Shown here: in pieces, positions 1-64,000 of the stretch
How the letters are laid out: every line of letters starts with the position of its first letter
Numbering within the stretch: position 1 is the first letter of the stretch
DNA from: Exiguobacterium sp. 9-2
GTDB taxonomy: Bacteria; Bacillota; Bacilli; Exiguobacteriales; Exiguobacteriaceae
Length of the DNA stretch: 64,000 nt
Direction: 5' to 3'
Assembly: GCF_036287235.1 (NCBI RefSeq)
Contig: NZ_CP142850.1
Coordinates: 1,567,127-1,631,126, forward strand
Position numbers and translations under genes: made by a program
Notes under the pieces: model-generated
Seen by the model: the letters and a program-made list of their open reading frames with translations, nothing else
What the model was told of the DNA's origin: nothing
The model's database searches: none

Positions 1-1646
1 AACTTCTCCGATTTGCCTTTCCCTTTTGAGACACGGTAGAGCGGTGGTAAAGCAACGAAGACCTTCCCAGCGTCAATCAATGGGCGCATGTAGCGGAAGA
101 AGAAAGTCAGCAATAAGACTTGGATATGCGCGCCATCGGTATCGGCATCGGTCATGATGATGACTTTGTCGAAATTACAATCTGACAAGTCGAAATCAGC
201 TCCGACACCGCCGCCAATCGCGTGAATGATCGTGTTGATTTCTTCATTCTTCATGATATCGGCAAGTTTCGCTTTCTCTGTGTTCAAGACCTTACCACGA
301 AGTGGAAGGATCGCTTGGAACGTCCGGTTTCGTCCTTGTTTTGCAGAACCACCAGCAGAATCACCCTCGACGAGGAACAATTCATTCTTGTCCGCGTTTT
401 TTGAAGCCGCAGGTGTTAGTTTTCCGTTCAAGATGCTCGAACGTTTTTTCTTTTTCCCGTTTCGTGCTTCTTCGCGCGCTTTCCGTGCCGCTTCCCGAGC
501 TTGCGCAGCGCGAATTGCTTTTTTGATCAACAGCGTCGCCGTTTGTGGATTCTCTTCCAAGTACGTCGAGAGACGACGACTGATGACAGCGTCACAGCTC
601 GTCCGCGCTTCCGGTGAGCCGAGTTTTGACTTCGTTTGCCCTTCGAACTGGAGGAATTCTTCTGGGATCCGGATCGAGACGATCATCGTCAACCCTTCGC
701 GGATATCATTTCCGTCAAGGTTCTTATCCTTTTCCTTCAAAAGCGTGTTCTTTCGGGCATATTCATTCATGACCCGTGTCATTGCTGTTTTTGCCCCGAC
801 TTCATGTGTGCCGCCGTCGCGTGTCCGGACGTTGTTGACGAACGAAAGGACGTTTTCCGAATACGCATCCGTGAACTGGAAGGCGATATCGACTTCGATC
901 TCGTTTTCCGTTCCTTCGAATGCAACTGTCGGATGAAGCGTATCTTTATCATCGTTCAAGTACTGAACGAATTCGCTGACACCGTCTTGGTACTGGAAGA
1001 TATCCTGTTTGTCGGACCGTTCGTCCGTCAACGTAATCTTCAGACCTTTTAGCAAGAAGGCTGATTCGCGTAAGCGTTCCGCAAGCGTATCGTAGTTGTA
1101 TGTCAACGTACTGAAGATCGAGCCATCTGGTTTAAAGTAGACGCTCGTTCCTTTTTGACGCGTCGTACCCGTTTCAAGCAACGTCGTCTTCGGAATCCCG
1201 CCGTTTTCAAACGTTTGCTCATATTGTTTCCCGTCACGGAAGATCGTTACTTTCAAATCCGTTGATAAGGCGTTAACGACCGACGCCCCGACGCCGTGTA
1301 AGCCACCGGACGTCTTATATCCACCTTGACCGAACTTACCACCGGCGTGAAGGACCGTGAAGATGACTTCAGCAGTCGGTTTTCCCGATGCATGCATCCC
1401 CGTCGGCATCCCACGTCCATGGTCACGGACCGTGATCGCATTATCTTTATGGATCGTGACATCAATTTGTTCCCCGAATCCTGCGAGTGCCTCATCGATC
1501 GCGTTATCAACGATCTCGTAGACGAGATGGTGAAGTCCACGGTGATCGGTAGAACCGATATACATACCTGGGCGCTTCCGGACTGCTTCGAGTCCTTCGA
1601 GCACCTGTATGGCATCATCATTGTAGTTATTTAAGTCTGTCGCCAT
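1..1646 (-). CDS. parE: DNA topoisomerase IV subunit B (3' part beyond window)
   Basis: ATPase subunit of topoisomerase IV, which decatenates daughter chromosomes together with ParC. The reading frame runs off the left window edge, so 548 codons are visible and roughly the last 100 residues of a normal ParE (about 650) are missing. The N-terminus reads RKRPGMYIGST and DNAIDE, the GHKL ATP-binding fold. The TOPRIM signature EGDSAGG is encoded near 351-374 and MTDADTDG near 145-165. The ATG at 1646 has GAGGTG six bases upstream. parC would be expected just outside the window. It is preceded by a good sigma-A promoter at 1724-1752. Confidence 0.95.
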   Translation of the reverse strand, partial: MATDLNNYNDDAIQVLEGLEAVRKRPGMYIGSTDHRGLHHLVYEIVDNAIDEALAGFGEQIDVTIHKDNAITVRDHGRGMPTGMHASGKPTAEVIFTVLHAGGKFGQGGYKTSGGLHGVGASVVNALSTDLKVTIFRDGKQYEQTFENGGIPKTTLLETGTTRQKGTSVYFKPDGSIFSTLTYNYDTLAERLRESAFLLKGLKITLTDERSDKQDIFQYQDGVSEFVQYLNDDKDTLHPTVAFEGTENEIEVDIAFQFTDAYSENVLSFVNNVRTRDGGTHEVGAKTAMTRVMNEYARKNTLLKEKDKNLDGNDIREGLTMIVSIRIPEEFLQFEGQTKSKLGSPEARTSCDAVISRRLSTYLEENPQTATLLIKKAIRAAQAREAARKAREEARNGKKKKRSSILNGKLTPAASKNADKNELFLVEGDSAGGSAKQGRNRTFQAILPLRGKVLNTEKAKLADIMKNEEINTIIHAIGGGVGADFDLSDCNFDKVIIMTDADTDGAHIQVLLLTFFFRYMRPLIDAGKVFVALPPLYRVSKGKGKSEK

Positions 1647-1723
1647 TCATTTCACCTCAAAATTCAAAATTACGACGTCGTTTTTACAAACGTTCGTTCG
1701 TTATTTCAAGTAGTCTGTCTCTA

Positions 1724-1752
1724 ATTGTAGGCATCTTCTTGCTTCCTGACAA
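1724..1752 (-). promoter_or_regulatory. sigma-A promoter for parE
   Basis: On the minus strand, TTGTCA (1752-1747), a 17-base spacer and TACAAT (1729-1724), about 80 bases before the parE start. It lies between the terminator of the upstream CoA-binding gene and parE, so parE has its own promoter. Confidence 0.6.
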
Positions 1753-1773
1753 GCATAACCTGTAATGGACATG

Positions 1774-1806
1774 AAAAAAGACACCTTCACGAACGGGTGA
1801 AGATGC
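1774..1806 (-). terminator. Rho-independent terminator of the CoA-binding gene
   Basis: Nine-base stem CATCTTCAC/GTGAAGGTG (one G-U pair) followed on the minus strand by a C and six T residues. It lies just after the stop of the 1825-2226 gene. Confidence 0.75.
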
Positions 1807-1824
1807 CTAAAGTCGTGCGATGAC

Positions 1825-2226
1825 TTACAGGTATTGATGCTCGATTTTGATGCAACGATTCTCAATATATGGAATGCCAGCGCCGAGCGCCAGGCTCTCT
1901 GCTTCGACACTTGAGAGACCAAGTTGATTCCAAATCATCCCGACGTCACCGTGAGCGACAGCATCTTTCGCGACATCCGCCAAAAACTCAGACCGTCGGA
2001 AAACGTCAACGATATCGATGTGTCCTGGAATGCTTGCAACACTTGGATAGACTTTTTGACCGTTCCACTCGTTTAACGTTGGATTGACCGGAATGACTTC
2101 GTACCCGTGTTGAACCAAGTAGTCAGCAATCCAGTTCGCCGTCTTCCCAGAATCACTTGAGACACCGACGACTGCAATGCGTTTCGCATCCTTCAAATAC
2201 TGACGTGCTTCTTGATCGGTAATCAT
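1825..2226 (-). CDS. CoA-binding Rossmann-fold protein, YneT/YccU type
   Basis: Small single-domain CoA_binding_2 protein of 133 residues, the usual family length. The N-terminal nucleotide-binding turn AVVGVSSDSGKTANWIADYL is near residues 18-37, followed by VIPVNP and the conserved WNQLGL segment. The family binds CoA but its physiological reaction is unknown. In Bacillus the orthologue yneT also sits next to parE, so this is conserved gene order rather than accessory DNA. The ATG follows a GGGGGA ribosome site. It has its own terminator at 1774-1806. Confidence 0.85.
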   Translation of the reverse strand: MITDQEARQYLKDAKRIAVVGVSSDSGKTANWIADYLVQHGYEVIPVNPTLNEWNGQKVYPSVASIPGHIDIVDVFRRSEFLADVAKDAVAHGDVGMIWNQLGLSSVEAESLALGAGIPYIENRCIKIEHQYL

Positions 2227-2343
2227 TTAGAACTCCCCCTTATGAAAATAACTCTTACCTAACAGTCTATACCCGAACCAAGATGAAGTATGCGAAATCA
2301 AGCACGTTTTCGACGTTTTTCAGAAATCGTCTTGAAATCAAAT

Positions 2344-2390
2344 GAGTCGACCAATGACCCACCAGACGTCTTCTCGATGCAACTGAGAGC
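2344..2390. repeat. 47-base intergenic repeat, copy A
   Basis: Begins GAGTCGACCAATGACCCA and ends TCGATGCAACTGAGAGC. It aligns without gaps to copy B at 2506-2552 with about 38 of 47 bases identical; most differences are transitions. The most conserved parts are GACCAA-GACCCA on the left and TCGATGCAACTGAG on the right. Confidence 0.7.
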
Positions 2391-2505
2391 GAAATTGACT
2401 ATTCATTCTTTTTTATTGTTTTAGGTGACATAATACTATTATTGTTATTAAAGAGACTCTACAACCCTTAAATCTCTAAAAATAGGTTAAATTCTCACGT
2501 GCATC

Positions 2506-2552
2506 GAGTTGACCAACGACCCATCCGATGCATTGTCGATGCAACTGAGCGC
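2506..2552. repeat. 47-base intergenic repeat, copy B
   Basis: Begins GAGTTGACCAACGACCCA and ends TCGATGCAACTGAGCGC. Compared with copy A it has an additional inverted pair, GCATCGA (2501-2507) with TCGATGC (2536-2542), which could fold as an RNA stem. It could be one of two sibling small RNAs or a protein-binding site; nothing decides this here. Confidence 0.65.
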
Positions 2553-2575
2553 TCCCTGTCTGACAATTTAACATT

Positions 2576-2597
2576 GCGTGAAATAACTATTTCACGC
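2576..2597. promoter_or_regulatory. Perfect 22-base palindrome upstream of xer gene
   Basis: Arms GCGTGAAATA and TATTTCACGC flank the dinucleotide AC. No T-run follows on either strand, so it is not a simple terminator. It lies 58 bases before the recombinase start. It could be an operator or a recombinase binding site. Confidence 0.55.
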
Positions 2598-2655
2598 AAA
2601 CAAGTGCCTGACGTATCAACGTTTGGTATACTGCTACTAGAGGGGTGATTGCCGG

Positions 2656-3696
2656 ATGAGTTTATTTAAAAACCTAGGAAAAACAATACATAAAACGACC
2701 GTTTCGGCTACAGCACCAGCGATTCCCGGTTATGAGCGGATGCCACGCTTCATTCAGTCCTATTTAGATCAGTTAGCAGCCAAACATTTCTCATTAGCAA
2801 CGATGCGCCGCTACGTCTATGACTATGAAGCGTTCTTCCAATTCGTCGCTGCGGCGTCAGGTGAAAAGGTAACAGCGCGAGATATTCCGCTTGAAGCATT
2901 TGTCGAGATCGATGCAGCAGGAATCGAAGCCTACGCCGAATACCTTGCCTTAACGAAACAAAATGCACCGAGCGTCATCAACCGGAAGTTATCAGCATTA
3001 CAGTCACTGTTTCGTTATTTGGTCGATACCGGTCAGTTGTCGGAAAACCCGGTCGCCAAAGTCAATCGACCGAAACAAGCCAAACGGGAACCGGTTTATC
3101 TGACAAAACGCGAATGGGACGAATTGATTCAGTTATTACCGTCAAACGTTGAGATGAATGCCCGTGAAGCGTCGCATTATGAACGGGATCGTGTCCGCGA
3201 CGTGACGTTATTCCAATTACTTGGCTATAGCGGGATGCGTTTAAGTGAGATGACCCAACTCGTCTGGAACGATGTCGATTTCCACGAAAATACGCTCCGC
3301 GTCATCGGGAAAGGCAATAAAGAACGATTGATTCCACTTGCGAAACCAGCACGAATTGCCTTACGCAAATACGCGATCCATTATCAGATGCCAACGAGCG
3401 GCGCCGTACCTGTCTTCCAAAAACACGGGAAACCACTCAGCCCACGGGCAGTCCAGCATATTTTGCAGCGGCACACGGAACGACTGAAGCCAGTCCTCCC
3501 CTTTTTAGAGCGCAAAAAAATTACGCCACATAAACTACGGCATACGTTTGCGACACGACTTGCGACCGGCGGGGTCGACGTCCTGACGATCCAGCAGTTA
3601 CTCGGTCACGAATCCGTCGCAACGACGCAGGTCTATGCCCATATCGGTGATTCGGAGAAAAAACGCGCCGTCGATTTATTTGATGGTGAACGATAA
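2656..3696 (+). CDS. Tyrosine recombinase, Xer family
   Basis: Site-specific tyrosine recombinase of 346 residues, longer than XerC/XerD (about 300) and close to the stand-alone XerS type. A SAM-like N-terminal core-binding domain spans about residues 28-120 and the catalytic domain about 145-340. The full catalytic set is visible: R195, K219, H292-x-x-R295, H318 and nucleophile Y327. The ATG at 2656 follows AGAGGGG. No integrase-type neighbours or att duplications flank it. Together with the neighbouring parE it fits a chromosome-dimer resolution enzyme, but a genomic-island integrase cannot be excluded. The neighbouring helicase gene starts 30 bases downstream. Confidence 0.8.
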   Translation: MSLFKNLGKTIHKTTVSATAPAIPGYERMPRFIQSYLDQLAAKHFSLATMRRYVYDYEAFFQFVAAASGEKVTARDIPLEAFVEIDAAGIEAYAEYLALTKQNAPSVINRKLSALQSLFRYLVDTGQLSENPVAKVNRPKQAKREPVYLTKREWDELIQLLPSNVEMNAREASHYERDRVRDVTLFQLLGYSGMRLSEMTQLVWNDVDFHENTLRVIGKGNKERLIPLAKPARIALRKYAIHYQMPTSGAVPVFQKHGKPLSPRAVQHILQRHTERLKPVLPFLERKKITPHKLRHTFATRLATGGVDVLTIQQLLGHESVATTQVYAHIGDSEKKRAVDLFDGER

Positions 3697-3726
3697 TAAT
3701 ATTATGTTAACTAAAGGAGGGGTCTC

Positions 3727-6336
3727 ATGAATTACGGACTCAGTGAACGTAAAATCAAACAGATGTCTGATGCCTATGCCTTTCGACGGGGAAAGAAGTA
3801 TGTCGCTGCCCGAAAGGTCACGTTACACAATTACCGGATGGGTGACGAGCTAATTGAAGCGAGCGTAGACGGTGAGGAACGATTCACGGTGACGGTCCGC
3901 GTAAAGGCGCACGGCGTCGACGCTGGCTGTAACTGTCCGTCGCTTGTGATGGATACGTCATTTTGTGGACACATCGTCGCTGTTTTGCTGGCGATGCATC
4001 ATGTGCAGGCACACGGCACACCAACACCGCTCTCGCCGCAAATCCGCCCTTTTACGGCAATTCAAGTCGACGACGCAGGCGCGCGCAACTATTTACGCAG
4101 TCTCACACCTGATCGTCGGGTGGCGATTCATTTCGAACTGACTGGACCCGTCGTGACGCTCAAACGATTGACGGATAAACAGCAGCATCAACTGTCCCTG
4201 CCCTACTTCGATCGTTTGCTTGGACAGACAAAGTATTTGCAGCGGGTTGCCAATGTTTCGTTCAGTCCTGATTTACAGGAACGGATCGTTTCCGGTACGC
4301 CGATCGCTAAGCTCCATCTCGATCGAACGGCTCAGAAAGTTGAAGTCCGCGTGTCGTTTGATTATCAAGGGATTCAGCTGAATCCACTCGATGAGACGAT
4401 TTATGCTGGACGGGATCAAGTAACGGAGCAAAGTGTCTTACGCTATTTACGTGAATTCCAAGCAACACCATCGAATTCGCACTATGTCATCACCAGTGAC
4501 GCCGCGCAGTATGCTTTTTTGCGGAGTCTGCTTGACGAACGGGTTGCGCTCGGTCAACTGGAGTTATTTGCAACGCAAGCCATCCGAACGACGTTACCAA
4601 AAGGACCCTTTCATCCGCGGATCGAAGTCGACGTGACAGACCGCCTCGACTGGCTTGTGTTCAACTTTTCGATGGACGGAATTCCGGAAGACGAACTGAA
4701 ACGTGTCCTGAAGTCGCTCATCTTACAAAAACGCTATCACCGCTTGAAATCCGGACAGTTCGTATCTTTAGAGGCACGGGCCTTTCAGCAGTTGCAACGG
4801 GTTCTCGCCCAGATGGAAGCGAGTGAACGCGACTTACGCGACGGGCGACTCGTCTTACCTGCCGTCCGGAACATGAAGCATCTGATCGGTGCCTCCATCC
4901 TGCATCTCCATGCCGATTTGCTCGAGAAATGGTTCGAATTGAAATCCGGACAAGGATTCCGGCTCGACTTGCCGAATTCGTTAGAGTCACAACTCTATCC
5001 GTATCAACGGACGGGCATTCAATTTCTGAAGAATTTGGACGCGCACCGATGTCACGGCATCTTGGCCGATGAGATGGGGCTTGGAAAGACAATTCAAGCG
5101 ATTGGTTATATAGCAACGATTTCGGATAGTCGCGCACTGATCGTCGCACCAGCATCACTGCTCCGCAACTGGGAGGCGGAACTGAAGCGCTTTTTACCCG
5201 GTCGACCGGTTCATGTCGTGACGGGATCTCAAACTAGCCGACTTTCCGAACTGGAGTACTTGGCTGAAAACACAGTGACGATCGTCTCCTATACGACGCT
5301 TCGGACCGACGTCCGTCGCCACCCTGTATATGACGTCGTTTTCTTTGATGAAGCACAGCACTTGAAGAATCCGCAGTCACAAACGGTCAGTCAACTGCGA
5401 CATCTGCAAGCAAAACGCCGGTTCGCCTTGACGGGAACTCCACTTGAGAATCGACCGCGCGATATCTGGTCGATTTTCCATGTCTTGTTTCCGGAATTAC
5501 TGCCGGATTTAGCGACGTTTGAGAAATGGTCGTTTGATGACATGCAACAATTCATTCAACCATTTTTATTACGGCGTGAGAAAAAAGATGTCTTACAGGA
5601 CTTACCAAAGAAGCAGATCGAGCATCATTATGTCGAGCTCGGACCGAATCAAAAACGGTTATATGCGTCGTATCTCGCCAAATTGCAACTCGAGACGCTG
5701 CAGCATTTAGACGAAACGAAACGTGAAGATCGTTTGAAGTTACTGGCGGGCTTAACGCGGTTGCGGCAAATTTGCAACGATCCGGGATTATTCGTCGAGG
5801 GGTACACAGGGGAAGCAACGAAACGAACGCGTCTGCTCTCACTGATTGCAGAAAAACGAGCAGCCGGAAAACGGATCTTGATCTTCTCACAGTATACGCA
5901 AATGCTCGAGCGCATTCGTTCGGATCTCGCGCAACGTCACCTCCCCCACTTCCTATTGACGGGTGAGACACCGCTCGAAGACCGGGTCGCGTTATGCGAC
6001 CGGTTCAATGACGGTGAAGTCGATCTCTTCTTGATTTCGCTGAAAGCTGGCGGAACGGGACTCAACCTCGCCTCCGCTGATACCGTCATCCTGTTTGACA
6101 GCTGGTGGAATCCGGCCGTCGAACAACAGGCAGCCGATCGCGCCCATCGGCTTGGACAACAGTCTGACGTGACGGTCATCAAATTGCTGACACGCGGAAC
6201 GATCGAAGAGAAGATGACGGAATTACAAGATCGAAAAGCCAAAATGGTCGATGCCGTCCTGACGGCTCCAGACAGTGACGCCTTGACCGTCAAGGAACTC
6301 GTTCATCTCGTAACGACAAAGGAGGAACAACGGTGA
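3727..6336 (+). CDS. SWIM zinc-finger SNF2-family helicase
   Basis: DEAD/H-like superfamily 2 ATPase of 869 residues of the bacterial SNF2/RapA-like type. An N-terminal SWIM zinc motif is formed by C68, C70, C80 and H82. The helicase core starts near residue 420: Walker A DEMGLGKT with K454, Walker B DEAQ starting at D541, motif III TGTPLENR, and the C-terminal helicase motifs SQYTQM, GGTGLNLASAD and QAADRAHRLGQ. All motifs look intact. The start at 3727 follows AAAGGAGGGG. Bacterial SWIM-SNF2 proteins are of uncertain role, generally thought to remodel nucleic acid-protein complexes. Its stop overlaps the start of the next gene. Confidence 0.85.
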   Translation: MNYGLSERKIKQMSDAYAFRRGKKYVAARKVTLHNYRMGDELIEASVDGEERFTVTVRVKAHGVDAGCNCPSLVMDTSFCGHIVAVLLAMHHVQAHGTPTPLSPQIRPFTAIQVDDAGARNYLRSLTPDRRVAIHFELTGPVVTLKRLTDKQQHQLSLPYFDRLLGQTKYLQRVANVSFSPDLQERIVSGTPIAKLHLDRTAQKVEVRVSFDYQGIQLNPLDETIYAGRDQVTEQSVLRYLREFQATPSNSHYVITSDAAQYAFLRSLLDERVALGQLELFATQAIRTTLPKGPFHPRIEVDVTDRLDWLVFNFSMDGIPEDELKRVLKSLILQKRYHRLKSGQFVSLEARAFQQLQRVLAQMEASERDLRDGRLVLPAVRNMKHLIGASILHLHADLLEKWFELKSGQGFRLDLPNSLESQLYPYQRTGIQFLKNLDAHRCHGILADEMGLGKTIQAIGYIATISDSRALIVAPASLLRNWEAELKRFLPGRPVHVVTGSQTSRLSELEYLAENTVTIVSYTTLRTDVRRHPVYDVVFFDEAQHLKNPQSQTVSQLRHLQAKRRFALTGTPLENRPRDIWSIFHVLFPELLPDLATFEKWSFDDMQQFIQPFLLRREKKDVLQDLPKKQIEHHYVELGPNQKRLYASYLAKLQLETLQHLDETKREDRLKLLAGLTRLRQICNDPGLFVEGYTGEATKRTRLLSLIAEKRAAGKRILIFSQYTQMLERIRSDLAQRHLPHFLLTGETPLEDRVALCDRFNDGEVDLFLISLKAGGTGLNLASADTVILFDSWWNPAVEQQAADRAHRLGQQSDVTVIKLLTRGTIEEKMTELQDRKAKMVDAVLTAPDSDALTVKELVHLVTTKEEQR

Positions 6337-6863
6337 TCCTTGATCTCCTGCTTGGTTATCTCATCGGTAGCATTTTAGGTGGTACGCTCTTTAAGTACAT
6401 TAGTCGTACCGATTTGGCACAGGTCGGTTCCGGAAACATCGGTGCCCGCAATGCCCATCGTGCCGGTGGGCTTCCGGCTTTTTTATTCGTTTATCTGTTT
6501 GATGCCGCGAAGACAGTCTTTGCGTTGCAGATCACTGACACGTTTTATCCGGTCGCCCTCGCCGTGCTCATCGGTCACTTGTTTCCGTTGTTTCACCCAC
6601 GACGCGGCGGTAAAGGGTACGCCGTATTTTCCGGAATCGTCTTCGCTATCACGCCATGGGCATATCTTGCCGGATTAGGCATACTCGGTTTGTCTTATCT
6701 CGTAACGAAAGATAGTATCAAAGCGGGACTTATTCCGGTCGTTTTACTTCCGTTACTACCCGTCTTCTTAGACGCAGGGTCAGTCAATATCTTGTGTACC
6801 GTTGCCGTAAGTCTACTTGTCCTGTGGGCTCATGATGCACTCCACAAGCCAGCCATTACATAA
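6333..6863 (+). CDS. PlsY-like glycerol-3-phosphate acyltransferase paralogue
   Basis: Multispanning membrane protein of 176 residues with about five hydrophobic segments. PlsY moves acyl groups from acyl-phosphate to glycerol 3-phosphate. Motif 1 is GSGNIGARNAHRAGG, against GSGNxGATNxxR in canonical PlsY, so the threonine is replaced by arginine. Motif 2 GHLFPLFHPRRGGKG is retained. It is shorter than normal PlsY (about 200). GTG start at 6333 overlaps the preceding TGA; AGGAGG lies seven bases upstream. The housekeeping plsY is expected elsewhere, so this is probably a specialised second copy. It is cotranscribed with the GNAT-aminotransferase fusion 13 bases downstream. Confidence 0.75.
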   Translation: MILDLLLGYLIGSILGGTLFKYISRTDLAQVGSGNIGARNAHRAGGLPAFLFVYLFDAAKTVFALQITDTFYPVALAVLIGHLFPLFHPRRGGKGYAVFSGIVFAITPWAYLAGLGILGLSYLVTKDSIKAGLIPVVLLPLLPVFLDAGSVNILCTVAVSLLVLWAHDALHKPAIT

Positions 6864-6876
6864 GGAGGACGTCTCC

Positions 6877-8427
6877 ATGATCGACTTTTCCATTGCAACT
6901 GCGGACGACGCGGAAGCAATCCATGAATTGAACTACCTCACCTTTACAGAAGAGATTCCGCAACATCAACCGAACATCGAACGGAAACGAATTGATCGAT
7001 TCCATGATCAGAACACTTACTTGATCGGTAAGGAAGACGATCGACTCGTCGCGATGATCGCCATTCGAAAGCATCGTCCCTTTTCGCTTGAGGAAAAGGG
7101 CGTGACGCTAGAAGAGACACTGACGGACCCAGCGGAAATCCGCTTACTTAGCGTTCGTCCCGAATACCGCAATAGTCGTACGTTCATGCAATTGATGCGC
7201 TTTTTAATGGTCTACCTCGAGCGGGAGACGATTGATCACGTCTATATCAGTGGTACGACGCGGGAAGCAAAACTATACGCGCGGTTCGGCTTCACACCAA
7301 TCGCAGCGACGCTTGGTAGTGGCGATGCCCAGTTTGTACCGATGTTGTTGTCGCGCGCCACATACGAACGATCCGTCATCGCGGATGTCTTACGTCCCCT
7401 GCATTTTCTAGCCGGTCCGGTCGAGGTTGCGCCGACGGTCCGTCAAGCGGCGCAACAAGCACCGCGTCCACACCGGACGGCCTCGATGCGGCAGCTCGAT
7501 CAAGATTTACGTGGCCGAATGTGTCAGTTGCTGGATTTGCCACATGTCTCGATGGCCGTCGGCAGCGGTACGCTCGCCAATGATATTGTCGCGCAACAAC
7601 TCACTGGACATGGATTGATCCTGAACGGCGGCGAGTTCGGTCAACGCTTGATTGATCACGCGGCACGTGCCGGCAAGTCCTTTGATGTCCATACGCTTCC
7701 CCCCGGTCACCCGATCGACTTGAAGCAACTCGCTCATCAATTGAGGCAAACGGCATACAACTGGATCTGGTTGACGCATTGTGAGACGTCAACGGGTGTT
7801 CTCTATGATCTTGATGCAGTAAAAGTGCTGTTAGATCAACGAACCGCACTCGTCGTCGATGCGATCAGCGCTGTTGGAACCGGACATTTCTCATACGATG
7901 GCTGCACTTTCGTCACGACTGTTTCCGGGAAAGCGATTGGTGGTTTACCGGGTCTTGCGTTCATTGGTCACGCAGATCGCGTCCTACCTTCTCTCTGTAT
8001 TCCCCGTTATCTGGATTTAGGACTCTATGCGGAAGGGGTTGCCTTTTCCGGCTCGTCGAACCTGTTGCTTGCCTGTCAGGCAGCGCTTGATGCCCTCGAT
8101 CTTAATCAAGCAGCAATCAAGATGACCTATCTCGAACAAGCCGTCCGCGCAACTGGATTCCAACTCCTCGCACAACAAGAAGCACAAGCGCCGGGAATAC
8201 TGACGATCGTTCATCCGTCCGCAACTGATTTAGGCGACGCTCTGCGCATTCAGGGGTATCACGTCCAGTATGAAAGCGACTATCTCGTTTACAATCAGTG
8301 GCTGCAAATTTCGACGATGGGACAGACGACGATGCGGCAAATTGAACGTCTCATTCGTGTTTTAGTTCGTGAAAATCAACGAATCATCATAAAGAATGAA
8401 AAAAACGAAAGACCTCTCAACCCCTGA
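6877..8427 (+). CDS. GNAT acetyltransferase - class V aminotransferase fusion
   Basis: Two-domain protein of 516 residues. Residues 1-150 form a GNAT N-acyltransferase domain (IRLLSVRPEYRNS is the acetyl-CoA-binding turn). Residues about 170-500 are a class V PLP-dependent transaminase with LTHCETSTG and DAISAVGTG signatures and K352 in VSGKAIGG as the likely Schiff-base lysine. I chose ATG 6877 over an upstream in-frame ATG at 6817 because AAGGAGGA lies directly before it and the longer form would run into the plsY-like gene. Substrate unknown; class V members close to this act on serine, alanine or 2-aminoethylphosphonate. Context suggests modification of an amino-containing lipid headgroup, which is inference. 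Confidence 0.75.
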   Translation: MIDFSIATADDAEAIHELNYLTFTEEIPQHQPNIERKRIDRFHDQNTYLIGKEDDRLVAMIAIRKHRPFSLEEKGVTLEETLTDPAEIRLLSVRPEYRNSRTFMQLMRFLMVYLERETIDHVYISGTTREAKLYARFGFTPIAATLGSGDAQFVPMLLSRATYERSVIADVLRPLHFLAGPVEVAPTVRQAAQQAPRPHRTASMRQLDQDLRGRMCQLLDLPHVSMAVGSGTLANDIVAQQLTGHGLILNGGEFGQRLIDHAARAGKSFDVHTLPPGHPIDLKQLAHQLRQTAYNWIWLTHCETSTGVLYDLDAVKVLLDQRTALVVDAISAVGTGHFSYDGCTFVTTVSGKAIGGLPGLAFIGHADRVLPSLCIPRYLDLGLYAEGVAFSGSSNLLLACQAALDALDLNQAAIKMTYLEQAVRATGFQLLAQQEAQAPGILTIVHPSATDLGDALRIQGYHVQYESDYLVYNQWLQISTMGQTTMRQIERLIRVLVRENQRIIIKNEKNERPLNP

Positions 8428-8453
8428 TTTCAAGCGGTTTGGAGGTCTTTCGA
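8402..8453. terminator. Inverted repeat acting as terminator
   Basis: Stem GAAAGACCTC (8407-8416) with GAGGTCTTTC (8442-8451) spans the stop codon of the aminotransferase gene. The T-run is better on the minus strand than on the plus strand, so it may also block antisense transcription. Confidence 0.5.
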
Positions 8454-8475
8454 CTTCAAAAAGATAAAAAAAGAG

Positions 8476-8502
8476 GTTTATGGATTTAAAACACAGGGGT
8501 AT
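8476..8502 (+). promoter_or_regulatory. Candidate sigma-B promoter for ctc/rplY
   Basis: GTTTAT (8476-8481), 15 bases, GGGTAT (8497-8502), resembling the general-stress sigma-B consensus GTTTAA-N12-15-GGGWAT. The gene downstream is the Ctc homologue, which is a classic sigma-B target in Bacillus subtilis. The same bases can also pair as an RNA stem, which is an alternative explanation. Confidence 0.55.
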
Positions 8503-8712
8503 AAACTCATTAGCACCGCATCAAACCGGTGACTTACTCACACATGTTTCTCAATATCAGCGTAATGACCTGGGAGAGAAATGCAAAGTCACGAAAGCGT
8601 CAGATTCATGAGAGTCTGAAACCGATTGTCTTAGCATGATTCATATTGTTCAGGATTCGTCCTGCTCCTACATTCATTACCTTTTGAGGGCTATACCAAA
8701 TTCAAGGGGGAA
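8503..8712 (+). other. Structured 5' leader of ctc/rplY
   Basis: About 200 bases without an ORF that hold several nested inverted repeats: CACCG/CGGTG near 8514-8531; GTGACTT/AAGTCAC enclosing a nearly continuous ten-base helix (CATGTTTCTC with GAGAGAAATG, one mismatch); CAGATT/AGTCTG; and CAGGA-TTCG-TCCTG, a UUCG-type tetraloop hairpin. It matches no riboswitch class I can recall. It may be a cis-regulatory leader, or the precursor of a small RNA. Confidence 0.5.
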
Positions 8713-8718
8713 ATGAAC

Positions 8719-9390
8719 ATGTCAGTTAATTTAACAGCCGAAAAACGCGAGGTACGTCCACGCTCACTCCGTAAACAATTGCGTCATGAAGGAAAAGCTC
8801 TTGGCGTCGTGTATGGTTACAAAGTGGAAAGTACACCAATCGCATTTGAAGAAAAAGAATTGCTTAAAATCGTCCGAGAAAACGGTGAAAACGTCTTGAT
8901 TTCACTCAAACTCGACGGTAAAAATATTAACGTCTTGATCAATCGCCGTGATATGGATGTCTTCACACCAACAGTCGATCACGTTGAATTCATCGCCGTG
9001 AAAATGGATGAAGAAACAGAAGTCGAAGCAGACGTTGTACTTGTTGGCGAAGCAGCCGGTGCAAAAGTTGGTGGCTTCCTATCACAAACACTCTTTAAAG
9101 TAACAGTCGCCGCTACACCAGATAAATTACCAGAGAACGTCGAAGTCGACGTCACGAACCTCGAAATCGGCGATTCGATTTCTGTAGCCGATCTTCCAGA
9201 ACAAAAAGATTTCCGCATCGTTACAGAAGGCGATATTCAAGTCGCAGCTGTCGTCGAATCGACACTCGAGCAGGATCTTGAAGAAATCGAGGAAGCAGAG
9301 GCACAAGCAGAAGCTGGCGAAGACAACGAAGTGGAAGCAACAGAAACGTCTTCAGAAGAAACAGCTGAAGAGAACGAAGACAATAAATAA
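8719..9390 (+). CDS. rplY: 50S ribosomal protein L25 / general stress protein Ctc
   Basis: Binds 5S rRNA in the large ribosomal subunit; the long Ctc form carries an L25 domain (about residues 1-92), a TL5-type C-terminal beta domain (about 95-185) and here an acidic tail of about 40 residues rich in E and A. A start at 8713 is also open, but ATG 8719 sits eight bases after the GGGGG ribosome site while 8713 is only two bases away, so MSVNLTAEKREV is preferred (223 residues). Promoter is sigma-B-like, terminator follows immediately. Confidence 0.9.
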   Translation: MSVNLTAEKREVRPRSLRKQLRHEGKALGVVYGYKVESTPIAFEEKELLKIVRENGENVLISLKLDGKNINVLINRRDMDVFTPTVDHVEFIAVKMDEETEVEADVVLVGEAAGAKVGGFLSQTLFKVTVAATPDKLPENVEVDVTNLEIGDSISVADLPEQKDFRIVTEGDIQVAAVVESTLEQDLEEIEEAEAQAEAGEDNEVEATETSSEETAEENEDNK

Positions 9391-9397
9391 GTCGTTT

Positions 9398-9432
9398 AAC
9401 GATACGCCCTTTGCGGCGTATCGTTTTTTTTT
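9398..9432 (+). terminator. Rho-independent terminator of rplY
   Basis: Stem AACGATACGCC/GGCGTATCGTT with a short loop, followed by nine T residues. Confidence 0.9.
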
Positions 9433-9489
9433 GTGTCTTGACAACAGACGCTGGATTGCCTAAAGTGAACAGCGTATCACCTATTACCA

Positions 9490-9578
9490 TATCCACTAGG
9501 GGAGCCCAATTGGCTGAGACGATTCACTTCGGACCCTTCGAACCTGATCTAGTTCATACTAGCGTAGGAAAGTGGAGC
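9490..9578 (+). promoter_or_regulatory. TPP (THI-box) riboswitch aptamer
   Basis: All conserved thi-box blocks are present in order: TAGGGGAGCC, GGCTGAGA, ACCCTTCGAACCTGATC, and ACTAGCGTAGGAAAG. P1 pairs TCCAC (9492-9496) with GTGGA (9572-9576). It controls the ykoEDC transporter genes; TPP binding should promote the terminator at 9619-9655. Confidence 0.95.
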
Positions 9579-9618
9579 GACCACATCCAATGACTCCTGC
9601 TGCGCGCAGTTTTTCTGA

Positions 9619-9655
9619 GGACCGCTCTCTTTTTTACGGAGGGCGGTCTTTTTTG
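9619..9655 (+). terminator. Expression-platform terminator of TPP riboswitch
   Basis: GGACCGCTCTC pairs with GAGGGCGGTC and is followed by TTTTTT, 25 bases before the ykoE ribosome site. Position and form fit transcriptional attenuation by TPP. Confidence 0.85.
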
Positions 9656-9687
9656 GCGTCTCCCCCATTCAAAGGAGGACGTATCTA

Positions 9688-10260
9688 ATGCAACACTGGA
9701 AAATGAAAGAAATCATGGTCATGATGATGCTCGCCGTCGCTTGCGGCGTCATCTATCTTGGTTGGTCAACACTCTGGTTGCCGATCTCAGCGATCTTCGG
9801 TCCTGTCGGTGCCAACTGGATGTTTGGCATCTGGATCATTGCGAGTCCGCTCGTCGCAGCAATCATTCAAAAGCCAGGTGCCGCTTTAATTGCGGAAGTC
9901 GTCGCGGCAGCCGTCGAACTGTTCACAGGTAGTCATTTTGGTTTATCCGCTCTTCTGATCGGAGTCTGCCAAGGACTTGGTGCGGAACTCGTCTTTGCGA
10001 TGACGCGTTACCGTCGTTATGACACATGGACCTTGATGTTATCGGGTGTCGGAGCCGCGATTGGTAGCATCGTTTATAGTCTAATCGCGAACGGATTCGG
10101 TTACTACACAACGACGACGTTGCTTGCGACAACTGGCTTACAATTGATCAGCGGCGCATTACTCGGTGGCTTGCTTGCAGCCATTCTCGTCCGTCGCCTT
10201 GTTGCGACTGGTGTCTTGAACGGGTTTGCGGCAGGACGTGCGAAACGAGAAATCGCATGA
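9688..10260 (+). CDS. ykoE: ECF transporter substrate-binding membrane subunit, HMP/thiamine type
   Basis: S component of 190 residues with about five to six transmembrane helices, of the YkoE family that captures the thiamine pyrimidine precursor (HMP) or thiamine. Features include GWSTLWLPI in helix one and the AALIAEVVAAAVELF helix. AAAGGAGG precedes the ATG at 9688. Regulation by the TPP riboswitch upstream supports the substrate assignment. It overlaps the ATPase gene by four bases (ATGA), so the three subunits are translated together. Confidence 0.9.
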   Translation: MQHWKMKEIMVMMMLAVACGVIYLGWSTLWLPISAIFGPVGANWMFGIWIIASPLVAAIIQKPGAALIAEVVAAAVELFTGSHFGLSALLIGVCQGLGAELVFAMTRYRRYDTWTLMLSGVGAAIGSIVYSLIANGFGYYTTTTLLATTGLQLISGALLGGLLAAILVRRLVATGVLNGFAAGRAKREIA

Positions 10261-11786
10261 TTACTGTCGACGACCTCAGCATCCGCTATCCCGGTCAGAT
10301 GAAATCGGTGCTCAATCATGTATCGCTGACGATTGAGCAAGGGACGACCCTTCTGCTCGGACGAAGTGGGAGTGGCAAGACGACATTACTTCATGCCCTT
10401 GCCGGACTGACACCGGAAACGATTGAAGTCGAACAGACTGGTACCGTTACCCGGTCCGGTTCGGTCGGAATCTTGTTTCAAAATCCAGAAGAACAGTTCT
10501 GCATGGAGACGATCGGACGCGAAATCGCTTTTAGTTTAGAAAATCGCTCGATTCCGCGCGTGGAGATGGATGAACGAATTGAACGCTTACTCGCACTCGT
10601 CGGTCTCCCCCTCCCCTTCTCGACACCGATCGCGAGTCTATCCGGTGGAATGAAACAGCGTCTCGCGCTCGCAGCGGTCCTAGCACTTGAGCCGACGATC
10701 TTATTACTCGATGAACCAACGGCTCAGATTGATCCAATCGGACAACATGAGCTGATGGCGTTGATTTTTCGGATTCAAAAAGAACACGATTTAACGATCG
10801 TCTTGATCGAACACCAACTCGATGTCTGTTTGTCGTACGTCGACCAGGTCGTCTTGCTTGAGGACGGATCGATTACTGCGACAGCAGATCCACGGGATCT
10901 GTTCCCCCAGGATTACAAAGAGCTTCAAACGAAAGGTATTGCCGTTCCCTCTTTGTATCCGTATACGTTAGAGACGTTACCCATAGATGGACCGCAAGCG
11001 GCGCGACTTCATGTGCCTTCCACCGTCGCTACAGCTGGTCGCTCTTTGTTACACGTCGCTGCATTATCGACGAAAGCACCATATCCGCTGACCGATGCGA
11101 CATTTTCCCTGCAGACAGGAGAATGGGTGATGCTGCTTGGGGCAAATGGATCCGGGAAAAGTACATTGCTTGCGACACTCGGGCGGTTGCTTCCCAATCG
11201 TGGAACGTATCAGCTCCAGGGACGTCCGGTTCATCGTTACTCCCAGCGTCGCTTTTATGAGCACGTTGGCTATGTCTTTCAACAACCGGATCTGCAGTTT
11301 CTTAAGCTGACGGTCGAAGCGGAAATCGACTGGAGCCACCGGGCAGCGACGAACGTTAAGCGCGCGGCGTTGCTCGAACGGCTGGAACTGACATCTGTCA
11401 AACAGCAGTCACCACTTGCTCTTAGTACGGGGCAACAACGACGGCTCAGCGTCGCAACGATGCTCGGACAAACGAAAGACTTATTGTTGCTCGATGAACC
11501 GACCTTCGGACAAGATGGATTGACGACACGACGCTTAATGGAACAGTTACAGATGGAACAACAGAACGGTACGACACTCGTCATGGCGACGCATGATATG
11601 GAGCTCGTCGCCCGGTATGCGGATCGTGTCCTCGTCATGGAGCAAGGACGGATTACTTTTGACGGTCGCCCAAGCGAGTTATTCGCTGACGTTCCATTAC
11701 TCGAGCGCTGTCAGCTACAACGTCCACTTTCGTACCAATTCCAGGAGGTGAAACGTGATGCAAACGAACGTGTCCCCGTTCGCTAA
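10257..11786 (+). CDS. ykoD: ECF transporter double-ATPase subunit
   Basis: Fusion of two ABC ATPase domains in 509 residues. Domain one has Walker A GRSGSGKTT, signature LSGGMKQR and Walker B ILLLDEPTA; domain two has GANGSGKST, a shortened signature LSTGQQRR and LLLLDEPTF. It energises transport through YkoC and YkoE. The tandem domain layout is normal for YkoD. Start overlaps ykoE by four bases. Its 3' end overlaps ykoC by 29-32 bases. Confidence 0.92.
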   Translation: MITVDDLSIRYPGQMKSVLNHVSLTIEQGTTLLLGRSGSGKTTLLHALAGLTPETIEVEQTGTVTRSGSVGILFQNPEEQFCMETIGREIAFSLENRSIPRVEMDERIERLLALVGLPLPFSTPIASLSGGMKQRLALAAVLALEPTILLLDEPTAQIDPIGQHELMALIFRIQKEHDLTIVLIEHQLDVCLSYVDQVVLLEDGSITATADPRDLFPQDYKELQTKGIAVPSLYPYTLETLPIDGPQAARLHVPSTVATAGRSLLHVAALSTKAPYPLTDATFSLQTGEWVMLLGANGSGKSTLLATLGRLLPNRGTYQLQGRPVHRYSQRRFYEHVGYVFQQPDLQFLKLTVEAEIDWSHRAATNVKRAALLERLELTSVKQQSPLALSTGQQRRLSVATMLGQTKDLLLLDEPTFGQDGLTTRRLMEQLQMEQQNGTTLVMATHDMELVARYADRVLVMEQGRITFDGRPSELFADVPLLERCQLQRPLSYQFQEVKRDANERVPVR

Positions 11787-12480
11787 ACTCAATCCTGTCA
11801 TTAAGGGAAGCGGATTGTTTTTGATCATGTTTGCCTTGATTGCAACGAATGACTGGGTCAAAACGTTAGTATTCTTGAGTTTTGCTATCGCACTGCTACT
11901 CCTTTCCGGATGGGGTCCTTTTGATTTCTTGAAGCGACTTGCGCCGTATATTCTATTATTCTTATTGACGTTCTGGATGATGGCGGCTTTCGGCAAAGGA
12001 ACGAATACTCTTTGGTCGTTTGGTTGGTTTCATGTCACGTCGGAAAGCGTCGCGCACGGCTGGTTACTTGCCTTGCGGATGGCCACGTTCGTCTGCCTGA
12101 GCCTCGCTTTCGTCACGACGACCGACGCGACCCGTTTCGTAATGAGCTTGATCCATCAGGCGAAGTTATCGCCCCGCTTTGCTTACGGATTCCTTGCCGG
12201 GATTCGCTTTCTGCCGCAACTGGTCGAAGAAGTCCGCGTTTTGCGGCAAGTCCGGATGATTCGCAATGTGCACAGTCGCTTTCCTGGTGATGGATTTCTT
12301 TCAATTGGCTTACCGCTCTTCTCACGATCGATCCAGCGGGCAGAACGGATGGCGATTGCTCTCGAAGCCCGTCACTTTTCAGCAGAGCGAACGTATTACG
12401 AGGTACCGGTCGTTCAGCGTCAGGATATTATTTATCTCGTGGTCATCCTCCTATTCATCAGTCTTGTCTTTTGGCTATGA
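11755..12480 (+). CDS. ykoC: ECF transporter transmembrane (EcfT) subunit
   Basis: EcfT/CbiQ-type protein of 241 residues with about five helices. The coupling-helix ARG-like motif appears as ALEARHFS near residue 200. Two adjacent starts exist: GTG 11755 and ATG 11758; AGGAGGTG (11743-11750) is better spaced for the ATG, giving 240 residues. Together with ykoE and ykoD it forms a complete dedicated ECF transporter for HMP or thiamine. Confidence 0.9.
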   Translation: MMQTNVSPFAKLNPVIKGSGLFLIMFALIATNDWVKTLVFLSFAIALLLLSGWGPFDFLKRLAPYILLFLLTFWMMAAFGKGTNTLWSFGWFHVTSESVAHGWLLALRMATFVCLSLAFVTTTDATRFVMSLIHQAKLSPRFAYGFLAGIRFLPQLVEEVRVLRQVRMIRNVHSRFPGDGFLSIGLPLFSRSIQRAERMAIALEARHFSAERTYYEVPVVQRQDIIYLVVILLFISLVFWL

Positions 12481-12535
12481 TTACCGCCACCCGTATCCGG
12501 GTACACTCTAGCAAGACAGATTGAAGGAGAACGAC

Positions 12536-13567
12536 ATGAAACGTATCCTCTTGATTGGTGCAGGTCACGCTCACCTGCATTGCATTACACACGGACCAAC
12601 AGAAGACGTCGAGTGGCTGGTCCTGAACGCCTCGACTTACCAATATTACTCGGGCATGTACTCTGGGCTTGCTGACGGAACATACGACATGGATGAGATG
12701 CGTATTGACGTCGCCGCCTTATGTCGTGCCTATGATAAACCATTCATCAAGGAGACCGTCATCAAAGTCGACCCTGTTGAAAAGGTCGTCTTCGGTGCAT
12801 CCGGCAGACGTTACACCTATGACGTCGTCTCAACGAATATCGGTTCATTCGACTGGTCGGAAGATACGACGCGATTATCGATTAAACCGAACTACCGGTT
12901 ACCGGATACATTAAAGCGACTGCAACAAGCAAAGCGTCCGGTCGTGATTGGGAGCGGAGCAGCGGCCGTCGAGATGGCGGCGTCCTTGAAAGCGGCGGGT
13001 GTACCGATCACATTGATCACGGATCCAGATATCCTTTCTCGTCATCCGGCAGCGGAAGCCATTACGAGACGGTTAAAAGAACTCGAAGTGTACTGGATCC
13101 GGGAACGTCCTATAGATGACGAACTACCACTCCGCTTTACGCAACACCCACCAATCGAGTCAGATGCAATCGTCCGCTTGACGGGTGCCAAAGCTCCGAC
13201 ATTGTTTGCAGACAGCAATCTCTTCACCGAAGACGGATTTTTACTCGTCAATGAACAGTTACAAGCGCTCGATCATCCAAGTTTGTTTGTTGCGGGTGAC
13301 GCGGCGACCCTCGTCGCCTACCCCGACATTCCGAAGAATGGTGTCACAGCTGTCCGACAAGCGCCAATTTTACTTACGAACCTTTTACGATACCTCCAGG
13401 AAGAAGCACTGCAAACCTATCGTCCGCAAACGAACTATTTGACGATTTTATCGATGGGACCGCGTCATGCGGTTTCCCTATATGGTCGTCATTATTCGAC
13501 TCACACGTTCGGTTGGTACCTGAAGCGCTGGATCGATCAACGGTTCATGCGGAAGTATCGCCTTTAA
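12536..13567 (+). CDS. FAD-dependent NAD(P)H oxidoreductase
   Basis: Pyridine nucleotide-disulfide oxidoreductase fold of 343 residues, NDH-2-like. The FAD-binding N-terminus is ILLIGAGHAHLH, the second Rossmann turn is VVIGSGAAAVEMAASL, and a C-terminal FAD motif is LFVAGDAATL. ATG 12536 is chosen over an upstream TTG because AAGGAGA precedes it. No redox-active CxxC pair is visible, so it is not a disulfide reductase. It lies 55 bases after ykoC in the same direction, possibly within the riboswitch-controlled transcript, but a connection to thiamine is unproven. Confidence 0.75.
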   Translation: MKRILLIGAGHAHLHCITHGPTEDVEWLVLNASTYQYYSGMYSGLADGTYDMDEMRIDVAALCRAYDKPFIKETVIKVDPVEKVVFGASGRRYTYDVVSTNIGSFDWSEDTTRLSIKPNYRLPDTLKRLQQAKRPVVIGSGAAAVEMAASLKAAGVPITLITDPDILSRHPAAEAITRRLKELEVYWIRERPIDDELPLRFTQHPPIESDAIVRLTGAKAPTLFADSNLFTEDGFLLVNEQLQALDHPSLFVAGDAATLVAYPDIPKNGVTAVRQAPILLTNLLRYLQEEALQTYRPQTNYLTILSMGPRHAVSLYGRHYSTHTFGWYLKRWIDQRFMRKYRL

Positions 13568-13599
13568 AAACATGCGCCGGCGCACGCTTTTTCTATACA

Positions 13600-13636
13600 C
13601 AAAAACAAGCCATGGACACTCGTCCATGGCTTGTTA
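13600..13636 (-). terminator. Terminator of alpha/beta hydrolase gene
   Basis: Perfect 14-base stem AACAAGCCATGGAC/GTCCATGGCTTGTT with a four-base loop; five T residues follow on the minus strand. It also stands between convergent genes and can serve both. Confidence 0.9.
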
Positions 13637-13638
13637 AA

Positions 13639-14460
13639 TTAGACGGTTTGATTTCCTTTAACGTACGTCAGTAATGTCTCGTTGAACTTCTCTTGTTCGT
13701 CAAGTAACATCCCGTGTCCACTCTCTTCGAAGACTTCGAGTCGCGCATGTGGGATTTCCTTTTGCATCTCTTCCGCAAACTCGAACGGACAGACTTGGTC
13801 TTTTTTACCGTGGATGATTAACGTATTAACTTTGATGTTTTCGAGTTTTCCACGTAAGTCTTCGTCACGCAAGGCGATTGCTGACTGAATCGTTCCGTGG
13901 GACGAAGCGGCGATGCTAAGACCATGGAACCATTGTTGCAGCGGTTCTGGATGTTCCTTCGCAAAGAAGATTTCACCGAATCCTTTGAGCATCGACGGGC
14001 GATCCTGTTTCGTATCGGCAATCAACGCATCGACTTCTTCTTTCGTCATCCCATATGGGTAACCGTCACGTTGCGTAAAGACTGGTGCCGCAGCTCCCGC
14101 GAGAACAAGCTTACTGACTTTTGAATCCCCATATTGCAAGAGATAGGACAAGGCGATTCCTCCTCCCATCGAGAAGCCGAGCAACGTGACATTCGTTAAT
14201 TTGAGCTGTTCGATGACTTCATTGACATCGGACGCCATCGTCTTATAGTCATATCCCGTTGCCGGTGCATCTGATTTGCCATAACCACGATAATCGATTC
14301 CGACGTAACGGTACCCTTCTTCGACGAGCAGATTCTTTTGATACTCGAACATGTTATTGTTTGCTGGCCAGCCGTGTAAAAAGACGACCGGTTGACCCGA
14401 TCCGACATCCTCAACGTAAATCTTCGTGCCATCAACTGCTTGAATAAATGTACCCATCAT
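13639..14460 (-). CDS. Alpha/beta hydrolase, chloroperoxidase/arylesterase-like
   Basis: Serine hydrolase of 273 residues. Oxyanion-hole motif HGWPANN near residue 27, nucleophile elbow GFSMGG, acid region GKKDQVCP and catalytic His in ESGHGM near the C-terminus give a complete triad. Closest type by eye is the cofactor-free haloperoxidase/esterase group; the substrate is unknown. Starts are ambiguous: ATGATG at 14460/14457 follows GGGGG; longer in-frame starts lack a ribosome site. Cytoplasmic, monocistronic. Confidence 0.8.
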   Translation of the reverse strand: MMGTFIQAVDGTKIYVEDVGSGQPVVFLHGWPANNNMFEYQKNLLVEEGYRYVGIDYRGYGKSDAPATGYDYKTMASDVNEVIEQLKLTNVTLLGFSMGGGIALSYLLQYGDSKVSKLVLAGAAAPVFTQRDGYPYGMTKEEVDALIADTKQDRPSMLKGFGEIFFAKEHPEPLQQWFHGLSIAASSHGTIQSAIALRDEDLRGKLENIKVNTLIIHGKKDQVCPFEFAEEMQKEIPHARLEVFEESGHGMLLDEQEKFNETLLTYVKGNQTV

Positions 14461-14611
14461 AAAACCCCCATAGTAATAGATTGACCATGCATGCATCTAT
14501 TATTCCCGAGTCAAGGGATGTCAAACATCTTGATGTTGAAACGTTATAGAAAATTCTGTCTATTATAGAAAATATGGTAAAATACAGACAATCGTATAGA
14601 GGAGGTTTTTC

Positions 14612-15880
14612 ATGAGACGCTATATACATATTGGTATTCTCGCAGGAGCAGTTCTTCTTGCCGGATGCGGAAAAGAACAATACTTAGATCTTACATATGA
14701 TGCCAATTACTGGGGCGGTATCTCGACTACCTTTGATGGTCAAGAGATACCGGATCTCCCGAAAAAACAAACGGCGGCTTTGTTGAAGGGTTGTCAGCAA
14801 AAACCTGACATGATGCGCTTGCCTGATCGATATGTGCAACACGAAGGATTTGATTTATACTTCCTGCCTCCGAGTGTCCAAGGGCGCGAGTTCCAACACG
14901 TCCGTTTCCTGTCAGACGAAAAAAAGGACTATCTGGCGTGTCAGCCGATTCGCCATGCGGATTATGCGGTCCACCAAATCAAGCGCAGTGATTACCCATT
15001 CGTCGATTGGTCGAACCAACCGCTTAAAGCTAAATCGACAGACGTTCGCTTTAAGCCTGTCCCAAAAGAAGTGACGGATCAACAAAAACAAGAAAATGAA
15101 GAAAGTAAAGACACGAAAGGACTTGGTCGTTACCTTTTCCCATCGTATCAATTGTCCTTACCACCGGAAGGACAATTCGTTCTCTTCATGAAAGACAAAA
15201 ATAAGGATAAAGAACAAACACTCTTTGAGACGACCGAGTCCCGAGCTGGTTCCGAATTGAATTTAGCTTTTCGTGTCATTCCGAATAGTGGTTTGCAGCA
15301 CACATCGATTGAACTCATGACCAGTGGTGATCGTATTGGGATTCCATCCGTCATTCAAGACCATGTAATGGGGCAATCATATCAAATCAAGCGAAAGCAA
15401 CTTCCTGCTACGCTTTCAATGGGACAGACGGTTCCTTTTGCGACTGTTTGGAAGAAAGAAGGAGGCAAAATCGTTCAAGAAACATCGCTATATATGCGTC
15501 TCAATCAGACCTACAAAAAACCTGCGAATTACAAATATGGCTTTCTTGATGCATCACCAACCACATATGTCGGCTACATTCACGACTCACCAAAGCAGCT
15601 CGTCGATAACGATTTTAAATTCATCTCGGCCATTCCAGATAAACTAGCAAAAAAAATGGCTCAAGAATTAAAAGAGACCGATGTGATGGAGCCACAAGGA
15701 ACAAAGCTGAAACAGAAAAAATTGACCTTGATCCGCAAAGGAAAAAGTCAAACGTTCGAACTATTCGAACGCAAACGAGCTAAAAAGCTTGAAATCTATG
15801 TTGTCAAACTGGGATCAAAGAAAGGTGCGAAGCTGTCAGGTACGACAAGTGAAGCACTTAGTGAGGTGCTCAAACAATGA
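14612..15880 (+). CDS. Putative lipoprotein, first of paralogous pair
   Basis: 422 residues with a type II signal peptide, lipobox LLAGC (Cys19). After the anchor the protein is hydrophilic with many lysines and no catalytic motif I recognise. It shares layout and short motifs with the next protein: an early conserved Cys followed by a second YxxCQ segment, a SLPPEGQF-like beta motif, and a C-terminal KKxxxLTFRKG-type segment. AGGAGG precedes the ATG. The last four bases overlap the next start (ATGA), so the two are coexpressed and may act together at the outer face of the membrane. Function unknown. Confidence 0.7.
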   Translation: MRRYIHIGILAGAVLLAGCGKEQYLDLTYDANYWGGISTTFDGQEIPDLPKKQTAALLKGCQQKPDMMRLPDRYVQHEGFDLYFLPPSVQGREFQHVRFLSDEKKDYLACQPIRHADYAVHQIKRSDYPFVDWSNQPLKAKSTDVRFKPVPKEVTDQQKQENEESKDTKGLGRYLFPSYQLSLPPEGQFVLFMKDKNKDKEQTLFETTESRAGSELNLAFRVIPNSGLQHTSIELMTSGDRIGIPSVIQDHVMGQSYQIKRKQLPATLSMGQTVPFATVWKKEGGKIVQETSLYMRLNQTYKKPANYKYGFLDASPTTYVGYIHDSPKQLVDNDFKFISAIPDKLAKKMAQELKETDVMEPQGTKLKQKKLTLIRKGKSQTFELFERKRAKKLEIYVVKLGSKKGAKLSGTTSEALSEVLKQ

Positions 15881-17148
15881 ATAAACGTTACTGGATCGGA
15901 CTAACACTTGGAGCGACGCTAGCATTAAGCGGTTGCCAAAGTGACGCCCCGAATTTTAAATGGGATTACTTATCACAAATGTATGATGGAGGGCAATTCA
16001 ACGAAAAAGAATCTCGCACTTTGTCAGCTAAAGAGCGAACCGTCATCCAAAAAACATGCGCATCTAAAGCGAGCGATGCGCCCGTCAATTACGCTGTCGG
16101 TAACATCTATTCCGTCATGATGACGAATCCGTTCGAAGATTATGATAGTCAAACCGTTCGTTACGTGAAAGCTGGGAAAAAGACGTATTTATATTGTCAG
16201 ACATCGTCTAAAGATGGGTATTATCCGTTACCAAAGAAAGAAGACATCTTCAAGAAGACTACTCTGACTCCACAACGGAAGAACTTTAGCATGAAGCCTG
16301 TTGTATTAAAAAAAGACGACTGGTTCAATCCTGATGAGAAAATCGCAGACCATTCTGCTCGAAAATTAGAACTTCCAGGATCAGGTTACCTCGTCATCGA
16401 GGCAACGGATGTCACAAAAAAAGATGCACAGACGACGACTTTCGCATACGCGAATTCTCTGACACCGTTCACCCGTGATGTCAATCTCTATCTCGTCTAC
16501 AATCAACAATACGATTCGACATACGACGTTTCGGTTCGTATACCGCAGTTGTATGGTGGACGCCGTGCGGAACACCCGATCCATTCAATGAAACAACCAG
16601 GAAAGGTCCGATTCGTTCCGGGTGACGGCACGCCGGAACATTATGGAACGGTCATCGCAACGGAGAAAAACGGACGCGAATTCCGCTACGAATTATCGAT
16701 TCGCCATACGATGCAACAACCGACTGAACTCCAAGTCCAAGGACCGGATCGAACAACAGACGACGACGTTGCGGAAAACCAAAACGAGACACTGTTCCAT
16801 CAAAAACAGTTTTCGCATATCCGTTTTGAAGAAGATGATCGAGGAAATCATTTTTCGGAAAAAGATATTGATTGGGAAAACATGATCATGATGACAAGTG
16901 ATGAATCCGGGAAATTAAAAAAAGCGATCAAGACGAGTGAACAGGCTGATGTGCGGGGCAAGAGGGCGAAGTGGAAATACTTGACGTTCCGAAAAGGCGT
17001 GACTGGTCAACAGTACGAAGTCTATCTTGATAAACGCGTCAAAAAGACTGACATCTACTTAAAGGATCCAAAGCGTGACGTGTCGATTCACTTATCAGCA
17101 ACGGGTCGTGACATCATCCTCCCTTTATTCGAGCAGTATGAAAAATGA
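15877..17148 (+). CDS. Putative lipoprotein, second of paralogous pair
   Basis: 423 residues with lipobox ALSGC (Cys19). It is a diverged relative of the 14612 product: same length, same spacing of the second and third cysteines (QKTCAS and YCQT), matching C-terminal LTFRKG block. Predicted to be anchored on the outer side of the cytoplasmic membrane. No enzyme or binding fold is recognised. Its start overlaps the upstream gene, and the gene ends next to a convergent small membrane protein gene. Confidence 0.7.
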   Translation: MNKRYWIGLTLGATLALSGCQSDAPNFKWDYLSQMYDGGQFNEKESRTLSAKERTVIQKTCASKASDAPVNYAVGNIYSVMMTNPFEDYDSQTVRYVKAGKKTYLYCQTSSKDGYYPLPKKEDIFKKTTLTPQRKNFSMKPVVLKKDDWFNPDEKIADHSARKLELPGSGYLVIEATDVTKKDAQTTTFAYANSLTPFTRDVNLYLVYNQQYDSTYDVSVRIPQLYGGRRAEHPIHSMKQPGKVRFVPGDGTPEHYGTVIATEKNGREFRYELSIRHTMQQPTELQVQGPDRTTDDDVAENQNETLFHQKQFSHIRFEEDDRGNHFSEKDIDWENMIMMTSDESGKLKKAIKTSEQADVRGKRAKWKYLTFRKGVTGQQYEVYLDKRVKKTDIYLKDPKRDVSIHLSATGRDIILPLFEQYEK

Positions 17149-17149
17149 A

Positions 17150-17386
17150 TTATGTCATGAAGACGAAGTGTTGTAGTAAATAAATCAAGGAACACCAGAA
17201 GATGAAGGCGATCCCCTCTCGCAACCACTCTTTACGTGTCAACGGTTCACGTAAGAAGGAGACGCAAGCAAACAGTAAGACGAAGAAGTAGAGATAAATG
17301 AAGCCACTGCTCGTCAAGAAACCGAAGAGCAGGATCATACCACCGAGGACGGATAGGCTAGAGACGACAGGTTTACGATAGACCAT
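17150..17386 (-). CDS. Small membrane protein, unknown
   Basis: 78 residues with three hydrophobic stretches: residues about 8-22, 26-42 and 60-76, separated by the basic loop REPLTRKEWLRE. A longer reading frame exists, but the ATG at 17386 has AGGTGG seven bases upstream and the extra N-terminus would run through the terminator of the next gene. Unknown function; common as a small orphan in related Bacilli as far as I recall. Confidence 0.6.
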   Translation of the reverse strand: MVYRKPVVSSLSVLGGMILLFGFLTSSGFIYLYFFVLLFACVSFLREPLTRKEWLREGIAFIFWCSLIYLLQHFVFMT

Positions 17387-17462
17387 ACGATGCCACCTCG
17401 TTTCATCTAATTTGTTAGAATATACCCAGATTACGGTAAAACAATCTAATGTATTATTACAC

Positions 17463-17499
17463 ACAAGACCCCCGAGAAGAATCCTCTCAGGGGTCTTGT
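17463..17499. terminator. Inverted-repeat terminator
   Basis: ACAAGACCCC pairs with GGGGTCTTGT across 17 bases, inner GAGA/TCTC pairing adds stability. It follows the heme oxygenase gene on the minus strand; the T-run is interrupted. Confidence 0.6.
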
Positions 17500-17501
17500 A
17501 T

Positions 17502-17831
17502 TTATTCTGTTGCAGCGCTATGGTCGGCGACGATCGCATATTCCGTGACGGTATTCGACGTCACGAGCGGTTTGACTTCGGACGTTCCGTTATCTCGTTT
17601 ATGGTGAACCCCTTTATACGCTTGACTCTCCTGCCATGCATGAAACGCCGCTTGATTCGACCATGTCGTCATGATCGTGACGATGTCTTCTTCTTCCTGA
17701 CTAATGTCGACGAGGACTTGCATCCGGTGGAACCCCTCCATCCGTTCGATTCCCTTCGTCGTCTTAAAACGCGCTGCGACTTGATCTGCTGCGCCCTTCA
17801 CGACGTGTAGCTGATTCATGACGATCCACAT
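17502..17831 (-). CDS. Heme-degrading monooxygenase, IsdG/HmoA type
   Basis: ABM-fold protein of 109 residues. IsdG enzymes open the heme ring and release iron in the cytoplasm. Family marks are visible: N6 in MNQLHVVKG, tryptophan in TTWSNQAAF, and histidines in AYKGVHHK at the expected heme-ligand position. Length matches the family. No heme-uptake genes adjoin it. ATG at 17831 follows AAAAGGGGGAAAAG. Coproheme-related or other antibiotic-biosynthesis monooxygenase members are an alternative. Confidence 0.75.
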   Translation of the reverse strand: MWIVMNQLHVVKGAADQVAARFKTTKGIERMEGFHRMQVLVDISQEEEDIVTIMTTWSNQAAFHAWQESQAYKGVHHKRDNGTSEVKPLVTSNTVTEYAIVADHSAATE

Positions 17832-17864
17832 GTTCTTTTCCCCCTTTTTTTCGTCTTCAGTATA

Positions 17865-18488
17865 CTAAAAGTCACGGGTCATAGAAAACGCAGATGCGTT
17901 TTCGCTTAATGACGTCAAGCGTTGGATCGTCTCTTTTCCATCCATACGCGTCGCGATCATTTCGAAGTAGAGCGAATGCGGGAAGGCGTCCGGTAACGGT
18001 TGGATGGTATGGAAACGTTCCTGACCCGCGACGGTTAACGAGCGCTGCATCGGACGTAATGGTACTTCCCCATCAGCCGTCATCTTATACGGCTCGAACC
18101 GAATCGTTTTCATTTGTTTTGAGCCATTCATGCCGTAGGCGACGAGATACCGACCTTCCGGTGTCGCAAGTAACCGTCCCTCGAACCAATCCGCCTCCGT
18201 CGTCTGCTTGGTGCGAATGATTCGATCGATCCGTTGTGCCTCATCATTTTGTTGCAGGAGCAGAAACAAGCGATCATGTTTTGCTTCAAGATATGCGACG
18301 GCATAATGTTCAGACAATCGTTCGACGAAGTAGACATCACGCGCTTCGATCGATGTGTTCGTCATCTGTTTATATAACTTCGTGACCGTTTTTGCAGTGA
18401 AGGAAGGCGTCTCTGGACGCTGGTACATCCCCGTCAATGCTCCGAGTACTAATCCAATAACTAAGATAAAAAGAAGTCGGCGTTTCAT
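17865..18488 (-). CDS. Membrane-anchored protein, unknown
   Basis: 207 residues with one N-terminal transmembrane helix (about 4-22) and a soluble, presumably extracytoplasmic, domain without cysteine or known motif. Its start overlaps the end of the GNAT gene by four bases, so both are one transcript. No family recognised. Confidence 0.6.
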   Translation of the reverse strand: MKRRLLFILVIGLVLGALTGMYQRPETPSFTAKTVTKLYKQMTNTSIEARDVYFVERLSEHYAVAYLEAKHDRLFLLLQQNDEAQRIDRIIRTKQTTEADWFEGRLLATPEGRYLVAYGMNGSKQMKTIRFEPYKMTADGEVPLRPMQRSLTVAGQERFHTIQPLPDAFPHSLYFEMIATRMDGKETIQRLTSLSENASAFSMTRDF

Positions 18489-18916
18489 CGGTCGACCTGC
18501 TTGACGAGCAGGTGATAGCTAGCACCCGGTGGATAATCATCGATTCGCCCGACTTCGATGAATCCCTTTCGTTCATAAAACGAGAGCGCTTGAAATGAAA
18601 AGGTCTCGACACGGATTCGGTCGATTCCTGCTTCTCGTGCCCATGTTTCCAATCGATGAAATAACGTCGTGCCGAGTCCACTTCCCCGCTCCTCCTTGAC
18701 GACAAAGAACCATTCAATATGTAACCAGCCCCAATACGCATCTCCTGTGATGCCACCGATCGGTTGATCGTTTCGCTTCGCAAGCAGAGTGACGGCTTGT
18801 GTTCCATTAGACCGTTTTATGGCATGAAACGGCGAAGTCTCGACGTTATAGCGTCGCACCTGTTGTCTGATCCAATCTTGTCCGTCTTCATTTTCATTGA
18901 GTTGAAATTGCAGCAT
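18485..18916 (-). CDS. GNAT-family N-acetyltransferase
   Basis: 143 residues. The acetyl-CoA-binding motif is FVVKEERGSGLGTTLFHRLETWA and the C-terminal SFYERKGFIEVG is the usual last beta-alpha unit. Acceptor unknown. First gene of a two-gene unit with the membrane-anchored protein downstream; divergent from the 18961 gene, with about 45 bases in between that must hold both promoters. Confidence 0.8.
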   Translation of the reverse strand: MLQFQLNENEDGQDWIRQQVRRYNVETSPFHAIKRSNGTQAVTLLAKRNDQPIGGITGDAYWGWLHIEWFFVVKEERGSGLGTTLFHRLETWAREAGIDRIRVETFSFQALSFYERKGFIEVGRIDDYPPGASYHLLVKQVDR

Positions 18917-18960
18917 ATCCGGACTCCTTTCTTGCTATAGTAGTAGTGGAGGTGAATACG

Positions 18961-19746
18961 ATGGAACCTACATTCCAAATTGATTGTACAAATTGTTTTG
19001 GTTTATGTTGTACGGCACTCGCTTTTTCGAAATCCAGTGATTTCGGTCATGATAAACCGGAAGCGACACCGTGTCGCAATCTTGACGCGGATTACAGCTG
19101 CCGCATCCATGACCGGTTACGCGATAGCGGCTACAAAGGCTGTACCGTCTATGATTGTTTTGGTGCCGGGCAACATTTGTCACAGCGGACGTTTCAAGGC
19201 GATGATGCACCAAAGCGACGCCAAGCGATTTATGCTGCCTTCCCGAAGATGGTTCACTTGTTTGAGATGATGTGGTACGTAACGGACGGAAAACGTGATG
19301 TCACGCGTGACATCCACAATCAACTCGATGAGATGCTTGCCGCATTGACCCGATACGCTGCCTTACCGGCGGATCAATTTGCACGGCTTGACCTGATGTC
19401 AATCCGTCAAACCGTCCGACCCCTCCTTGAAATGATCGCTTCTCGTGTTCAAGTTCAGTATAGCGGAAGACGCGACCAGACACCACGCGACTGGGTCGGA
19501 AAACAGCTACAAGGACGAGATTTTTCAGGTGCCAGCGTTCAGAACCAGTGGTTGCTGGCGACGAACTTGTCGAATAGCCGTTTGTGCGGTGTCAACTTTC
19601 TCGGGGCTGATCTGCGAGACTGTAACGTCAAAGACGCGGATCTGACAGACGCGCTCTTTTTGACACAAGCACAAATCAATGCCGCGATCGGCAACGCGGC
19701 GACACAGTTACCGCCGCGTTTGCTCCGTCCGTCCCATTGGCGTTAA
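18961..19746 (+). CDS. YkgJ-like Cys-cluster protein with pentapeptide-repeat tail
   Basis: 261 residues. The N-terminus has CTNCFGLCC (C-x2-C-x3-CC) and later CRIHDRLRDSGYKGC and YDCFG, the pattern of the YkgJ/UPF0153 metal or Fe-S binding family. A helical middle follows, then from about residue 180 pentapeptide repeats, visible as DFSGA, NLSNS, NFLGA, DLRDC, DADLTDA. ATG 18961 is used because GGAGGTG lies five bases upstream; an earlier GTG would overlap it. I do not know a characterised protein with both parts. A role in metal-dependent modification or protein binding is speculative. Confidence 0.7.
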   Translation: MEPTFQIDCTNCFGLCCTALAFSKSSDFGHDKPEATPCRNLDADYSCRIHDRLRDSGYKGCTVYDCFGAGQHLSQRTFQGDDAPKRRQAIYAAFPKMVHLFEMMWYVTDGKRDVTRDIHNQLDEMLAALTRYAALPADQFARLDLMSIRQTVRPLLEMIASRVQVQYSGRRDQTPRDWVGKQLQGRDFSGASVQNQWLLATNLSNSRLCGVNFLGADLRDCNVKDADLTDALFLTQAQINAAIGNAATQLPPRLLRPSHWR

Positions 19747-19761
19747 ACAGAAGCGAACGAT

Positions 19762-19806
19762 AAAGAGACACGTTTTCGGATCATCGACCGAAAACGTGTC
19801 TCTTTT
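19762..19806. terminator. Bidirectional terminator
   Basis: Eighteen-base stem AAAGAGACACGTTTTCGG with its complement around an eight-base loop, flanked by T-run on the plus strand and A-rich sequence on the other. Separates convergent genes. Confidence 0.92.
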
Positions 19807-19816
19807 TGTATGCTTG

Positions 19817-20539
19817 TTATCTTTTGCCGAGCATAAAGCCGTCAAAATAACGCCCGCCAAACGGTGTGAGATAATCGTCGACTAACGCGATGACGACTCG
19901 GCGGTCATTCGACTGATAATACAACTCAAAAGCCATTGTGTGTCGACTGGCATATTCTTCGTCAAACTCCGCAAGAGCACGAATTGTCCACTTCCCTTGT
20001 CCGATGTAGCGTTGATTGGCACGAAGGACGAATTCGATGCTCTGTTCATATAAACGTGACGCAATCGCTAGACCTTCTGCGCGGTTCGTCACACTCTCGA
20101 AGTCGTCGAGCAAGTCACTTAAAAAATAACGCGCGCGTTGTTGCTCCGGATTCGACCACGCAACAGGTCCATCCGCCAATTGTTGAACGGCTTCCTTGCG
20201 GATAGAGGCAAGGTGTGGATGATCCTCGATCGTCCAGCTGTCAGCAATCATGCGTTGCAGGGACGGGCGACCACGTTCCCGGTCGCTCTCGAAAAAATGC
20301 GCGATCGTCTCAAAGGAATGGACGAATGCTTCGATCGGGACACCGTCATAGGTAAACGATTCCCGATATGCCTGCCGTCGCCTTGCTTCAAAGATGATTA
20401 AATCGACATCTGATTGTACGGTCGCTTGTCCTCGCGTATGACTACCGGCAAGTAAGACGGCACAATGATCCGGATAACGTGACGCGACGAGCGGCATGAT
20501 CCAATCACACCACTCCATGCGTGTCCACTTAGTCTTCAA
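19817..20539 (-). CDS. Nucleotidyltransferase-domain protein
   Basis: 240 residues with the polymerase-beta-type signature AGSHTRGQATVQSDVDL (GS-x9-D-x-D) near residues 31-47 and a helical C-terminal domain. The layout resembles aminoglycoside nucleotidyltransferases and related MNT proteins, but the substrate is unknown and resistance should not be assumed. Its start overlaps the previous gene of the pair by 11 bases. Confidence 0.7.
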   Translation of the reverse strand: MKTKWTRMEWCDWIMPLVASRYPDHCAVLLAGSHTRGQATVQSDVDLIIFEARRRQAYRESFTYDGVPIEAFVHSFETIAHFFESDRERGRPSLQRMIADSWTIEDHPHLASIRKEAVQQLADGPVAWSNPEQQRARYFLSDLLDDFESVTNRAEGLAIASRLYEQSIEFVLRANQRYIGQGKWTIRALAEFDEEYASRHTMAFELYYQSNDRRVVIALVDDYLTPFGGRYFDGFMLGKR

Positions 20540-21002
20540 CTTGTTCGCTAATCCCGGAGAAGACGGCTAGTTCGTCACCCGGTACGGCAACGATCGTCGC
20601 GTCGGCTCGGTGTGGCGCGAGACCGATATCGATCGCCCACGATTCGTAATATGTATCCGATCCATTCAGGACGAGCGTTTGTCCGTTACTGAAGGTCAAG
20701 AATAAATGTGGTGCCGTCTTGCCGATCCGGACACCCGTGATCCGTTCCGCGTGCAATGAGACGATCAAGTGTAGCATCTCTTCCTTTGTCGCATGGCGAA
20801 CGACCCAATTCTGTGTCGTCTCGACATCGCCATAAAATAGACGGTCCGTCTCGATCCGAAGTCGCAGTTCAGGCGCTGTCGTATCGAACAAATTGATGAA
20901 TTCGAGCGTGACGTAGCCTGCGACATGAACCGTCGCCAATTGTGTTCCGATGAAATAGGTCGTCAAAAGCTGACGGGCGAGTTGATGATCTTCTTTGTTC
21001 AT
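20529..21002 (-). CDS. Conserved protein of unknown function
   Basis: 157 residues, mixed alpha/beta, no signal peptide or membrane segment. ATG 21002 is preferred over an upstream in-frame start because GAGGTG is seven bases away. Its end overlaps the nucleotidyltransferase start, so the two are translationally coupled. No motif I can name. Confidence 0.6.
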   Translation of the reverse strand: MNKEDHQLARQLLTTYFIGTQLATVHVAGYVTLEFINLFDTTAPELRLRIETDRLFYGDVETTQNWVVRHATKEEMLHLIVSLHAERITGVRIGKTAPHLFLTFSNGQTLVLNGSDTYYESWAIDIGLAPHRADATIVAVPGDELAVFSGISEQVED

Positions 21003-21201
21003 GATGAGCACCTCATTTAAAAAGAATGAATGGTATAAGGATGAGTCCGAGAAACTTACTTCCACTCAATTTACCACAAATTAGTCGATCCGAACATGAG
21101 AAGAAAGGCATGTTTTCGGTTTTCTACGGCACGAAGGTGAGAATACGGTATACTGATGAGGAACTGACGTCGATCGTGATCGACAGAGAGGAGCTCCATC
21201 C

Positions 21202-21771
21202 ATGCAATATTTCTATATGAGACCCTATCCGGATGATCCTGACTGCTCTGCGCAACAAGCAGAGGCGGATCAGATTGATGTGACGACACGTATCATCGAG
21301 ACCCATGATTCGGCCAAACGCCGGATGGAACTTGAACAGATGCTTGAGGCGCTGCAAGCGGGAGACGAAGTCATCGTCACGCATCTCTATGTCTTAGCAG
21401 ACTCGACGCGGCACTTGATTGAGATGCTCGAGCACATGGAGACCCGTGGCGCGACACTGTGGTCGCTCCGCGAACAGATTCGCACGAGCGAACGGACATC
21501 TTTGTCGTTCCTTGAAACGGCCCGCCACCTGGTCCAGTTGCAAAGTGATGTCATCAGCATGTCAACGCGTGCCGGACTCTCAAAAGCAAAAGAGCAAGGA
21601 AAACAGACTGGTCGACCGCGCAAACCCGATGAAAATGTCCGCCGCGCGATTGCGATGTATCAAAGCAAAGAGTATTCGCTCGCTGATATCCGAGAACAGA
21701 CCGGTATTAGTAAAAGTACGTTATACCGATATCTCGAAAGCGAGACGATCGATGCAACGGATAAAGGCTGA
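21202..21771 (+). CDS. Serine recombinase homologue lacking catalytic residues
   Basis: 189 residues aligned by eye with Tn3/gamma-delta resolvases: N-terminal resolvase-like domain, long E-helix region (about 100-130) and a C-terminal helix-turn-helix (KSKEYSLADIREQTGISKSTLYRY region). The usual YARVST is YMRPYP, so the nucleophilic serine is gone; the LDRLGRDT segment is LYVLADST, losing its aspartate and both arginines. The GRPRK linker and HTH remain. It probably binds DNA without recombining it, perhaps as a regulator. GAGGAG precedes the ATG. No mobile element surrounds it. Confidence 0.7.
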   Translation: MQYFYMRPYPDDPDCSAQQAEADQIDVTTRIIETHDSAKRRMELEQMLEALQAGDEVIVTHLYVLADSTRHLIEMLEHMETRGATLWSLREQIRTSERTSLSFLETARHLVQLQSDVISMSTRAGLSKAKEQGKQTGRPRKPDENVRRAIAMYQSKEYSLADIREQTGISKSTLYRYLESETIDATDKG

Positions 21772-21796
21772 CTCCATTGTGGAATCAGCCTTTTTT
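21763..21796 (+). terminator. Terminator of recombinase-like gene
   Basis: AAGGCTGACTCCA pairs with TGGAATCAGCCTT over a three-base loop, followed by TTTTTT; overlaps the stop codon. Confidence 0.88.
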
Positions 21797-21797
21797 G

Positions 21798-22205
21798 TCA
21801 GCTATTTTGCTTTAATGTGTTGCCGAGCCATTTTTGGAGGGCTTTACCGCCTTCATAGAACGAACAATCCCGTAATTCATACGTATGACCGCCTTGTTCA
21901 ATCAAGTCGAGGAACGTATTCCCGACGTCCCGGTTTTCCCATTTCCGCTGATCCGTCAAATACTTGAAGCCAAAGTTACACTCGACGTTGAAGATGATGT
22001 GGAAGGGTTCCTTGAAAGATTGGACGGCGCGGATCATCTCGATCAAAATCATTCGTTTTGGTGACGACGCTTCGAACGTATCGAACAGTGTCGTCCGGCG
22101 TCCGTGAAACTCGATGACACGGATTGCGCGTCCGGTATCAGCTTTAAAGTCATAACTCGTCCGAATCGAGACGATGATTTCACGTTGGTCTGGTTGTACT
22201 GGCAT
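21798..22205 (-). CDS. Conserved small protein, unknown
   Basis: 135 residues, soluble. Contains RVIEFHGRRTTLFDTFEAS and a C-terminal CSFYEGGKAL segment. No catalytic motif recognised. AGGAAG lies eight bases before the ATG. It stands alone, convergent with the recombinase-like gene. Confidence 0.55.
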   Translation of the reverse strand: MPVQPDQREIIVSIRTSYDFKADTGRAIRVIEFHGRRTTLFDTFEASSPKRMILIEMIRAVQSFKEPFHIIFNVECNFGFKYLTDQRKWENRDVGNTFLDLIEQGGHTYELRDCSFYEGGKALQKWLGNTLKQNS

Positions 22206-22290
22206 GGTGTATCGCTTCCTTTCTCTCGGTCGATTATAGCATGGACCTGTTCAATTTTAATAGATGTCAACGACTCGGTCTCAAGAAGGA

Positions 22291-22319
22291 TTGTCGTAAC
22301 CCAAAATTTGTCTTATACT
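22291..22319 (+). promoter_or_regulatory. Sigma-A promoter for small lipoprotein
   Basis: TTGTCG (22291-22296), 17 bases, TATACT (22314-22319), 31 bases before the start at 22351. Confidence 0.6.
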
Positions 22320-22350
22320 AAAATTACCAAATACATAAAGGAGCGTTTTC

Positions 22351-22734
22351 GTGAAACATCTATTTTCGATACTCCTCTCAGCGAGCCTCTTGTTCACGGG
22401 TTGCTACTGCACTCTCGACGAACGGACGGACGAGCCACACTTCAAATCACGTGCCCGCTCCATCTCCTCGTATCATACTTTCGACATCGAATACGCGAAA
22501 GGACTACGTAAGGAACAAGTCTCAAACCGTACGGTTACCGTGACGGATTCAAATGGTGAGCGGATGCAAACGGAGATTGAAGTCCTAGACGGCAAAGAAA
22601 TCCGAATCAAACCACCGCGTACTGGATATAAAAAAGGACGTCGCTACATCATCCACATTCGGGATTCAATCGACGCCCGGAAAGAAGTACATACGAATAC
22701 GATTCGGGAACGAACCTTCACTGTCGACCGCTGA
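22351..22734 (+). CDS. Small lipoprotein with Ig-like domain
   Basis: 127 residues, lipobox LFTGC (Cys18). The mature part reads like an SbsA/Big_5-type Ig-like beta domain (VTVTDSNG and IRIKPPRTGYKKGRRYIIHI), often found in surface proteins of Bacilli. AAAGGAG precedes the ATG. Predicted to sit on the outer face of the membrane. Exact function unknown. Confidence 0.65.
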   Translation: MKHLFSILLSASLLFTGCYCTLDERTDEPHFKSRARSISSYHTFDIEYAKGLRKEQVSNRTVTVTDSNGERMQTEIEVLDGKEIRIKPPRTGYKKGRRYIIHIRDSIDARKEVHTNTIRERTFTVDR

Positions 22735-22753
22735 CAGCCAAGGTTCGTTTTTA
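22710..22753 (+). terminator. Terminator of small lipoprotein gene
   Basis: CGAACCTT (22711-22718) pairs with AAGGTTCG (22740-22747); inner GTC/GAC pairs; T-run follows. The stem overlaps the 3' end of the coding region. Confidence 0.75.
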
Positions 22754-23278
22754 TTTAGAGCGAGCTGGAAAAACGGTATAACTCATCGAGATGACGCCAT
22801 CGATCACAAGAACGAGTCCCCACAGTTGTAACGTCCGCAAGAGGCTTTCGGTTTGTTCGGTATTTCCGAGCCAGAGAATCATTGCTCCGAGTAAGGCACC
22901 ACCAATCAAGAATGCCAGGATGTGCCGATAGAATCCGTTGCGTTCCCGTCGCGCACGCGATATGCGTTCTTTTGCTACTTGTTCCTTGAGGATCACCCGG
23001 CGATACACCCCATCCGCCCAAGCAATCATCTGCTTCCCAAATGCGAGTGATACGCCGATGTAAATCGCAGCAAGTCCGTGTGCAAGCGTAGCTGTGCTAC
23101 CGCGACTTAAGTCCAACACTGTTAAGACCAGTAAGACGATATCAATCACGGGTGACATCGCCATCAATCGAAAACCAAGCTTCTCTTGTCTGAATCCATA
23201 ACGCACGATCAGTCCTGCGACGATGAATACCCAAAATAGAATTTCACAACAAACGATTGCCCAAGCGACGAGTTGCAT
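22751..23278 (-). CDS. Integral membrane protein, unknown
   Basis: 175 residues with about five hydrophobic segments (near 4-26, 38-56, 65-85, 116-136 and 148-170) and a basic cytoplasmic loop (YRRVILKEQVAKERISRARRER). No family recognised. The ribosome site is GGAGAGG. Monocistronic between the convergent lipoprotein and the divergent tetR gene. Confidence 0.6.
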   Translation of the reverse strand: MQLVAWAIVCCEILFWVFIVAGLIVRYGFRQEKLGFRLMAMSPVIDIVLLVLTVLDLSRGSTATLAHGLAAIYIGVSLAFGKQMIAWADGVYRRVILKEQVAKERISRARRERNGFYRHILAFLIGGALLGAMILWLGNTEQTESLLRTLQLWGLVLVIDGVISMSYTVFPARSK

Positions 23279-23376
23279 CGTGATCCTCTCCTTTTTTAAT
23301 ACGACTGTATCATAAAGATAACATCACTTTCGTTACTTGACTAGTCTTTTTAATACATTCGTGCTAAAAAAGCTGA

Positions 23377-23388
23377 TATACTTAACGT
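23377..23388 (+). promoter_or_regulatory. -10 element abutting tetR start
   Basis: TATACT (23377-23382) ends six bases before the ATG at 23389, which puts the expected transcription start on or next to the A of the ATG. No ribosome-binding sequence lies between. Suggests a leaderless mRNA. Confidence 0.4.
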
Positions 23389-23988
23389 ATGCCAAAACAA
23401 GTCAATCACGAAGAACGAAAACGCCTCATCGCAGAAGCAACGTGGCGCACGATTTCTAATGTCGGTATCGAACAAGCTAGCGTCCGGACGATCGCCAAGG
23501 AAGCAGGTCTGTCCCTTGGTGCCTTACGGTATTACTTCACGACCCAAGAAGAATTGCTCCGTTTCTCGATGCAACTCGTCCAAGAACGGGTCCAAGAACG
23601 CATTACAACCATTTTCGAGAGGGGAGGAACACCAGAAGAGACGTTATGCAACGTCTTACTCGAAGTCTTGCCGTATGCACCTGAGCATCAGCTTGAGATG
23701 CAGGTCTGGTTCCAATTCATGATGTCTGCATATGCGTCTCAATCAACAGAGAATCCAGACGACATTTACCACATGTGTCTGGTATTACTGACACGGATTC
23801 CGGACGGTACGTTCCGAGCAGATATAGACATCGAGCTTGAGAGCGAACGTCTCGCAGCACTCGTTGATGGATTAGCCTTTCATGCGTTGTTTCGACCAGA
23901 ACGTCTCCCGAAAGAACGATTACGTCATGTCCTTGTCCATCACTTGAATGCCCTATTCGTCCGCCCTTTAGCGATCGACGACAAATAA
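23389..23988 (+). CDS. TetR-family transcriptional regulator
   Basis: 199 residues. N-terminal HTH is visible (SVRTIAKEAGLSLGALRYYF, residues about 30-50) followed by a helical ligand-binding domain. It acts as a ligand-responsive repressor; target unknown. It has no Shine-Dalgarno sequence. The convergent MATE exporter belongs to a different, Zur-box transcript, so that is not an obvious target; the divergent membrane protein at 22751-23278 or self-regulation is more likely. Confidence 0.82.
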   Translation: MPKQVNHEERKRLIAEATWRTISNVGIEQASVRTIAKEAGLSLGALRYYFTTQEELLRFSMQLVQERVQERITTIFERGGTPEETLCNVLLEVLPYAPEHQLEMQVWFQFMMSAYASQSTENPDDIYHMCLVLLTRIPDGTFRADIDIELESERLAALVDGLAFHALFRPERLPKERLRHVLVHHLNALFVRPLAIDDK

Positions 23989-24029
23989 CCCGAAGTTCCT
24001 TCATCTGCATGAGGGAATTTCGGGTTATT
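23984..24029. terminator. Bidirectional terminator
   Basis: AATAACCCGAA pairs with TTCGGGTTATT and inner TTCC with GGAA. Separates the convergent tetR and MATE genes and overlaps both stop codons. Confidence 0.85.
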
Positions 24030-25318
24030 CATTGTTTCGCTTCTACGAGGATCAACGATAAGGAGCGGATTAAAAAGAACGTCAGAAATGCTGCCCAGAC
24101 TCCCTGATTGTCAAAACTTGATGTCGACAGCAGCACAATCGCAAAACCGATCCCTGCTTGAATCATCGAGTTCCGGACTGGAGTTGCCTCGACACGACCA
24201 GCAAAAATTCCTTCGTAAATCATCGCCCACCCGGCAATCAGCGGTAGGATGATGATCCAGAGATAATAGTCGCGCGCCGCGTCTAGGATCGCTTCTTCTG
24301 AAGTGAACAACTGAAGCAGCGGTGTTTCAAGGAATAGGAGCACAAGTGACCAGAACACGACTGAGTAGAATCCGAACGTCCGTGCCAAACGGACACTCGT
24401 CCGGTATGCTTCCTGATCTTGATGCCCTCTCGCCCGACCGACAAGAACGGTTGACGCATGACCGAGTCCACCAAACCAATAGGAGATCAGATACTGAATC
24501 TGCAGTAGGATCGCATTGGCTGCAAGGATATCTGGTCCGAATTGTCCTCCCGCTCGTGTAAACCAGCCGGTAACGAGTAACAGGAAAATCGTTCGAATGA
24601 ATAAATCTCGATTGACACGAAAGAATTGACGGTAGGCGTGCCAATCCGTCAAGGCACGCAGTTCGTCGCGCGTCATCGACAAATGACTCCGAATCAGATA
24701 GAGACTGCAGGCGACAATGCTGATTTCCGCGATGACGGTCGCAAGCGCAATTCCAGCAACACCGGTGTTCAATCCGTAGACGAATCCAATATCGAGTACG
24801 ACGTTGACCCCGATACTGAATAATTGGACGAATAAAGCATGTTTAACTTGTCCCGTTCCGATTAACCAGCCAAGTAACGCATAACCCATCAAGACGAACG
24901 GTGCGCCAATCATCCGGTACGAGATGTATGTCTTGACTGCATCCAGCAAGTCAGCGGGTGGCGCAAGTAAATAGAGTCCAATCTGTTCAAGCGGCTGGCG
25001 GAATAACAAAATGAGCAAACCGATACAGGCTGCTAGGAACAGCGGTCGGTAGAGCGAAATCCGTAAGGCATGGGCGTCATTCGCGCCGCTTGCCTGAGCA
25101 CTGAATCCTGTCGTACTGACTTTTAAAAAGCCGAACAACCAGTAGATTGTATTGAAGAAGACGGCACCAACAGCAATGCCACCGATCGCGCGCGGATCAC
25201 CCGATTGACCGATGACGACCGTATCGGTCACACCAAGCAACGGTGTCGCAATACTTGAGAGAATGAGCGGATAGGCAAGTAACCAAAACGTTTTGTGGTT
25301 CGGTTGAGTACTCACCAT
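24029..25318 (-). CDS. MATE-family efflux transporter, DinF-like
   Basis: 429 residues, twelve predicted membrane helices, typical MATE length. The N-terminal TPLLGVTDTVVIGQSG segment and the pseudo-symmetric second half (from about residue 215) support the family. Energised by Na+ or H+ antiport. Its start overlaps the upstream ABC ATPase gene by seven bases, so it is the last gene of the five-gene importer operon. In staphylopine-type loci an exporter (CntE, an MFS protein) accompanies the importer; here a MATE protein may take that place, which is inference. Confidence 0.82.
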   Translation of the reverse strand: MVSTQPNHKTFWLLAYPLILSSIATPLLGVTDTVVIGQSGDPRAIGGIAVGAVFFNTIYWLFGFLKVSTTGFSAQASGANDAHALRISLYRPLFLAACIGLLILLFRQPLEQIGLYLLAPPADLLDAVKTYISYRMIGAPFVLMGYALLGWLIGTGQVKHALFVQLFSIGVNVVLDIGFVYGLNTGVAGIALATVIAEISIVACSLYLIRSHLSMTRDELRALTDWHAYRQFFRVNRDLFIRTIFLLLVTGWFTRAGGQFGPDILAANAILLQIQYLISYWFGGLGHASTVLVGRARGHQDQEAYRTSVRLARTFGFYSVVFWSLVLLFLETPLLQLFTSEEAILDAARDYYLWIIILPLIAGWAMIYEGIFAGRVEATPVRNSMIQAGIGFAIVLLSTSSFDNQGVWAAFLTFFLIRSLSLILVEAKQ

Positions 25319-26049
25319 GTGCCCGCCTCCACGAATCGTTGCGTATAGGAACCACCAGATTCTAGTCGGTCAATCAAATCAACAGCATGACCGTCGCGTA
25401 AGACGAGTATTTCTGAACACAGACGACGGATAAAGTCGATATCGTGCGAAATTAATACAAAACTGACACCGAGTGTTTGTTGCAAGCGTTCCAATAGTTC
25501 GATGATACGCGCCCGAGAAACGACATCAAGACCTGTCGTTGGTTCATCCATGACAATGACGTCGGGTTCAATCGAGATCGCGCGGGCAAGCGCGGCACGT
25601 TGAATTTGCCCCCCACTTAATTGATGAGGAAGTCGAGCGAATAGCCGTGACTCTACCCCGACAGCAAGAGCTAATGCTTCAATGAGATCCTCTTCTGACG
25701 TCGCTGGAAAATACCTTAAGATTGGGCGATGACAACGAAATGGTTCAAGAATCGAATCGCGGACCGACCATTCTGGATTAAAAGAAGCGAGCGGATGTTG
25801 AAAGACAGCCTGAATTGCTCGTCGTTCGTTTTGTTGCCCACTCGGAAATATCTTTCCATGTAAGAAAATCGAACCATGAGAGGGCTCGAGTAGACCAAGG
25901 ATCAATCGTCCGAGTGTCGTCTTCCCACTCCCACTTTCACCAATGATGCCAAATGACGACTTTGCCATCACTTGAAACGAGATATTCGAGAGGATGGGTT
26001 GCTCCTTCATTTGATAAGTAAGGCTTGTTACGGATAAGACAGATGGCAT
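25312..26049 (-). CDS. ABC transporter ATPase, Nik/Opp type (second)
   Basis: 245 residues, OppF/NikE/CntF class. Walker A GESGSGKTT, signature LSGGQIQR, Walker B VIVMDEPTT and switch SHD are intact. Couples ATP hydrolysis to the permeases encoded upstream in the operon. Start overlaps the previous ATPase gene by 22 bases. Confidence 0.88.
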   Translation of the reverse strand: MPSVLSVTSLTYQMKEQPILSNISFQVMAKSSFGIIGESGSGKTTLGRLILGLLEPSHGSIFLHGKIFPSGQQNERRAIQAVFQHPLASFNPEWSVRDSILEPFRCHRPILRYFPATSEEDLIEALALAVGVESRLFARLPHQLSGGQIQRAALARAISIEPDVIVMDEPTTGLDVVSRARIIELLERLQQTLGVSFVLISHDIDFIRRLCSEILVLRDGHAVDLIDRLESGGSYTQRFVEAGTW

Positions 26050-26774
26050 GATTTCTTCCTTTCTTCCATTGATATACGATGCGCTTGCATCAAGGCAAGC
26101 GTGAACGGGTGACGACTTCGTTTCATCATCTGTGGAGTTCCCGTCTCGACGATTTGCCCTTCCTGCATCAAGACGAGCTGGTCGCCATAATGTAAAGCAG
26201 GTCCTAATTCATGGGTGACGAACAAGATCGTTGCACCGTACTGGTGTTGGTATTCGGCCAACCAGTCGAGTAAACGACGTGTCAAGACGGGATCAAGTGC
26301 CGTCGTTAACTCATCCGCCAAGATCAACCGCGGTTTTAAGGCGACGGCAAATAGGATTGCGAATCGTTGCAATTGCCCACCACTTAACTCGGATGGAAAC
26401 CGGTCCAACCAAGCAGGGTCCAACTCGAGCGTTTGCAAGACATGATCGATGTGAGGTTGATCGACCTTTCGTTTATGCGCACGATACGTATCCCGTAACA
26501 TCTGACGCATCGTCAAAAATGGAAGAAACGCATCTGTGTATTGTTGTGGTATGTAACCGATATCAAGTCCTCGTCGAAGTGGTTCATCTGAAAGGACCTC
26601 ACCTCTAGAGGACATCCCGTCCGGCAATCGATCTAGTAGTCGTTTAAGCAGGAGTGTTTTTCCACTTCCGCTCGCTCCTACGAGACAGATGAATTGATGA
26701 GCCGGCAGCGATAGGTTTATATCATGCAGAAGGACGTGTTTCGCCCGAACGTGTAAGCGCCGAATCTGAATCAT
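26028..26774 (-). CDS. ABC transporter ATPase, Nik/Opp type (first)
   Basis: 248 residues, OppD/NikD/CntD class. Walker A GASGSGKTL, signature LSGGQLQR, Walker B LILADELTT; the usual DEPT is DELT. Partner of the 25312 ATPase. GAAAGGAGG precedes ATG 26774, which lies inside the end of the permease gene (53-base overlap). Confidence 0.88.
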   Translation of the reverse strand: MIQIRRLHVRAKHVLLHDINLSLPAHQFICLVGASGSGKTLLLKRLLDRLPDGMSSRGEVLSDEPLRRGLDIGYIPQQYTDAFLPFLTMRQMLRDTYRAHKRKVDQPHIDHVLQTLELDPAWLDRFPSELSGGQLQRFAILFAVALKPRLILADELTTALDPVLTRRLLDWLAEYQHQYGATILFVTHELGPALHYGDQLVLMQEGQIVETGTPQMMKRSRHPFTLALMQAHRISMEERKKSCHLSYP

Positions 26775-27549
26775 CTGATTGTCCTCCTTTCTTCTTCATC
26801 CGCCGGGTCCACCCCATCGTCGCAACGACGATGAGGACGATACACGCACCTGGTAAAAGCATGAGTCGAGGAGCCGAACTGAAATAAGGACGCCCTTCGT
26901 TTAACATTGCTCCCCATTCTGGAAATGGTGCCTGGACACCAAGACCGATATAAGAGAACGCTGACAGGAACAAGATGACTTTCCCGACATCCAAACTCAT
27001 CAAAACGACGACTTGACGGATGATCGGTGGAAGGATGTGGCTTCGTAAAATCATCTTGTCCGTTAGACCATTGATTCGTGCCATGCTGATATATGGTTTT
27101 TGAATCGTCTCGGTCACGAGCGTCTCACTTAATCGCGCATAAGAGATCCATTTGATGAGTAAAATCGCAAAGATTAAGCCTTGTGGACTTGCACCGAATA
27201 ATCCAGCGATGACGAGTGCTAGAACGGTATCCGGAAAAATGACGAGACCATCTGCTAATCGGTGTATCAAACGATTGAGACGTCCACCATAAAATCCAGC
27301 AATACAACCAAGGAAAGTACCGATGATTGCAGTGAGCAAAACAGTAAGTAGGCTGAAACCTAAGGATATCAAACCAGCTAAAAAAAGACGAGCTGCGAAA
27401 TCTCGTCCTAAACCGTCTGTTCCAAGCCAATGTTCAATAGAAGAGGGTTCAAGTCTCTTCGTTACTTTTACTGTAAAAGGATTATTAAATACGGTATATG
27501 AAATAAAAAGTAGTAGACATCCCCCAAAATACATCATTTTTTTTTTCAT
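26722..27549 (-). CDS. ABC transporter permease, NikC/OppC type
   Basis: 275 residues with six helices. N-terminal signal-anchor helix, then HWLGTDGLGRDFAARLF, characteristic of OppC/NikC proteins, and the EAA-like coupling loop (YISMARINGLTDKMILRSHILP). ATG 27549 is chosen over TTG 27570 because it overlaps the upstream stop as ATGA and AAGGGG lies nine bases before it. Confidence 0.87.
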   Translation of the reverse strand: MKKKMMYFGGCLLLFISYTVFNNPFTVKVTKRLEPSSIEHWLGTDGLGRDFAARLFLAGLISLGFSLLTVLLTAIIGTFLGCIAGFYGGRLNRLIHRLADGLVIFPDTVLALVIAGLFGASPQGLIFAILLIKWISYARLSETLVTETIQKPYISMARINGLTDKMILRSHILPPIIRQVVVLMSLDVGKVILFLSAFSYIGLGVQAPFPEWGAMLNEGRPYFSSAPRLMLLPGACIVLIVVATMGWTRRMKKKGGQSDDSDSALTRSGETRPSA

Positions 27550-28481
27550 CGATCTGTGCCCCTTTTCCAATCTGGTCGTAATACCCGGTTCAGCGATCGG
27601 ATTCCTTGATGCAATACGAGAATGACGCCTGTCGTCAGCAAGATGTATCCTTGGATTAGCGGATAATCACGTTGTAAGATCGCATCGACCATCAACTTCC
27701 CGACACCCGGATACGTGAACAGCACTTCAAGGACGACGACGCCTCCGGCAAGACTACAAAGCGTCAGACCGAATACGGACAGAACCGGTGGCAGACTTCC
27801 ACGTAACGCATAACGCCAAAGAATCGTCCGCTCCGCTACACCGCGAATCCGTGCCAATTCAATATACGGTTGGTCCAGTTCACGCCGTAAATTCAGTCGA
27901 ATCAACGGGATGTAGACGCTCGCAAGCGGAAAACCAAGTGAGAGTGCTGGGAGAAGGAGCGACGTCATTCCCTCTCGTCCCATCACGGGAAGCCAGCCGA
28001 GGCGGACAGCAAACAGGTCAACGAGTAACAGACCAATCCAAAAACCAGGTATCGCTGCACCCGCGATACTAACGGCGTTTGCAAGTCGCTCGACGTAGTG
28101 ACGCGTTGTCATTGCACTCCCGATTCCAAGTGGTAACGCGATCAGTAACGCAATCGCAATTCCTCCTAACGCCAGTTCTGCCGTCACGAGATAACTCTCG
28201 CGCAGCATCTCGATGACCGGTCGTCCGGTTTGCAATGAATCTCCAAGCTGTAAGGTAAGGATATCTTGCAACCAATGAACGTATTGCATGAGTAGTGGCT
28301 GGTCGTACCCTAATTCACGGCGTGCGGCCTCGATTTGTTCGCGTGTCGCTGATAATTCATCGATATTTAATAACGTCAAAACCGGATCTCCCGGTAATAA
28401 ACGCAATAAACTAAAACAACTGAACGTCATAATGAGCGTAAAAAGACTCAGCGATAGCAATCGCTTGACAATCGGATGCAT
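27546..28481 (-). CDS. ABC transporter permease, NikB/OppB type
   Basis: 311 residues with six helices, OppB/NikB class. Conserved LLPGDPVLTLL near residue 28 and the coupling loop (YIELARIRGVAERTILWRYALR). Start codon abuts the stop of the binding-protein gene. Forms the membrane channel with the 26722 product. Confidence 0.88.
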   Translation of the reverse strand: MHPIVKRLLSLSLFTLIMTFSCFSLLRLLPGDPVLTLLNIDELSATREQIEAARRELGYDQPLLMQYVHWLQDILTLQLGDSLQTGRPVIEMLRESYLVTAELALGGIAIALLIALPLGIGSAMTTRHYVERLANAVSIAGAAIPGFWIGLLLVDLFAVRLGWLPVMGREGMTSLLLPALSLGFPLASVYIPLIRLNLRRELDQPYIELARIRGVAERTILWRYALRGSLPPVLSVFGLTLCSLAGGVVVLEVLFTYPGVGKLMVDAILQRDYPLIQGYILLTTGVILVLHQGIRSLNRVLRPDWKRGTDR

Positions 28482-29998
28482 TACTCGTTCACCCGAAGCG
28501 TACTCGTGATCATATAGTACTCACTTTTTTCTGTCTTCCACCCTTTGACACGTTTGCTGTCATAGGCGACAAGCGTCGAAGGATGGAGCAAGAAGCTGTT
28601 GTAACGCTTTTGATCGACATATCGTGCAATCTGCTCAGCAAGACGTGAGCGCTCATCGACCTCAAGCGTTCGATTCAACGTCTCGACTTGTTTCGTCAAG
28701 ACTGGATCTGTAACACGACTGAAGTTCAATCCTCCGTTTGGATGATAGGTCGCATTCAAGTAATACCCGGCATCACCGCGAGGAGCTGTCAGATTGCTGT
28801 ATGTCGCCATGTCCCAGTCCCGGTTACTCGCCATATATTCTTCCGGGACATCAATTTGCTTGATCTTGATCGTCACACCGATCTTTTTCGCGTCGTCCTG
28901 GATGACTTGGGCAATCATTGGTAAGTCAGGTCTAGCGGCATACGTCAATAACATTAACGTTAAGGGACGACCATCTTTTTGCATCAAGCCATCTCGTTTT
29001 ATGTAGCCTGCTTGCTTTAGCCATTCTTCAGGTGTCTTCTGCTCTTGCTTCGGATACTCTGGAGCGAACGGGAATGATGATAGGAACGGACCGCGTGCTT
29101 TAACAGCATACCCTTGAAGAACATGGTCGACGAGCTGTTGTCGATTAATCAAAGCGTCCATCGCTTGTCGGACTTCAAGCGATTGCATCGGTCCATTCGC
29201 GACATTCATCGTCACCTGATGGACACGAAACGTATCTGTCGCTTGAACCGTCAACCCTTCCGATTTCAGTTGTTTGACACTCTCGATCTCTGGACGATAG
29301 ACAATATCCGCTTGTCCGGCACGTAAAGCATTCGTCCGTGCTCCGGCGTCTTCGTTGAAGACGAAATCAATCGAAGCGAGTTTCGCTTGTTCTTGCCAGT
29401 ACGACGAAAAGCGCTTTAATTCGACTTTTGTTCCGGGAGCAAATCGCTCGACTTGAAACGGTCCTGTACCGATCGGTTGTTGTGTCACACCGTCTGCATC
29501 CGTATCGATGATTGCCGTGTTCGGATTAACGAGTTCTGAGATGAACTCCGGATAGGTCGTCTTCGTTTGAATGAGCAAATCCGGTCCGTCTGTTTTGATG
29601 GTCTTGATGTTCAAGGCATTTTTGACACCCGGATTTTCCTGAATCGAGCGCTCAAGTGACGATTTGACCCCAGCGGCATCAAGTTGTTTTCCATTATGGA
29701 ATGTCACGTCGTCTTGTAAGACGATCCGCCATGTTCGTTTTCCTTCGTAGGACCATTTCTTCGCGAGCCACGGCTCGACCGTCAATCGTTCGTCATCCAG
29801 ACGAACGAGCGTCTCCGTTACTCCCGCGCGGAGCGGAACATAACTACTGTCCCGATGTGGATCGAGTGATTGTGTCGCGAAGTTATAAACGAACGTCAAA
29901 TGCGCTTGATCTGACTTTTTTTCAGAAGAAACACAACCGGCAAGTGTCAAACTCAGTAAGACACTCCCGATGAGGCATGTTGTTTTATATGTAGACAT
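28481..29998 (-). CDS. Metal/metallophore or peptide ABC transporter binding lipoprotein
   Basis: SBP_bac_5 family lipoprotein of 505 residues with lipobox LTLAGC (Cys22). The start of the mature domain (VYNFATQSLDPHRDSSYVP) and the later arginine-rich lining resemble NikA/CntA-type nickel or metal-metallophore binders more than oligopeptide binders. First gene of a six-gene operon: binding protein, two permeases, two ATPases and MATE exporter. AAAGGTGG precedes the ATG. Two Zur-like boxes lie in its promoter, so the cargo is probably zinc-related. The exact ligand cannot be read from sequence. Confidence 0.8.
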   Translation of the reverse strand: MSTYKTTCLIGSVLLSLTLAGCVSSEKKSDQAHLTFVYNFATQSLDPHRDSSYVPLRAGVTETLVRLDDERLTVEPWLAKKWSYEGKRTWRIVLQDDVTFHNGKQLDAAGVKSSLERSIQENPGVKNALNIKTIKTDGPDLLIQTKTTYPEFISELVNPNTAIIDTDADGVTQQPIGTGPFQVERFAPGTKVELKRFSSYWQEQAKLASIDFVFNEDAGARTNALRAGQADIVYRPEIESVKQLKSEGLTVQATDTFRVHQVTMNVANGPMQSLEVRQAMDALINRQQLVDHVLQGYAVKARGPFLSSFPFAPEYPKQEQKTPEEWLKQAGYIKRDGLMQKDGRPLTLMLLTYAARPDLPMIAQVIQDDAKKIGVTIKIKQIDVPEEYMASNRDWDMATYSNLTAPRGDAGYYLNATYHPNGGLNFSRVTDPVLTKQVETLNRTLEVDERSRLAEQIARYVDQKRYNSFLLHPSTLVAYDSKRVKGWKTEKSEYYMITSTLRVNE

Positions 29999-30015
29999 TG
30001 CTCTCCACCTTTAAA

Positions 30016-30030
30016 TCGGAATAATTACGT
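30016..30030 (-). promoter_or_regulatory. Zur box, proximal
   Basis: TCGGAAT-A-ATTACGT. Over the 21-base window it matches the remembered Bacillus Zur consensus (AAATCGTAAT-N-ATTACGATTT) at 18 of 20 positions. It lies around or just after the predicted transcription start of the importer operon. Confidence 0.7.
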
Positions 30031-30035
30031 TTTAA

Positions 30036-30064
30036 ATCATATCGTAATGATTCCGATTTAACAA
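30036..30064 (-). promoter_or_regulatory. Sigma-A promoter of metallophore-type importer operon
   Basis: Minus strand TTGTTA (30064-30059), exactly 17 bases, TATGAT (30041-30036). The spacer is the distal Zur box. Confidence 0.7.
30042..30056 (-). promoter_or_regulatory. Zur box, distal, inside promoter spacer
   Basis: TCGTAAT-G-ATTCCGA, also 18 of 20 against the consensus over 21 bases. It sits wholly between the -35 and -10 elements, so a bound repressor would exclude RNA polymerase. Centre-to-centre distance to the proximal box is 26 bases. Confidence 0.75.
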
Positions 30065-30102
30065 GCATCTTTTTTATTTCTCTATATTGTTTAAACAACA
30101 TA

Positions 30103-30151
30103 AAAAAATATACCGGAATGTACAAGTCGTTTGCTTGAACGTTCCGGTATA
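30103..30151 (-). terminator. Terminator of chemoreceptor gene
   Basis: ATACCGGAACGTTCAAG pairs with CTTGTACATTCCGGTAT allowing two mismatches, followed by seven T residues on the minus strand. Confidence 0.85.
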
Positions 30152-30161
30152 ATGGATTCAT

Positions 30162-31076
30162 TTATAAAACGTCGACGAATTGTTTTGCCTGGTGCTCCAG
30201 TTGTTTCGCAGAATCAGCCAACTGATCGAACTCACTCACCGTATGTTCAAGCTGACCGGTACTGTCCTTTACCTTGCTTGAAATCCGTTCGATACTGTGC
30301 GAGACCTCCTTGATCCGCTCAACGATCCCTTCGATATTCTCCTTGATTTCTCCGATCGAATGCGAGACTTTATTCGACAGGTTTCGGACTTCGGTCGCGA
30401 CGACATCGAATCCGCGTCCATGTTCTCCAGCACGTGCTGCCTCAATTGCCGCATTCAAGGCGAGTAGATTCGTCTGCGCCGCAATTTCACGGATCGTCTT
30501 GACGATGTCAGTGATCGAGTTTGCATCTTTACGCAAGGCGACAAGACTCGATAAGTTCTCGACGGATTCCGACTCGATTTGTTGGACAGTCGCAAGAACG
30601 TTCAAACCGTCTTGTCGACCACTTTCCGATTTGACCGTCAAGAAGGCTGATGTCTCGTTGAGTTCGGCCGCCATTCGTAAAACGTCCTGCTGGCGAATCG
30701 TGATGTCCGATGCAATTTTCGAGACCCCGACGACCCGGCGTCCGTCATCCGAGTAAATCGGCATATATGTCGCTTCGAGCCACTTCTGTTGTCCGTCAGC
30801 AGCCCGGCGTTCAATCTTATCCTGATACGTGATGCCTTGCATCAATTTTCGCCAAAACAGCTCGTAATCTGGACTATTAACGAAAGCCGGAAAACAGAGA
30901 TCACGATGGTATTTACCGATTAACTCTTCCACTTCGTACCCCATCGTCCGGGCAAACAACTCATTTACGTATGCGACTTTGCGTCGATCATCAAAACGAA
31001 TGATGGCTAGATTTTGTTCGATTGCCCGGATGACTTGTGTGTCGGTGACCTGTGTTACTTGCTCATGCATCGACAT
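30162..31076 (-). CDS. Soluble PAS-containing methyl-accepting chemotaxis protein
   Basis: 304 residues with no membrane helix. A PAS domain covers about residues 12-130 ([21 protein letters not shown]; the post-[22 protein letters not shown]) and a short MCP signalling region follows, with the highly conserved hairpin tip ([20 protein letters not shown], then [12 protein letters not shown]). It should sense an intracellular cue and signal to CheA. Only about 40 residues lie beyond the tip helix, so the coiled-coil arm is short. Confidence 0.88.
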
Positions 31077-31191
31077 GCCGATTCCTCCCTGGATTCAAAC
31101 TGAGGTCATGATTTACCTATTGTCATATTATCCCTTATATCGACAAGTTCCTGCTATTTTAAATTAAAATCTAGTAAATAAAGTATTCATT

Positions 31192-31950
31192 TTAATACGC
31201 ACTCCATCCCCCATCTGCGACGACGATTGCCCCGTTGATGAAACTCGCCTCGTCGGACACGAGAAACAATGCCAAATTTGCGATTTCATTCGGCTGACCG
31301 GCTCGTGGATTGAGACCCATGCCAAGCATCGCGCGCCCCATCCCGAATTCATTCAGATTCGACATCGATTGTCCGATGTTCGTCTCGACAGCTCCAGGTG
31401 CGATTCCGTTACAGCGAATACCATCTCCGGCATAAAAGAAGGCGGTATTCTTCGTCAGACCGATGACGGCGTGTTTGGAAGCCGTATAGGCTGCTCCTGC
31501 TCGGGCACCGTTTAGACCGCCAATCGAGATGTTATTCAGAATGACACCACCTTTTACTTCCTTGAAATGTTTGACCGCTTCGCGCATCAGACGCATCGTT
31601 CCTGTCGTATTGACTGTAAGGACATGATCCCAACGTTCATCTGAGATGTCTGCCACGCCCTCCATCCCGTCCATGATCCCGGCATTATTGACGAGAACGT
31701 CCAGTTTACCGAAAGCGTCGATTGCTTGTTTGATGAGTTGTCCTGCTGCCTTTTGTTGTGCGATATCACTCGCAACAGCCATCGCTTCTCCGCCCGCTTC
31801 CTTGATGTCAGAGACGACCCGTTCAACGGTTTCCAACCGAATGTCCGCTGCGACGATTCGTGCGCCTTCTTGTGCAAACAATTTTGCCATGGCTTCACCC
31901 ATTCCTGAGCCGGCTCCGGTGACGATGATCGTTTTTCCTGTTAGTCGCAT
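31192..31950 (-). CDS. Short-chain dehydrogenase/reductase
   Basis: 252 residues, classical SDR. Cofactor motif TGAGSGMG (residues 12-19), NNAG near 87, catalytic S in ISIGG, YTASK with the Tyr-Lys pair, and PGAVETNI after. Acidic residue after beta-2 (ADIRLE) favours NAD+. Substrate unknown. Monocistronic. Confidence 0.85.
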   Translation of the reverse strand: MRLTGKTIIVTGAGSGMGEAMAKLFAQEGARIVAADIRLETVERVVSDIKEAGGEAMAVASDIAQQKAAGQLIKQAIDAFGKLDVLVNNAGIMDGMEGVADISDERWDHVLTVNTTGTMRLMREAVKHFKEVKGGVILNNISIGGLNGARAGAAYTASKHAVIGLTKNTAFFYAGDGIRCNGIAPGAVETNIGQSMSNLNEFGMGRAMLGMGLNPRAGQPNEIANLALFLVSDEASFINGAIVVADGGWSAY

Positions 31951-32034
31951 CGTGAATCATCCTTTCATCTATCGTGATACTAATCTATTCCCGTTCTCAT
32001 CATCAAATGTATCAAACGTCATGTCGATTCCATG

Positions 32035-32066
32035 AAAAAAAGACCCGGCGAGTTTGTCGGGTCTTT
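32035..32066 (-). terminator. Terminator of Asp23 operon
   Basis: AAAGACCCG pairs with CGGGTCTTT, followed on the minus strand by a T-run. Confidence 0.88.
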
Positions 32067-32074
32067 CGACTTGC

Positions 32075-32512
32075 TTATTGCAGTTCGCGGCTTTTTTCTT
32101 CTTGTTCGTTGTTCGATTTATTTTTAGCTTCGAACTCGGCACGTGTCATGACATCCTCGACATGCATATTGACTTCAACGACTTCAAGGCCAGTCATGTC
32201 ACTGATTGATTTTTTGATTTTAGCGACTGTCTCTTGGAAAATTGACGGAATATTTTTGCCGTATTCGACAATGACTTTCAAATCGAGTGCAACTTGACGT
32301 TCTCCCACTTCGGCACCAATTCCTTTTGTGATGTCTTCCGTGCTCCGGAGACGATCCGTCAGTCCACTCATGAATCCACCACTCATTGACAAAATGCCTG
32401 TCACTTCGTTCGACGCGATCCCAGCAATTTTTTTGATGACTTGATCTTCGAATGTCAATTTATTCTCGCGTACCACTTCGTTTTCAGTTGTTGGGTTTAC
32501 TTCGTTTGCCAT
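32075..32512 (-). CDS. Asp23/Gls24 envelope stress protein
   Basis: 145 residues with the Asp23 domain (FEDQVIKKIAGIASNEVTGI, then LKVIVEYGKNIPSIF) and a charged tail. Asp23 binds the membrane anchor AmaP and is among the most abundant stress proteins in staphylococci. Last gene of a three-gene operon with DUF2273 and amaP, preceded by a sigma-B-like promoter. Confidence 0.9.
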   Translation of the reverse strand: MANEVNPTTENEVVRENKLTFEDQVIKKIAGIASNEVTGILSMSGGFMSGLTDRLRSTEDITKGIGAEVGERQVALDLKVIVEYGKNIPSIFQETVAKIKKSISDMTGLEVVEVNMHVEDVMTRAEFEAKNKSNNEQEEKSRELQ

Positions 32513-32554
32513 TTGAAATCTCTCCTTTTAAATGTTTAGTAAGTTATATATGAA

Positions 32555-32761
32555 TCAGTCCCGTTGAAAGAACTGAATCCACCCTTCAATGTCGAGTGCA
32601 CCATCGCGCCATTTTCCAATTAAAAATCCAATTGCTGCGAAGGCAACGATAAGGATTGTCGGACCAAAGCCAATCGTCAGGAATAAGATGGCGAGGATTA
32701 GACCGGCAAGTCCCCCGATCAGTCGGAACCGATACGGATAGAGTGCTTCTCTTGTCTTCAT
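32555..32761 (-). CDS. DUF2273 small membrane protein
   Basis: 68 residues with two adjacent hydrophobic helices (about 14-30 and 33-47). Regularly located between amaP and asp23 in Bacilli. GGAGAGGG precedes the ATG. Role in the envelope-stress complex not known. Confidence 0.82.
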   Translation of the reverse strand: MKTREALYPYRFRLIGGLAGLILAILFLTIGFGPTILIVAFAAIGFLIGKWRDGALDIEGWIQFFQRD

Positions 32762-32776
32762 GTTCCCTCTCCTCCT

Positions 32777-33319
32777 TTAGACGACACGTTCCGATGTTTT
32801 CGTTTTCGTGTCACTGATCGTGACTTTCGTACTCGTTACTGGCAACTCAAGTAAGGATTCGACAGCTTGTTTAGCTCGTTCTTGAATTTCCTTCGCAATC
32901 GTCGGTAACCCATCTTGTCCAAAGACCGAGCAGTCGACTTTTAAAGCGACCGTTTCTTTTTTCGAATGGATATCGGCATGGACACGCGGTGTCCGTACAC
33001 CACCGATCCCACGAATCGACTCTAAAGCCGTCCGTTCGATCGTCTCCTTCGAAATCGTAATCGTTCCGTCACCCGTTTGAATCAACAGTCGTTGACCTTT
33101 CGAGCGGCTAAATAATCCTGTGAATAATAGAATAACGAATACGAATGCTAAAAATCCTCCAATGGATAGAACGGTATAGCTATACCATTGCTGATCCTGC
33201 CACTGCTCGATTAACGAACTAAGCCGTGGAACATCATACACACCGAGCACAAGCAGCCCGACACTGATTAGTCCGAGTATGCCTATGATGACGAGTAAGA
33301 ATCGATTGAACCCATTCAT
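32777..33319 (-). CDS. amaP: Alkaline shock response membrane anchor protein AmaP
   Basis: 180 residues with two N-terminal helices (about 6-27 and 48-70) and a cytoplasmic Asp23-like domain from about 80 (LLIQTGDGTITISKETIERTA start; conserved VHADIHSKKETVALKVD). It recruits Asp23 to the membrane. ATG 33319 follows AGGAGAGGTG; a longer frame start has no ribosome site. Confidence 0.85.
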   Translation of the reverse strand: MNGFNRFLLVIIGILGLISVGLLVLGVYDVPRLSSLIEQWQDQQWYSYTVLSIGGFLAFVFVILLFTGLFSRSKGQRLLIQTGDGTITISKETIERTALESIRGIGGVRTPRVHADIHSKKETVALKVDCSVFGQDGLPTIAKEIQERAKQAVESLLELPVTSTKVTISDTKTKTSERVV

Positions 33320-33398
33320 CTGCACCTCTCCTTTACGATTATTGACTTCTTTCACCTAGGTGATTCAACACATGAAATATTATGTGTATGGTGTGTTT

Positions 33399-33423
33399 AT
33401 TCCCGTTCATTAGAACCCGAAAC
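33399..33423 (-). promoter_or_regulatory. Sigma-B promoter of amaP operon
   Basis: Minus strand GTTTCG (33423-33418), 13 bases, GGGAAT (33404-33399), close to GTTTAA-N12-15-GGGWAT. About 80 bases before the amaP start. The staphylococcal counterpart operon is sigma-B dependent. Confidence 0.65.
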
Positions 33424-33513
33424 ATTTAAATACACTTTCGTTCAAATGTTCATATATTCTGATTATTCAGACTAAATCAATCAAAACTAGCGCTTTATTT
33501 ACTATATTTCACG

Positions 33514-33543
33514 AAAAAAACCTCTTCTAACTTAAAAAGAGGT
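33514..33543 (-). terminator. Terminator of 33604-34059 gene
   Basis: ACCTCTT pairs with AAGAGGT, followed by seven T residues on the minus strand. Confidence 0.8.
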
Positions 33544-33603
33544 CAGCATTCGAGTCATTTACCATTAAACATATATCATGTCAATATGTTTTTGTCCCGT
33601 TAT

Positions 33604-34059
33604 TCATTTCACATCAATTGGAAAGGCAAAATCGCCATTACCTTCTTTCCAATCGGCTTTAATCTGATAGACATACTTTCCGGGAGTCGAAGGAACGGTA
33701 ATCCGCTCAATCTTCTTGTATGTTTTCATCTTTTTATGATCTTTGACCGACCATAAGACAATCGCGACGGACTTCGGAGCTGGTCCGTCTTCAAAACGAA
33801 TCGTCAATCGATCTTCAGGATTTGCTCGCGTACTCGAATCACCTTTTACTAAATCGACGGCTTCGGCCTTTGCATCAGCTGTTTCTCCGCGAAACATGCC
33901 TGACCAACTATAGGTACCTCTATATACCTTTACTTCACGGTTTTCGATTGTCACGGTAGGTTCTGGTGGTTGATGTCGAAATGGATCACGTGAAAAAAAC
34001 CATCCGACTGCAATCGCAATCACAATCAATCCAATAAATAGAAAACGTTTCATAGACAA
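33604..34059 (-). CDS. Membrane-anchored extracytoplasmic protein, unknown
   Basis: 151 residues, one N-terminal helix (about 4-21), then a beta-rich domain (TVTIENREVKVYRGTYSWSG), suggestive of an Ig-like or DUF4871-type fold but not assigned. AGGAGG precedes the ATG. Divergent from the SDR gene at 34139. Confidence 0.6.
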   Translation of the reverse strand: MSMKRFLFIGLIVIAIAVGWFFSRDPFRHQPPEPTVTIENREVKVYRGTYSWSGMFRGETADAKAEAVDLVKGDSSTRANPEDRLTIRFEDGPAPKSVAIVLWSVKDHKKMKTYKKIERITVPSTPGKYVYQIKADWKEGNGDFAFPIDVK

Positions 34060-34073
34060 ACCTCCTACTTGAT

Positions 34074-34099
34074 GTTTTTAAATCAACAAAAGCGGCAAT
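34074..34099 (+). promoter_or_regulatory. Weak sigma-B-like promoter before SDR
   Basis: GTTTTT (34074-34079), 14 bases, GGCAAT (34094-34099). The -10 has C instead of the third G, so this is only suggestive. Confidence 0.3.
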
Positions 34100-34138
34100 A
34101 TCTCTCAAGGAGTACGTTATTCAGAAGGAGGAGTTCAG

Positions 34139-34867
34139 ATGATTCAAGATAAAGTCGTCATCATTACAGGGGCATCAAGCGGTATCGGGGAAGCAACCGC
34201 GAAAGAGCTTGCGAAACAAGGAGCAAAACTCGTTCTTGCTGCACGTCGGGAAGATCGTTTGCAAGAGCTTGTCAAAGCGGTTGAAGCTGAAGGTGGTCAA
34301 GCCGTTTATCAAGTGACGGATGTTACCGATCGTGAGCAAGTTGATGCACTCGCAAAACTTGCGAAAGACAAGTTTGGTTCTGTTGATGTCATCGTCAACA
34401 ACGCTGGATTAATGCCACTATCGCACCTCCATAAGAATCAGCAGGACGAATGGAACACGATGGTCGACGTCAACATTAAAGGCGTACTCCATGGAATCGG
34501 AGCAGTCCTGCCGTATATGCGCGAACAAAAAAGCGGACATGTCATCAACATCTCTTCTGTCGCCGGTCATGAAGTCATGCCGTCGAGCGCCGTCTACAGC
34601 GGTACGAAATTCGCGGTGCGCGCCATCACGGAAGGTCTTCGTAAGGAAGAATCGGTCGACAATCACATCCGTGCAACAATCATCTCACCGGGAGCGGTCG
34701 ATACGGAATTGAAGGACCATATCTCGGATGAAGAGATCAAACAAGGAATTGGTGACTTGAAAGCCATTGATGCGAGCGCGATTGCGCGTGCTATCGCATA
34801 TGCTGTCAACGAACCAGAAGATGTCGCGGTCAACGAAATCTTAATTCGTCCGACAGCGCAACGTTAA
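34139..34867 (+). CDS. Short-chain dehydrogenase, YdfG/clavaldehyde-dehydrogenase-like
   Basis: 242 residues, classical SDR. TGASSGIG (11-18), AARREDRL indicating NADP(H), NNAG, ISSVAG, YSGTK with the catalytic Tyr and Lys, and SPGAVDTEL. The family reduces small aldehydes or 3-hydroxy acids. GAAGGAGGAG precedes the ATG. Monocistronic with terminator 34886-34927. It is not closely similar to the 31192 SDR. Confidence 0.85.
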   Translation: MIQDKVVIITGASSGIGEATAKELAKQGAKLVLAARREDRLQELVKAVEAEGGQAVYQVTDVTDREQVDALAKLAKDKFGSVDVIVNNAGLMPLSHLHKNQQDEWNTMVDVNIKGVLHGIGAVLPYMREQKSGHVINISSVAGHEVMPSSAVYSGTKFAVRAITEGLRKEESVDNHIRATIISPGAVDTELKDHISDEEIKQGIGDLKAIDASAIARAIAYAVNEPEDVAVNEILIRPTAQR

Positions 34868-34885
34868 TTGAATGTAGATGTGTAG

Positions 34886-34927
34886 ACAGGACCCCTCATT
34901 AGTAAAAAAGCTAATGAGGGGTCCTGT
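34886..34927. terminator. Bidirectional terminator
   Basis: Seventeen-base stem ACAGGACCCCTCATTAG with its exact complement around an eight-base loop, between convergent genes. Confidence 0.88.
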
Positions 34928-34932
34928 TCTGT

Positions 34933-35901
34933 TTAAAGAAGTCGCTCCGCGATGAGCTGGTACGACTGCAATCGCTTTTCTTGATCAAAGGCATTGTTGA
35001 TGAGTAAAAACTGATCTGTTTGATAACGCGTTGCTAATGCTTCAAGCTCCTGCGCAACAACGTCCGGTGTACCGACAATCGCTCGCCGTCGATCTTTACG
35101 GATCCGTTCCGCTTGAACGTCATTCCAGATTTTTGCTTCAGTCGAGGCAAACGACGGAACGATTGAATTGCCGAGTCGAACGCCTTGAATCCAGGCATCT
35201 TGAGTTCGAGCGAGACGTTCTGCTTCTTCTTGCGTCGGGGCACAGATGACGAAAACGCAGACGATGACGTCTGTTCCTCCTGCCTCACGATAAGTGGAAA
35301 GTGTCTCTTCCCAACGATCCGGATTGATGAAGTGACCAAAAACGAGACCACGGTCTTGTTCTGCAGCAATTTGCGCACTACGTGGCGACAGACCAAGGAT
35401 TGAGATCGGAGACGCTTGCCGATCACGCGGTGTCGTCTTGACGATCCGGTATGGGTGTCGATTCGATAGACTATCTGTCAAGAAGCCAGCCGTTTCCTGA
35501 ACGAGTCGACTAAACTCAGATGCCCGATTTTTTTCACCATCTGTCAAGGCAAGTCGTGTCCGCTCACTTCCACCCGGAGAATTGCCGATCCCAAGTTCGA
35601 TCCGTCCCGGATAAAAGGCGTCGAGTGTTGCAAAACTCTCGGCCACTTTTAGCGGATGATATTGCGGTAACAACACTCCACCTGAACCAAGTTTGATTTT
35701 TGAAGTCTGCGCACCCATTCGGGCAATGAACAACTCCGGTGATGCACTGAGCAAACCGTTCGTATTATGGTGTTCTGCGAACCAGTACCGTTCGTAACCG
35801 AGTCGCTCGGCTTCTAAGACGAGTCGTTCCGTCGCTTCCATCGTCGCTTCGACCGTATCGCCCTCATGCAATGGTACTTGATCCAGTATTCCTAGTCGCA
35901 T
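34933..35901 (-). CDS. LLM-class flavin-dependent oxidoreductase
   Basis: Luciferase-like TIM-barrel of 322 residues. N-terminal LGILDQVPLHEG, then YWFAEHHNTNGLLSASPELFIARM and GSGGVLLPQYHPLKVAE, the pattern of the YceB/YtmJ-type group. Uses FMNH2 or F420-like cofactor; substrate unknown. ATG 35901 (or GTG 35904) follows AGGAGG; longer starts lack a ribosome site. Confidence 0.85.
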   Translation of the reverse strand: MRLGILDQVPLHEGDTVEATMEATERLVLEAERLGYERYWFAEHHNTNGLLSASPELFIARMGAQTSKIKLGSGGVLLPQYHPLKVAESFATLDAFYPGRIELGIGNSPGGSERTRLALTDGEKNRASEFSRLVQETAGFLTDSLSNRHPYRIVKTTPRDRQASPISILGLSPRSAQIAAEQDRGLVFGHFINPDRWEETLSTYREAGGTDVIVCVFVICAPTQEEAERLARTQDAWIQGVRLGNSIVPSFASTEAKIWNDVQAERIRKDRRRAIVGTPDVVAQELEALATRYQTDQFLLINNAFDQEKRLQSYQLIAERLL

Positions 35902-35964
35902 CACGCATTCCTCCTCTACCCTCTTAAGTGTAAAGGGTGGAGGAACGGAGTTCAAAAACGAGGC

Positions 35965-36654
35965 TCAGACACGGACGAGACGATCTTCGATAATAACGCC
36001 GTCTCGCATCTCGATCGTTCGATTCGCTCGTTCCGCAAGTGCCGGGTCGTGGGTGACAAACAAGACGCCACACCCTTTCTCTTCGTTTAATGACCGTAAA
36101 AGATTGAAGATGATTTCTCCCGTATCTGTATCGAGGTTCCCTGTTGGCTCATCGGCAAGCAACCATTTCGGTTCATGAACGAGTGCTCGGGCAACGGCGA
36201 CCCGTTGTTGTTGTCCACCGGAAAGTTGCGACGGCAAACTGCCTGCTTTATCGGCGAGACCGACTTGCGCGAGTAACTGCTCGGCGCGTTCTTTTTTATC
36301 ATACGGTACTTTCCGACCAAACAGTGGCGCCATGACATTTTCAAGCGCCGTCAGCGTCGGAATCAAATGAAACTGCTGGAAGATGAAGCCGATGTTTTCG
36401 AAGCGAAAGTCGGATAATTCTTTACTGTTCAATTTGTTGATTGGTTTCCCGTCATAATGCAACTCCCCGCTCGTCGGTCGATCGAGCGTGCCGATTAGAC
36501 TGAGTAACGTTGATTTTCCAGATCCCGAAGGTCCGATGATCGAAATGAAGTCGCCCGCCTCAAGTGTCACGTCGATGTCTTGTAACGCATGTGTCTCGAC
36601 GCCGTCTCCTGAAAATGATTTTCCCATCTGTTTGCATTGAAATGTTCCTTCCAT
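35965..36654 (-). CDS. LolD/MacB-type ABC ATPase without adjacent permease
   Basis: 229 residues. Walker [11 protein letters not shown]-loop FQQFHLIP, signature LSGGQQQR, Walker B LLADEPTG, all intact. This class pairs with FtsX/MacB permeases, but no such permease is adjacent. It is clearly related to the ATPase at 48261, sharing CGVLFVTHD and most motifs. An inverted repeat at 36669-36697 lies just before its start. It may serve permeases encoded elsewhere, including those at 49-55 kb. Confidence 0.85.
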   Translation of the reverse strand: MEGTFQCKQMGKSFSGDGVETHALQDIDVTLEAGDFISIIGPSGSGKSTLLSLIGTLDRPTSGELHYDGKPINKLNSKELSDFRFENIGFIFQQFHLIPTLTALENVMAPLFGRKVPYDKKERAEQLLAQVGLADKAGSLPSQLSGGQQQRVAVARALVHEPKWLLADEPTGNLDTDTGEIIFNLLRSLNEEKGCGVLFVTHDPALAERANRTIEMRDGVIIEDRLVRV

Positions 36655-36668
36655 ATGTACCCCTCCAT

Positions 36669-36697
36669 TATTCTTGATAACGTACTATTCAAGAATA
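36669..36697. promoter_or_regulatory. Inverted repeat before orphan ATPase gene
   Basis: TATTCTTGA and TCAAGAATA separated by 11 bases, 15 bases upstream of the ATPase start codon. Looks like a dimeric regulator site. Confidence 0.45.
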
Positions 36698-36734
36698 GAT
36701 TGGTAATTCCTTCTAAATGAAAGGAAATAAAAAG

Positions 36735-36761
36735 CAGTACTCTTATGGAACAAGAATACTG
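36735..36761 (-). terminator. Terminator of 36762-37154 gene
   Basis: CAGTA-TTCTT pairs with AAGA-TACTG, then CTTTTTATTT on the minus strand, directly after the stop. Confidence 0.65.
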
Positions 36762-37154
36762 TCAGGAAACTCTCGGTTGAATAGAAACGAAATTTTTACG
36801 ATAGACGATCTCATACGGTAAGACGAACAATATACATGCAAGAGTCGTGAACTGAATCATGCTACCGATTGGTGGTAGTGGAGACAGCGATGCTTCGTGC
36901 CACACTTCATATAGACCAATGAACAAAAACAGAACGACGCTACTCGTCGTCACGTAGATAAGCAACCGAAGGGTCAATGGATAATGTCGGACAATCCATA
37001 ACATCGGTAATCCAAAGATAAAATAGGATAACGTCATCGCAAACGTCCCGAACTGATAGACGATCTCAAAGTCAATCGTTGTCAGGAACGAATACGCCGT
37101 GAACGCTAAGAACGAAAGAATCGTCACAACAGCCGCATAACTGATCCAGCGCAT
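36762..37154 (-). CDS. Four-helix membrane protein, unknown
   Basis: 130 residues with helices near 4-24, 34-54, 62-84 and 98-115. Short loops, no FtsX signature, so it is not an obvious partner for the neighbouring ATPase. GAGAGG precedes the ATG. No family assigned. Confidence 0.55.
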   Translation of the reverse strand: MRWISYAAVVTILSFLAFTAYSFLTTIDFEIVYQFGTFAMTLSYFIFGLPMLWIVRHYPLTLRLLIYVTTSSVVLFLFIGLYEVWHEASLSPLPPIGSMIQFTTLACILFVLPYEIVYRKNFVSIQPRVS

Positions 37155-37349
37155 ACGGTTGGCTCCTCTCCTGAATGTTATTCCTGTACACGCGATCGTG
37201 ACAGAAACCTAATATGTACAATTAGTGTAGGTAGTTCGATTTCATTTGTCAATTATCTTCAGATTGACTTATTCAGTCTATGTACGATTGTAATGAGAGC
37301 GAATTCATAGAATAATGAAAAAAGAGAATAAGAAAGTGAGGTTTTATCG

Positions 37350-37868
37350 ATGAATGAACAATTAACGGTGTTTCGTGATCGCTTTGAAGCTACACCTGAT
37401 TACCACGATGGTCTTTTGTTTATTGAGGTCGAGTCACGTCTGACACCTTCAAAACGATCAGCACTCGCTTGGATGGAACAAACAGGAGGAGAACCGAATG
37501 TCGTAAACCTTGATGGACGATTCGTCATCATCGATACGGTCAAAGAGAGTCCAGCTGGTCGACGAAGCGTTTGTTTTGACGAAGTCGCTCGACTCGGTCG
37601 AAAGAAAAATGCGCCCGAAGCTAGCGTCGAGTCAATGATTGAAGCACTCGATCTCGACCTGTTGACACCAGAACAATATCAAAAACTTCAGACACAGTTT
37701 TCGCTTGACGAAAAGACCTCCAGTTGGCTCGCAACACCAGACGTGATTCGTCAAAAAGGTGGCGCTTTGTTTGGAGATCGTCGTTATGAGACGACATTCA
37801 TCTATCACAACGGAGTGGATTCCTATTATGCGAGCCGCGGATTCCGTGTTTTACTTGAATTGGAATAA
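37350..37868 (+). CDS. DUF4256 family protein
   Basis: 172 residues. Recognised from family blocks LAWMEQTGGEPNVV, ESPAGRRSVCFD, LLTPEQYQKLQ, KTSSWLATP and RRYETTFIYHNGVDSYYASRGFR (split here). Soluble protein of unknown function found across bacteria. GTGAGG precedes the ATG. Own terminator downstream. Confidence 0.8.
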   Translation: MNEQLTVFRDRFEATPDYHDGLLFIEVESRLTPSKRSALAWMEQTGGEPNVVNLDGRFVIIDTVKESPAGRRSVCFDEVARLGRKKNAPEASVESMIEALDLDLLTPEQYQKLQTQFSLDEKTSSWLATPDVIRQKGGALFGDRRYETTFIYHNGVDSYYASRGFRVLLELE

Positions 37869-37872
37869 ACCA

Positions 37873-37909
37873 AAAAACCGTTTCGTAGTCTAAACGAAGC
37901 GGTTTTTTA
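37873..37909 (+). terminator. Terminator of DUF4256 gene
   Basis: AACCGTTTCGT pairs with ACGAAGCGGTT (one mismatch), then TTTTTT. Confidence 0.85.
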
Positions 37910-37962
37910 CAATAATAGGGAATAATACCCAATCGTGATATGATGGACGTTGAGTACAGGAG

Positions 37963-38871
37963 GTGGACGTCATATTTGTATTGGGATTGATTATAGGTAG
38001 TCTTTTAATGTTGCTCAGTTTCCGGTTATTCCACCAGCAACAACCGGATACAATTGCATTATGTAAAGATATCTTCTACGTGTTTGAAGTCCATCCGGAA
38101 TATCGATTCCGATATATTAGTCCGTCCCTCGATGACCATATCGGCAAGGGAGTGGCAGCAGCCAGCTATATGGATCCGGATCAGTGTTTTGCAAGGATTC
38201 ATCCGGAAGACATCGAAGTCTTGATGTCGAAGATTTCGGGCGACTGTGACTACGATCAACCGTTCCGGCAACGCTGGCGGACAAATGACGGGACGTACGT
38301 CTGGTTCGAAGAATATGCGACACCGATTCGTGAAAATGGACAGATTGTTGCCATCCAAGGGGTGATCCGTAACATTGACGAGCAGTTGAAATCACAACAG
38401 GCATTACTCGATCAATACCGTATCGATGCCTTGACACGGCTTGGGAATCGCCATGCCTTCAACGAGGCTGTCCGCGATCTCGATCAAGAGAAGGCGACGT
38501 ATGGATTGATTCTGCTTGACTTGAATGAACTAAAGGATCTTAACGACCGGTTCGGTCACGCGGTCGGTGACGCCTTGCTTGAACAAACAGGACTTTGCAT
38601 CCGCCGCTTAACAGATCATGGTTACCGGATCGGTGGTGATGAATTTGTCTTGATTGACGATAGTCCGTCGATTGAGCTGTTCGAGGGATTCGTTGAACAC
38701 GTTCGCTCAACGTTCGCGACACACGAAATCGGACTCGCAATCGGCGCCGTTCATACGACATCAGGACGCCGTGTCGACGACGTCCTGCATGAGGCAGATG
38801 AGCAGATGTATCAAGAAAAGATGAATGAGCGCTTAAGTCGCCAGCATGGATTGATGGGCTTGAAGCAATAA
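37963..38871 (+). CDS. Membrane-anchored PAS-GGDEF diguanylate cyclase
   Basis: 302 residues: one N-terminal helix (about 3-23), PAS domain (about 35-140), GGDEF domain (about 150-300). The active-site motif RIGGDEFVL is intact and DALTRLGNRHAF, LDLNELKDLNDRFGH are canonical, so it should make c-di-GMP. The upstream inhibitory RxxD is not seen. The start is uncertain: GTG 37963 overlaps the AGGAGG itself, and no ATG, GTG or TTG lies at normal spacing. Its last 39 bases overlap the convergent hydrolase gene. Confidence 0.85.
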   Translation: MDVIFVLGLIIGSLLMLLSFRLFHQQQPDTIALCKDIFYVFEVHPEYRFRYISPSLDDHIGKGVAAASYMDPDQCFARIHPEDIEVLMSKISGDCDYDQPFRQRWRTNDGTYVWFEEYATPIRENGQIVAIQGVIRNIDEQLKSQQALLDQYRIDALTRLGNRHAFNEAVRDLDQEKATYGLILLDLNELKDLNDRFGHAVGDALLEQTGLCIRRLTDHGYRIGGDEFVLIDDSPSIELFEGFVEHVRSTFATHEIGLAIGAVHTTSGRRVDDVLHEADEQMYQEKMNERLSRQHGLMGLKQ

Positions 38872-39522
38872 GGTGTTGAAGCGTTCCGGTTGATCGAGAT
38901 TCGCTGTATGCCCGGCTCCCTCGACTGGTAAGACGATGACGTTCGGCACGTGTTCCGCAACGAACGCGGTTGCGTCGACTTCGTATGTTTCATTCGTTCC
39001 ATTTAGGATGACGACCGGTAAGGTGATCGACTGCAGCATCGTTTCCGTCAGTGCCGGGAAACGGAATGTCATCAAATCAAGGACTGCCCGCGCCGTCGTT
39101 TTCCAGCCAGGACCATGCAACTGTTCGAACTGGTCGGCAATTTCCGGTGCTTGCTGTTCGAGGTCGAGGAAGAACTCTCGTTGCTTGCGCATCAGCGGTT
39201 CCATCGCTTTAGGAATGAATGGTGAAAAACCCGTGATACATACTCCTTCGAGTTCGTCCGGTGGATCGAGTGCCAGTTGCATCGCAAGCGTCGCGCCAAG
39301 CGACAACCCGAGAATCCATCCTGGACCTTCCTGTGCCATCCGTTCGCGGATGGCACGTGTTGCTTGTTGTAAGTAATCCTCCGTTACCGGTTCCGTCGTC
39401 ATTCCGTGACCAGGCAGATCAATCGGAATAAACGTAAAATCATCCGCTAAAGCGGAGAGCTGTGGTGCAAAGTGTGTCGCTGCCGTTCCCATTAACCCAT
39501 GCAGTACGTACATGCGTGTCAT
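38833..39522 (-). CDS. Alpha/beta hydrolase, MenH-like
   Basis: 229 residues. Starts at once with the oxyanion motif LHGLMG, then IDLPGHGMTTEP, nucleophile region GLSLGA, acid near NGTNETYE, and His in GAGHTANLDQPERF. The compact layout resembles MenH (SHCHC synthase) and related esterases, but no menaquinone genes adjoin. ATG 39522 overlaps the upstream stop as ATGA, with AAGGAG nine bases before. Cotranscribed with the next hydrolase. Confidence 0.8.
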   Translation of the reverse strand: MTRMYVLHGLMGTAATHFAPQLSALADDFTFIPIDLPGHGMTTEPVTEDYLQQATRAIRERMAQEGPGWILGLSLGATLAMQLALDPPDELEGVCITGFSPFIPKAMEPLMRKQREFFLDLEQQAPEIADQFEQLHGPGWKTTARAVLDLMTFRFPALTETMLQSITLPVVILNGTNETYEVDATAFVAEHVPNVIVLPVEGAGHTANLDQPERFNTLLLQAHQSMLAT

Positions 39523-40364
39523 ACGGTAAACTCCTTCGGTTGATGTAGTGTCAAAATCGCGCTTGCGACGACGTCCGGACGATCGCGATGCATCAGGTGA
39601 GATGTGCCCGGAACGAACGTCACGTTCGCCTGATAGGATAGATTCGCCTGTCGCCGTATTAATTCCTGCCATTTATTTTCCATTCGTTCGAGTTCATCTT
39701 CCGGAAAACCGGCTGCTATCATCGTCTGGATTGAGTTCGTTTTATCCCGACCGAGAACGGTCATCGGGAACCCAAGATCGCGCATGAGTGGCTGAAGCGC
39801 CTTCGCATCACTCTTCCACTTTGAAATGATGGCATGCATCGCCTGATAGTACGCTGGGTTCCAATCCGTACGGTCGTCACCATCCGGGAAACGGTCACGT
39901 AAATCAGTTGCTGTCGCTAATTCCGCGAATCGTTCGATCCAGACGGCGTCGTCCCCTTCTTGATCGAGCGTCGGTGTATCGAGCTGATCAAGTTCTTCTA
40001 AGTCAACGGATGTCGCCTCGACGAGGACGAGACCGGCGACACGTTCCGGACAATGTAAAGCGAAAGCTTGTGCGACGAGACCACCGTATGAATGTCCGAC
40101 GAGTGTGACCGGGATCGTGATATTCGTTGCGCTGAGAAACTGGTCGATTTGGCGTAAGATGCCGGTCGTTCCGTCCATATAATCGTCTGACCATTCGTGC
40201 GGATGAAAGCTGACGACGCGATATTCCGGTGTTAGTTTCGTCAGAATGTCCGCCCAGTCCTGATACGTTCCACCGAGTGATGGTAATACTAACAACGGTC
40301 GACCTGTCGAACCGTCATCGTAGTACGTCACTTGTTTTCCCTGATGTTGCATAATTCGTTCCAT
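39519..40364 (-). CDS. Alpha/beta hydrolase
   Basis: 281 residues. LPSLGGTYQDW near the N-terminus, HPHEWSDDYMDG, nucleophile elbow GHSYGG, and the terminal His in GTSHLMHRDRP complete the triad. Substrate unknown. ATG 40364 follows AAAGGAG at eight bases. First gene of a two-hydrolase operon; only moderately similar to its partner, so a recent duplication is unlikely. Confidence 0.8.
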   Translation of the reverse strand: MERIMQHQGKQVTYYDDGSTGRPLLVLPSLGGTYQDWADILTKLTPEYRVVSFHPHEWSDDYMDGTTGILRQIDQFLSATNITIPVTLVGHSYGGLVAQAFALHCPERVAGLVLVEATSVDLEELDQLDTPTLDQEGDDAVWIERFAELATATDLRDRFPDGDDRTDWNPAYYQAMHAIISKWKSDAKALQPLMRDLGFPMTVLGRDKTNSIQTMIAAGFPEDELERMENKWQELIRRQANLSYQANVTFVPGTSHLMHRDRPDVVASAILTLHQPKEFTV

Positions 40365-40391
40365 TATAATCACTCCTTTATACTTTGAAAG

Positions 40392-41069
40392 ATGTTGTTT
40401 ACCTTGATTCGTGCTTTATTGTTTGATTTAGACGAGACGTTACATGACCGGTCCGGTTCTCTTCCCTATTTCCTTCGGGATCAGCATCAACGTTTTCGTG
40501 AAGTTGCGCATGTTCCGATCGACGACTACATCACGACGTTCTTATTGCTTGATCAAGAAGGACGCGTCTGGAAGGACGTCGTCTATACGGAAATGATTCG
40601 TCGCTTCGAATTGTCGCTTTCTGTTGAAGTACTGCTACACGACTACGTGACGCGTTATCCGATCTTCGCACGGAGCTTTCCGGGAGTCGACACCTTTTTT
40701 GCGCAATTACCGCCTGAGCTACCCATCGGCTTACTGTCGAACGGTCGGACGACGTTCCAACGTGCCGTCTGTGACGCAATCGGACTGTCTCCCTCCTTTA
40801 CGCAGATCGGGATCTCGGAACAAGAAGGCGTCCGTAAACCGGATCCGGCATTTTTCTTGCGCTTAACTGACCGTTTAGGTGTTCGCCCGGACGAAGTCCT
40901 TTATGTCGGCGACCATTACGACCACGACATCTTACCGGCGCGCGCCCTCGGCATGCAGACGATTTGGAAGCGCACAGGCGATGTTCCATTGACTGACACG
41001 CAATTTTCGGACTGGTGCCAGTTACCTTCCCCACTCCAAGACCTGATACGAAAGGAGAACCAGCCATGA
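40392..41069 (+). CDS. HAD-superfamily hydrolase
   Basis: 225 residues, subfamily I. Motif I LLFDLDETL (nucleophile Asp16, acid Asp18), motif II LLSNGRT, motif III GVRKPDP and motif IV YVGDHYDHD are complete. Likely a phosphatase for a small phosphorylated metabolite. The ribosome site is weak (GAAAG), and the start could lie a few codons later. Overlaps the next gene by four bases. Confidence 0.82.
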   Translation: MLFTLIRALLFDLDETLHDRSGSLPYFLRDQHQRFREVAHVPIDDYITTFLLLDQEGRVWKDVVYTEMIRRFELSLSVEVLLHDYVTRYPIFARSFPGVDTFFAQLPPELPIGLLSNGRTTFQRAVCDAIGLSPSFTQIGISEQEGVRKPDPAFFLRLTDRLGVRPDEVLYVGDHYDHDILPARALGMQTIWKRTGDVPLTDTQFSDWCQLPSPLQDLIRKENQP

Positions 41070-41449
41070 CGGAACAGATTCGCCGTTTCCAACCTGACGA
41101 TTTTGAGCAGATTCATCGATTGAACGCATTAGAAGGATGGCAGGATCTCGTCGCTGATCAAGCGCGGACCCGCAACGCGTGGATGAATGCAAATGCCGCT
41201 TTCGTCCTTGAGTCTGACGGAGAAATCCTTGCCTATGTCCGCGCTTTAACGGACGGTTCAGTGACGACGTTCGTCTGTGAGCTCCTCGTCAGCCGAAACG
41301 CACGCAAGCGTGGGTACGGACAACAGTTACTCGATCACTTGCAACTTACCTATCCGACGCGGATCGATCTTCTGGCAACTCGTCAATCTGCTTCTTTTTA
41401 TGAACAACAAGGATTTCGTGCTTTCCATGGTTTCCGTAAATCACGATGA
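41066..41449 (+). CDS. GNAT-family N-acetyltransferase
   Basis: 127 residues. Acetyl-CoA motif LLVSRNARKRGYGQQLLDHL, last unit SFYEQQGFRAFHGF. ATG 41066 overlaps the HAD stop as ATGA and AAAGGAG lies eight bases upstream. Acceptor unknown. The 3' end overlaps the convergent GNAT gene by nine bases. Confidence 0.8.
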   Translation: MTEQIRRFQPDDFEQIHRLNALEGWQDLVADQARTRNAWMNANAAFVLESDGEILAYVRALTDGSVTTFVCELLVSRNARKRGYGQQLLDHLQLTYPTRIDLLATRQSASFYEQQGFRAFHGFRKSR

Positions 41450-41878
41450 AGCGAGTGATTTCGAATAACTCGTGCTCGTCACGCTGTAGCCCATCGATTG
41501 ATAAAAGTGATGGGCTGCTTCGCGTTCTGGTCGATTACCACTGTTCAGTAAAACGGCAGTTGCTCCTCTTGCATGCGCCCAGTCTTCCGCTGCTCGGATC
41601 AAACGGCGTCCAATTCCCTGCCGACGATGTTTCGCGTTGACGACAAACGCGACGATTCGGACATAGGTCGTATCATGCTCGAACGCTTGCGCCTGAAATA
41701 GACCGACGCAGCCGAGAAGCATATCGTCGTCTTCTAGCACAAGCAATTCATAATCCGGATGACGGGTGACCCGCGAAAATCGTTCGCGTAAGACGTCCTC
41801 GCTTGCCGGATACCCGAGCTGCGCCATTAAACTGACCAATTGCGGCAAATCGCTAGTTATCCAGGACCGAACGTTCAT
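41441..41878 (-). CDS. GNAT-family N-acetyltransferase
   Basis: 145 residues. FVVNAKHRRQGIGRRLIRAAEDWA is the acetyl-CoA loop and HHFYQSMGYSVTSTSYSK the C-terminal unit. Typical of the small-molecule acetyltransferase group; substrate unknown. Not a close copy of the neighbouring 41066 protein. The ribosome site is GGGGAAAGGGAG. Confidence 0.8.
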   Translation of the reverse strand: MNVRSWITSDLPQLVSLMAQLGYPASEDVLRERFSRVTRHPDYELLVLEDDDMLLGCVGLFQAQAFEHDTTYVRIVAFVVNAKHRRQGIGRRLIRAAEDWAHARGATAVLLNSGNRPEREAAHHFYQSMGYSVTSTSYSKSLASS

Positions 41879-41894
41879 CTCCCTTTCCCCCCTT

Positions 41895-42350
41895 TTACTG
41901 TTCTGGTGACAGAATCATCACCCGTTCTCGTCCCTCTTCCTGACCAACGACCAGCACGTGCTCAGATACCGGATCGTCCTTGACTTGATACACGGTAAAC
42001 GCATCGAGGTTCGACGCAAAATCAGAAGTGTCCTGTTCCAGTCCCGTATCGGTCAAGACATCATCCGTGACGCCAAGTCGCTTCCCTTTCAGCTGTTGCC
42101 AGTCTGTATCCGTGATTTTTTTGGCTACCGTGTATAACTGTTCATCATAATACATGCCGACCACCATCGATTGCGACGATTGCTCGGGAACGGTCTCATG
42201 CAAGGAACTAAAGCCGATGATCGTCAGACCTGCTGCGAGGCAAACAGCTTGTACCGAGCGCCGGCGCCGTTTCGCTTTGCGGATACCCTGAATTGTTCGT
42301 TGCCTGACGGATAACGGTACGTCGATCAAGAATTTTGGCTCGTGATTCAT
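41895..42350 (-). CDS. Putative anti-sigma factor / membrane protein
   Basis: 151 residues: cytoplasmic basic N-terminus (QRTIQGIRKAKRRRR), one helix about 34-50, then an extracytoplasmic domain. Starts with ATGA overlap on the ECF sigma gene, the usual place for its anti-sigma factor. No ZAS zinc motif is visible, so the assignment rests on position and topology. Confidence 0.6.
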   Translation of the reverse strand: MNHEPKFLIDVPLSVRQRTIQGIRKAKRRRRSVQAVCLAAGLTIIGFSSLHETVPEQSSQSMVVGMYYDEQLYTVAKKITDTDWQQLKGKRLGVTDDVLTDTGLEQDTSDFASNLDAFTVYQVKDDPVSEHVLVVGQEEGRERVMILSPEQ

Positions 42351-42841
42351 AGACTCATCCCCTTCTGTCGTCGTACTTTCTCGAGTGCGCGGTACAACGT
42401 ACTTTTGATCGTACTCAGTGGCACATTGAAGGTTTGCGCAATCTCTTGCAATGACAAATCTTCTTCATACCGGAAGTAGACGATCGAGCGCTCGGTCGGC
42501 TCGAGGACATCCAGTAAATCGTCCAAGTACAAGCGATCGACGAGACGCTCTTCAAACGACGTCGTTTGACTCGGTTCGATCGCGAGCGGCTGAAACGACG
42601 CTCGATGTTGCTGGAAAGCGCAATTCATCGTGATGCGCGTCAACCACGTCTTAAAATACGAAGCATCCCGTAAACTCTTTCGCCCACGCCATGCCCGATA
42701 CGCGACCTCTTGGACGTTCTCAAGCGCTGCCGCCTCTTCTTTCAGATAAATGAAGGAAATACGGTACACATAGTCTTCTTCTGCGAATAAAGCTGCTTCA
42801 AAAGCAGCGTCGGATAATGCTGTACCTGACTTTCGAAACAC
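42347..42841 (-). CDS. ECF-type RNA polymerase sigma factor
   Basis: 164 residues. Region 2 (FIYLKEEAAALENVQEVAYRAW; the DAEDVxQE site is changed) and region 4 HTH (LSLQEIAQTFNVPLSTIKST) are clear. GTG 42841 is preferred because AAGGGGG lies eight bases upstream; the longer GTG 42868 would sit almost on the predicted transcription start. Expected to direct its own promoter at 42879-42905. Confidence 0.82.
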   Translation of the reverse strand: MFRKSGTALSDAAFEAALFAEEDYVYRISFIYLKEEAAALENVQEVAYRAWRGRKSLRDASYFKTWLTRITMNCAFQQHRASFQPLAIEPSQTTSFEERLVDRLYLDDLLDVLEPTERSIVYFRYEEDLSLQEIAQTFNVPLSTIKSTLYRALEKVRRQKGMSL

Positions 42842-42878
42842 ATCGGCATCCCCCTTTTTGGCAATCACTCCCCTATTA

Positions 42879-42905
42879 GATACGCGACACGTTTAAAAAG
42901 TTTCA
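42879..42905 (-). promoter_or_regulatory. ECF-type autoregulatory promoter
   Basis: Minus strand TGAAAC (42905-42900) with TTTTT after it, 15 bases, CGTATC (42884-42879). This is the TGAAAC/CGT pattern of ECF promoters, placed immediately before the sigma gene. Confidence 0.65.
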
Positions 42906-42976
42906 TTTTTTTCAAATTTTTCTTATAATTCCCTTTTCTTGCATGAATGAATTCGATAGGATGGGAAACAGAGAGG

Positions 42977-44005
42977 ATGATGAACGTGTACAAGAAACTC
43001 ATTGCTTTACCGGAGCTTACGCATCTCGAAGGGGCGGTCTCCATCCACCAGCAAGGTGAACAAATCTTTAGCCATGCTGACGGATTCGCGCATCGGGGCT
43101 ACCGCGCATCGAATACAGAAACGACACGCTTCGGCATTGCCTCTGGTGCAAAACTTTTCACGGCGGTCGCCATCTTACGGTTAGTCGAGGCAGGAAAGGT
43201 AGCACTCGACGAACACGTCGCACCGATTCTACCGGACATAGGAATCGATCTAGTCGGTGTGACCGTACATCATCTGTTAACCCATACTTCAGGCATCGGT
43301 GATTATTTTGACGAAGCGACGATGACCGATTTCGAGGAGGTCTTTCAAGATTTCCCGATGTACCGTTTGCGTCGTCCCATCGATTTTTTACCGTTGTTTC
43401 AGGACCAAAAAAGACTGTTCACTGCGGGCGAACGTTTTCATTACAACAATGCGGGATACATCCTGCTCGGTCTTGTGATCGAACAATTGACGAAACAACC
43501 CTTCGCGGATTACGTGACGAACGAATTATTCGCTCGTGCGCAAATGACACAGTCTGGTTACTTCCGACTCGACTCGCTACCGGCAGATACAGCCATCGGT
43601 CACATCGAGAATGAAGACGGAACGTGGCGAACGAATCACTATGCGTTACCGATCATTGGCGGACCTGATGGCGGCGCCTTCCTCACAGCATCAGACATGG
43701 AACGTTTTTGGCGAAGTCTTCTGACGCATCAGTTGCTGTCCGAATCGATGACCACGCAACTGTTTCATCCCTACGTCAAAGTCAACGATGTTGCGTCTTA
43801 TGGTTACGGCGTCTGGCTGAAACGACTCGATGCCATGCACGAGAAGTGGCACATCATGGGCTATGATCCGGGTGTCAGCTTTCATTCCGCCTATTATCCA
43901 CAATCGGAAACGATCGTCACCGTCTTATCGAATACGTCTGACGGAGCCTACGCGCTCGTTCAGGCTATCGAACAACTTTTACTTGAGAAAGGAATCCATA
44001 CATGA
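42977..44005 (+). CDS. Serine hydrolase, beta-lactamase class C-like
   Basis: About 342 residues. S-x-x-K (S56-GA-K59) and YNN are present, so a penicillin-binding-protein-like active site is intact. It has no signal peptide, so it is probably a cytoplasmic esterase or peptidase rather than an antibiotic beta-lactamase. Start unclear: ATG 42977, ATG 42980 or GTG 42986 after GAGAGG. Overlaps the next gene by four bases; divergent from the ECF sigma gene. Confidence 0.78.
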   Translation: MMNVYKKLIALPELTHLEGAVSIHQQGEQIFSHADGFAHRGYRASNTETTRFGIASGAKLFTAVAILRLVEAGKVALDEHVAPILPDIGIDLVGVTVHHLLTHTSGIGDYFDEATMTDFEEVFQDFPMYRLRRPIDFLPLFQDQKRLFTAGERFHYNNAGYILLGLVIEQLTKQPFADYVTNELFARAQMTQSGYFRLDSLPADTAIGHIENEDGTWRTNHYALPIIGGPDGGAFLTASDMERFWRSLLTHQLLSESMTTQLFHPYVKVNDVASYGYGVWLKRLDAMHEKWHIMGYDPGVSFHSAYYPQSETIVTVLSNTSDGAYALVQAIEQLLLEKGIHT

Positions 44006-44412
44006 ACCTTTATATCGCTTCTCGCTTTGATCACACGTTGACCGTCCGCTGGCTCCGGGATGAACTCCGCTTGCGTGGACACGATGTAACATACGACTGG
44101 ACGATGAATGATCGGGCAGAGGATCCCGAAGCATTACGAAAGATTGGTCTTGCTGAATTCGAAGCCGTGCAACAAGCGGACGCCTTCGTCCTCGTGTTAC
44201 CAGCAGGAAAAAGTAGTCACGTCGAACTCGGGATTGCGCTCGCAACGAATCGCCCGATTTACTTATGTATGCCGGATGCGACCTACTTCACCGGACCATT
44301 GGCCAGTACGTTTTATCATATCGGACGGACGACTCCTTGCTTCGGAACGAAAGAAGACTGGCTCGCGCAGATTCTCGCCGATCGCTTACCGGAAGAACAA
44401 CTGACGTCATGA
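44002..44412 (+). CDS. Nucleoside 2-deoxyribosyltransferase-like protein
   Basis: 136 residues. N-terminal MNLYIASRF, GHDVTYDWT, and the catalytic glutamate region SSHVELGIAL match the NDT family fold. NDTs move deoxyribose between bases or hydrolyse N-glycosidic bonds. Joined by ATGA overlaps to both neighbours, so it belongs to a three-gene translational unit. Confidence 0.72.
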   Translation: MNLYIASRFDHTLTVRWLRDELRLRGHDVTYDWTMNDRAEDPEALRKIGLAEFEAVQQADAFVLVLPAGKSSHVELGIALATNRPIYLCMPDATYFTGPLASTFYHIGRTTPCFGTKEDWLAQILADRLPEEQLTS

Positions 44413-44990
44413 GGACCGTCCTGTTGACGATTGGACCGACCCATGCCGGGAAAACGACGTTCGCACGACAGCTTGCTCAACGTCTACCAACAAGCCTTGT
44501 CATCGATCAGGATCTTCAAGCACGTTTTTTGCTCGAACATTATTCGGACCTCGTTCCAACAGAAGGACCGAATCAGATCAAACATGACTTGACGGGATGG
44601 TTGATCGAACAGGCAATCACGTCTTCCGTCGAGACGATCATCTTATGTAACGCCAACACCTCGCGGATTGGTCGGAAACAATTATTAGATCCATTCTCCC
44701 GTTCGACGTTCCGCTCGATCCTCGTCTGGTTCGACTTACCCGAAGCCATCCTTTCAAACCGACTGACTCACTCCAAACGCGATGGACAAGAAATTCGTGG
44801 CGAATCGTCGTACTACGACATCTATCAGCGGCAACGAATCGAGCCGCCATTTATAGGTGAAGCGGACAAAATCGTTCGTCTTCGTTCGTCGGAAGACGTT
44901 GACACATTCCTCGATCATGTCACGAATCCGACGCTTGATGCTCTCTTCGATGCGGTGTCGACGATTGAAGTACATGACAATCGTGCGTAA
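44409..44990 (+). CDS. P-loop kinase (polynucleotide kinase/zeta-like)
   Basis: 193 residues. Walker A GPTHAGKTTFA at residue 9, then LVIDQDLQARFLL (the acceptor Asp), and an arginine-rich lid. The pattern is of small-molecule or polynucleotide kinases. ATG 44409 overlaps the upstream TGA. Last gene of the cassette. Confidence 0.7.
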   Translation: MRTVLLTIGPTHAGKTTFARQLAQRLPTSLVIDQDLQARFLLEHYSDLVPTEGPNQIKHDLTGWLIEQAITSSVETIILCNANTSRIGRKQLLDPFSRSTFRSILVWFDLPEAILSNRLTHSKRDGQEIRGESSYYDIYQRQRIEPPFIGEADKIVRLRSSEDVDTFLDHVTNPTLDALFDAVSTIEVHDNRA

Positions 44991-45067
44991 AGCACCTGCT
45001 TCTTCATAAACGCATGCAAAAAGACTAGCCGATATGTAACCAATTACAAAAGAAAGAAGGAACACTC

Positions 45068-45877
45068 ATGTCTGAAGAACAACGACTGACTGGTGGAAAT
45101 GTCTCTGCTGTCTATCAAAAAGGCAACTATGTCTATCGTACACAAAAGGAGAACAGCAACAACGTCCAACGGTTATTATGCCACTTAGAAGCTAAACGTC
45201 TATCCGGTGTTCCGCGTTTCGTCGGCATCGACGAACAAAATCGAGAGATCCTGACCTTCCTCCCTGGTGAAACGGCCGATTATCCGCTAAAAGCATACAT
45301 GTGGCATGACGACGTATTAGACGATGTTGCGCATCTGATGCGCCAGTATCATGACGCGACAGTCGACTTCGACGTCTCACCGGACTGGGCACCGTTGCTC
45401 AATACACCGACTCCACACGAAGTCATCTGCCACAACGATTTTGCCGTCTACAATACGGTTTTTCAGGATCAAAAACTGAGTGGCGTGATTGACTTTGACC
45501 TCGCAGCACCCGGTCCACGTGCTTGGGATATCGTCTACACGCTCTATACGTTCGTCCCGCTCAGCAGTAGACGGCAATCACCTGACGGATCCGTTCTTGC
45601 CTATTCACCGGAGCAAGATGATGCACGCTTCGCCGAACGAGTGAGTCGATTCCTTGATGCTTATGGTTATGAAGGTCCGCGTTCCGAATTGCTACCGATG
45701 TTATTGTTGCGCGTCGAAGCGCTATATCTGTTGATTGATCAACGAGCTGTCGACGGCGATGTTGCCTTCATGAAGATGAAAGAAGAGGGTCACGATACAC
45801 ATTATCGAGCAGAACATCGTTTCATCGCGGAACATGGTACGAAATGGTTCATCGATAAAGATTCATCAGAAAAATAA
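45068..45877 (+). CDS. Aminoglycoside phosphotransferase-family kinase
   Basis: 269 residues, APH/choline kinase fold. Catalytic loop ICHNDFAVYNTVF (H-x-D-x5-N) and DFDLAAP (metal Asp) intact. Family members phosphorylate aminoglycosides or many other small alcohols and sugars; resistance cannot be inferred. GAAGGAAC precedes the ATG. Own transcript between the cassette and 45931. Confidence 0.78.
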   Translation: MSEEQRLTGGNVSAVYQKGNYVYRTQKENSNNVQRLLCHLEAKRLSGVPRFVGIDEQNREILTFLPGETADYPLKAYMWHDDVLDDVAHLMRQYHDATVDFDVSPDWAPLLNTPTPHEVICHNDFAVYNTVFQDQKLSGVIDFDLAAPGPRAWDIVYTLYTFVPLSSRRQSPDGSVLAYSPEQDDARFAERVSRFLDAYGYEGPRSELLPMLLLRVEALYLLIDQRAVDGDVAFMKMKEEGHDTHYRAEHRFIAEHGTKWFIDKDSSEK

Positions 45878-45930
45878 CAGTTTATCTTTCACGTTAGATG
45901 TCCGTGATCTTCATAGAGGAGTGATTTCCC

Positions 45931-46362
45931 GTGAAAACGATTGATCTTGATTTTTTACTGACGACTGAAGAATACGAACTTGAACTGGATAAGATGTCGC
46001 TAAAGGCAAATGATCATTATGCGATTGATTTCTATTTTTATGGGGCTGACGAAGCGTTCAAGCTTATAATCAACGATCCTTCGCGTGATTACTTTTTGAT
46101 GCGTTTTAAAAAGTACGCCGTCTTCCTAGGAACGTTACAAGAGCATGGCATCATCGACGAGAAACTTCGGAACCCGTATCCAGTCGTGAAGTCAAAAGAA
46201 TCGATGTTCGGTGATTTTGCTGCAAAGTTTATGAAAACGGATGAAGTCTATACTGAACGGGGAGACTTGCACTTATTTGCCGTCAGGACACATGAACAGG
46301 ATTTTTACATTTTGTCCTACAGCGATCCGATCGTCATTGATCATATGGCGAAAGAGGATTGA
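45931..46362 (+). CDS. Conserved protein, unknown
   Basis: 143 residues, soluble, acidic. GTG start at 45931 after GAGGAG. It contains YGADEAFKLIIND and a C-terminal LHLFAVRTHEQDFYILSY block. No motif recognised. Adjacent to the lipoprotein gene downstream. Confidence 0.55.
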   Translation: MKTIDLDFLLTTEEYELELDKMSLKANDHYAIDFYFYGADEAFKLIINDPSRDYFLMRFKKYAVFLGTLQEHGIIDEKLRNPYPVVKSKESMFGDFAAKFMKTDEVYTERGDLHLFAVRTHEQDFYILSYSDPIVIDHMAKED

Positions 46363-46408
46363 TATAGAAAGCAGTTGTTACATCATAAAAAAGGAGGATG
46401 AACGTAAC

Positions 46409-47392
46409 TTGAAAAAATCATTGATATTACTTTTAACTGCTCCCCTTCTGTTTTTGTCTGCTTGTACAGAAGAGCAAAAGACAACACAACCCACTACTGA
46501 ACTGTTATCAAAGAGTACAAAAGTAAAATCCGAATCTGTAAAAATCGATGCCGAAAGTAAATTGAACATTGTTTTTCTTTATGAACCATACAAACAATAT
46601 CTACAATCGTCCTTAAAAAACAATGATCCTGAAGAAGATAAAAAGAATTATGCGAAATATGTCTTAAGCTATATCGACAAAATCGGGGAAAAGGAGCAGT
46701 TTGCGACAGCCGACTTGAAAGGTTTCCCGATGTTGCAATCAACCGTGTACGAACAAGAGCTACTCGACAAAATCGAGAACTTGATGAAACAACAAGATGA
46801 CATTACAAAAATCATTAAAAAAAATTACATCGCTTCTCATAAGATCCTTCCCAAAAAGAAAAGTACCATCATCGTCGCTCCAGTTAATCCTGAATCCTCT
46901 TTCGATCTTCAGTCAATGAAAGGTGTTACAGGAGCAGCCTATAAAGATGCATTCATTCTCTACCTGGATACAAACTACGATAAAGACATCCTGGCATATT
47001 CGACGGCACACGAATATCATCACTTAGTCCTCAAGGATACACCTGATTTTAGTTTAAGTACGACTCTTAATTCCGTCATCGTCGAAGGAAAGGCAGATGC
47101 CTTTGCCGACCGAATCGTCAAAGGCGTCTCGCCTCCATGGAATGTCGAAATGGATGAAGCAACGAAAAAACATGTCGTACATCTGGTCAACAGCTATGAA
47201 GTATCACAACTCGACTTCGTCGTAGGTAACAAACAAAAAGAGATTCCTCGCTGGAGTAACTACATTTTGGGACGTGATATCCTCAATCACTATTTTGAGT
47301 CGCATCCAGATCAGTCCATTACTGACTGGACCTATACGAATCAAGCAGATATCTTAAAAGGGTACACGTATCAAAAGATTCTTGAACAATGA
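46409..47392 (+). CDS. Putative Zn-dependent protease lipoprotein, DUF2268-like
   Basis: 327 residues with lipobox FLSAC (Cys17) and HExxH zinc motif (H201-E202-Y203-H204-H205) followed by a conserved glutamate (VEGKADAFADRIV), the DUF2268 pattern. TTG start at 46409, 11 bases after GGAGG, because the frame opened by the nearer ATG ends after four codons. Lipid-anchored outside the membrane, so it may cleave envelope proteins. Confidence 0.7.
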   Translation: MKKSLILLLTAPLLFLSACTEEQKTTQPTTELLSKSTKVKSESVKIDAESKLNIVFLYEPYKQYLQSSLKNNDPEEDKKNYAKYVLSYIDKIGEKEQFATADLKGFPMLQSTVYEQELLDKIENLMKQQDDITKIIKKNYIASHKILPKKKSTIIVAPVNPESSFDLQSMKGVTGAAYKDAFILYLDTNYDKDILAYSTAHEYHHLVLKDTPDFSLSTTLNSVIVEGKADAFADRIVKGVSPPWNVEMDEATKKHVVHLVNSYEVSQLDFVVGNKQKEIPRWSNYILGRDILNHYFESHPDQSITDWTYTNQADILKGYTYQKILEQ

Positions 47393-47401
47393 GGTGCTTT
47401 C

Positions 47402-47716
47402 ATGAAATACATATGTCCCGTCTGCGGATATGCGCAAATGGACGACGTTGCTTATGACGAAAATGGTGACGCTTCGTTTGAACTTTGTTCTTGCTGCGGC
47501 TTTCAGTTCGGAGTAGACGATAATGTCGAAATCGAGGACGGTATCTTTTTATCGAGAAGTGAGACACATGACTTGTATCGCTCAAACTGGCTCAAAGAAG
47601 GTACTAAAGTCTTTAGCCCTTATGCCTTTGAGCCTGGTACAGGAAAGGGTGAACCTTTAGCGAGAACGGCTTTGAAAAAACAATTACGAGCAATTCATAT
47701 CAGACTAGAAACATAA
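47402..47716 (+). CDS. Cysteine-rich CPCC-type zinc ribbon protein
   Basis: 104 residues. Two CxxC pairs (CPVCGY and CSCCGF) form a zinc ribbon, followed by acidic DDNVEIEDG and a helical C-terminus. Known small CPCC proteins have no established role. Eight bases after the lipoprotein stop, AATGAGGTG as ribosome site, so likely cotranscribed. Confidence 0.65.
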   Translation: MKYICPVCGYAQMDDVAYDENGDASFELCSCCGFQFGVDDNVEIEDGIFLSRSETHDLYRSNWLKEGTKVFSPYAFEPGTGKGEPLARTALKKQLRAIHIRLET

Positions 47717-47770
47717 AAAAGGAGCGCCGCTTTTCACGATGACTCGTGTGAGTTCGTGCTTCTTTTTTAT
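47716..47770 (+). terminator. Terminator
   Basis: AAAAAAGGAGC pairs with GCTTCTTTTTT (one G-U), with an inner hairpin CACGA/TCGTG; T-run on the right. Confidence 0.75.
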
Positions 47771-47774
47771 GTCA

Positions 47775-48014
47775 TCATGCTTGAAGCTCGTGCATCATCA
47801 ACATAATTGTCATGCTAGTTCCTTGATCCGGATGATTTTCAATCGTTACCTCATCGTCAGGTGAAGCGATAATTCGTTTGAAGATCGACGGACACGCCAA
47901 GTAAATCAAGGACAAGTCGAAGTAATTTCTTCGTCCACTGTCGTTCCTGAGAAGTAGAAGAATATTTTTAATGTCTTCGACTCCACTACTCTTTTCGTTC
48001 CTTATGCCTCTCAT
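47775..48014 (-). pseudogene. Remnant of a sensor histidine kinase
   Basis: 79-residue open frame that reads like the end of a HATPase domain: RNDSGRRNYF sits where the F-box normally is, DLSLIYLA replaces GLGLYLA (G2 box), and KRIIASPDDEVTIENHPD then QGTSMTIML match the final strands. The ATP-binding glycines are lost and no N, G1 or dimerisation region is left. It therefore cannot be a working kinase. It lies directly before an ABC transporter system of the kind often controlled by two-component systems. Confidence 0.55.
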
Positions 48015-48260
48015 CGTCCTAAAAAGATGGTTGTATCAATTCACAGGAGCTTCAGCATGATTCTTCTACTAATGCATAGCCATTTCTTACGTCTTCGTTT
48101 CATTTTAAATATCTCCCTAGATTGGGTTTAATCCAATCTTAGAGAGAAGTTATAAGAAAAACATAAATGAGTAAGGATTTCGAAAATAAAAACACAATAG
48201 ACAAAATTTTCTAAAAATAATACACTATATTTAACCAAATTATGTAAAAGGAGTGGTCAC
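48015..48260. other. Gap before ABC operon
   Basis: AT-rich, 246 bases. Contains the hairpin or operator AGATTGG/CCAATCT (48119-48125 and 48133-48139) and, on the minus strand, a 20-codon open frame with a GGGAG site that I do not trust as a gene. No clear promoter picked out for the ABC operon. Confidence 0.4.
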
Positions 48261-48956
48261 ATGAATATTACCTTTCAAGATGTTTCGCACTCGTTCGAGC
48301 GAAGCGGTGTCCGGACCGATGTCTTGCATCAACTAAACGGACAATTTTTGCAATCGGAAGTAACGGCACTCGTCGGTCCGTCCGGGTCCGGAAAATCGAC
48401 GTTCCTTAGTCTCCTTGGTTCGCTCGATCGTCCGTCGTCCGGTCAGATTCTCTATGACAGACAGGACATTACGTCTTGGAAGAACAAACGGTTATCACAA
48501 TTTCGCTCGCAAGAGATTGGCTTCATCTTCCAGCAGTTTCATCTCCTACCGTCACTGACGGTGTCTGAAAACCTAAAGGTCGCCTTGTTAAAACAAAAGA
48601 CATCGTTTAATCAAGACGAGCGAATCCTCGAGCTGCTCGATCGGGTCGGACTCGACGACAAACAAAATGCTTTACCTGCTCAACTATCCGGCGGGCAGCA
48701 ACAACGGGTGGCAATCGCCCGCGCCTTGTTGCATCATCCGCAATGGATTCTTGCAGATGAGCCGACTGGTAATCTTGATTCCATGACCGGTGACGCGATT
48801 TTTGAACTGTTGCTAGAACTGCATCGTGAAGCCAAATGTGGCGTTTTATTTGTCACACACGACTTAGAACTCGCCGAACGCGCTGACCGAATTCTCTTCA
48901 TGCAGGATGGTCGGATCGTCGAAGACCGCCGAAAACGCACGGTGCAAAGTGTCTAA
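48261..48956 (+). CDS. LolD/MacB-type ABC ATPase
   Basis: 231 residues. Walker [11 protein letters not shown]-loop FQQFHLLP, signature LSGGQQQR, Walker B ILADEPTG. The only ATPase in this cluster, so it would have to serve both FtsX permeases downstream. AAAGGAG precedes the ATG. Paralogue of the orphan ATPase at 35965. Confidence 0.88.
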
Positions 48957-48982
48957 GTACTGTTTATGAGGAGGTGTCTGCG

Positions 48983-49753
48983 ATGCAAACGTTTCGAAGC
49001 AAACTGATTGCGAGTTTCATTGGCTCTATTGTCGTTTTTCTATTGTTGTCCATATCGACGCAGTCTGCGTATGAAGCGTTTCGGAATGCGGACTTCTCGG
49101 AACAAGAGACGACGATCGTGAGGGGATGTAATCATAACGACTTATCCAATTTATTCTTCACAAAAAATAGTTGTAATTTCGATGACAAAATCGATGAGAG
49201 AGAAGACGGCATCGATTTAGGTGAGTCCGATGATCAAAATAAAAGTACGGGTGGCACATCACGCGATCGAAAAGTAAAGGACCTTCCTCCATTTTCGATT
49301 ATGAATGTTGTAGAAAGCACATCCTCCTCTAACAAAATGATATTCTTCACCGCTGTACTTGTACTGGTTGCTTTCGTAGGATACCGGATTTTTCATCGTC
49401 GGCGACGTTCATCACTACCACGAGAATTTGAAAGTGAATCAACCCGCTGGATCCAAGCATCGTCTGAAACGTCCATTCGGCAAACAAATCTTCAGTCGGT
49501 ACTCACTCCGCCAGAACAATCACTACGCCTGATGCTATTTGATTTTAATCAACGCTTACCACTCGCCCTCAAGCGACGAAGCCATGAATCGTTGACAGAC
49601 TGGACAGATCGCATTCACCTGGTGACGCCACTCTCACCTTATTTCGTCACCCGCTACGCGGCGCAAGCAGAAGTAGAAGCACTCGATGCACAAGCGATTC
49701 ATCATTTCGAACAAGATCTTGCGCGTTATTTAAAGACAAAGCTCTCCCACTAA
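48983..49753 (+). CDS. Two-helix protein with DUF4129-like C-terminus
   Basis: 256 residues. Helix one about 8-28, external loop of about 90 residues rich in D, S and T, helix two about 118-136, then a cytoplasmic basic domain with SLRLMLFDFNQRLPLALKRR (split) and ESLTDWTDRI, the DUF4129-like block. ATG 48983 follows GAGGAGG. It lies between ATPase and permease genes, so it is probably a transporter accessory protein. A paralogue lies at 62762. Confidence 0.62.
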   Translation: MQTFRSKLIASFIGSIVVFLLLSISTQSAYEAFRNADFSEQETTIVRGCNHNDLSNLFFTKNSCNFDDKIDEREDGIDLGESDDQNKSTGGTSRDRKVKDLPPFSIMNVVESTSSSNKMIFFTAVLVLVAFVGYRIFHRRRRSSLPREFESESTRWIQASSETSIRQTNLQSVLTPPEQSLRLMLFDFNQRLPLALKRRSHESLTDWTDRIHLVTPLSPYFVTRYAAQAEVEALDAQAIHHFEQDLARYLKTKLSH

Positions 49754-49772
49754 ACTACAAAGGAGACTACAT

Positions 49773-52409
49773 ATGTTACGCTTCGTCATCAATCAATGGC
49801 TTCGGCAGCGCGGGAAATTTACCCTGACGCTCGTCGGTGCCCTGATCATCAGTGCCGGGCTCAGTTTAATGTTCAACTTGACCGACTCCAGTCAAGGAAC
49901 GGTCGAACAGACGTTACAAAAGAAATGGTCGTCTGCTTATGATATCGTTGTGCGACCAAAAGGCAGCCAGATGTCGACGGAATCAAATAATTTACTCGAA
50001 CCGAATTATCTCAATGGGATCAATGGTGGGATTTCGTTTAAACAATACGAAACCATCAAGAAAATGAACGACATTGAAATTGCAGCTCCGGTCGCTGTCA
50101 TGGGGTATGTCATGTCTAACGTTTCCTTTGAAAAAGCGATTAAAATTCCTTCCACACCGGGAATCTATCGTTTTACAGAAACCACTTATATTCAAAACGG
50201 CTTCAAGAAAGAGCAACAATCAAAAACTGTGCTTCATCTTGCTCAAGGAACAAAAGTTCAAGTTCCTGAGAACGCTTCATTCATTTCTGAACAAATTGAT
50301 GGTTTTTCAACGGCTGTCGCTAGAAATCCAGTCCTGATCGTCGGTATTGATCCAAAAGAAGAAGCACGGTTGGTCGGTCTGGACAAGAGTGTACGTACGA
50401 CGAACAAATCCCGATACTTCAATTCGACTGATCACCATGAGTCAGACGCGGCTAATAATCAAAATATCATCCCGATCTTAGTGAATCCGAACTCTTTTAA
50501 TAAGGGAAGTTATGACTATGATATCGAACGTCTCGATGCTCCTTATCAAACCGAACAAGACCAGCAAAAACTAATTGATAAGGTCATCAAAACACAACCA
50601 AAACGGTCTATTATCAATTCTCCTCTTGCCTCTTATCCCGCTAAGAGTATTCAACACCTTTCCATCCCAACCGCTAAAGTAGAAGAAACCTATCTGCGAA
50701 CGATGGTTGAAAAAACGAACAGCTTACAAACGGATTCTGAATATGCAGAAGGAGGACAATTGGTTTATCAATCTGGCCCTCTTCAATTCCAATCAACGCT
50801 TAGTCCATTTACAAGCCGATGGAGCAACGCTTTCGAAGTATCCGCGACGTCGACACGAATTTCAGGAATCGGTGTTGAGAAGGAACTTATTTCAGATAAA
50901 GGATTTCGCTCCCTCACATCGATGGGACAAAAGGTTAAAAAACCAGAACCAGGCTCATCTAATGTCCGCTTTCCATTTTTACAATTTAAAGTCGTTGGTC
51001 TGTACGATCCGAAAAACATCAAGGTCTCAAAAGACCCGCTGAACGAGTTACCAATGGAAACTTATCGTCCTTCGTCTGCCGATCTTGTTTTAGATGCGAA
51101 GGGGGAACCTGTCAACCCAGCGAAATCGATTGATACGTCTGGTAATCCCGTCGGACTGTTGACGAGTTCTCCAAACATCCTGACGACGATTGACAGCGCG
51201 CGAGCAGTCAATGGTGAACAAGCCATTTCTTCGATTCGCCTTAAAATCAAAGGCGCTTCGACCGTCAGTGAAGCATCGGAGCAACTACTCCAAGACGTGA
51301 AAAAGCAAATCGAACAGAAAACTGGATTAATGGTCACAATTACTAAGGGTTCCTCTCCTCAACCCGTCGTCACGAAGGTTGTCGATGACGGTAAGACGCT
51401 TGGCTGGATCGAACAACCGTGGATCCACATCGGTGCCGCGATGACGATTTTCCGCGAGACGAGTGTCGGTTTCTCAGGAGTCATCTTCGCAATGCTCGCG
51501 GTCGCGATCGTCTATGTCCTCGCGACGAGCTATGTCTCGATGTTAGCGCGTCGGAAAGAATTCGCTGTTTTACTCGCACTCGGATGGCGGACGAAGGATC
51601 TCTACAAAATCGTTTTGATCGAGGCGGCGATTCTCGCTGGATTCGTCTCGACGGTCGCCTTGATTGTCGAAGGCATCTTCTCATATGTCCGTAATGAAGC
51701 GATGAACGGCTGGAGCCTCCTCTGGATCGCGCTATTCAGTCTTGTCATCTACCTCGCTGGTGCCGCTTGGTCGGCGTGGACGATTCGCCGCATCTCACCG
51801 TACGAAGCGATCAAGACCGGCGAATACGCGAAAGCTGCTCGCGTCGGACTGAAGCTTCGTTCGACGATGACACTTGCACTAAAGGAACTGATTGGGAAAT
51901 GGAAGCGTAATAGTTTGTCCGTTCTCTCAATCGCTCTACCAACAGCACTGCTGACATTCTTCTTATTCGTGACGTTCCATTTACAAGGAGTGCTTTACAC
52001 GTCTTGGCTTGGTCAGTTCGTTGCCTTACAAGTCGGTCCGATGCATTACGTGACGATGGGTGTTGCGATCACAATCGCTATTTTGACGACGGGTGAAATT
52101 ATGTGGCAAAACGTCACCGATCGCCGCGCCTCACTCGCCGTCTTAAAAGCACTCGGCTGGACGAACGGCGCAATCCGACAGTTGATTGTCCTCGAAGGCT
52201 TCCTCGTCGGCCTGATTTCTGGAGTACTTGGACTGATTGTCGCCTACACGACGATTTACGTTCTATACGATCTTGTTCCATGGAATGAACCGTTGTTGAT
52301 TGGTGTATCGCTCGCCTTACCGATTTTGTTCGGTGTCATCGCCGCCTTCATCCCAGCACAACTGGCAGCACGTGTTCAACCGTATCAAGAACTGAAAGAT
52401 GCATCTTAA
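49773..52409 (+). CDS. FtsX-type ABC permease A
   Basis: 878 residues. One N-terminal helix (about 14-34), a very large extracytoplasmic domain (about 40-540), and a C-terminal block with about seven helices. Residues 1-80 and 530-878 are nearly identical to permease B, the middle is much less similar. FtsX/MacB permeases transmit mechanical force or extract lipoproteins and peptides. AAAGGAGAC precedes the ATG. Export or signalling target unknown. Confidence 0.82.
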   Translation: MLRFVINQWLRQRGKFTLTLVGALIISAGLSLMFNLTDSSQGTVEQTLQKKWSSAYDIVVRPKGSQMSTESNNLLEPNYLNGINGGISFKQYETIKKMNDIEIAAPVAVMGYVMSNVSFEKAIKIPSTPGIYRFTETTYIQNGFKKEQQSKTVLHLAQGTKVQVPENASFISEQIDGFSTAVARNPVLIVGIDPKEEARLVGLDKSVRTTNKSRYFNSTDHHESDAANNQNIIPILVNPNSFNKGSYDYDIERLDAPYQTEQDQQKLIDKVIKTQPKRSIINSPLASYPAKSIQHLSIPTAKVEETYLRTMVEKTNSLQTDSEYAEGGQLVYQSGPLQFQSTLSPFTSRWSNAFEVSATSTRISGIGVEKELISDKGFRSLTSMGQKVKKPEPGSSNVRFPFLQFKVVGLYDPKNIKVSKDPLNELPMETYRPSSADLVLDAKGEPVNPAKSIDTSGNPVGLLTSSPNILTTIDSARAVNGEQAISSIRLKIKGASTVSEASEQLLQDVKKQIEQKTGLMVTITKGSSPQPVVTKVVDDGKTLGWIEQPWIHIGAAMTIFRETSVGFSGVIFAMLAVAIVYVLATSYVSMLARRKEFAVLLALGWRTKDLYKIVLIEAAILAGFVSTVALIVEGIFSYVRNEAMNGWSLLWIALFSLVIYLAGAAWSAWTIRRISPYEAIKTGEYAKAARVGLKLRSTMTLALKELIGKWKRNSLSVLSIALPTALLTFFLFVTFHLQGVLYTSWLGQFVALQVGPMHYVTMGVAITIAILTTGEIMWQNVTDRRASLAVLKALGWTNGAIRQLIVLEGFLVGLISGVLGLIVAYTTIYVLYDLVPWNEPLLIGVSLALPILFGVIAAFIPAQLAARVQPYQELKDAS

Positions 52410-52418
52410 TATTTGGCG

Positions 52419-52442
52419 GAGGGGCAACAGGCGTTGTCCCTC
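52419..52442 (+). terminator. Intercistronic hairpin
   Basis: GAGGGGCAAC pairs with GTTGTCCCTC around AGGC, 9 bases after the permease A stop. Only a short mixed T/C tail follows, so at most a partial terminator or an RNA-stability element. Confidence 0.4.
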
Positions 52443-52461
52443 TCTTCACAGGAGGAAGTCT

Positions 52462-52878
52462 ATGTTACCGACATCGATTTATTCGTTATCAGCTGGAGCG
52501 GTCGTCTTGAATGACCAAAACGAGATTCTTTTGATCCAAGGACCAGATCGCGGTTGGGAGTTTCCGGGTGGCATCGTCGAGCCTGGGGAAAGTGCAGCTG
52601 ACGGTATCATTCGCGAAGTCAAAGAAGAGTCTGGAATTGAGATTGAAATCGTGAAATTTTGCGGCATCTATCAAAATCTCGAGGCGAATGTCTGTGCGAC
52701 CTGTTGGCTTGCAAAAGCGATTGGTGGTCAACCGCAGACGAGCAGCGAAAGTTTAGCAGTCGGTTTTTTCCCGCTCGAAGAAGTGTTACGACGCGTAACG
52801 TGGTCGAACTTCAGCGAACGAATCATACATATCTTAGATGAACAGTCTCATCCGTTTTTCGTAGCTTTTACCCCATAA
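52462..52878 (+). CDS. NUDIX hydrolase
   Basis: 138 residues with an intact Nudix box: GGIVEPGESAADGIIREV followed by KEESGI (G-x5-E-x7-REV-x-EE-x-G). Hydrolyses nucleoside diphosphate derivatives; substrate unknown. ATG 52462 follows AGGAGGAAG; an earlier frame start lies inside the permease gene. Located between the two permease genes, where it interrupts the transporter set. Confidence 0.88.
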   Translation: MLPTSIYSLSAGAVVLNDQNEILLIQGPDRGWEFPGGIVEPGESAADGIIREVKEESGIEIEIVKFCGIYQNLEANVCATCWLAKAIGGQPQTSSESLAVGFFPLEEVLRRVTWSNFSERIIHILDEQSHPFFVAFTP

Positions 52879-52892
52879 AAGGAGGAATGACG

Positions 52893-55511
52893 ATGTTTCA
52901 TTTTGTCTTAAACCAGTGGCGCCGGCAACGTGGAAAATTCATTTTGACGCTCGTCGGTGCGCTCATCATCAGCGCTGGACTCAGTCTGATGTTCAACTTG
53001 ACCGATTCAAGTCAGGGTACGGTCGAGCAGACGTTACAAAAGAAATGGTCGTCCGCGTATGATATCGTCGTTCGACCGAAAGGCAGTCAGATGTCGACGG
53101 AGTCGAATGATTTGCTGGAGCCCAACTACTTAAACAGTATTACAGGTGGTATTTCTTTCGCACAGTATGAAAAAATCAAACAGATCGAGGATGTGGACAT
53201 TGCCGCGCCAGTAGCGGTGATAGGATATGCCAATATCGGTCTAACCATCAAAGATCAGATGACAGCTCCGAAAGCCCCTGGGTTCTATCGCATTTCTCGC
53301 ACGGAGTACAGTGATTCCGGATTGAAGAAGGAGAAGCTCTTCACGACCAACATCCATGCCATCAAGAGTGACGTCTCTTCTGAATTACGCATCCCAAACC
53401 TCGATAACTTCTTCGTCGAGGATATCAACCCTTCGAAGATGGCGATGATTGTCGCAATCGACCCGGAACAAGAAGCACGCCTCGTCGGTCTCGATAAAAG
53501 CGTCAAGAAAAGTCCCACATCCCGTTATTTCGAAGAGACGGACCAAGCAAATCCGACATCTAATGTCGTTAACGGTTTTACGTTACCGATCCTCATCAAT
53601 CCGAATACTTCAGATGCGGGATATACCGACTTTAAAATCGAACGGCTTGATTTACCATTTAAAACGGAACAACAACAGACGGAGACAATCGACCGCCTCC
53701 AACAGCAATCAGAACTACAGGATTATTTAGGAACGATTAAAAGTAAAACACTCGAAACGAAACGTATTTCCGCAAAACGTCTAGATTCACTGTTGTTCAA
53801 TGCTTTAGCAAAACCAGATTCCGTGAAACGAAAAGAACTTGAAGTCACCTCATCTGGACAGCTACTCTACCGGACGGGAGCTTTAAACTATACTGCAACC
53901 GATAGCCCGTTTCCGAAGCGATGGAGTCAAGCCTACTCGTTGAACAGCGAGACGCTTCAAACTGATCAATCGCTTTTTGATATTCCCATCCTCCCCTCAA
54001 AAGGATACCGTCCCGTCCAGTTCAGCAAGATGAAAGTCAAAGATACAGACACGAAAGAAGTATCTGAACTTACTCCAACCGTCGACTTTGATGTCATCGG
54101 ATTGTTTGACCCGAAAAAAATCACAGTATCCAAAGATCCGTTGAATGAACTACCGTTAGAAACGTATCGCCCGGCGACCGCTAATCTGGTCCTTGATGCA
54201 ACAGGAAAGCCGATCAATCCGTCACCTACCATCAATTCATCGAATAACCCGGTTGACCTATTGACGGGTTCACCGAATATTTTAACGACCTTAAACGCCG
54301 CTCAACTGATCAACGGAAAACAATCCATTTCGTCCATCCGTTTAAAAATCAGTGGTGCCAAACAGATGGGTGAGAAGTCCGAACAATTACTCCAAGACGT
54401 GAAGCAACAAATCGAGCGAGAAACCGGTCTCATCGCTACGATCACCAAAGGTTCCTCTCCTCAACCGGTCGTCACGAAGGTGATCGATGACGGGAAGACG
54501 CTCGGTTGGATTGAACAACCTTGGATCCACATCGGTGCTGCGATGACAATCTTCCGCGAGACGAGCGTCGGGTTCTCCGGTGTCATCTTCGCGATGCTTG
54601 CCGTCGCCATCGTCTATGTCCTCGCGACGAGCTACGTCTCAATGCTCGCCCGCCGGAAAGAATTCGCTGTTTTACTCGCACTCGGCTGGCGGACGAAGGA
54701 TCTCTACAAAATCGTTTTGATCGAGGCGGCGATCCTCGCTGGATTCGTCTCGACGATCGCCTTGATTGTCGAAGGCATCTTCTCGTATGTCCGTAATGAA
54801 GCGATGAACGGCTGGAGCTTCCTCTGGATCGCACTGTTTAGTCTCGTTATCTACCTCGCCGGCGCCACTTGGTCGGCGTGGACGATTCGCCGGATCTCGC
54901 CGTACGAAGCGATCAAAACAGGCGAGTATGCAAAGGCGGCTCGTGTCGGACTAAAGCTTCGTTCGACCGTGACATTGGCGCTAAAAGAACTGATCGGGAA
55001 ATGGAAGCGTAATAGCCTGTCCGTTCTCTCAATCGCTCTTCCAACGGCTCTGCTGACGTTCTTCTTATTCGTAACGTTCCATTTACAAGGAGTGCTTTAT
55101 ACATCATGGCTCGGACAATTCGTTGCCTTGCAAGTCGGTCCGATGCATTACGTGACGATGGGCGTTGCAATCACAATCGCTATTTTGACGACGGGTGAAA
55201 TTATGTGGCAAAACGTCACCGATCGCCGCGCCTCACTCGCCGTCTTAAAAGCGCTCGGCTGGACGAACAGAGCGATCCGTCAGTTGATCGTCCTTGAAGG
55301 CTTCCTCGTCGGTTTAATTTCCGGCATCATTGGACTGATCGTTGCCTATTCGACGATTTATGTCTTGTATGACCTCGTACCGTGGAATGAACCGTTGTTG
55401 ATTGGCGTATCGCTTGCCTTACCGATTTTATTCGGTGTCATCGCCGCCTTCATCCCAGCTCAACTGGCAGCACGTGTCCAACCGTATCAAGAACTAAAAG
55501 ATGCTTCGTAA
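52893..55511 (+). CDS. FtsX-type ABC permease B
   Basis: 872 residues, paralogue of permease A. Over the last 350 residues only about nine substitutions are seen; the first 80 differ at about ten positions. Residues about 90-500 diverge strongly although short islands such as LVGLDKSV, KDPLNELP and TYRP stay. ATG 52893 matches permease A's start, with GGAGG seven bases upstream; ATG 52887 is too close. No ATPase of its own nearby. Confidence 0.82.
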   Translation: MFHFVLNQWRRQRGKFILTLVGALIISAGLSLMFNLTDSSQGTVEQTLQKKWSSAYDIVVRPKGSQMSTESNDLLEPNYLNSITGGISFAQYEKIKQIEDVDIAAPVAVIGYANIGLTIKDQMTAPKAPGFYRISRTEYSDSGLKKEKLFTTNIHAIKSDVSSELRIPNLDNFFVEDINPSKMAMIVAIDPEQEARLVGLDKSVKKSPTSRYFEETDQANPTSNVVNGFTLPILINPNTSDAGYTDFKIERLDLPFKTEQQQTETIDRLQQQSELQDYLGTIKSKTLETKRISAKRLDSLLFNALAKPDSVKRKELEVTSSGQLLYRTGALNYTATDSPFPKRWSQAYSLNSETLQTDQSLFDIPILPSKGYRPVQFSKMKVKDTDTKEVSELTPTVDFDVIGLFDPKKITVSKDPLNELPLETYRPATANLVLDATGKPINPSPTINSSNNPVDLLTGSPNILTTLNAAQLINGKQSISSIRLKISGAKQMGEKSEQLLQDVKQQIERETGLIATITKGSSPQPVVTKVIDDGKTLGWIEQPWIHIGAAMTIFRETSVGFSGVIFAMLAVAIVYVLATSYVSMLARRKEFAVLLALGWRTKDLYKIVLIEAAILAGFVSTIALIVEGIFSYVRNEAMNGWSFLWIALFSLVIYLAGATWSAWTIRRISPYEAIKTGEYAKAARVGLKLRSTVTLALKELIGKWKRNSLSVLSIALPTALLTFFLFVTFHLQGVLYTSWLGQFVALQVGPMHYVTMGVAITIAILTTGEIMWQNVTDRRASLAVLKALGWTNRAIRQLIVLEGFLVGLISGIIGLIVAYSTIYVLYDLVPWNEPLLIGVSLALPILFGVIAAFIPAQLAARVQPYQELKDAS

Positions 55512-55528
55512 ACTAAGGAGTTGTACAC

Positions 55529-56056
55529 ATGAATTCTATTCAGGCAATATTTCTTGACCGAGACGGAACGATTGGTGGAGATGCTACCGTCCACTACCCT
55601 GGAACGTTTGCGTTATTTCCATACGTTTCTTCGTTAATCGAACGCTTACGTAATCAAGGGATTTTACTGATTGCGTTCACGAATCAACCTGGTATCTCAA
55701 AAGGATTTGCCCGTGAAGAGGATTTTCGGACAGAATTACTGAGCTTCGGCTTTGATGATATGCTGATTTGTCCGCATGCAGCGGAAGATTGCTGCACTTG
55801 TCGCAAACCATCACCTGAATTATTAAGGCAAGCACAAGCAAAACACGATCTCCGACTCGATCAATGTGTCGTCATCGGGGACCGGTGGAGTGATATGGTG
55901 GCAGCTGCGCACGCCGGGTGTATCAAAATCTTAGTCCGAACCGGTGCCGGAGAGAGCTCCATTCGTGATTACGCTGACCGGGTGGAACAAGCAAACGTCG
56001 ACTATATTGCCGACGACTTAACGGACGCGATCGCTTGGCTCGATACGCAAAACTGA
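55529..56056 (+). CDS. HAD phosphatase, GmhB/histidinol-phosphatase type
   Basis: 175 residues. FLDRDGT (motif I), TNQPGIS (motif II), zinc-binding CPHAAEDCCTCRKP with K of motif III, and VVIGDRWSDMVAA (motif IV). The zinc loop is typical of GmhB-like sugar phosphatases. The substrate may be a sugar phosphate or nucleotide. AAGGAG precedes the ATG; 17 bases after permease B, so it may share its transcript. Confidence 0.82.
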   Translation: MNSIQAIFLDRDGTIGGDATVHYPGTFALFPYVSSLIERLRNQGILLIAFTNQPGISKGFAREEDFRTELLSFGFDDMLICPHAAEDCCTCRKPSPELLRQAQAKHDLRLDQCVVIGDRWSDMVAAAHAGCIKILVRTGAGESSIRDYADRVEQANVDYIADDLTDAIAWLDTQN

Positions 56057-56063
56057 ACAAACA

Positions 56064-56100
56064 AAAAGGCGCGCTTCCACAATGGAAGTCACGCCTTTGT
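56064..56100. terminator. Terminator
   Basis: AAAGGCGxGCTTCCA pairs with TGGAAGTCACGCCTTT (two mismatches), T-rich on the plus side; it also ends the micro-protein transcript coming from the opposite direction. Confidence 0.78.
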
Positions 56101-56186
56101 TATTTCTTCGAACGTTTTGGTTGAGAAGATGCGTAGACACTAACCGCTATCACAAATAAGATTGCAAACCATGTCCAAAATGACAT
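56100..56186 (-). CDS. Unannotated 28-residue membrane protein
   Basis: ATG at 56186 preceded by AAAGGAGGCGATGAC, an ideal ribosome site. The protein begins MSFWTWFAILFVIAVSVY, a single membrane helix, and ends in a basic tail (KRSKK). Too short for usual gene callers. Function unknown; typical of small membrane proteins that regulate a larger partner. Confidence 0.6.
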   Translation of the reverse strand: MSFWTWFAILFVIAVSVYASSQPKRSKK

Positions 56187-56257
56187 GTCATCGCCTCCTT
56201 TAAATAATGCATAGGTACTTTAACTACCTTCTTTTTATTACCAATAAATCCCTGCAA

Positions 56258-56380
56258 TCATTTATTAGCAATTTTTCGTAATAGATAAAGCGCGTAGATG
56301 ATCGATGGAACAGCCATCGCCATGAGGATGAGATGGACACTTCCGAATAACACGTTCATAGCTAGATTAAATTCTGACAC
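56258..56380 (-). CDS. Unannotated 40-residue membrane protein
   Basis: GTG at 56380 with AGGAGG upstream. One long helix (LFGSVHLILMAMAVPSIIYA), basic end (LLRKIANK). Codes in the same direction as the 28-residue protein, 71 bases before it, so they may form one transcript. Function unknown. Confidence 0.55.
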   Translation of the reverse strand: MSEFNLAMNVLFGSVHLILMAMAVPSIIYALYLLRKIANK

Positions 56381-56538
56381 TTTTGTTTCCTCCTATATTT
56401 CGATGGTTCTTTTATATTTATTCTACTATAATAATGCATTTACTATTTTTTGAACCCTTACAATTATGTAATAATTTTCAATTCCCCTTCATTATGAAGG
56501 GATTCACGTTACACTGAACGTACGAAACAGAGGTGAAT

Positions 56539-57234
56539 ATGTTGCAATTAACATTTGAGTACATGCCTTATTATTACGATGATGATCTTCAATTGATTCC
56601 AAATGATTTTTCAGACCCTGATAATTTGCGCTTCGTCATCGAACAAGACTACACGTCAGCTTTTAGCATCTTTACGAATCCAGACGATGAATCCTCCTCG
56701 TTTGAAAGTTCATTTCTTGAGCAGTGGTTTCATCGATTACAAGCTTTCCCACTATTCGTCTGTGTAGAGGTGAATCGTTATGACGAAGAAGAGTTTGAAG
56801 CGTTATGTCGCTTTTGTTCAATTACATATAATGATTTAACACCACTTGCGGACAAACGTTTCATCGTCGCTGAACTGAAGCATGTTACCGATTTTCAACA
56901 CCTGTATTCTTACTTACATTCCCACGCGAGTTGGAATGATCTTGTCATCTGGTCGACCAAACCAAATGTCTTCCGGATTGAATACCGAACGCACTACTAC
57001 TCCGAAAGACCAGAAAAAACGGTCATCGTCTCCATGCAGGAAAACATGTCTATCTTTGCGTTCAGCTACGATGCAGATGTCGTGAATGTTGTCTCGAATC
57101 AACCGTTTTTTGAGACGGCCGATCGCCTGTTTAATACCTTACCCGACTTCGTTATTCCAACCTTGATTGACGACACGGAGGACATACAAAAAAGGAGTGA
57201 ACAGCTTGCATGCCCTAACAAAACAACTAACTGA
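56539..57234 (+). CDS. Conserved protein of unknown function
   Basis: 231 residues, soluble, rich in aromatic and acidic residues, with YMPYYYDDD near the N-terminus. Starts at ATG 56539 after AGAGGTG. Its last 29 bases overlap the next gene. No family recognised. First gene of an operon with the duplicated family. Confidence 0.55.
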   Translation: MLQLTFEYMPYYYDDDLQLIPNDFSDPDNLRFVIEQDYTSAFSIFTNPDDESSSFESSFLEQWFHRLQAFPLFVCVEVNRYDEEEFEALCRFCSITYNDLTPLADKRFIVAELKHVTDFQHLYSYLHSHASWNDLVIWSTKPNVFRIEYRTHYYSERPEKTVIVSMQENMSIFAFSYDADVVNVVSNQPFFETADRLFNTLPDFVIPTLIDDTEDIQKRSEQLACPNKTTN

Positions 57235-58462
57235 ATACATGCTCGAGAAATATCAGTTAACCGATTATGTACTCTATGAATCGTCCTACGCTCGACACAA
57301 ACTGAACTACCAAACCGTTTACTCTTTTGAAACGTTTTGGATTCCGCGAGGTGCATCGGTTATCGAGGAAGAGGATGGCACGATGCTTCCTGAAGGAACC
57401 GTGCAGATTACAATTGACCCTGTTACGAAACGAACGACGACGTTATCCTTACACGGTCTGAACTCGATTCATTCCGTGCCTGACGATTTACGTGATCCAA
57501 CCACTCGGATCGTTTGGATCGAATCAGAGACCGATATGATCCATGGTACGCATTTCATGCTCGAAGAAGAAAACGACACTTTTTTCAGTTATATGAGTTG
57601 TCACGAAGGGATTCGGCTGTCTCCCGGTTGTTTCATTCACTTAACGTTAACGGAAAATGGTCAACTCGATGAGTTGTTCCTATACGGTCCTCATCCGAGT
57701 GATCATCATGTGAAACAGGAACCTTTCGCTTTAACGCTCGAGGACATCGACTCGCTAGCTAAACAACAAATAAAGTGGTTCTCCTATACAAAACCAGGAC
57801 ATCAATACGCGCATACTGTCGTCGAGACGATCGTGACGCAAGAAGGATCTATCCTTGTTCCTAGTAAACTGGATTTCACGTCATCATTTGATCGAAATGA
57901 CATCTTAACGTGGGCAAATCCGTCAACTTCAATTCTCAAACGCCATCCTTTCCAATCAGCAGCAAGCGTGACAGCAGAGGATGCGATCATGCAGACCGAA
58001 CATCCTGATTTTCGTCCGATCCAGCAAGAGACGGTGAACGCCTGTCGAAACGCGATTCAAGAAATCGTCCAAAACGTCTACCCCAGTGAATCCGGACAAT
58101 GGATGATTCGTCATATCTACCGGCAACACCCCAACCTTGCTGTCAAATTATCTCGCGCGAATCCGACGTCCTATGTTGATCAGCAAAGACGCATCACGAT
58201 TCTCCTTGATGAAAAGACGCTTGACTGGATTAGCTTGACCGACGATCAGGAACTCCATACCGCGCTCGCATCCGTTACTCCACCGAAGCTCGAAGATGAT
58301 CAGCAAGATATCATTTTCCATGCATTACGTCCGTACCTTTTGCTCACGCCGCGTTATGTGTTCGATGTCTCAAAAGGTCACTACGTTCTTTGTGGTTTGC
58401 TTGACTCGAACCATGCCTACTTACCAGCAACAAATGAGATCGTTTTATTACGTGATCTATAA
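57206..58462 (+). CDS. Unknown protein, first of tandem paralogues
   Basis: 418 residues, soluble. TTG 57206, eight bases after AAAGGAG, is chosen; GTG 57197 overlaps the ribosome site. It aligns along its whole length with the next protein: LTKxLxxxxxxKYQLxDYVLxE at the start, GIRLxPGxFIxLxLT in the middle, and YVLCGLLDSNHAYLPATNE, VLLRDL at the end. Two similar halves may be present, but no known domain is recognised. Confidence 0.6.
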   Translation: MHALTKQLTEYMLEKYQLTDYVLYESSYARHKLNYQTVYSFETFWIPRGASVIEEEDGTMLPEGTVQITIDPVTKRTTTLSLHGLNSIHSVPDDLRDPTTRIVWIESETDMIHGTHFMLEEENDTFFSYMSCHEGIRLSPGCFIHLTLTENGQLDELFLYGPHPSDHHVKQEPFALTLEDIDSLAKQQIKWFSYTKPGHQYAHTVVETIVTQEGSILVPSKLDFTSSFDRNDILTWANPSTSILKRHPFQSAASVTAEDAIMQTEHPDFRPIQQETVNACRNAIQEIVQNVYPSESGQWMIRHIYRQHPNLAVKLSRANPTSYVDQQRRITILLDEKTLDWISLTDDQELHTALASVTPPKLEDDQQDIIFHALRPYLLLTPRYVFDVSKGHYVLCGLLDSNHAYLPATNEIVLLRDL

Positions 58463-58492
58463 AGTGAAGTTAGATACGAAGGAGTGAACGAG

Positions 58493-59746
58493 TTGCATCC
58501 ATTAACGAAAGATTTAATCTCCCATATCCAAGACAAATATCAACTGAACGATTATGTCTTACATGAGACCTTCTATCGCCGTGAAAAAATTCATGGTGAA
58601 ACGCAATATTCGCTTGAGACGTGTTGGTTCCCCATCAATCACGGTCCTTGGTCTGAAGATGAGAATTATCCAGACGGTACGATAGAGATCCAAGTCGATA
58701 CGGCTACAAAACGAACGACTTCGATCCACAAAAATGGCACTGTCACGATTCATTCTCTTCCAGAGGATTTACGTGATTTAGACATTCGGATTGCATGGCT
58801 TGAGCAAGAATTAGGAATGACGTTCGAGAAGCAGTTCATGTTCCTTACGCATCAAGATTCCCTGTATCAGTATGTCAACTGTCATCACGGGATTCGCCTC
58901 TTCCCCGGTCTGTTCATATCGCTTGAGCTAACGAATGAAGGAGCGCTCGATTCTTTCAGTGTCTATGGAACCCCCGCGCTGAGTAACAAGTATCTGACTG
59001 AACTGTTCACATTATCCCTTGAACAAACGGCTCCCATCATCTCGCAACAGTTCCGGAGTTTTTCAGTTCCTAACGAACACCAACACAAACTAGCATATGC
59101 AATTGAAGAAATCTTTGTTTCTCAAGACGGCTTGCGCACGTATCCTCTAAGTAATCCCGAAACTTCGTCCGTTGCCATGAACGAGATCGTAACATGGGAA
59201 AAACCGTCCACGTTCTCCTATACGCGCAAATTGATTAAGCGGCGAGACACCGTCACGGCACGCGATGCCGAAGCTCAAACGCCACATCCGGATTACCGAC
59301 CGTTGACTGACGAGATGCTGGAAACCTGTCAGTCGATTGCTGTAGACCTCATCGCTGCCGAGTATCCGGAGGAGTCCGGAGCGTGGACGATTCAAGAAAT
59401 CAATCGGGATTTCCCATTCATTAACGTAGTAGTACGCCGGACTCGTGACGATATAAATCTCGCTTACAAACGTCGTTTGACGATTCTCCTGATGGAAGAT
59501 ACTTACGAAGTCAGCCTAATCGTTGATAACGAAGCATTTATTGATCTCTATCATGACTCGACACAAGGATTGCCTGATAGCGTTCCGGAAGAAGTCATAC
59601 GTCACGCACTCATGCCTTACCTGACATTGAAACCGTATTATGTCTTCGACCGGGCACTTGACCACTATGTTCTCTGTGGTTTGCTTGACTCGAACCACGC
59701 TTACTTATCAGCAACGAACGAAGTCGTCTTATTACGCGACTTATAG
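58493..59746 (+). CDS. Unknown protein, second of tandem paralogues
   Basis: 417 residues, paralogue of the 57206 product. It again uses TTG after AAGGAG at eight bases. The final residues are almost identical to those of the first copy (DSNHAYLSATNEVVLLRDL). The two proteins, encoded next to each other with the 56539 gene, probably act in the same pathway or complex. No signal peptide or membrane helix. Confidence 0.6.
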   Translation: MHPLTKDLISHIQDKYQLNDYVLHETFYRREKIHGETQYSLETCWFPINHGPWSEDENYPDGTIEIQVDTATKRTTSIHKNGTVTIHSLPEDLRDLDIRIAWLEQELGMTFEKQFMFLTHQDSLYQYVNCHHGIRLFPGLFISLELTNEGALDSFSVYGTPALSNKYLTELFTLSLEQTAPIISQQFRSFSVPNEHQHKLAYAIEEIFVSQDGLRTYPLSNPETSSVAMNEIVTWEKPSTFSYTRKLIKRRDTVTARDAEAQTPHPDYRPLTDEMLETCQSIAVDLIAAEYPEESGAWTIQEINRDFPFINVVVRRTRDDINLAYKRRLTILLMEDTYEVSLIVDNEAFIDLYHDSTQGLPDSVPEEVIRHALMPYLTLKPYYVFDRALDHYVLCGLLDSNHAYLSATNEVVLLRDL

Positions 59747-59747
59747 G

Positions 59748-60278
59748 TCAATTCAGCCATTGATCTATCCGATTTCTTACGACTTGCGGAAGAACGAGGC
59801 TTCTCAGTTGTTCGAGACGCTTACGGTCGACTTCCTGTTTCATAAATACGTCTTCAATCATCGCGACCTTTTGTTCTCGTCCTGGAATCAGTTGATAAAT
59901 GACATACCAATCAACGAGTGACATGAACGGACGTCCAGCTGAATCGATTGATTGTTCATCAAACGGATAGATGAACACGCCCTCGCCATGACGAATCTGC
60001 AGTCCGCTCATCAAATCGATATCGATTCCTTCAATGATAAATTCTTGGAACACTTCCGTCGCGTAAAGTGACGTCTTGTCTTGTTCGACGACAGTCCCCA
60101 TGTCCGCCAACAGTTGGACTGCTCGTTCGGCGTCCGCTAACGCGACGACGAGATCGATGTCGCGCGGTACAACTGGTAGTCCATGCTGCGCCAACAATAA
60201 TGAACCACCGATACCAAAATGAATCCGTTCTTGCTGCAAACAAACGACGACTTTTTCTAAGACTTGCTCAAGACTCAT
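59748..60278 (-). CDS. Nucleotidyltransferase-like protein
   Basis: 176 residues with an MNT-type core: GIGGSLLLAQHGLPVVPRDIDLVV (GG-x-S, D-x-D). Often linked to toxin-antitoxin or regulatory nucleotidylation. Its start overlaps the TetR gene end by four bases, so the two are coupled. The stop lies one base from the end of the convergent paralogue gene. Confidence 0.68.
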   Translation of the reverse strand: MSLEQVLEKVVVCLQQERIHFGIGGSLLLAQHGLPVVPRDIDLVVALADAERAVQLLADMGTVVEQDKTSLYATEVFQEFIIEGIDIDLMSGLQIRHGEGVFIYPFDEQSIDSAGRPFMSLVDWYVIYQLIPGREQKVAMIEDVFMKQEVDRKRLEQLRSLVLPQVVRNRIDQWLN

Positions 60279-60862
60279 CGCCGGAACCCCGCTGCTCGAA
60301 ACGGTCCTTCCATCGAAATCGTAAAGACAATTCGAGCAATTTCATCCGGTGATGTCTCGTTTGGGTGGCTCAACCAGGATTCGATGACACCGAGATGGGC
60401 GGCTGAGAGATAGGCAATGAGATAATTTTCTGGAACGAGCCGTTCTCCTTGTTCCGGTAGTCCCGAGAACAGAATCTGTTGCATGTAATCACGGACCCGC
60501 TTCCGAAACATCCCGTCACTCGTCGGACTGAGTAAGATCCGCATCAGCGTCCGGTGTTCATAAAGAAACGTTAGAAACGGGATGATTCGTCGGTATGGTG
60601 AGTCCTCCGTTTTGTTGATCAGGACGAATGGAATCTCGCGTTCGAACGTCGCTTCGATCTTTTCAAAAACCTCATTCGTCATCCGCTCGAGCAGTTCGTA
60701 TTTATCCGCGTAATGATGGTAGAACGTCCCGCGATTGACTTCCGCCCGTTCCGTCAACAACTTAATCGTCACGGCGTCAAAACCGACTTCGTCGATCAGC
60801 TGAAGGAACGTCTCGCGTATCCTCCGGTCGGTCCGGATAACGCGTAAATCCTGTTTTTTCAT
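60275..60862 (-). CDS. TetR-family transcriptional regulator
   Basis: 195 residues. HTH in the first 55 residues (TIKLLTERAEVNRGTFYHHY), helical C-terminal domain with TetR_C_24-like segment. ATG 60862 after AGAGG. Divergent from an ABC-2 exporter, which it likely represses through the palindrome at 60899-60914. Confidence 0.85.
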   Translation of the reverse strand: MKKQDLRVIRTDRRIRETFLQLIDEVGFDAVTIKLLTERAEVNRGTFYHHYADKYELLERMTNEVFEKIEATFEREIPFVLINKTEDSPYRRIIPFLTFLYEHRTLMRILLSPTSDGMFRKRVRDYMQQILFSGLPEQGERLVPENYLIAYLSAAHLGVIESWLSHPNETSPDEIARIVFTISMEGPFRAAGFRR

Positions 60863-60898
60863 CGAAATCGCCTCTTTCTTCAACAGTTTTTCAGGAAG

Positions 60899-60914
60899 TG
60901 TCGCTTAAGCGACA
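60899..60914. promoter_or_regulatory. Perfect 16-base palindrome, likely TetR operator
   Basis: TGTCGCTTAAGCGACA. It stands 37 bases before the tetR start and 20 bases upstream of the exporter's -35 box. Length and symmetry are those of TetR-family operators. Confidence 0.65.
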
Positions 60915-60933
60915 GATGAACGTTAACTGGTCA

Positions 60934-60962
60934 TTGCTCCCAGTTTCTCTCCCTTTTATAAT
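60934..60962 (+). promoter_or_regulatory. Promoter of ABC-2 exporter operon
   Basis: TTGCTC (60934-60939), 17 bases, TATAAT (60957-60962). Confidence 0.65.
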
Positions 60963-61016
60963 GAAATTAATCAACACGTTGTTCAATAATTATTTCATAA
61001 AAGGAGGGAGAATACG

Positions 61017-61733
61017 ATGGATTTACAATTGCACGGTGTATCAAAATCGTTTCATCAACAGAACGTCCTCCAACAGATTGATCTTTTGATTCCGTCCGGT
61101 GAAATTTGTGGTTTGCTCGGTCCGTCAGGTTCTGGTAAGACGACACTGATTCGTTTGATGATTGGTGCGATCCAGGCAGACGCAGGTTCGATTCAGATTG
61201 GTGACACTTCGATGCCAAGCTTCAAGATGTTATCGCAGATTGGTTTCATGCCACAAAACGATGCTTTGTATGAGGATTTATCGGGGCTTGCGAACCTGCA
61301 ATTTTTCGGTTCCTTATACAACATGTCCCGTCAGGATTTAGCAAAACGCATCGAGGAGGTCTTGACACTCGTCGATTTAACGAATGATCAAAAAAAGCTC
61401 GTTCGTCATTATTCCGGTGGGATGAAGAAACGATTGTCCCTCGCCATCTCAATCCTGCATCGTCCGAGCGTCTTATTCCTGGATGAGCCGACCGTCGGGA
61501 TTGATCCCGTGTTACGCCGCCAGATTTGGAATCAATTCCAAGCGATTCGTGCGCAAGGCACGACGATCGTCGTCTCGACCCACGTCATGGATGAAATCAA
61601 TGAATGTGACCGGGCAGCATTGATCTATAACGGTCGGATTATCGCTTACGATCCGCTCGCTCGTTTGCTCGCACAGACTGAAAACGGTCAGGTCGAGGAA
61701 CTGTTCCTGCTCGCTGGAAAGGACGTGACATGA
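61017..61733 (+). CDS. ABC-2 exporter ATPase
   Basis: 238 residues. Walker A GPSGSGKTT, signature YSGGMKKR, Walker B VLFLDEPTV and H-loop STHVMDE intact. The CcmA/NatA class that drives drug or lipid export. AAAGGAGGGAG precedes the ATG. Overlaps the permease gene by four bases. Confidence 0.9.
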   Translation: MDLQLHGVSKSFHQQNVLQQIDLLIPSGEICGLLGPSGSGKTTLIRLMIGAIQADAGSIQIGDTSMPSFKMLSQIGFMPQNDALYEDLSGLANLQFFGSLYNMSRQDLAKRIEEVLTLVDLTNDQKKLVRHYSGGMKKRLSLAISILHRPSVLFLDEPTVGIDPVLRRQIWNQFQAIRAQGTTIVVSTHVMDEINECDRAALIYNGRIIAYDPLARLLAQTENGQVEELFLLAGKDVT

Positions 61734-62761
61734 TGTGGCAACTCGCACGACGGGTCATCCGTCAAACGTTGAACGATAAACGAAGCGTCGGACTCATTTT
61801 GCTTGCTCCATTATTAATCTTCACCTTGATCTATTTCCTACTTGGAAACGATGATTACACGCCTGTCGTCGCCATCAGTCAAGATGTACCGGCTCCGGTC
61901 TCACAAGCAATCGAAAAACAGGATCTGTCGATTAAAACGTATAACGGCAGCGATGCTGACGCCTATCTCAAGAATCATGAAACGGTCGACGTCGTCTTAG
62001 ACATGAAAGACAATCAGCTAGCGTTGAACCTCCGTGAACCTTCGACGAAAAGTTCGAAAGCACTACGCGAAATTCAAGCTGGACTGTCATCCCTGCAACC
62101 GACGATGCAACTCGAGACGAACTATCTGTACGGAGATGTCGATCAATCAACGTTTGATGCGCTTGGCTTCGTCTTTCTATCGCTGTTCTCATTCTTCTTC
62201 GTCTTCATCTTGTCAGCAATGGCTCTCGTCAAGGAACGCAGTGGCGGCACGCTCGAGCGGTTAATGATGACACCGATTCGCCAAACCGACGTCATCTTCG
62301 GCTATACGCTCGGTTATAGTGTCTTCGCCTCGATTCAGGCGATTCTTGTCGTCCTGTACGCGACGACCGTTCTTGACTTACCGTCTGAAGGTTCGATCAT
62401 CTGGGTCTTCCTGACGATGCTTGGACTTGCCGTCGTCGCGGTCTTGTTCGGGGCAACGATTTCGATTTTTGCCCAGTCTGAGCTGCAGGTCGTCCAGTTG
62501 ATTCCCTTTACGATCATTCCACAAATCTTCTTCTCGGGTTTGATTCCGCTCGATCTAATCCCGTACGGACTCGGTAACATCGGATATATCACCCCAATTT
62601 TCTACGGAGCGAGTGCGATCAAAGAGGTGCTCGTCTACGGCAATGGGTGGTCCAGTATCTGGCCGTACTGGCTCGGACTATTCCTTTATGGAGCAGCCTT
62701 GTTCCTGTTGAACATGCTTGCTCTTAATAAGTATCGCGGACACCAAAAAAGACACGGCTGA
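61730..62761 (+). CDS. ABC-2 exporter permease
   Basis: 343 residues, six helices with the large loop between helices one and two (about 40-145). Contains ALVKERSGGTLERLMMTP, the conserved ABC-2 coupling helix. Together with the 61017 ATPase forms a drug-type exporter under TetR control. Substrate not predictable. Confidence 0.88.
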   Translation: MMWQLARRVIRQTLNDKRSVGLILLAPLLIFTLIYFLLGNDDYTPVVAISQDVPAPVSQAIEKQDLSIKTYNGSDADAYLKNHETVDVVLDMKDNQLALNLREPSTKSSKALREIQAGLSSLQPTMQLETNYLYGDVDQSTFDALGFVFLSLFSFFFVFILSAMALVKERSGGTLERLMMTPIRQTDVIFGYTLGYSVFASIQAILVVLYATTVLDLPSEGSIIWVFLTMLGLAVVAVLFGATISIFAQSELQVVQLIPFTIIPQIFFSGLIPLDLIPYGLGNIGYITPIFYGASAIKEVLVYGNGWSSIWPYWLGLFLYGAALFLLNMLALNKYRGHQKRHG

Positions 62762-62778
62762 TTACACAAGCCGTGTCT
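62745..62778. terminator. Bidirectional terminator
   Basis: GACACGGCT (62751-62759) pairs with AGCCGTGTC (62769-62777); six T residues on the minus side. Confidence 0.88.
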
Positions 62779-63463
62779 GATTTTGCTTAAGCTGTTCAAG
62801 AAAAACAGTCCTTCGAGAGGGATCGAGTGTCTGCTCTGCCACGTCGGCATATCGAACGAGTTGATAGATCTCATGCGGGACCGTGACCTCTAAGCGTGTA
62901 AACCACTCCGTCAGCGTCTCATATGTCCGCCGTTGTTGCACTGGAGCAAGTGATCGATTGAACGCGCGCACCGCTTCACGAATTTTTGAATCAAGAATAC
63001 TGTCTTTAGATGAGGACTGGACTTCAGGCGTTAGCGGAAGCGATAGAGCGTTTCGTTTCGGTTGATGACTTGATGGGAATGACCACTGCATACGGTTGAA
63101 TCGTTGTCGACGATACAGGTAGATGATGACTAGAGCGACCATCCAAGGAGTCATACGTGCGATTTGATTGATCGCATCTGTCAAGAAACCTTTCCCAAGC
63201 TCAATCGGTTTTTTCTTTTTAGGTTCCTTCCGATATCTTTCGTGCCCAATTTTTGAAGAATCCGGTTGTTTGATGATGTGCTCTTCTTTCACATAGATGA
63301 CTTTTTTAGTCGGTAAGATCTTGCCCGGAATATATACCCAGTTTCCTGTCGATTGATCAATCGGTGGATCGATCAATGCTTGATACGATAGTTTTACACC
63401 CATGACGCCTAAAAATAGGACTAGGCACGTCAAAAAAGTCATCCTAATGATTCGATATCTCAT
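62762..63463 (-). CDS. Two-helix protein with DUF4129-like C-terminus
   Basis: 233 residues: helix one about 8-26, extracellular loop to about 100, helix two about 104-120, cytoplasmic basic domain with KIREAVRAFNRSLAPVQQRR and ETLTEWFTRL. Same topology and C-terminal block as the 48983 protein. ATG 63463 is used because GGAGGTG lies nine bases upstream. Convergent with an ABC exporter. Function unknown. Confidence 0.6.
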   Translation of the reverse strand: MRYRIIRMTFLTCLVLFLGVMGVKLSYQALIDPPIDQSTGNWVYIPGKILPTKKVIYVKEEHIIKQPDSSKIGHERYRKEPKKKKPIELGKGFLTDAINQIARMTPWMVALVIIYLYRRQRFNRMQWSFPSSHQPKRNALSLPLTPEVQSSSKDSILDSKIREAVRAFNRSLAPVQQRRTYETLTEWFTRLEVTVPHEIYQLVRYADVAEQTLDPSRRTVFLEQLKQNQTRLV

Positions 63464-63545
63464 TTCATCCTGCACCTCCAAACCGAATTGAAATCCGTGA
63501 CACAAGAGCTTTTCCCATATGTTACCATGAAAGGTGGCAATTCAG

Positions 63546-63890
63546 ATGAGTTACGAAAAAGTATTTCAAATGCCGATGCAGAAGCTGTATCAGCTATACC
63601 GTCAAAAAGTCGAGCGTAAGCAACGGACACAAGAGGAACTCGATGACGTGCTGTTCTGGTTGACCGGACACACGAAACCAACTCTTGAACAAGCCATACA
63701 AACCCAAAACGTCGCAGCTTTTTTCGAGCACGCACCCGCCCTGAACGAACGCCGCTTTTTAGTCACTGGCGTCATCTGCGGGATTCGTGTGGAAAATCTA
63801 ACGGATCCGCACATTCGTAACATCCGGATTCTCGACAAACTCGTCGATGAGTTGGCGAAAGGAAAAGCGTTAGCTAAAATCTTACGATAA
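63546..63890 (+). CDS. DUF2200 family protein
   Basis: 114 residues. Recognised from VFQMPMQKLYQLYRQKVERK, LFWLTGHT, VTGVICGIRVE and LDKLVDELAKGKALAKILR. Soluble family of unknown function. ATG 63546 has AAAGGTGG nine bases upstream; an earlier start would not. Confidence 0.8.
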   Translation: MSYEKVFQMPMQKLYQLYRQKVERKQRTQEELDDVLFWLTGHTKPTLEQAIQTQNVAAFFEHAPALNERRFLVTGVICGIRVENLTDPHIRNIRILDKLVDELAKGKALAKILR

Positions 63891-63902
63891 GGAGGAATGC
63901 TG

Positions 63903-64000
63903 ATGTCTACTTTACTCAGTACACTGGCGATCCTCGTCATGGTGACCAGTGTGACCTATTTCATCGTCTATCAAGTCAAACGAAATAAAGGAACCCATCG
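63903..64000 (+). CDS. Small membrane protein (cut by window edge)
   Basis: ATG 63903 after AAGGAGG, 12 bases downstream of the DUF2200 stop. The visible 32 residues start MSTLLSTLAILVMVTSVTYF and form one membrane helix followed by a basic stretch (QVKRNKGTHR). Continues beyond the window. Likely cotranscribed with the DUF2200 gene. Confidence 0.5.
   Translation, partial: MSTLLSTLAILVMVTSVTYFIVYQVKRNKGTH

Follow-up and report, generated by a model that had tools for sequence, protein, structure and literature searches.

A Nik-type ABC importer operon of Exiguobacterium sp. 9-2 with a predicted two-box Zur promoter and a likely role in zinc scavenging

Which metal controls, and which metal enters through, an ABC importer whose solute-binding protein (SBP) falls under the NCBI family model named "nickel ABC transporter substrate-binding protein"? 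The question is raised by a locus in the window, the whole stretch of 64,000 nucleotides of the Exiguobacterium sp. 9-2 genome that was analyzed, in which such an importer follows a promoter carrying two predicted binding sites of the zinc regulator Zur. The features of this locus are as follows, in window coordinates.

30101..30151, minus strand: terminator of the preceding methyl-accepting-type gene (−20.9 kcal/mol, z −4.4, then a U tract)
30059..30064 (read 30064-30059), minus strand: −35 element TTGTTA (TTGTTA or TTGATA in relatives)
30039..30059, minus strand: predicted Zur box A, AAATCGGAATCATTACGATAT, 18/20 to the consensus
30058-30042, minus strand: 17-nt spacer AATCGGAATCATTACGA between TTGTTA and TATGAT, filled by box A
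30036..30041 (read 30041-30036), minus strand: −10 element TATGAT, kept in relatives
30013..30033, minus strand: predicted Zur box B, AAAACGTAATTATTCCGATTT, 26 bp downstream of box A, 18/20
28481..29998, minus strand: lipoprotein SBP of the Opp5A/NikA family (NF045468, 668.6 bits, cut-off 600)
27546..28481, minus strand: NikB/Opp2B-like permease (NF045470, 331 bits, cut-off 350)
26722..27549, minus strand: NikC/Opp2C-like permease (NF045474, 267 bits, cut-off 300)
26028..26774, minus strand: NikD-like ATPase (TIGR02770, 143 bits, cut-off 319)
25312..26049, minus strand: NikE-like ATPase (TIGR02769, 190 bits, cut-off 333)
24029..25318, minus strand: MATE-family efflux transporter (DinF-like), last gene of the operon (TIGR00797, 225 bits, cut-off 147)
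23984..24029, no strand assigned: terminator-like inverted repeat of 20 pairs between the operon and a convergent TetR gene

The minus strand 5' of gene 28481-29998 reads TTGTTA-AATCGGAATCATTACGA-TATGAT-TTAAAACGTAATTATTCCGATTTAAAGGTGGAGAGCAATG, on which the predicted +1 lies at about 30029, inside box B. The boxes were scored against the Zur consensus AAATCGTAATNATTACGATTT, a 21-mer with 20 specified positions, and each departs from it at 2 of the 20; these were the two matches at ≤3 mismatches in the 64-kb window, against a mean of 0.01 in shuffled sequence. An earlier note on this DNA had described a promoter TTGTTA-N17-TATGAT with its whole spacer occupied by one Zur box, a second box 26 bases downstream, and 18 of 20 consensus positions for each; all of this was confirmed, the 18 of 20 exactly, and the position given there (30016-30064) is correct within a few bases. 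Upstream, the operon is insulated by the terminator at 30101..30151. Its six genes (SBP, two permeases, two ATPases and MATE) overlap their neighbours by 1 nt to 53 nt, the overlap of the MATE gene with the nikE-like gene being 7 nt. The NikC/Opp2C-like permease was assigned the ATG at 27549, while the mechanical open reading frame begins with TTG at 27570.

The genome of 3,064,689 bases (3.06 Mb) was scanned using degenerate patterns together with reversed-pattern controls. Five sites were obtained at ≤3 mismatches and none with the reversed control. Besides boxes A and B, one site precedes a znuA-like gene, encoding a His-rich ZnuA/AdcA-like lipoprotein, and is identical in sequence to box B; the other two lie 49 bp apart before the gene of a GTPase nearest to the zinc chaperone ZigA (yciC/zigA type). 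A looser pattern gave an additional, weaker site 5' of znuC in a znuCB-zur operon. The earlier note had suggested comparing the boxes with znuA and other Zur targets by a genome scan with a Zur matrix, and with the degenerate patterns they tie with the znuA box. Since the other best sites precede znuA, the ZigA-like GTPase gene and znuCB-zur, the nik promoter ranks beside the classical Zur targets. A site at 2682299, with 2 mismatches to the degenerate pattern, was discarded because it lies inside a glycosyltransferase-like gene.

Three clear Fur-family genes were found in the genome. The first is Fur (NF051892, 255 bits, cut-off 220), and the second, which adjoins a glutamate-semialdehyde aminotransferase-like gene, has PerR as its best model at a score below the cut-off. 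The third lies directly 3' of znuCB, and its solved relatives include the zinc regulator FurB of M. tuberculosis; it is named Zur on the basis of operon context, because it scores below every NCBIfam cut-off. The genome therefore holds both a Zur protein, as named from its context, and other Zur targets (znuA, znuC and the ZigA-like GTPase gene), as expected of a Bacillus-type Zur regulon, to which a 9-1-9 Zur box overlapping the promoter and its conservation across relatives also conform.

Two side observations concern these zinc genes. The znuA-like gene of strain 9-2 (L008:1542-2351; genome 2850987 onward) has an in-frame stop at codon 270, whereas the protein comprises 317-337 residues in five relatives and the similarity runs on past this stop; unless this is an assembly error, the C-terminal lobe of the product would be missing. 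If the stop is real, the main zinc-binding uptake route left intact in the strain may be the Nik-type importer. A near-perfect Zur box also stands before the gene of a 383-aa FAD/NAD(P)-binding oxidoreductase, PF13454 (L075:1501-2694, L241:8037-9233), in at least one genome of Exiguobacterium, G001. The sequence of this box occurs also in genomes G002, G005 and G015, and no PF13454 gene was found in the searched stretch of the 9-2 genome.

Conservation was examined in 18 genomes of the genus, 9-2 included, and in its sister genus. The operon is present in 9 of the 18, and five more carriers belong to the sister genus. Both boxes occur in all 13 family relatives having the operon, always offset by exactly 26 bp, a distance retained although the sequence within and between the boxes is altered. 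Their aligned upstream regions show the 17-nt spacer, and in the sister genus (~58% SBP identity) most promoters read TTGATA-N17-TATGAT, where a box once more occupies the spacer. The number of Zur-like sites is 6-9 in genus genomes carrying the operon and 3-5 in genus genomes lacking it. The MATE gene forms the operon end in 13/13 family-level orthologous loci, one of which has a split SBP gene. In that sister-genus relative (G032, L063:772-2192) the SBP gene is divided into two overlapping frames, a probable frameshift, and the Zur boxes are retained. In the genome G168, classed in the same species as 9-2, a search with NF045468 matched nothing at E ≤ 1e-80, and the operon may therefore vary even within the species.

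The survey was extended to 80 named Bacillales loci picked by protein similarity only, making 81 with the window, from Rossellomorea, Metabacillus, Paenibacillus, Terribacillus, Evansella, Lysinibacillus, Ureibacillus, Domibacillus, Saccharibacillus and other genera. A box at ≤4 mismatches was detected in 77/81 loci, the window included, and two or more boxes in 71/81; these counts are not independent, because many of the loci are close relatives. The background elsewhere in the same loci was 0.016 boxes per kb. The offset between boxes is 26 bp in 38 loci and 38 bp in 20; the longer one is that of many Paenibacillus and Saccharibacillus loci. The first box lies in a 17-nt promoter spacer with at least 9/12 consensus bases in 64/77 loci, a somewhat generous count because the best offset was picked per locus. 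Most boxes of the box-bearing clade retain the CG pairs by which Zur sites are told apart, and PMC4324032 describes the corresponding positions as the most critical for B. subtilis Zur binding. The recurrence of this two-box promoter arrangement in scores of related soil bacteria makes it probable that the transporter family belongs to the zinc-starvation response. Four of the 81 loci have no box at ≤4 mismatches; two of them, Paenibacillus L158 and L173, keep both importer and MATE and may be under another control. In Saccharibacillus, a gene for a 334-aa protein begins ~70 bp or less after the importer operon (L168:13554-14558, L162:13407-14411), and one of the two proteins was searched and gave no Pfam match.

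Negative controls came from 300 genomes sampled evenly across the class plus the Bacillales loci, binned by SBP identity to 9-2. The box was present in 103/108 loci at ≥50% identity, 14/22 at 36-50% and 0/24 below 36%, and shuffled upstream regions gave a match at ≤4 mismatches in 0.08% of trials. No box was found upstream of 15 more distant homologues or of paralogues. The SaNikA-like sister clade (f10), of which the one member tested matched SaNikA with 627 bits, has the Zur box in 0/14 promoters, and 6/14 of its loci lie within a few kb of urease (two of the loci, L064 and L217, come from one genome). It formed a single separate branch of the tree, on which the box label was strongly clustered, with 11 changes versus 33.5 when shuffled, as evaluated by a quick method with long branches present. 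Control by Zur, as the earlier note had proposed, is thus supported by the genome-wide ranking, the 13 relatives, about 77 Bacillales orthologues and clean negative controls, and on this sequence evidence it appears very likely.

The same note had called the importer "Nik/Cnt-like", of which the first half stands: the SBP belongs to the Opp5A/NikA family, its score exceeding the curated one. It matches PDB 3t66, deposited as a "nickel-binding protein" and probably a member of the same clade, with 609 bits over its whole length, and SaNikA (PDB 4ofj) with 270 bits. For the permeases and ATPases, too, the closest models are nickel ones, with all scores below the curated cut-offs. The Cnt half does not hold, since the SBP reaches 91 bits against a cut-off of 800 for the CntA model and no opine synthase gene was found. 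The opine synthase model (CntM, PF10100) matched none of 14 Exiguobacterium-family genomes, 9-2 included, and matched 4 of 7 f10 genomes, a positive control that makes the absence informative. The staphylopine importer CntABCDF of S. aureus is likewise a Nik/Opp-type ABC importer repressed by Zur, being Zur- and Fur-controlled, with an exporter encoded beside it (PMC5666155). The 9-2 system differs from it in having an SBP other than CntA, a MATE protein as the exporter and no opine dehydrogenase in the genome, an enzyme that the same search finds in the four SaNikA-clade genomes. SaNikA and its f10 relatives, although of the same family NF045468, are unlike the 9-2 protein in their promoters, in their proximity to urease and in their branch of the tree.

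Two Zur boxes are likewise reported for the promoters of B. subtilis yciC and B. anthracis yciC/BAS1632 in PMC6103462 and PMC6336718, respectively; these drive a GTPase or other genes, whereas that of 9-2 drives a Nik-type importer. This operon is not among the targets listed in the excerpts of PMC6103462, PMC6336718, PMC4324032 and PMC5007448 that deal with Firmicutes Zur regulons. Among open-licence full texts, none was found that describes Zur control of this SBP family, though an earlier prediction is possible, for example in RegPrecise.

How the promoter would operate can be proposed from this arrangement. When zinc is sufficient, zinc-loaded Zur would occupy box A in the −35/−10 spacer together with box B at the start site and exclude RNA polymerase; from these positions, binding to either box would block the polymerase. 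When zinc falls, Zur would leave and the six overlapping genes would be transcribed together, co-induced with znuA, znuCB-zur and the zinc-chaperone GTPase gene. The SBP and the ABC complex would then import zinc, most likely chelated by histidine or another small metabolite. NikA-type proteins bind metal (nickel) together with small chelators, which makes a zinc chelate the likeliest cargo. From the regulation, zinc in free or chelated form is likely to be the main cargo, and we consider it probable as a whole that the operon is repressed by Zur and encodes a Nik-type ABC importer with a zinc-scavenging function.

The strongest competing explanation accepts Zur control and assigns nickel, cobalt or several metals to a broad importer, perhaps because Ni or Co is substituted in zinc enzymes. 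Membership of the SBP in NF045468 speaks for such a cargo, as does the true urease (E < 1e-50) found in 13/30 sampled genomes of the box-bearing clade, where weaker PF00449 matches are probably other amidohydrolases. The argument that a lack of urease implies zinc was hence rejected for the clade as a whole, in which the importer may serve nickel supply. For strain 9-2, however, models of urease, LarA and NiFe hydrogenase gave no match in the genome, nor in the Exiguobacterium-family genomes searched, which leaves among these three families no nickel enzyme for the importer to serve. Moreover, the SaNikA-like branch lacks the boxes, and H260, invariant in 117/117 box-bearing proteins, is replaced by Ser or Gln in 13/14 f10 proteins. 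Nickel or cobalt as the cargo accordingly seems unlikely. Much less probable still is a peptide or amino-acid importer induced by zinc starvation for reasons besides metal uptake; the SBP_bac_5 superfamily does include dipeptide importers, and weaker matches to DppA and GsiB were obtained, but NikA-like is the best and sole family above its cut-off and the nearest solved structures are named nickel-binding proteins. That the boxes are Fur or PerR sites, placing the operon under iron or peroxide control, is the least credible explanation. In its favour are the Fur and PerR-like genes of the genome and the 7-1-7 frame common to the boxes of all three regulators. Against it, the box cores show 1 and 2 mismatches to the core of Zur and at least 5 to those of Fur and PerR, most boxes of the clade retain the Zur-distinguishing CG pairs, and the other best sites of the genome precede zinc genes.

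Returning to the presumed zinc-scavenging operon, its last gene requires a separate consideration. Outside Exiguobacterium, the importer is paired with MATE at 12 of the named loci, which belong to six genera or more. A general exporter role was rejected, as the genes that follow the importer in most Bacillales orthologues are unrelated. The substrate of the MATE protein may be a chelator or some unrelated toxic metabolite. A paper on fusobacteria mentions MatE transporters in zincophore clusters (PMC7438024). It is conceivable, though doubtful, that the operon constitutes a full shuttle for an undescribed endogenous zinc carrier, in which MATE would export a small chelator, the product of ordinary metabolism or of unlinked genes, whose zinc complex would return through the Nik-type importer. 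Such a shuttle, if true, would amount to a zincophore cycle that dispenses with opine-type synthesis genes, and the search for a possible new zinc carrier can start directly from the importer-exporter pairing.

The same promoter logic across most of the Bacillales clade, together with MATE at the operon end, points beyond what the earlier note had claimed. Judged from their promoters, most Bacillales proteins annotated as "Opp5A/NikA, nickel" look like zinc-starvation genes. If this is true, the SaNikA-like branch apart, the majority of the family's Bacillales members carry a wrong name and should be assigned to zinc starvation, the box-bearing clade and SaNikA would provide a simple test case for metal specificity within one family, and Gram-positive bacteria would possess a second, Cnt-independent route of zinc uptake.
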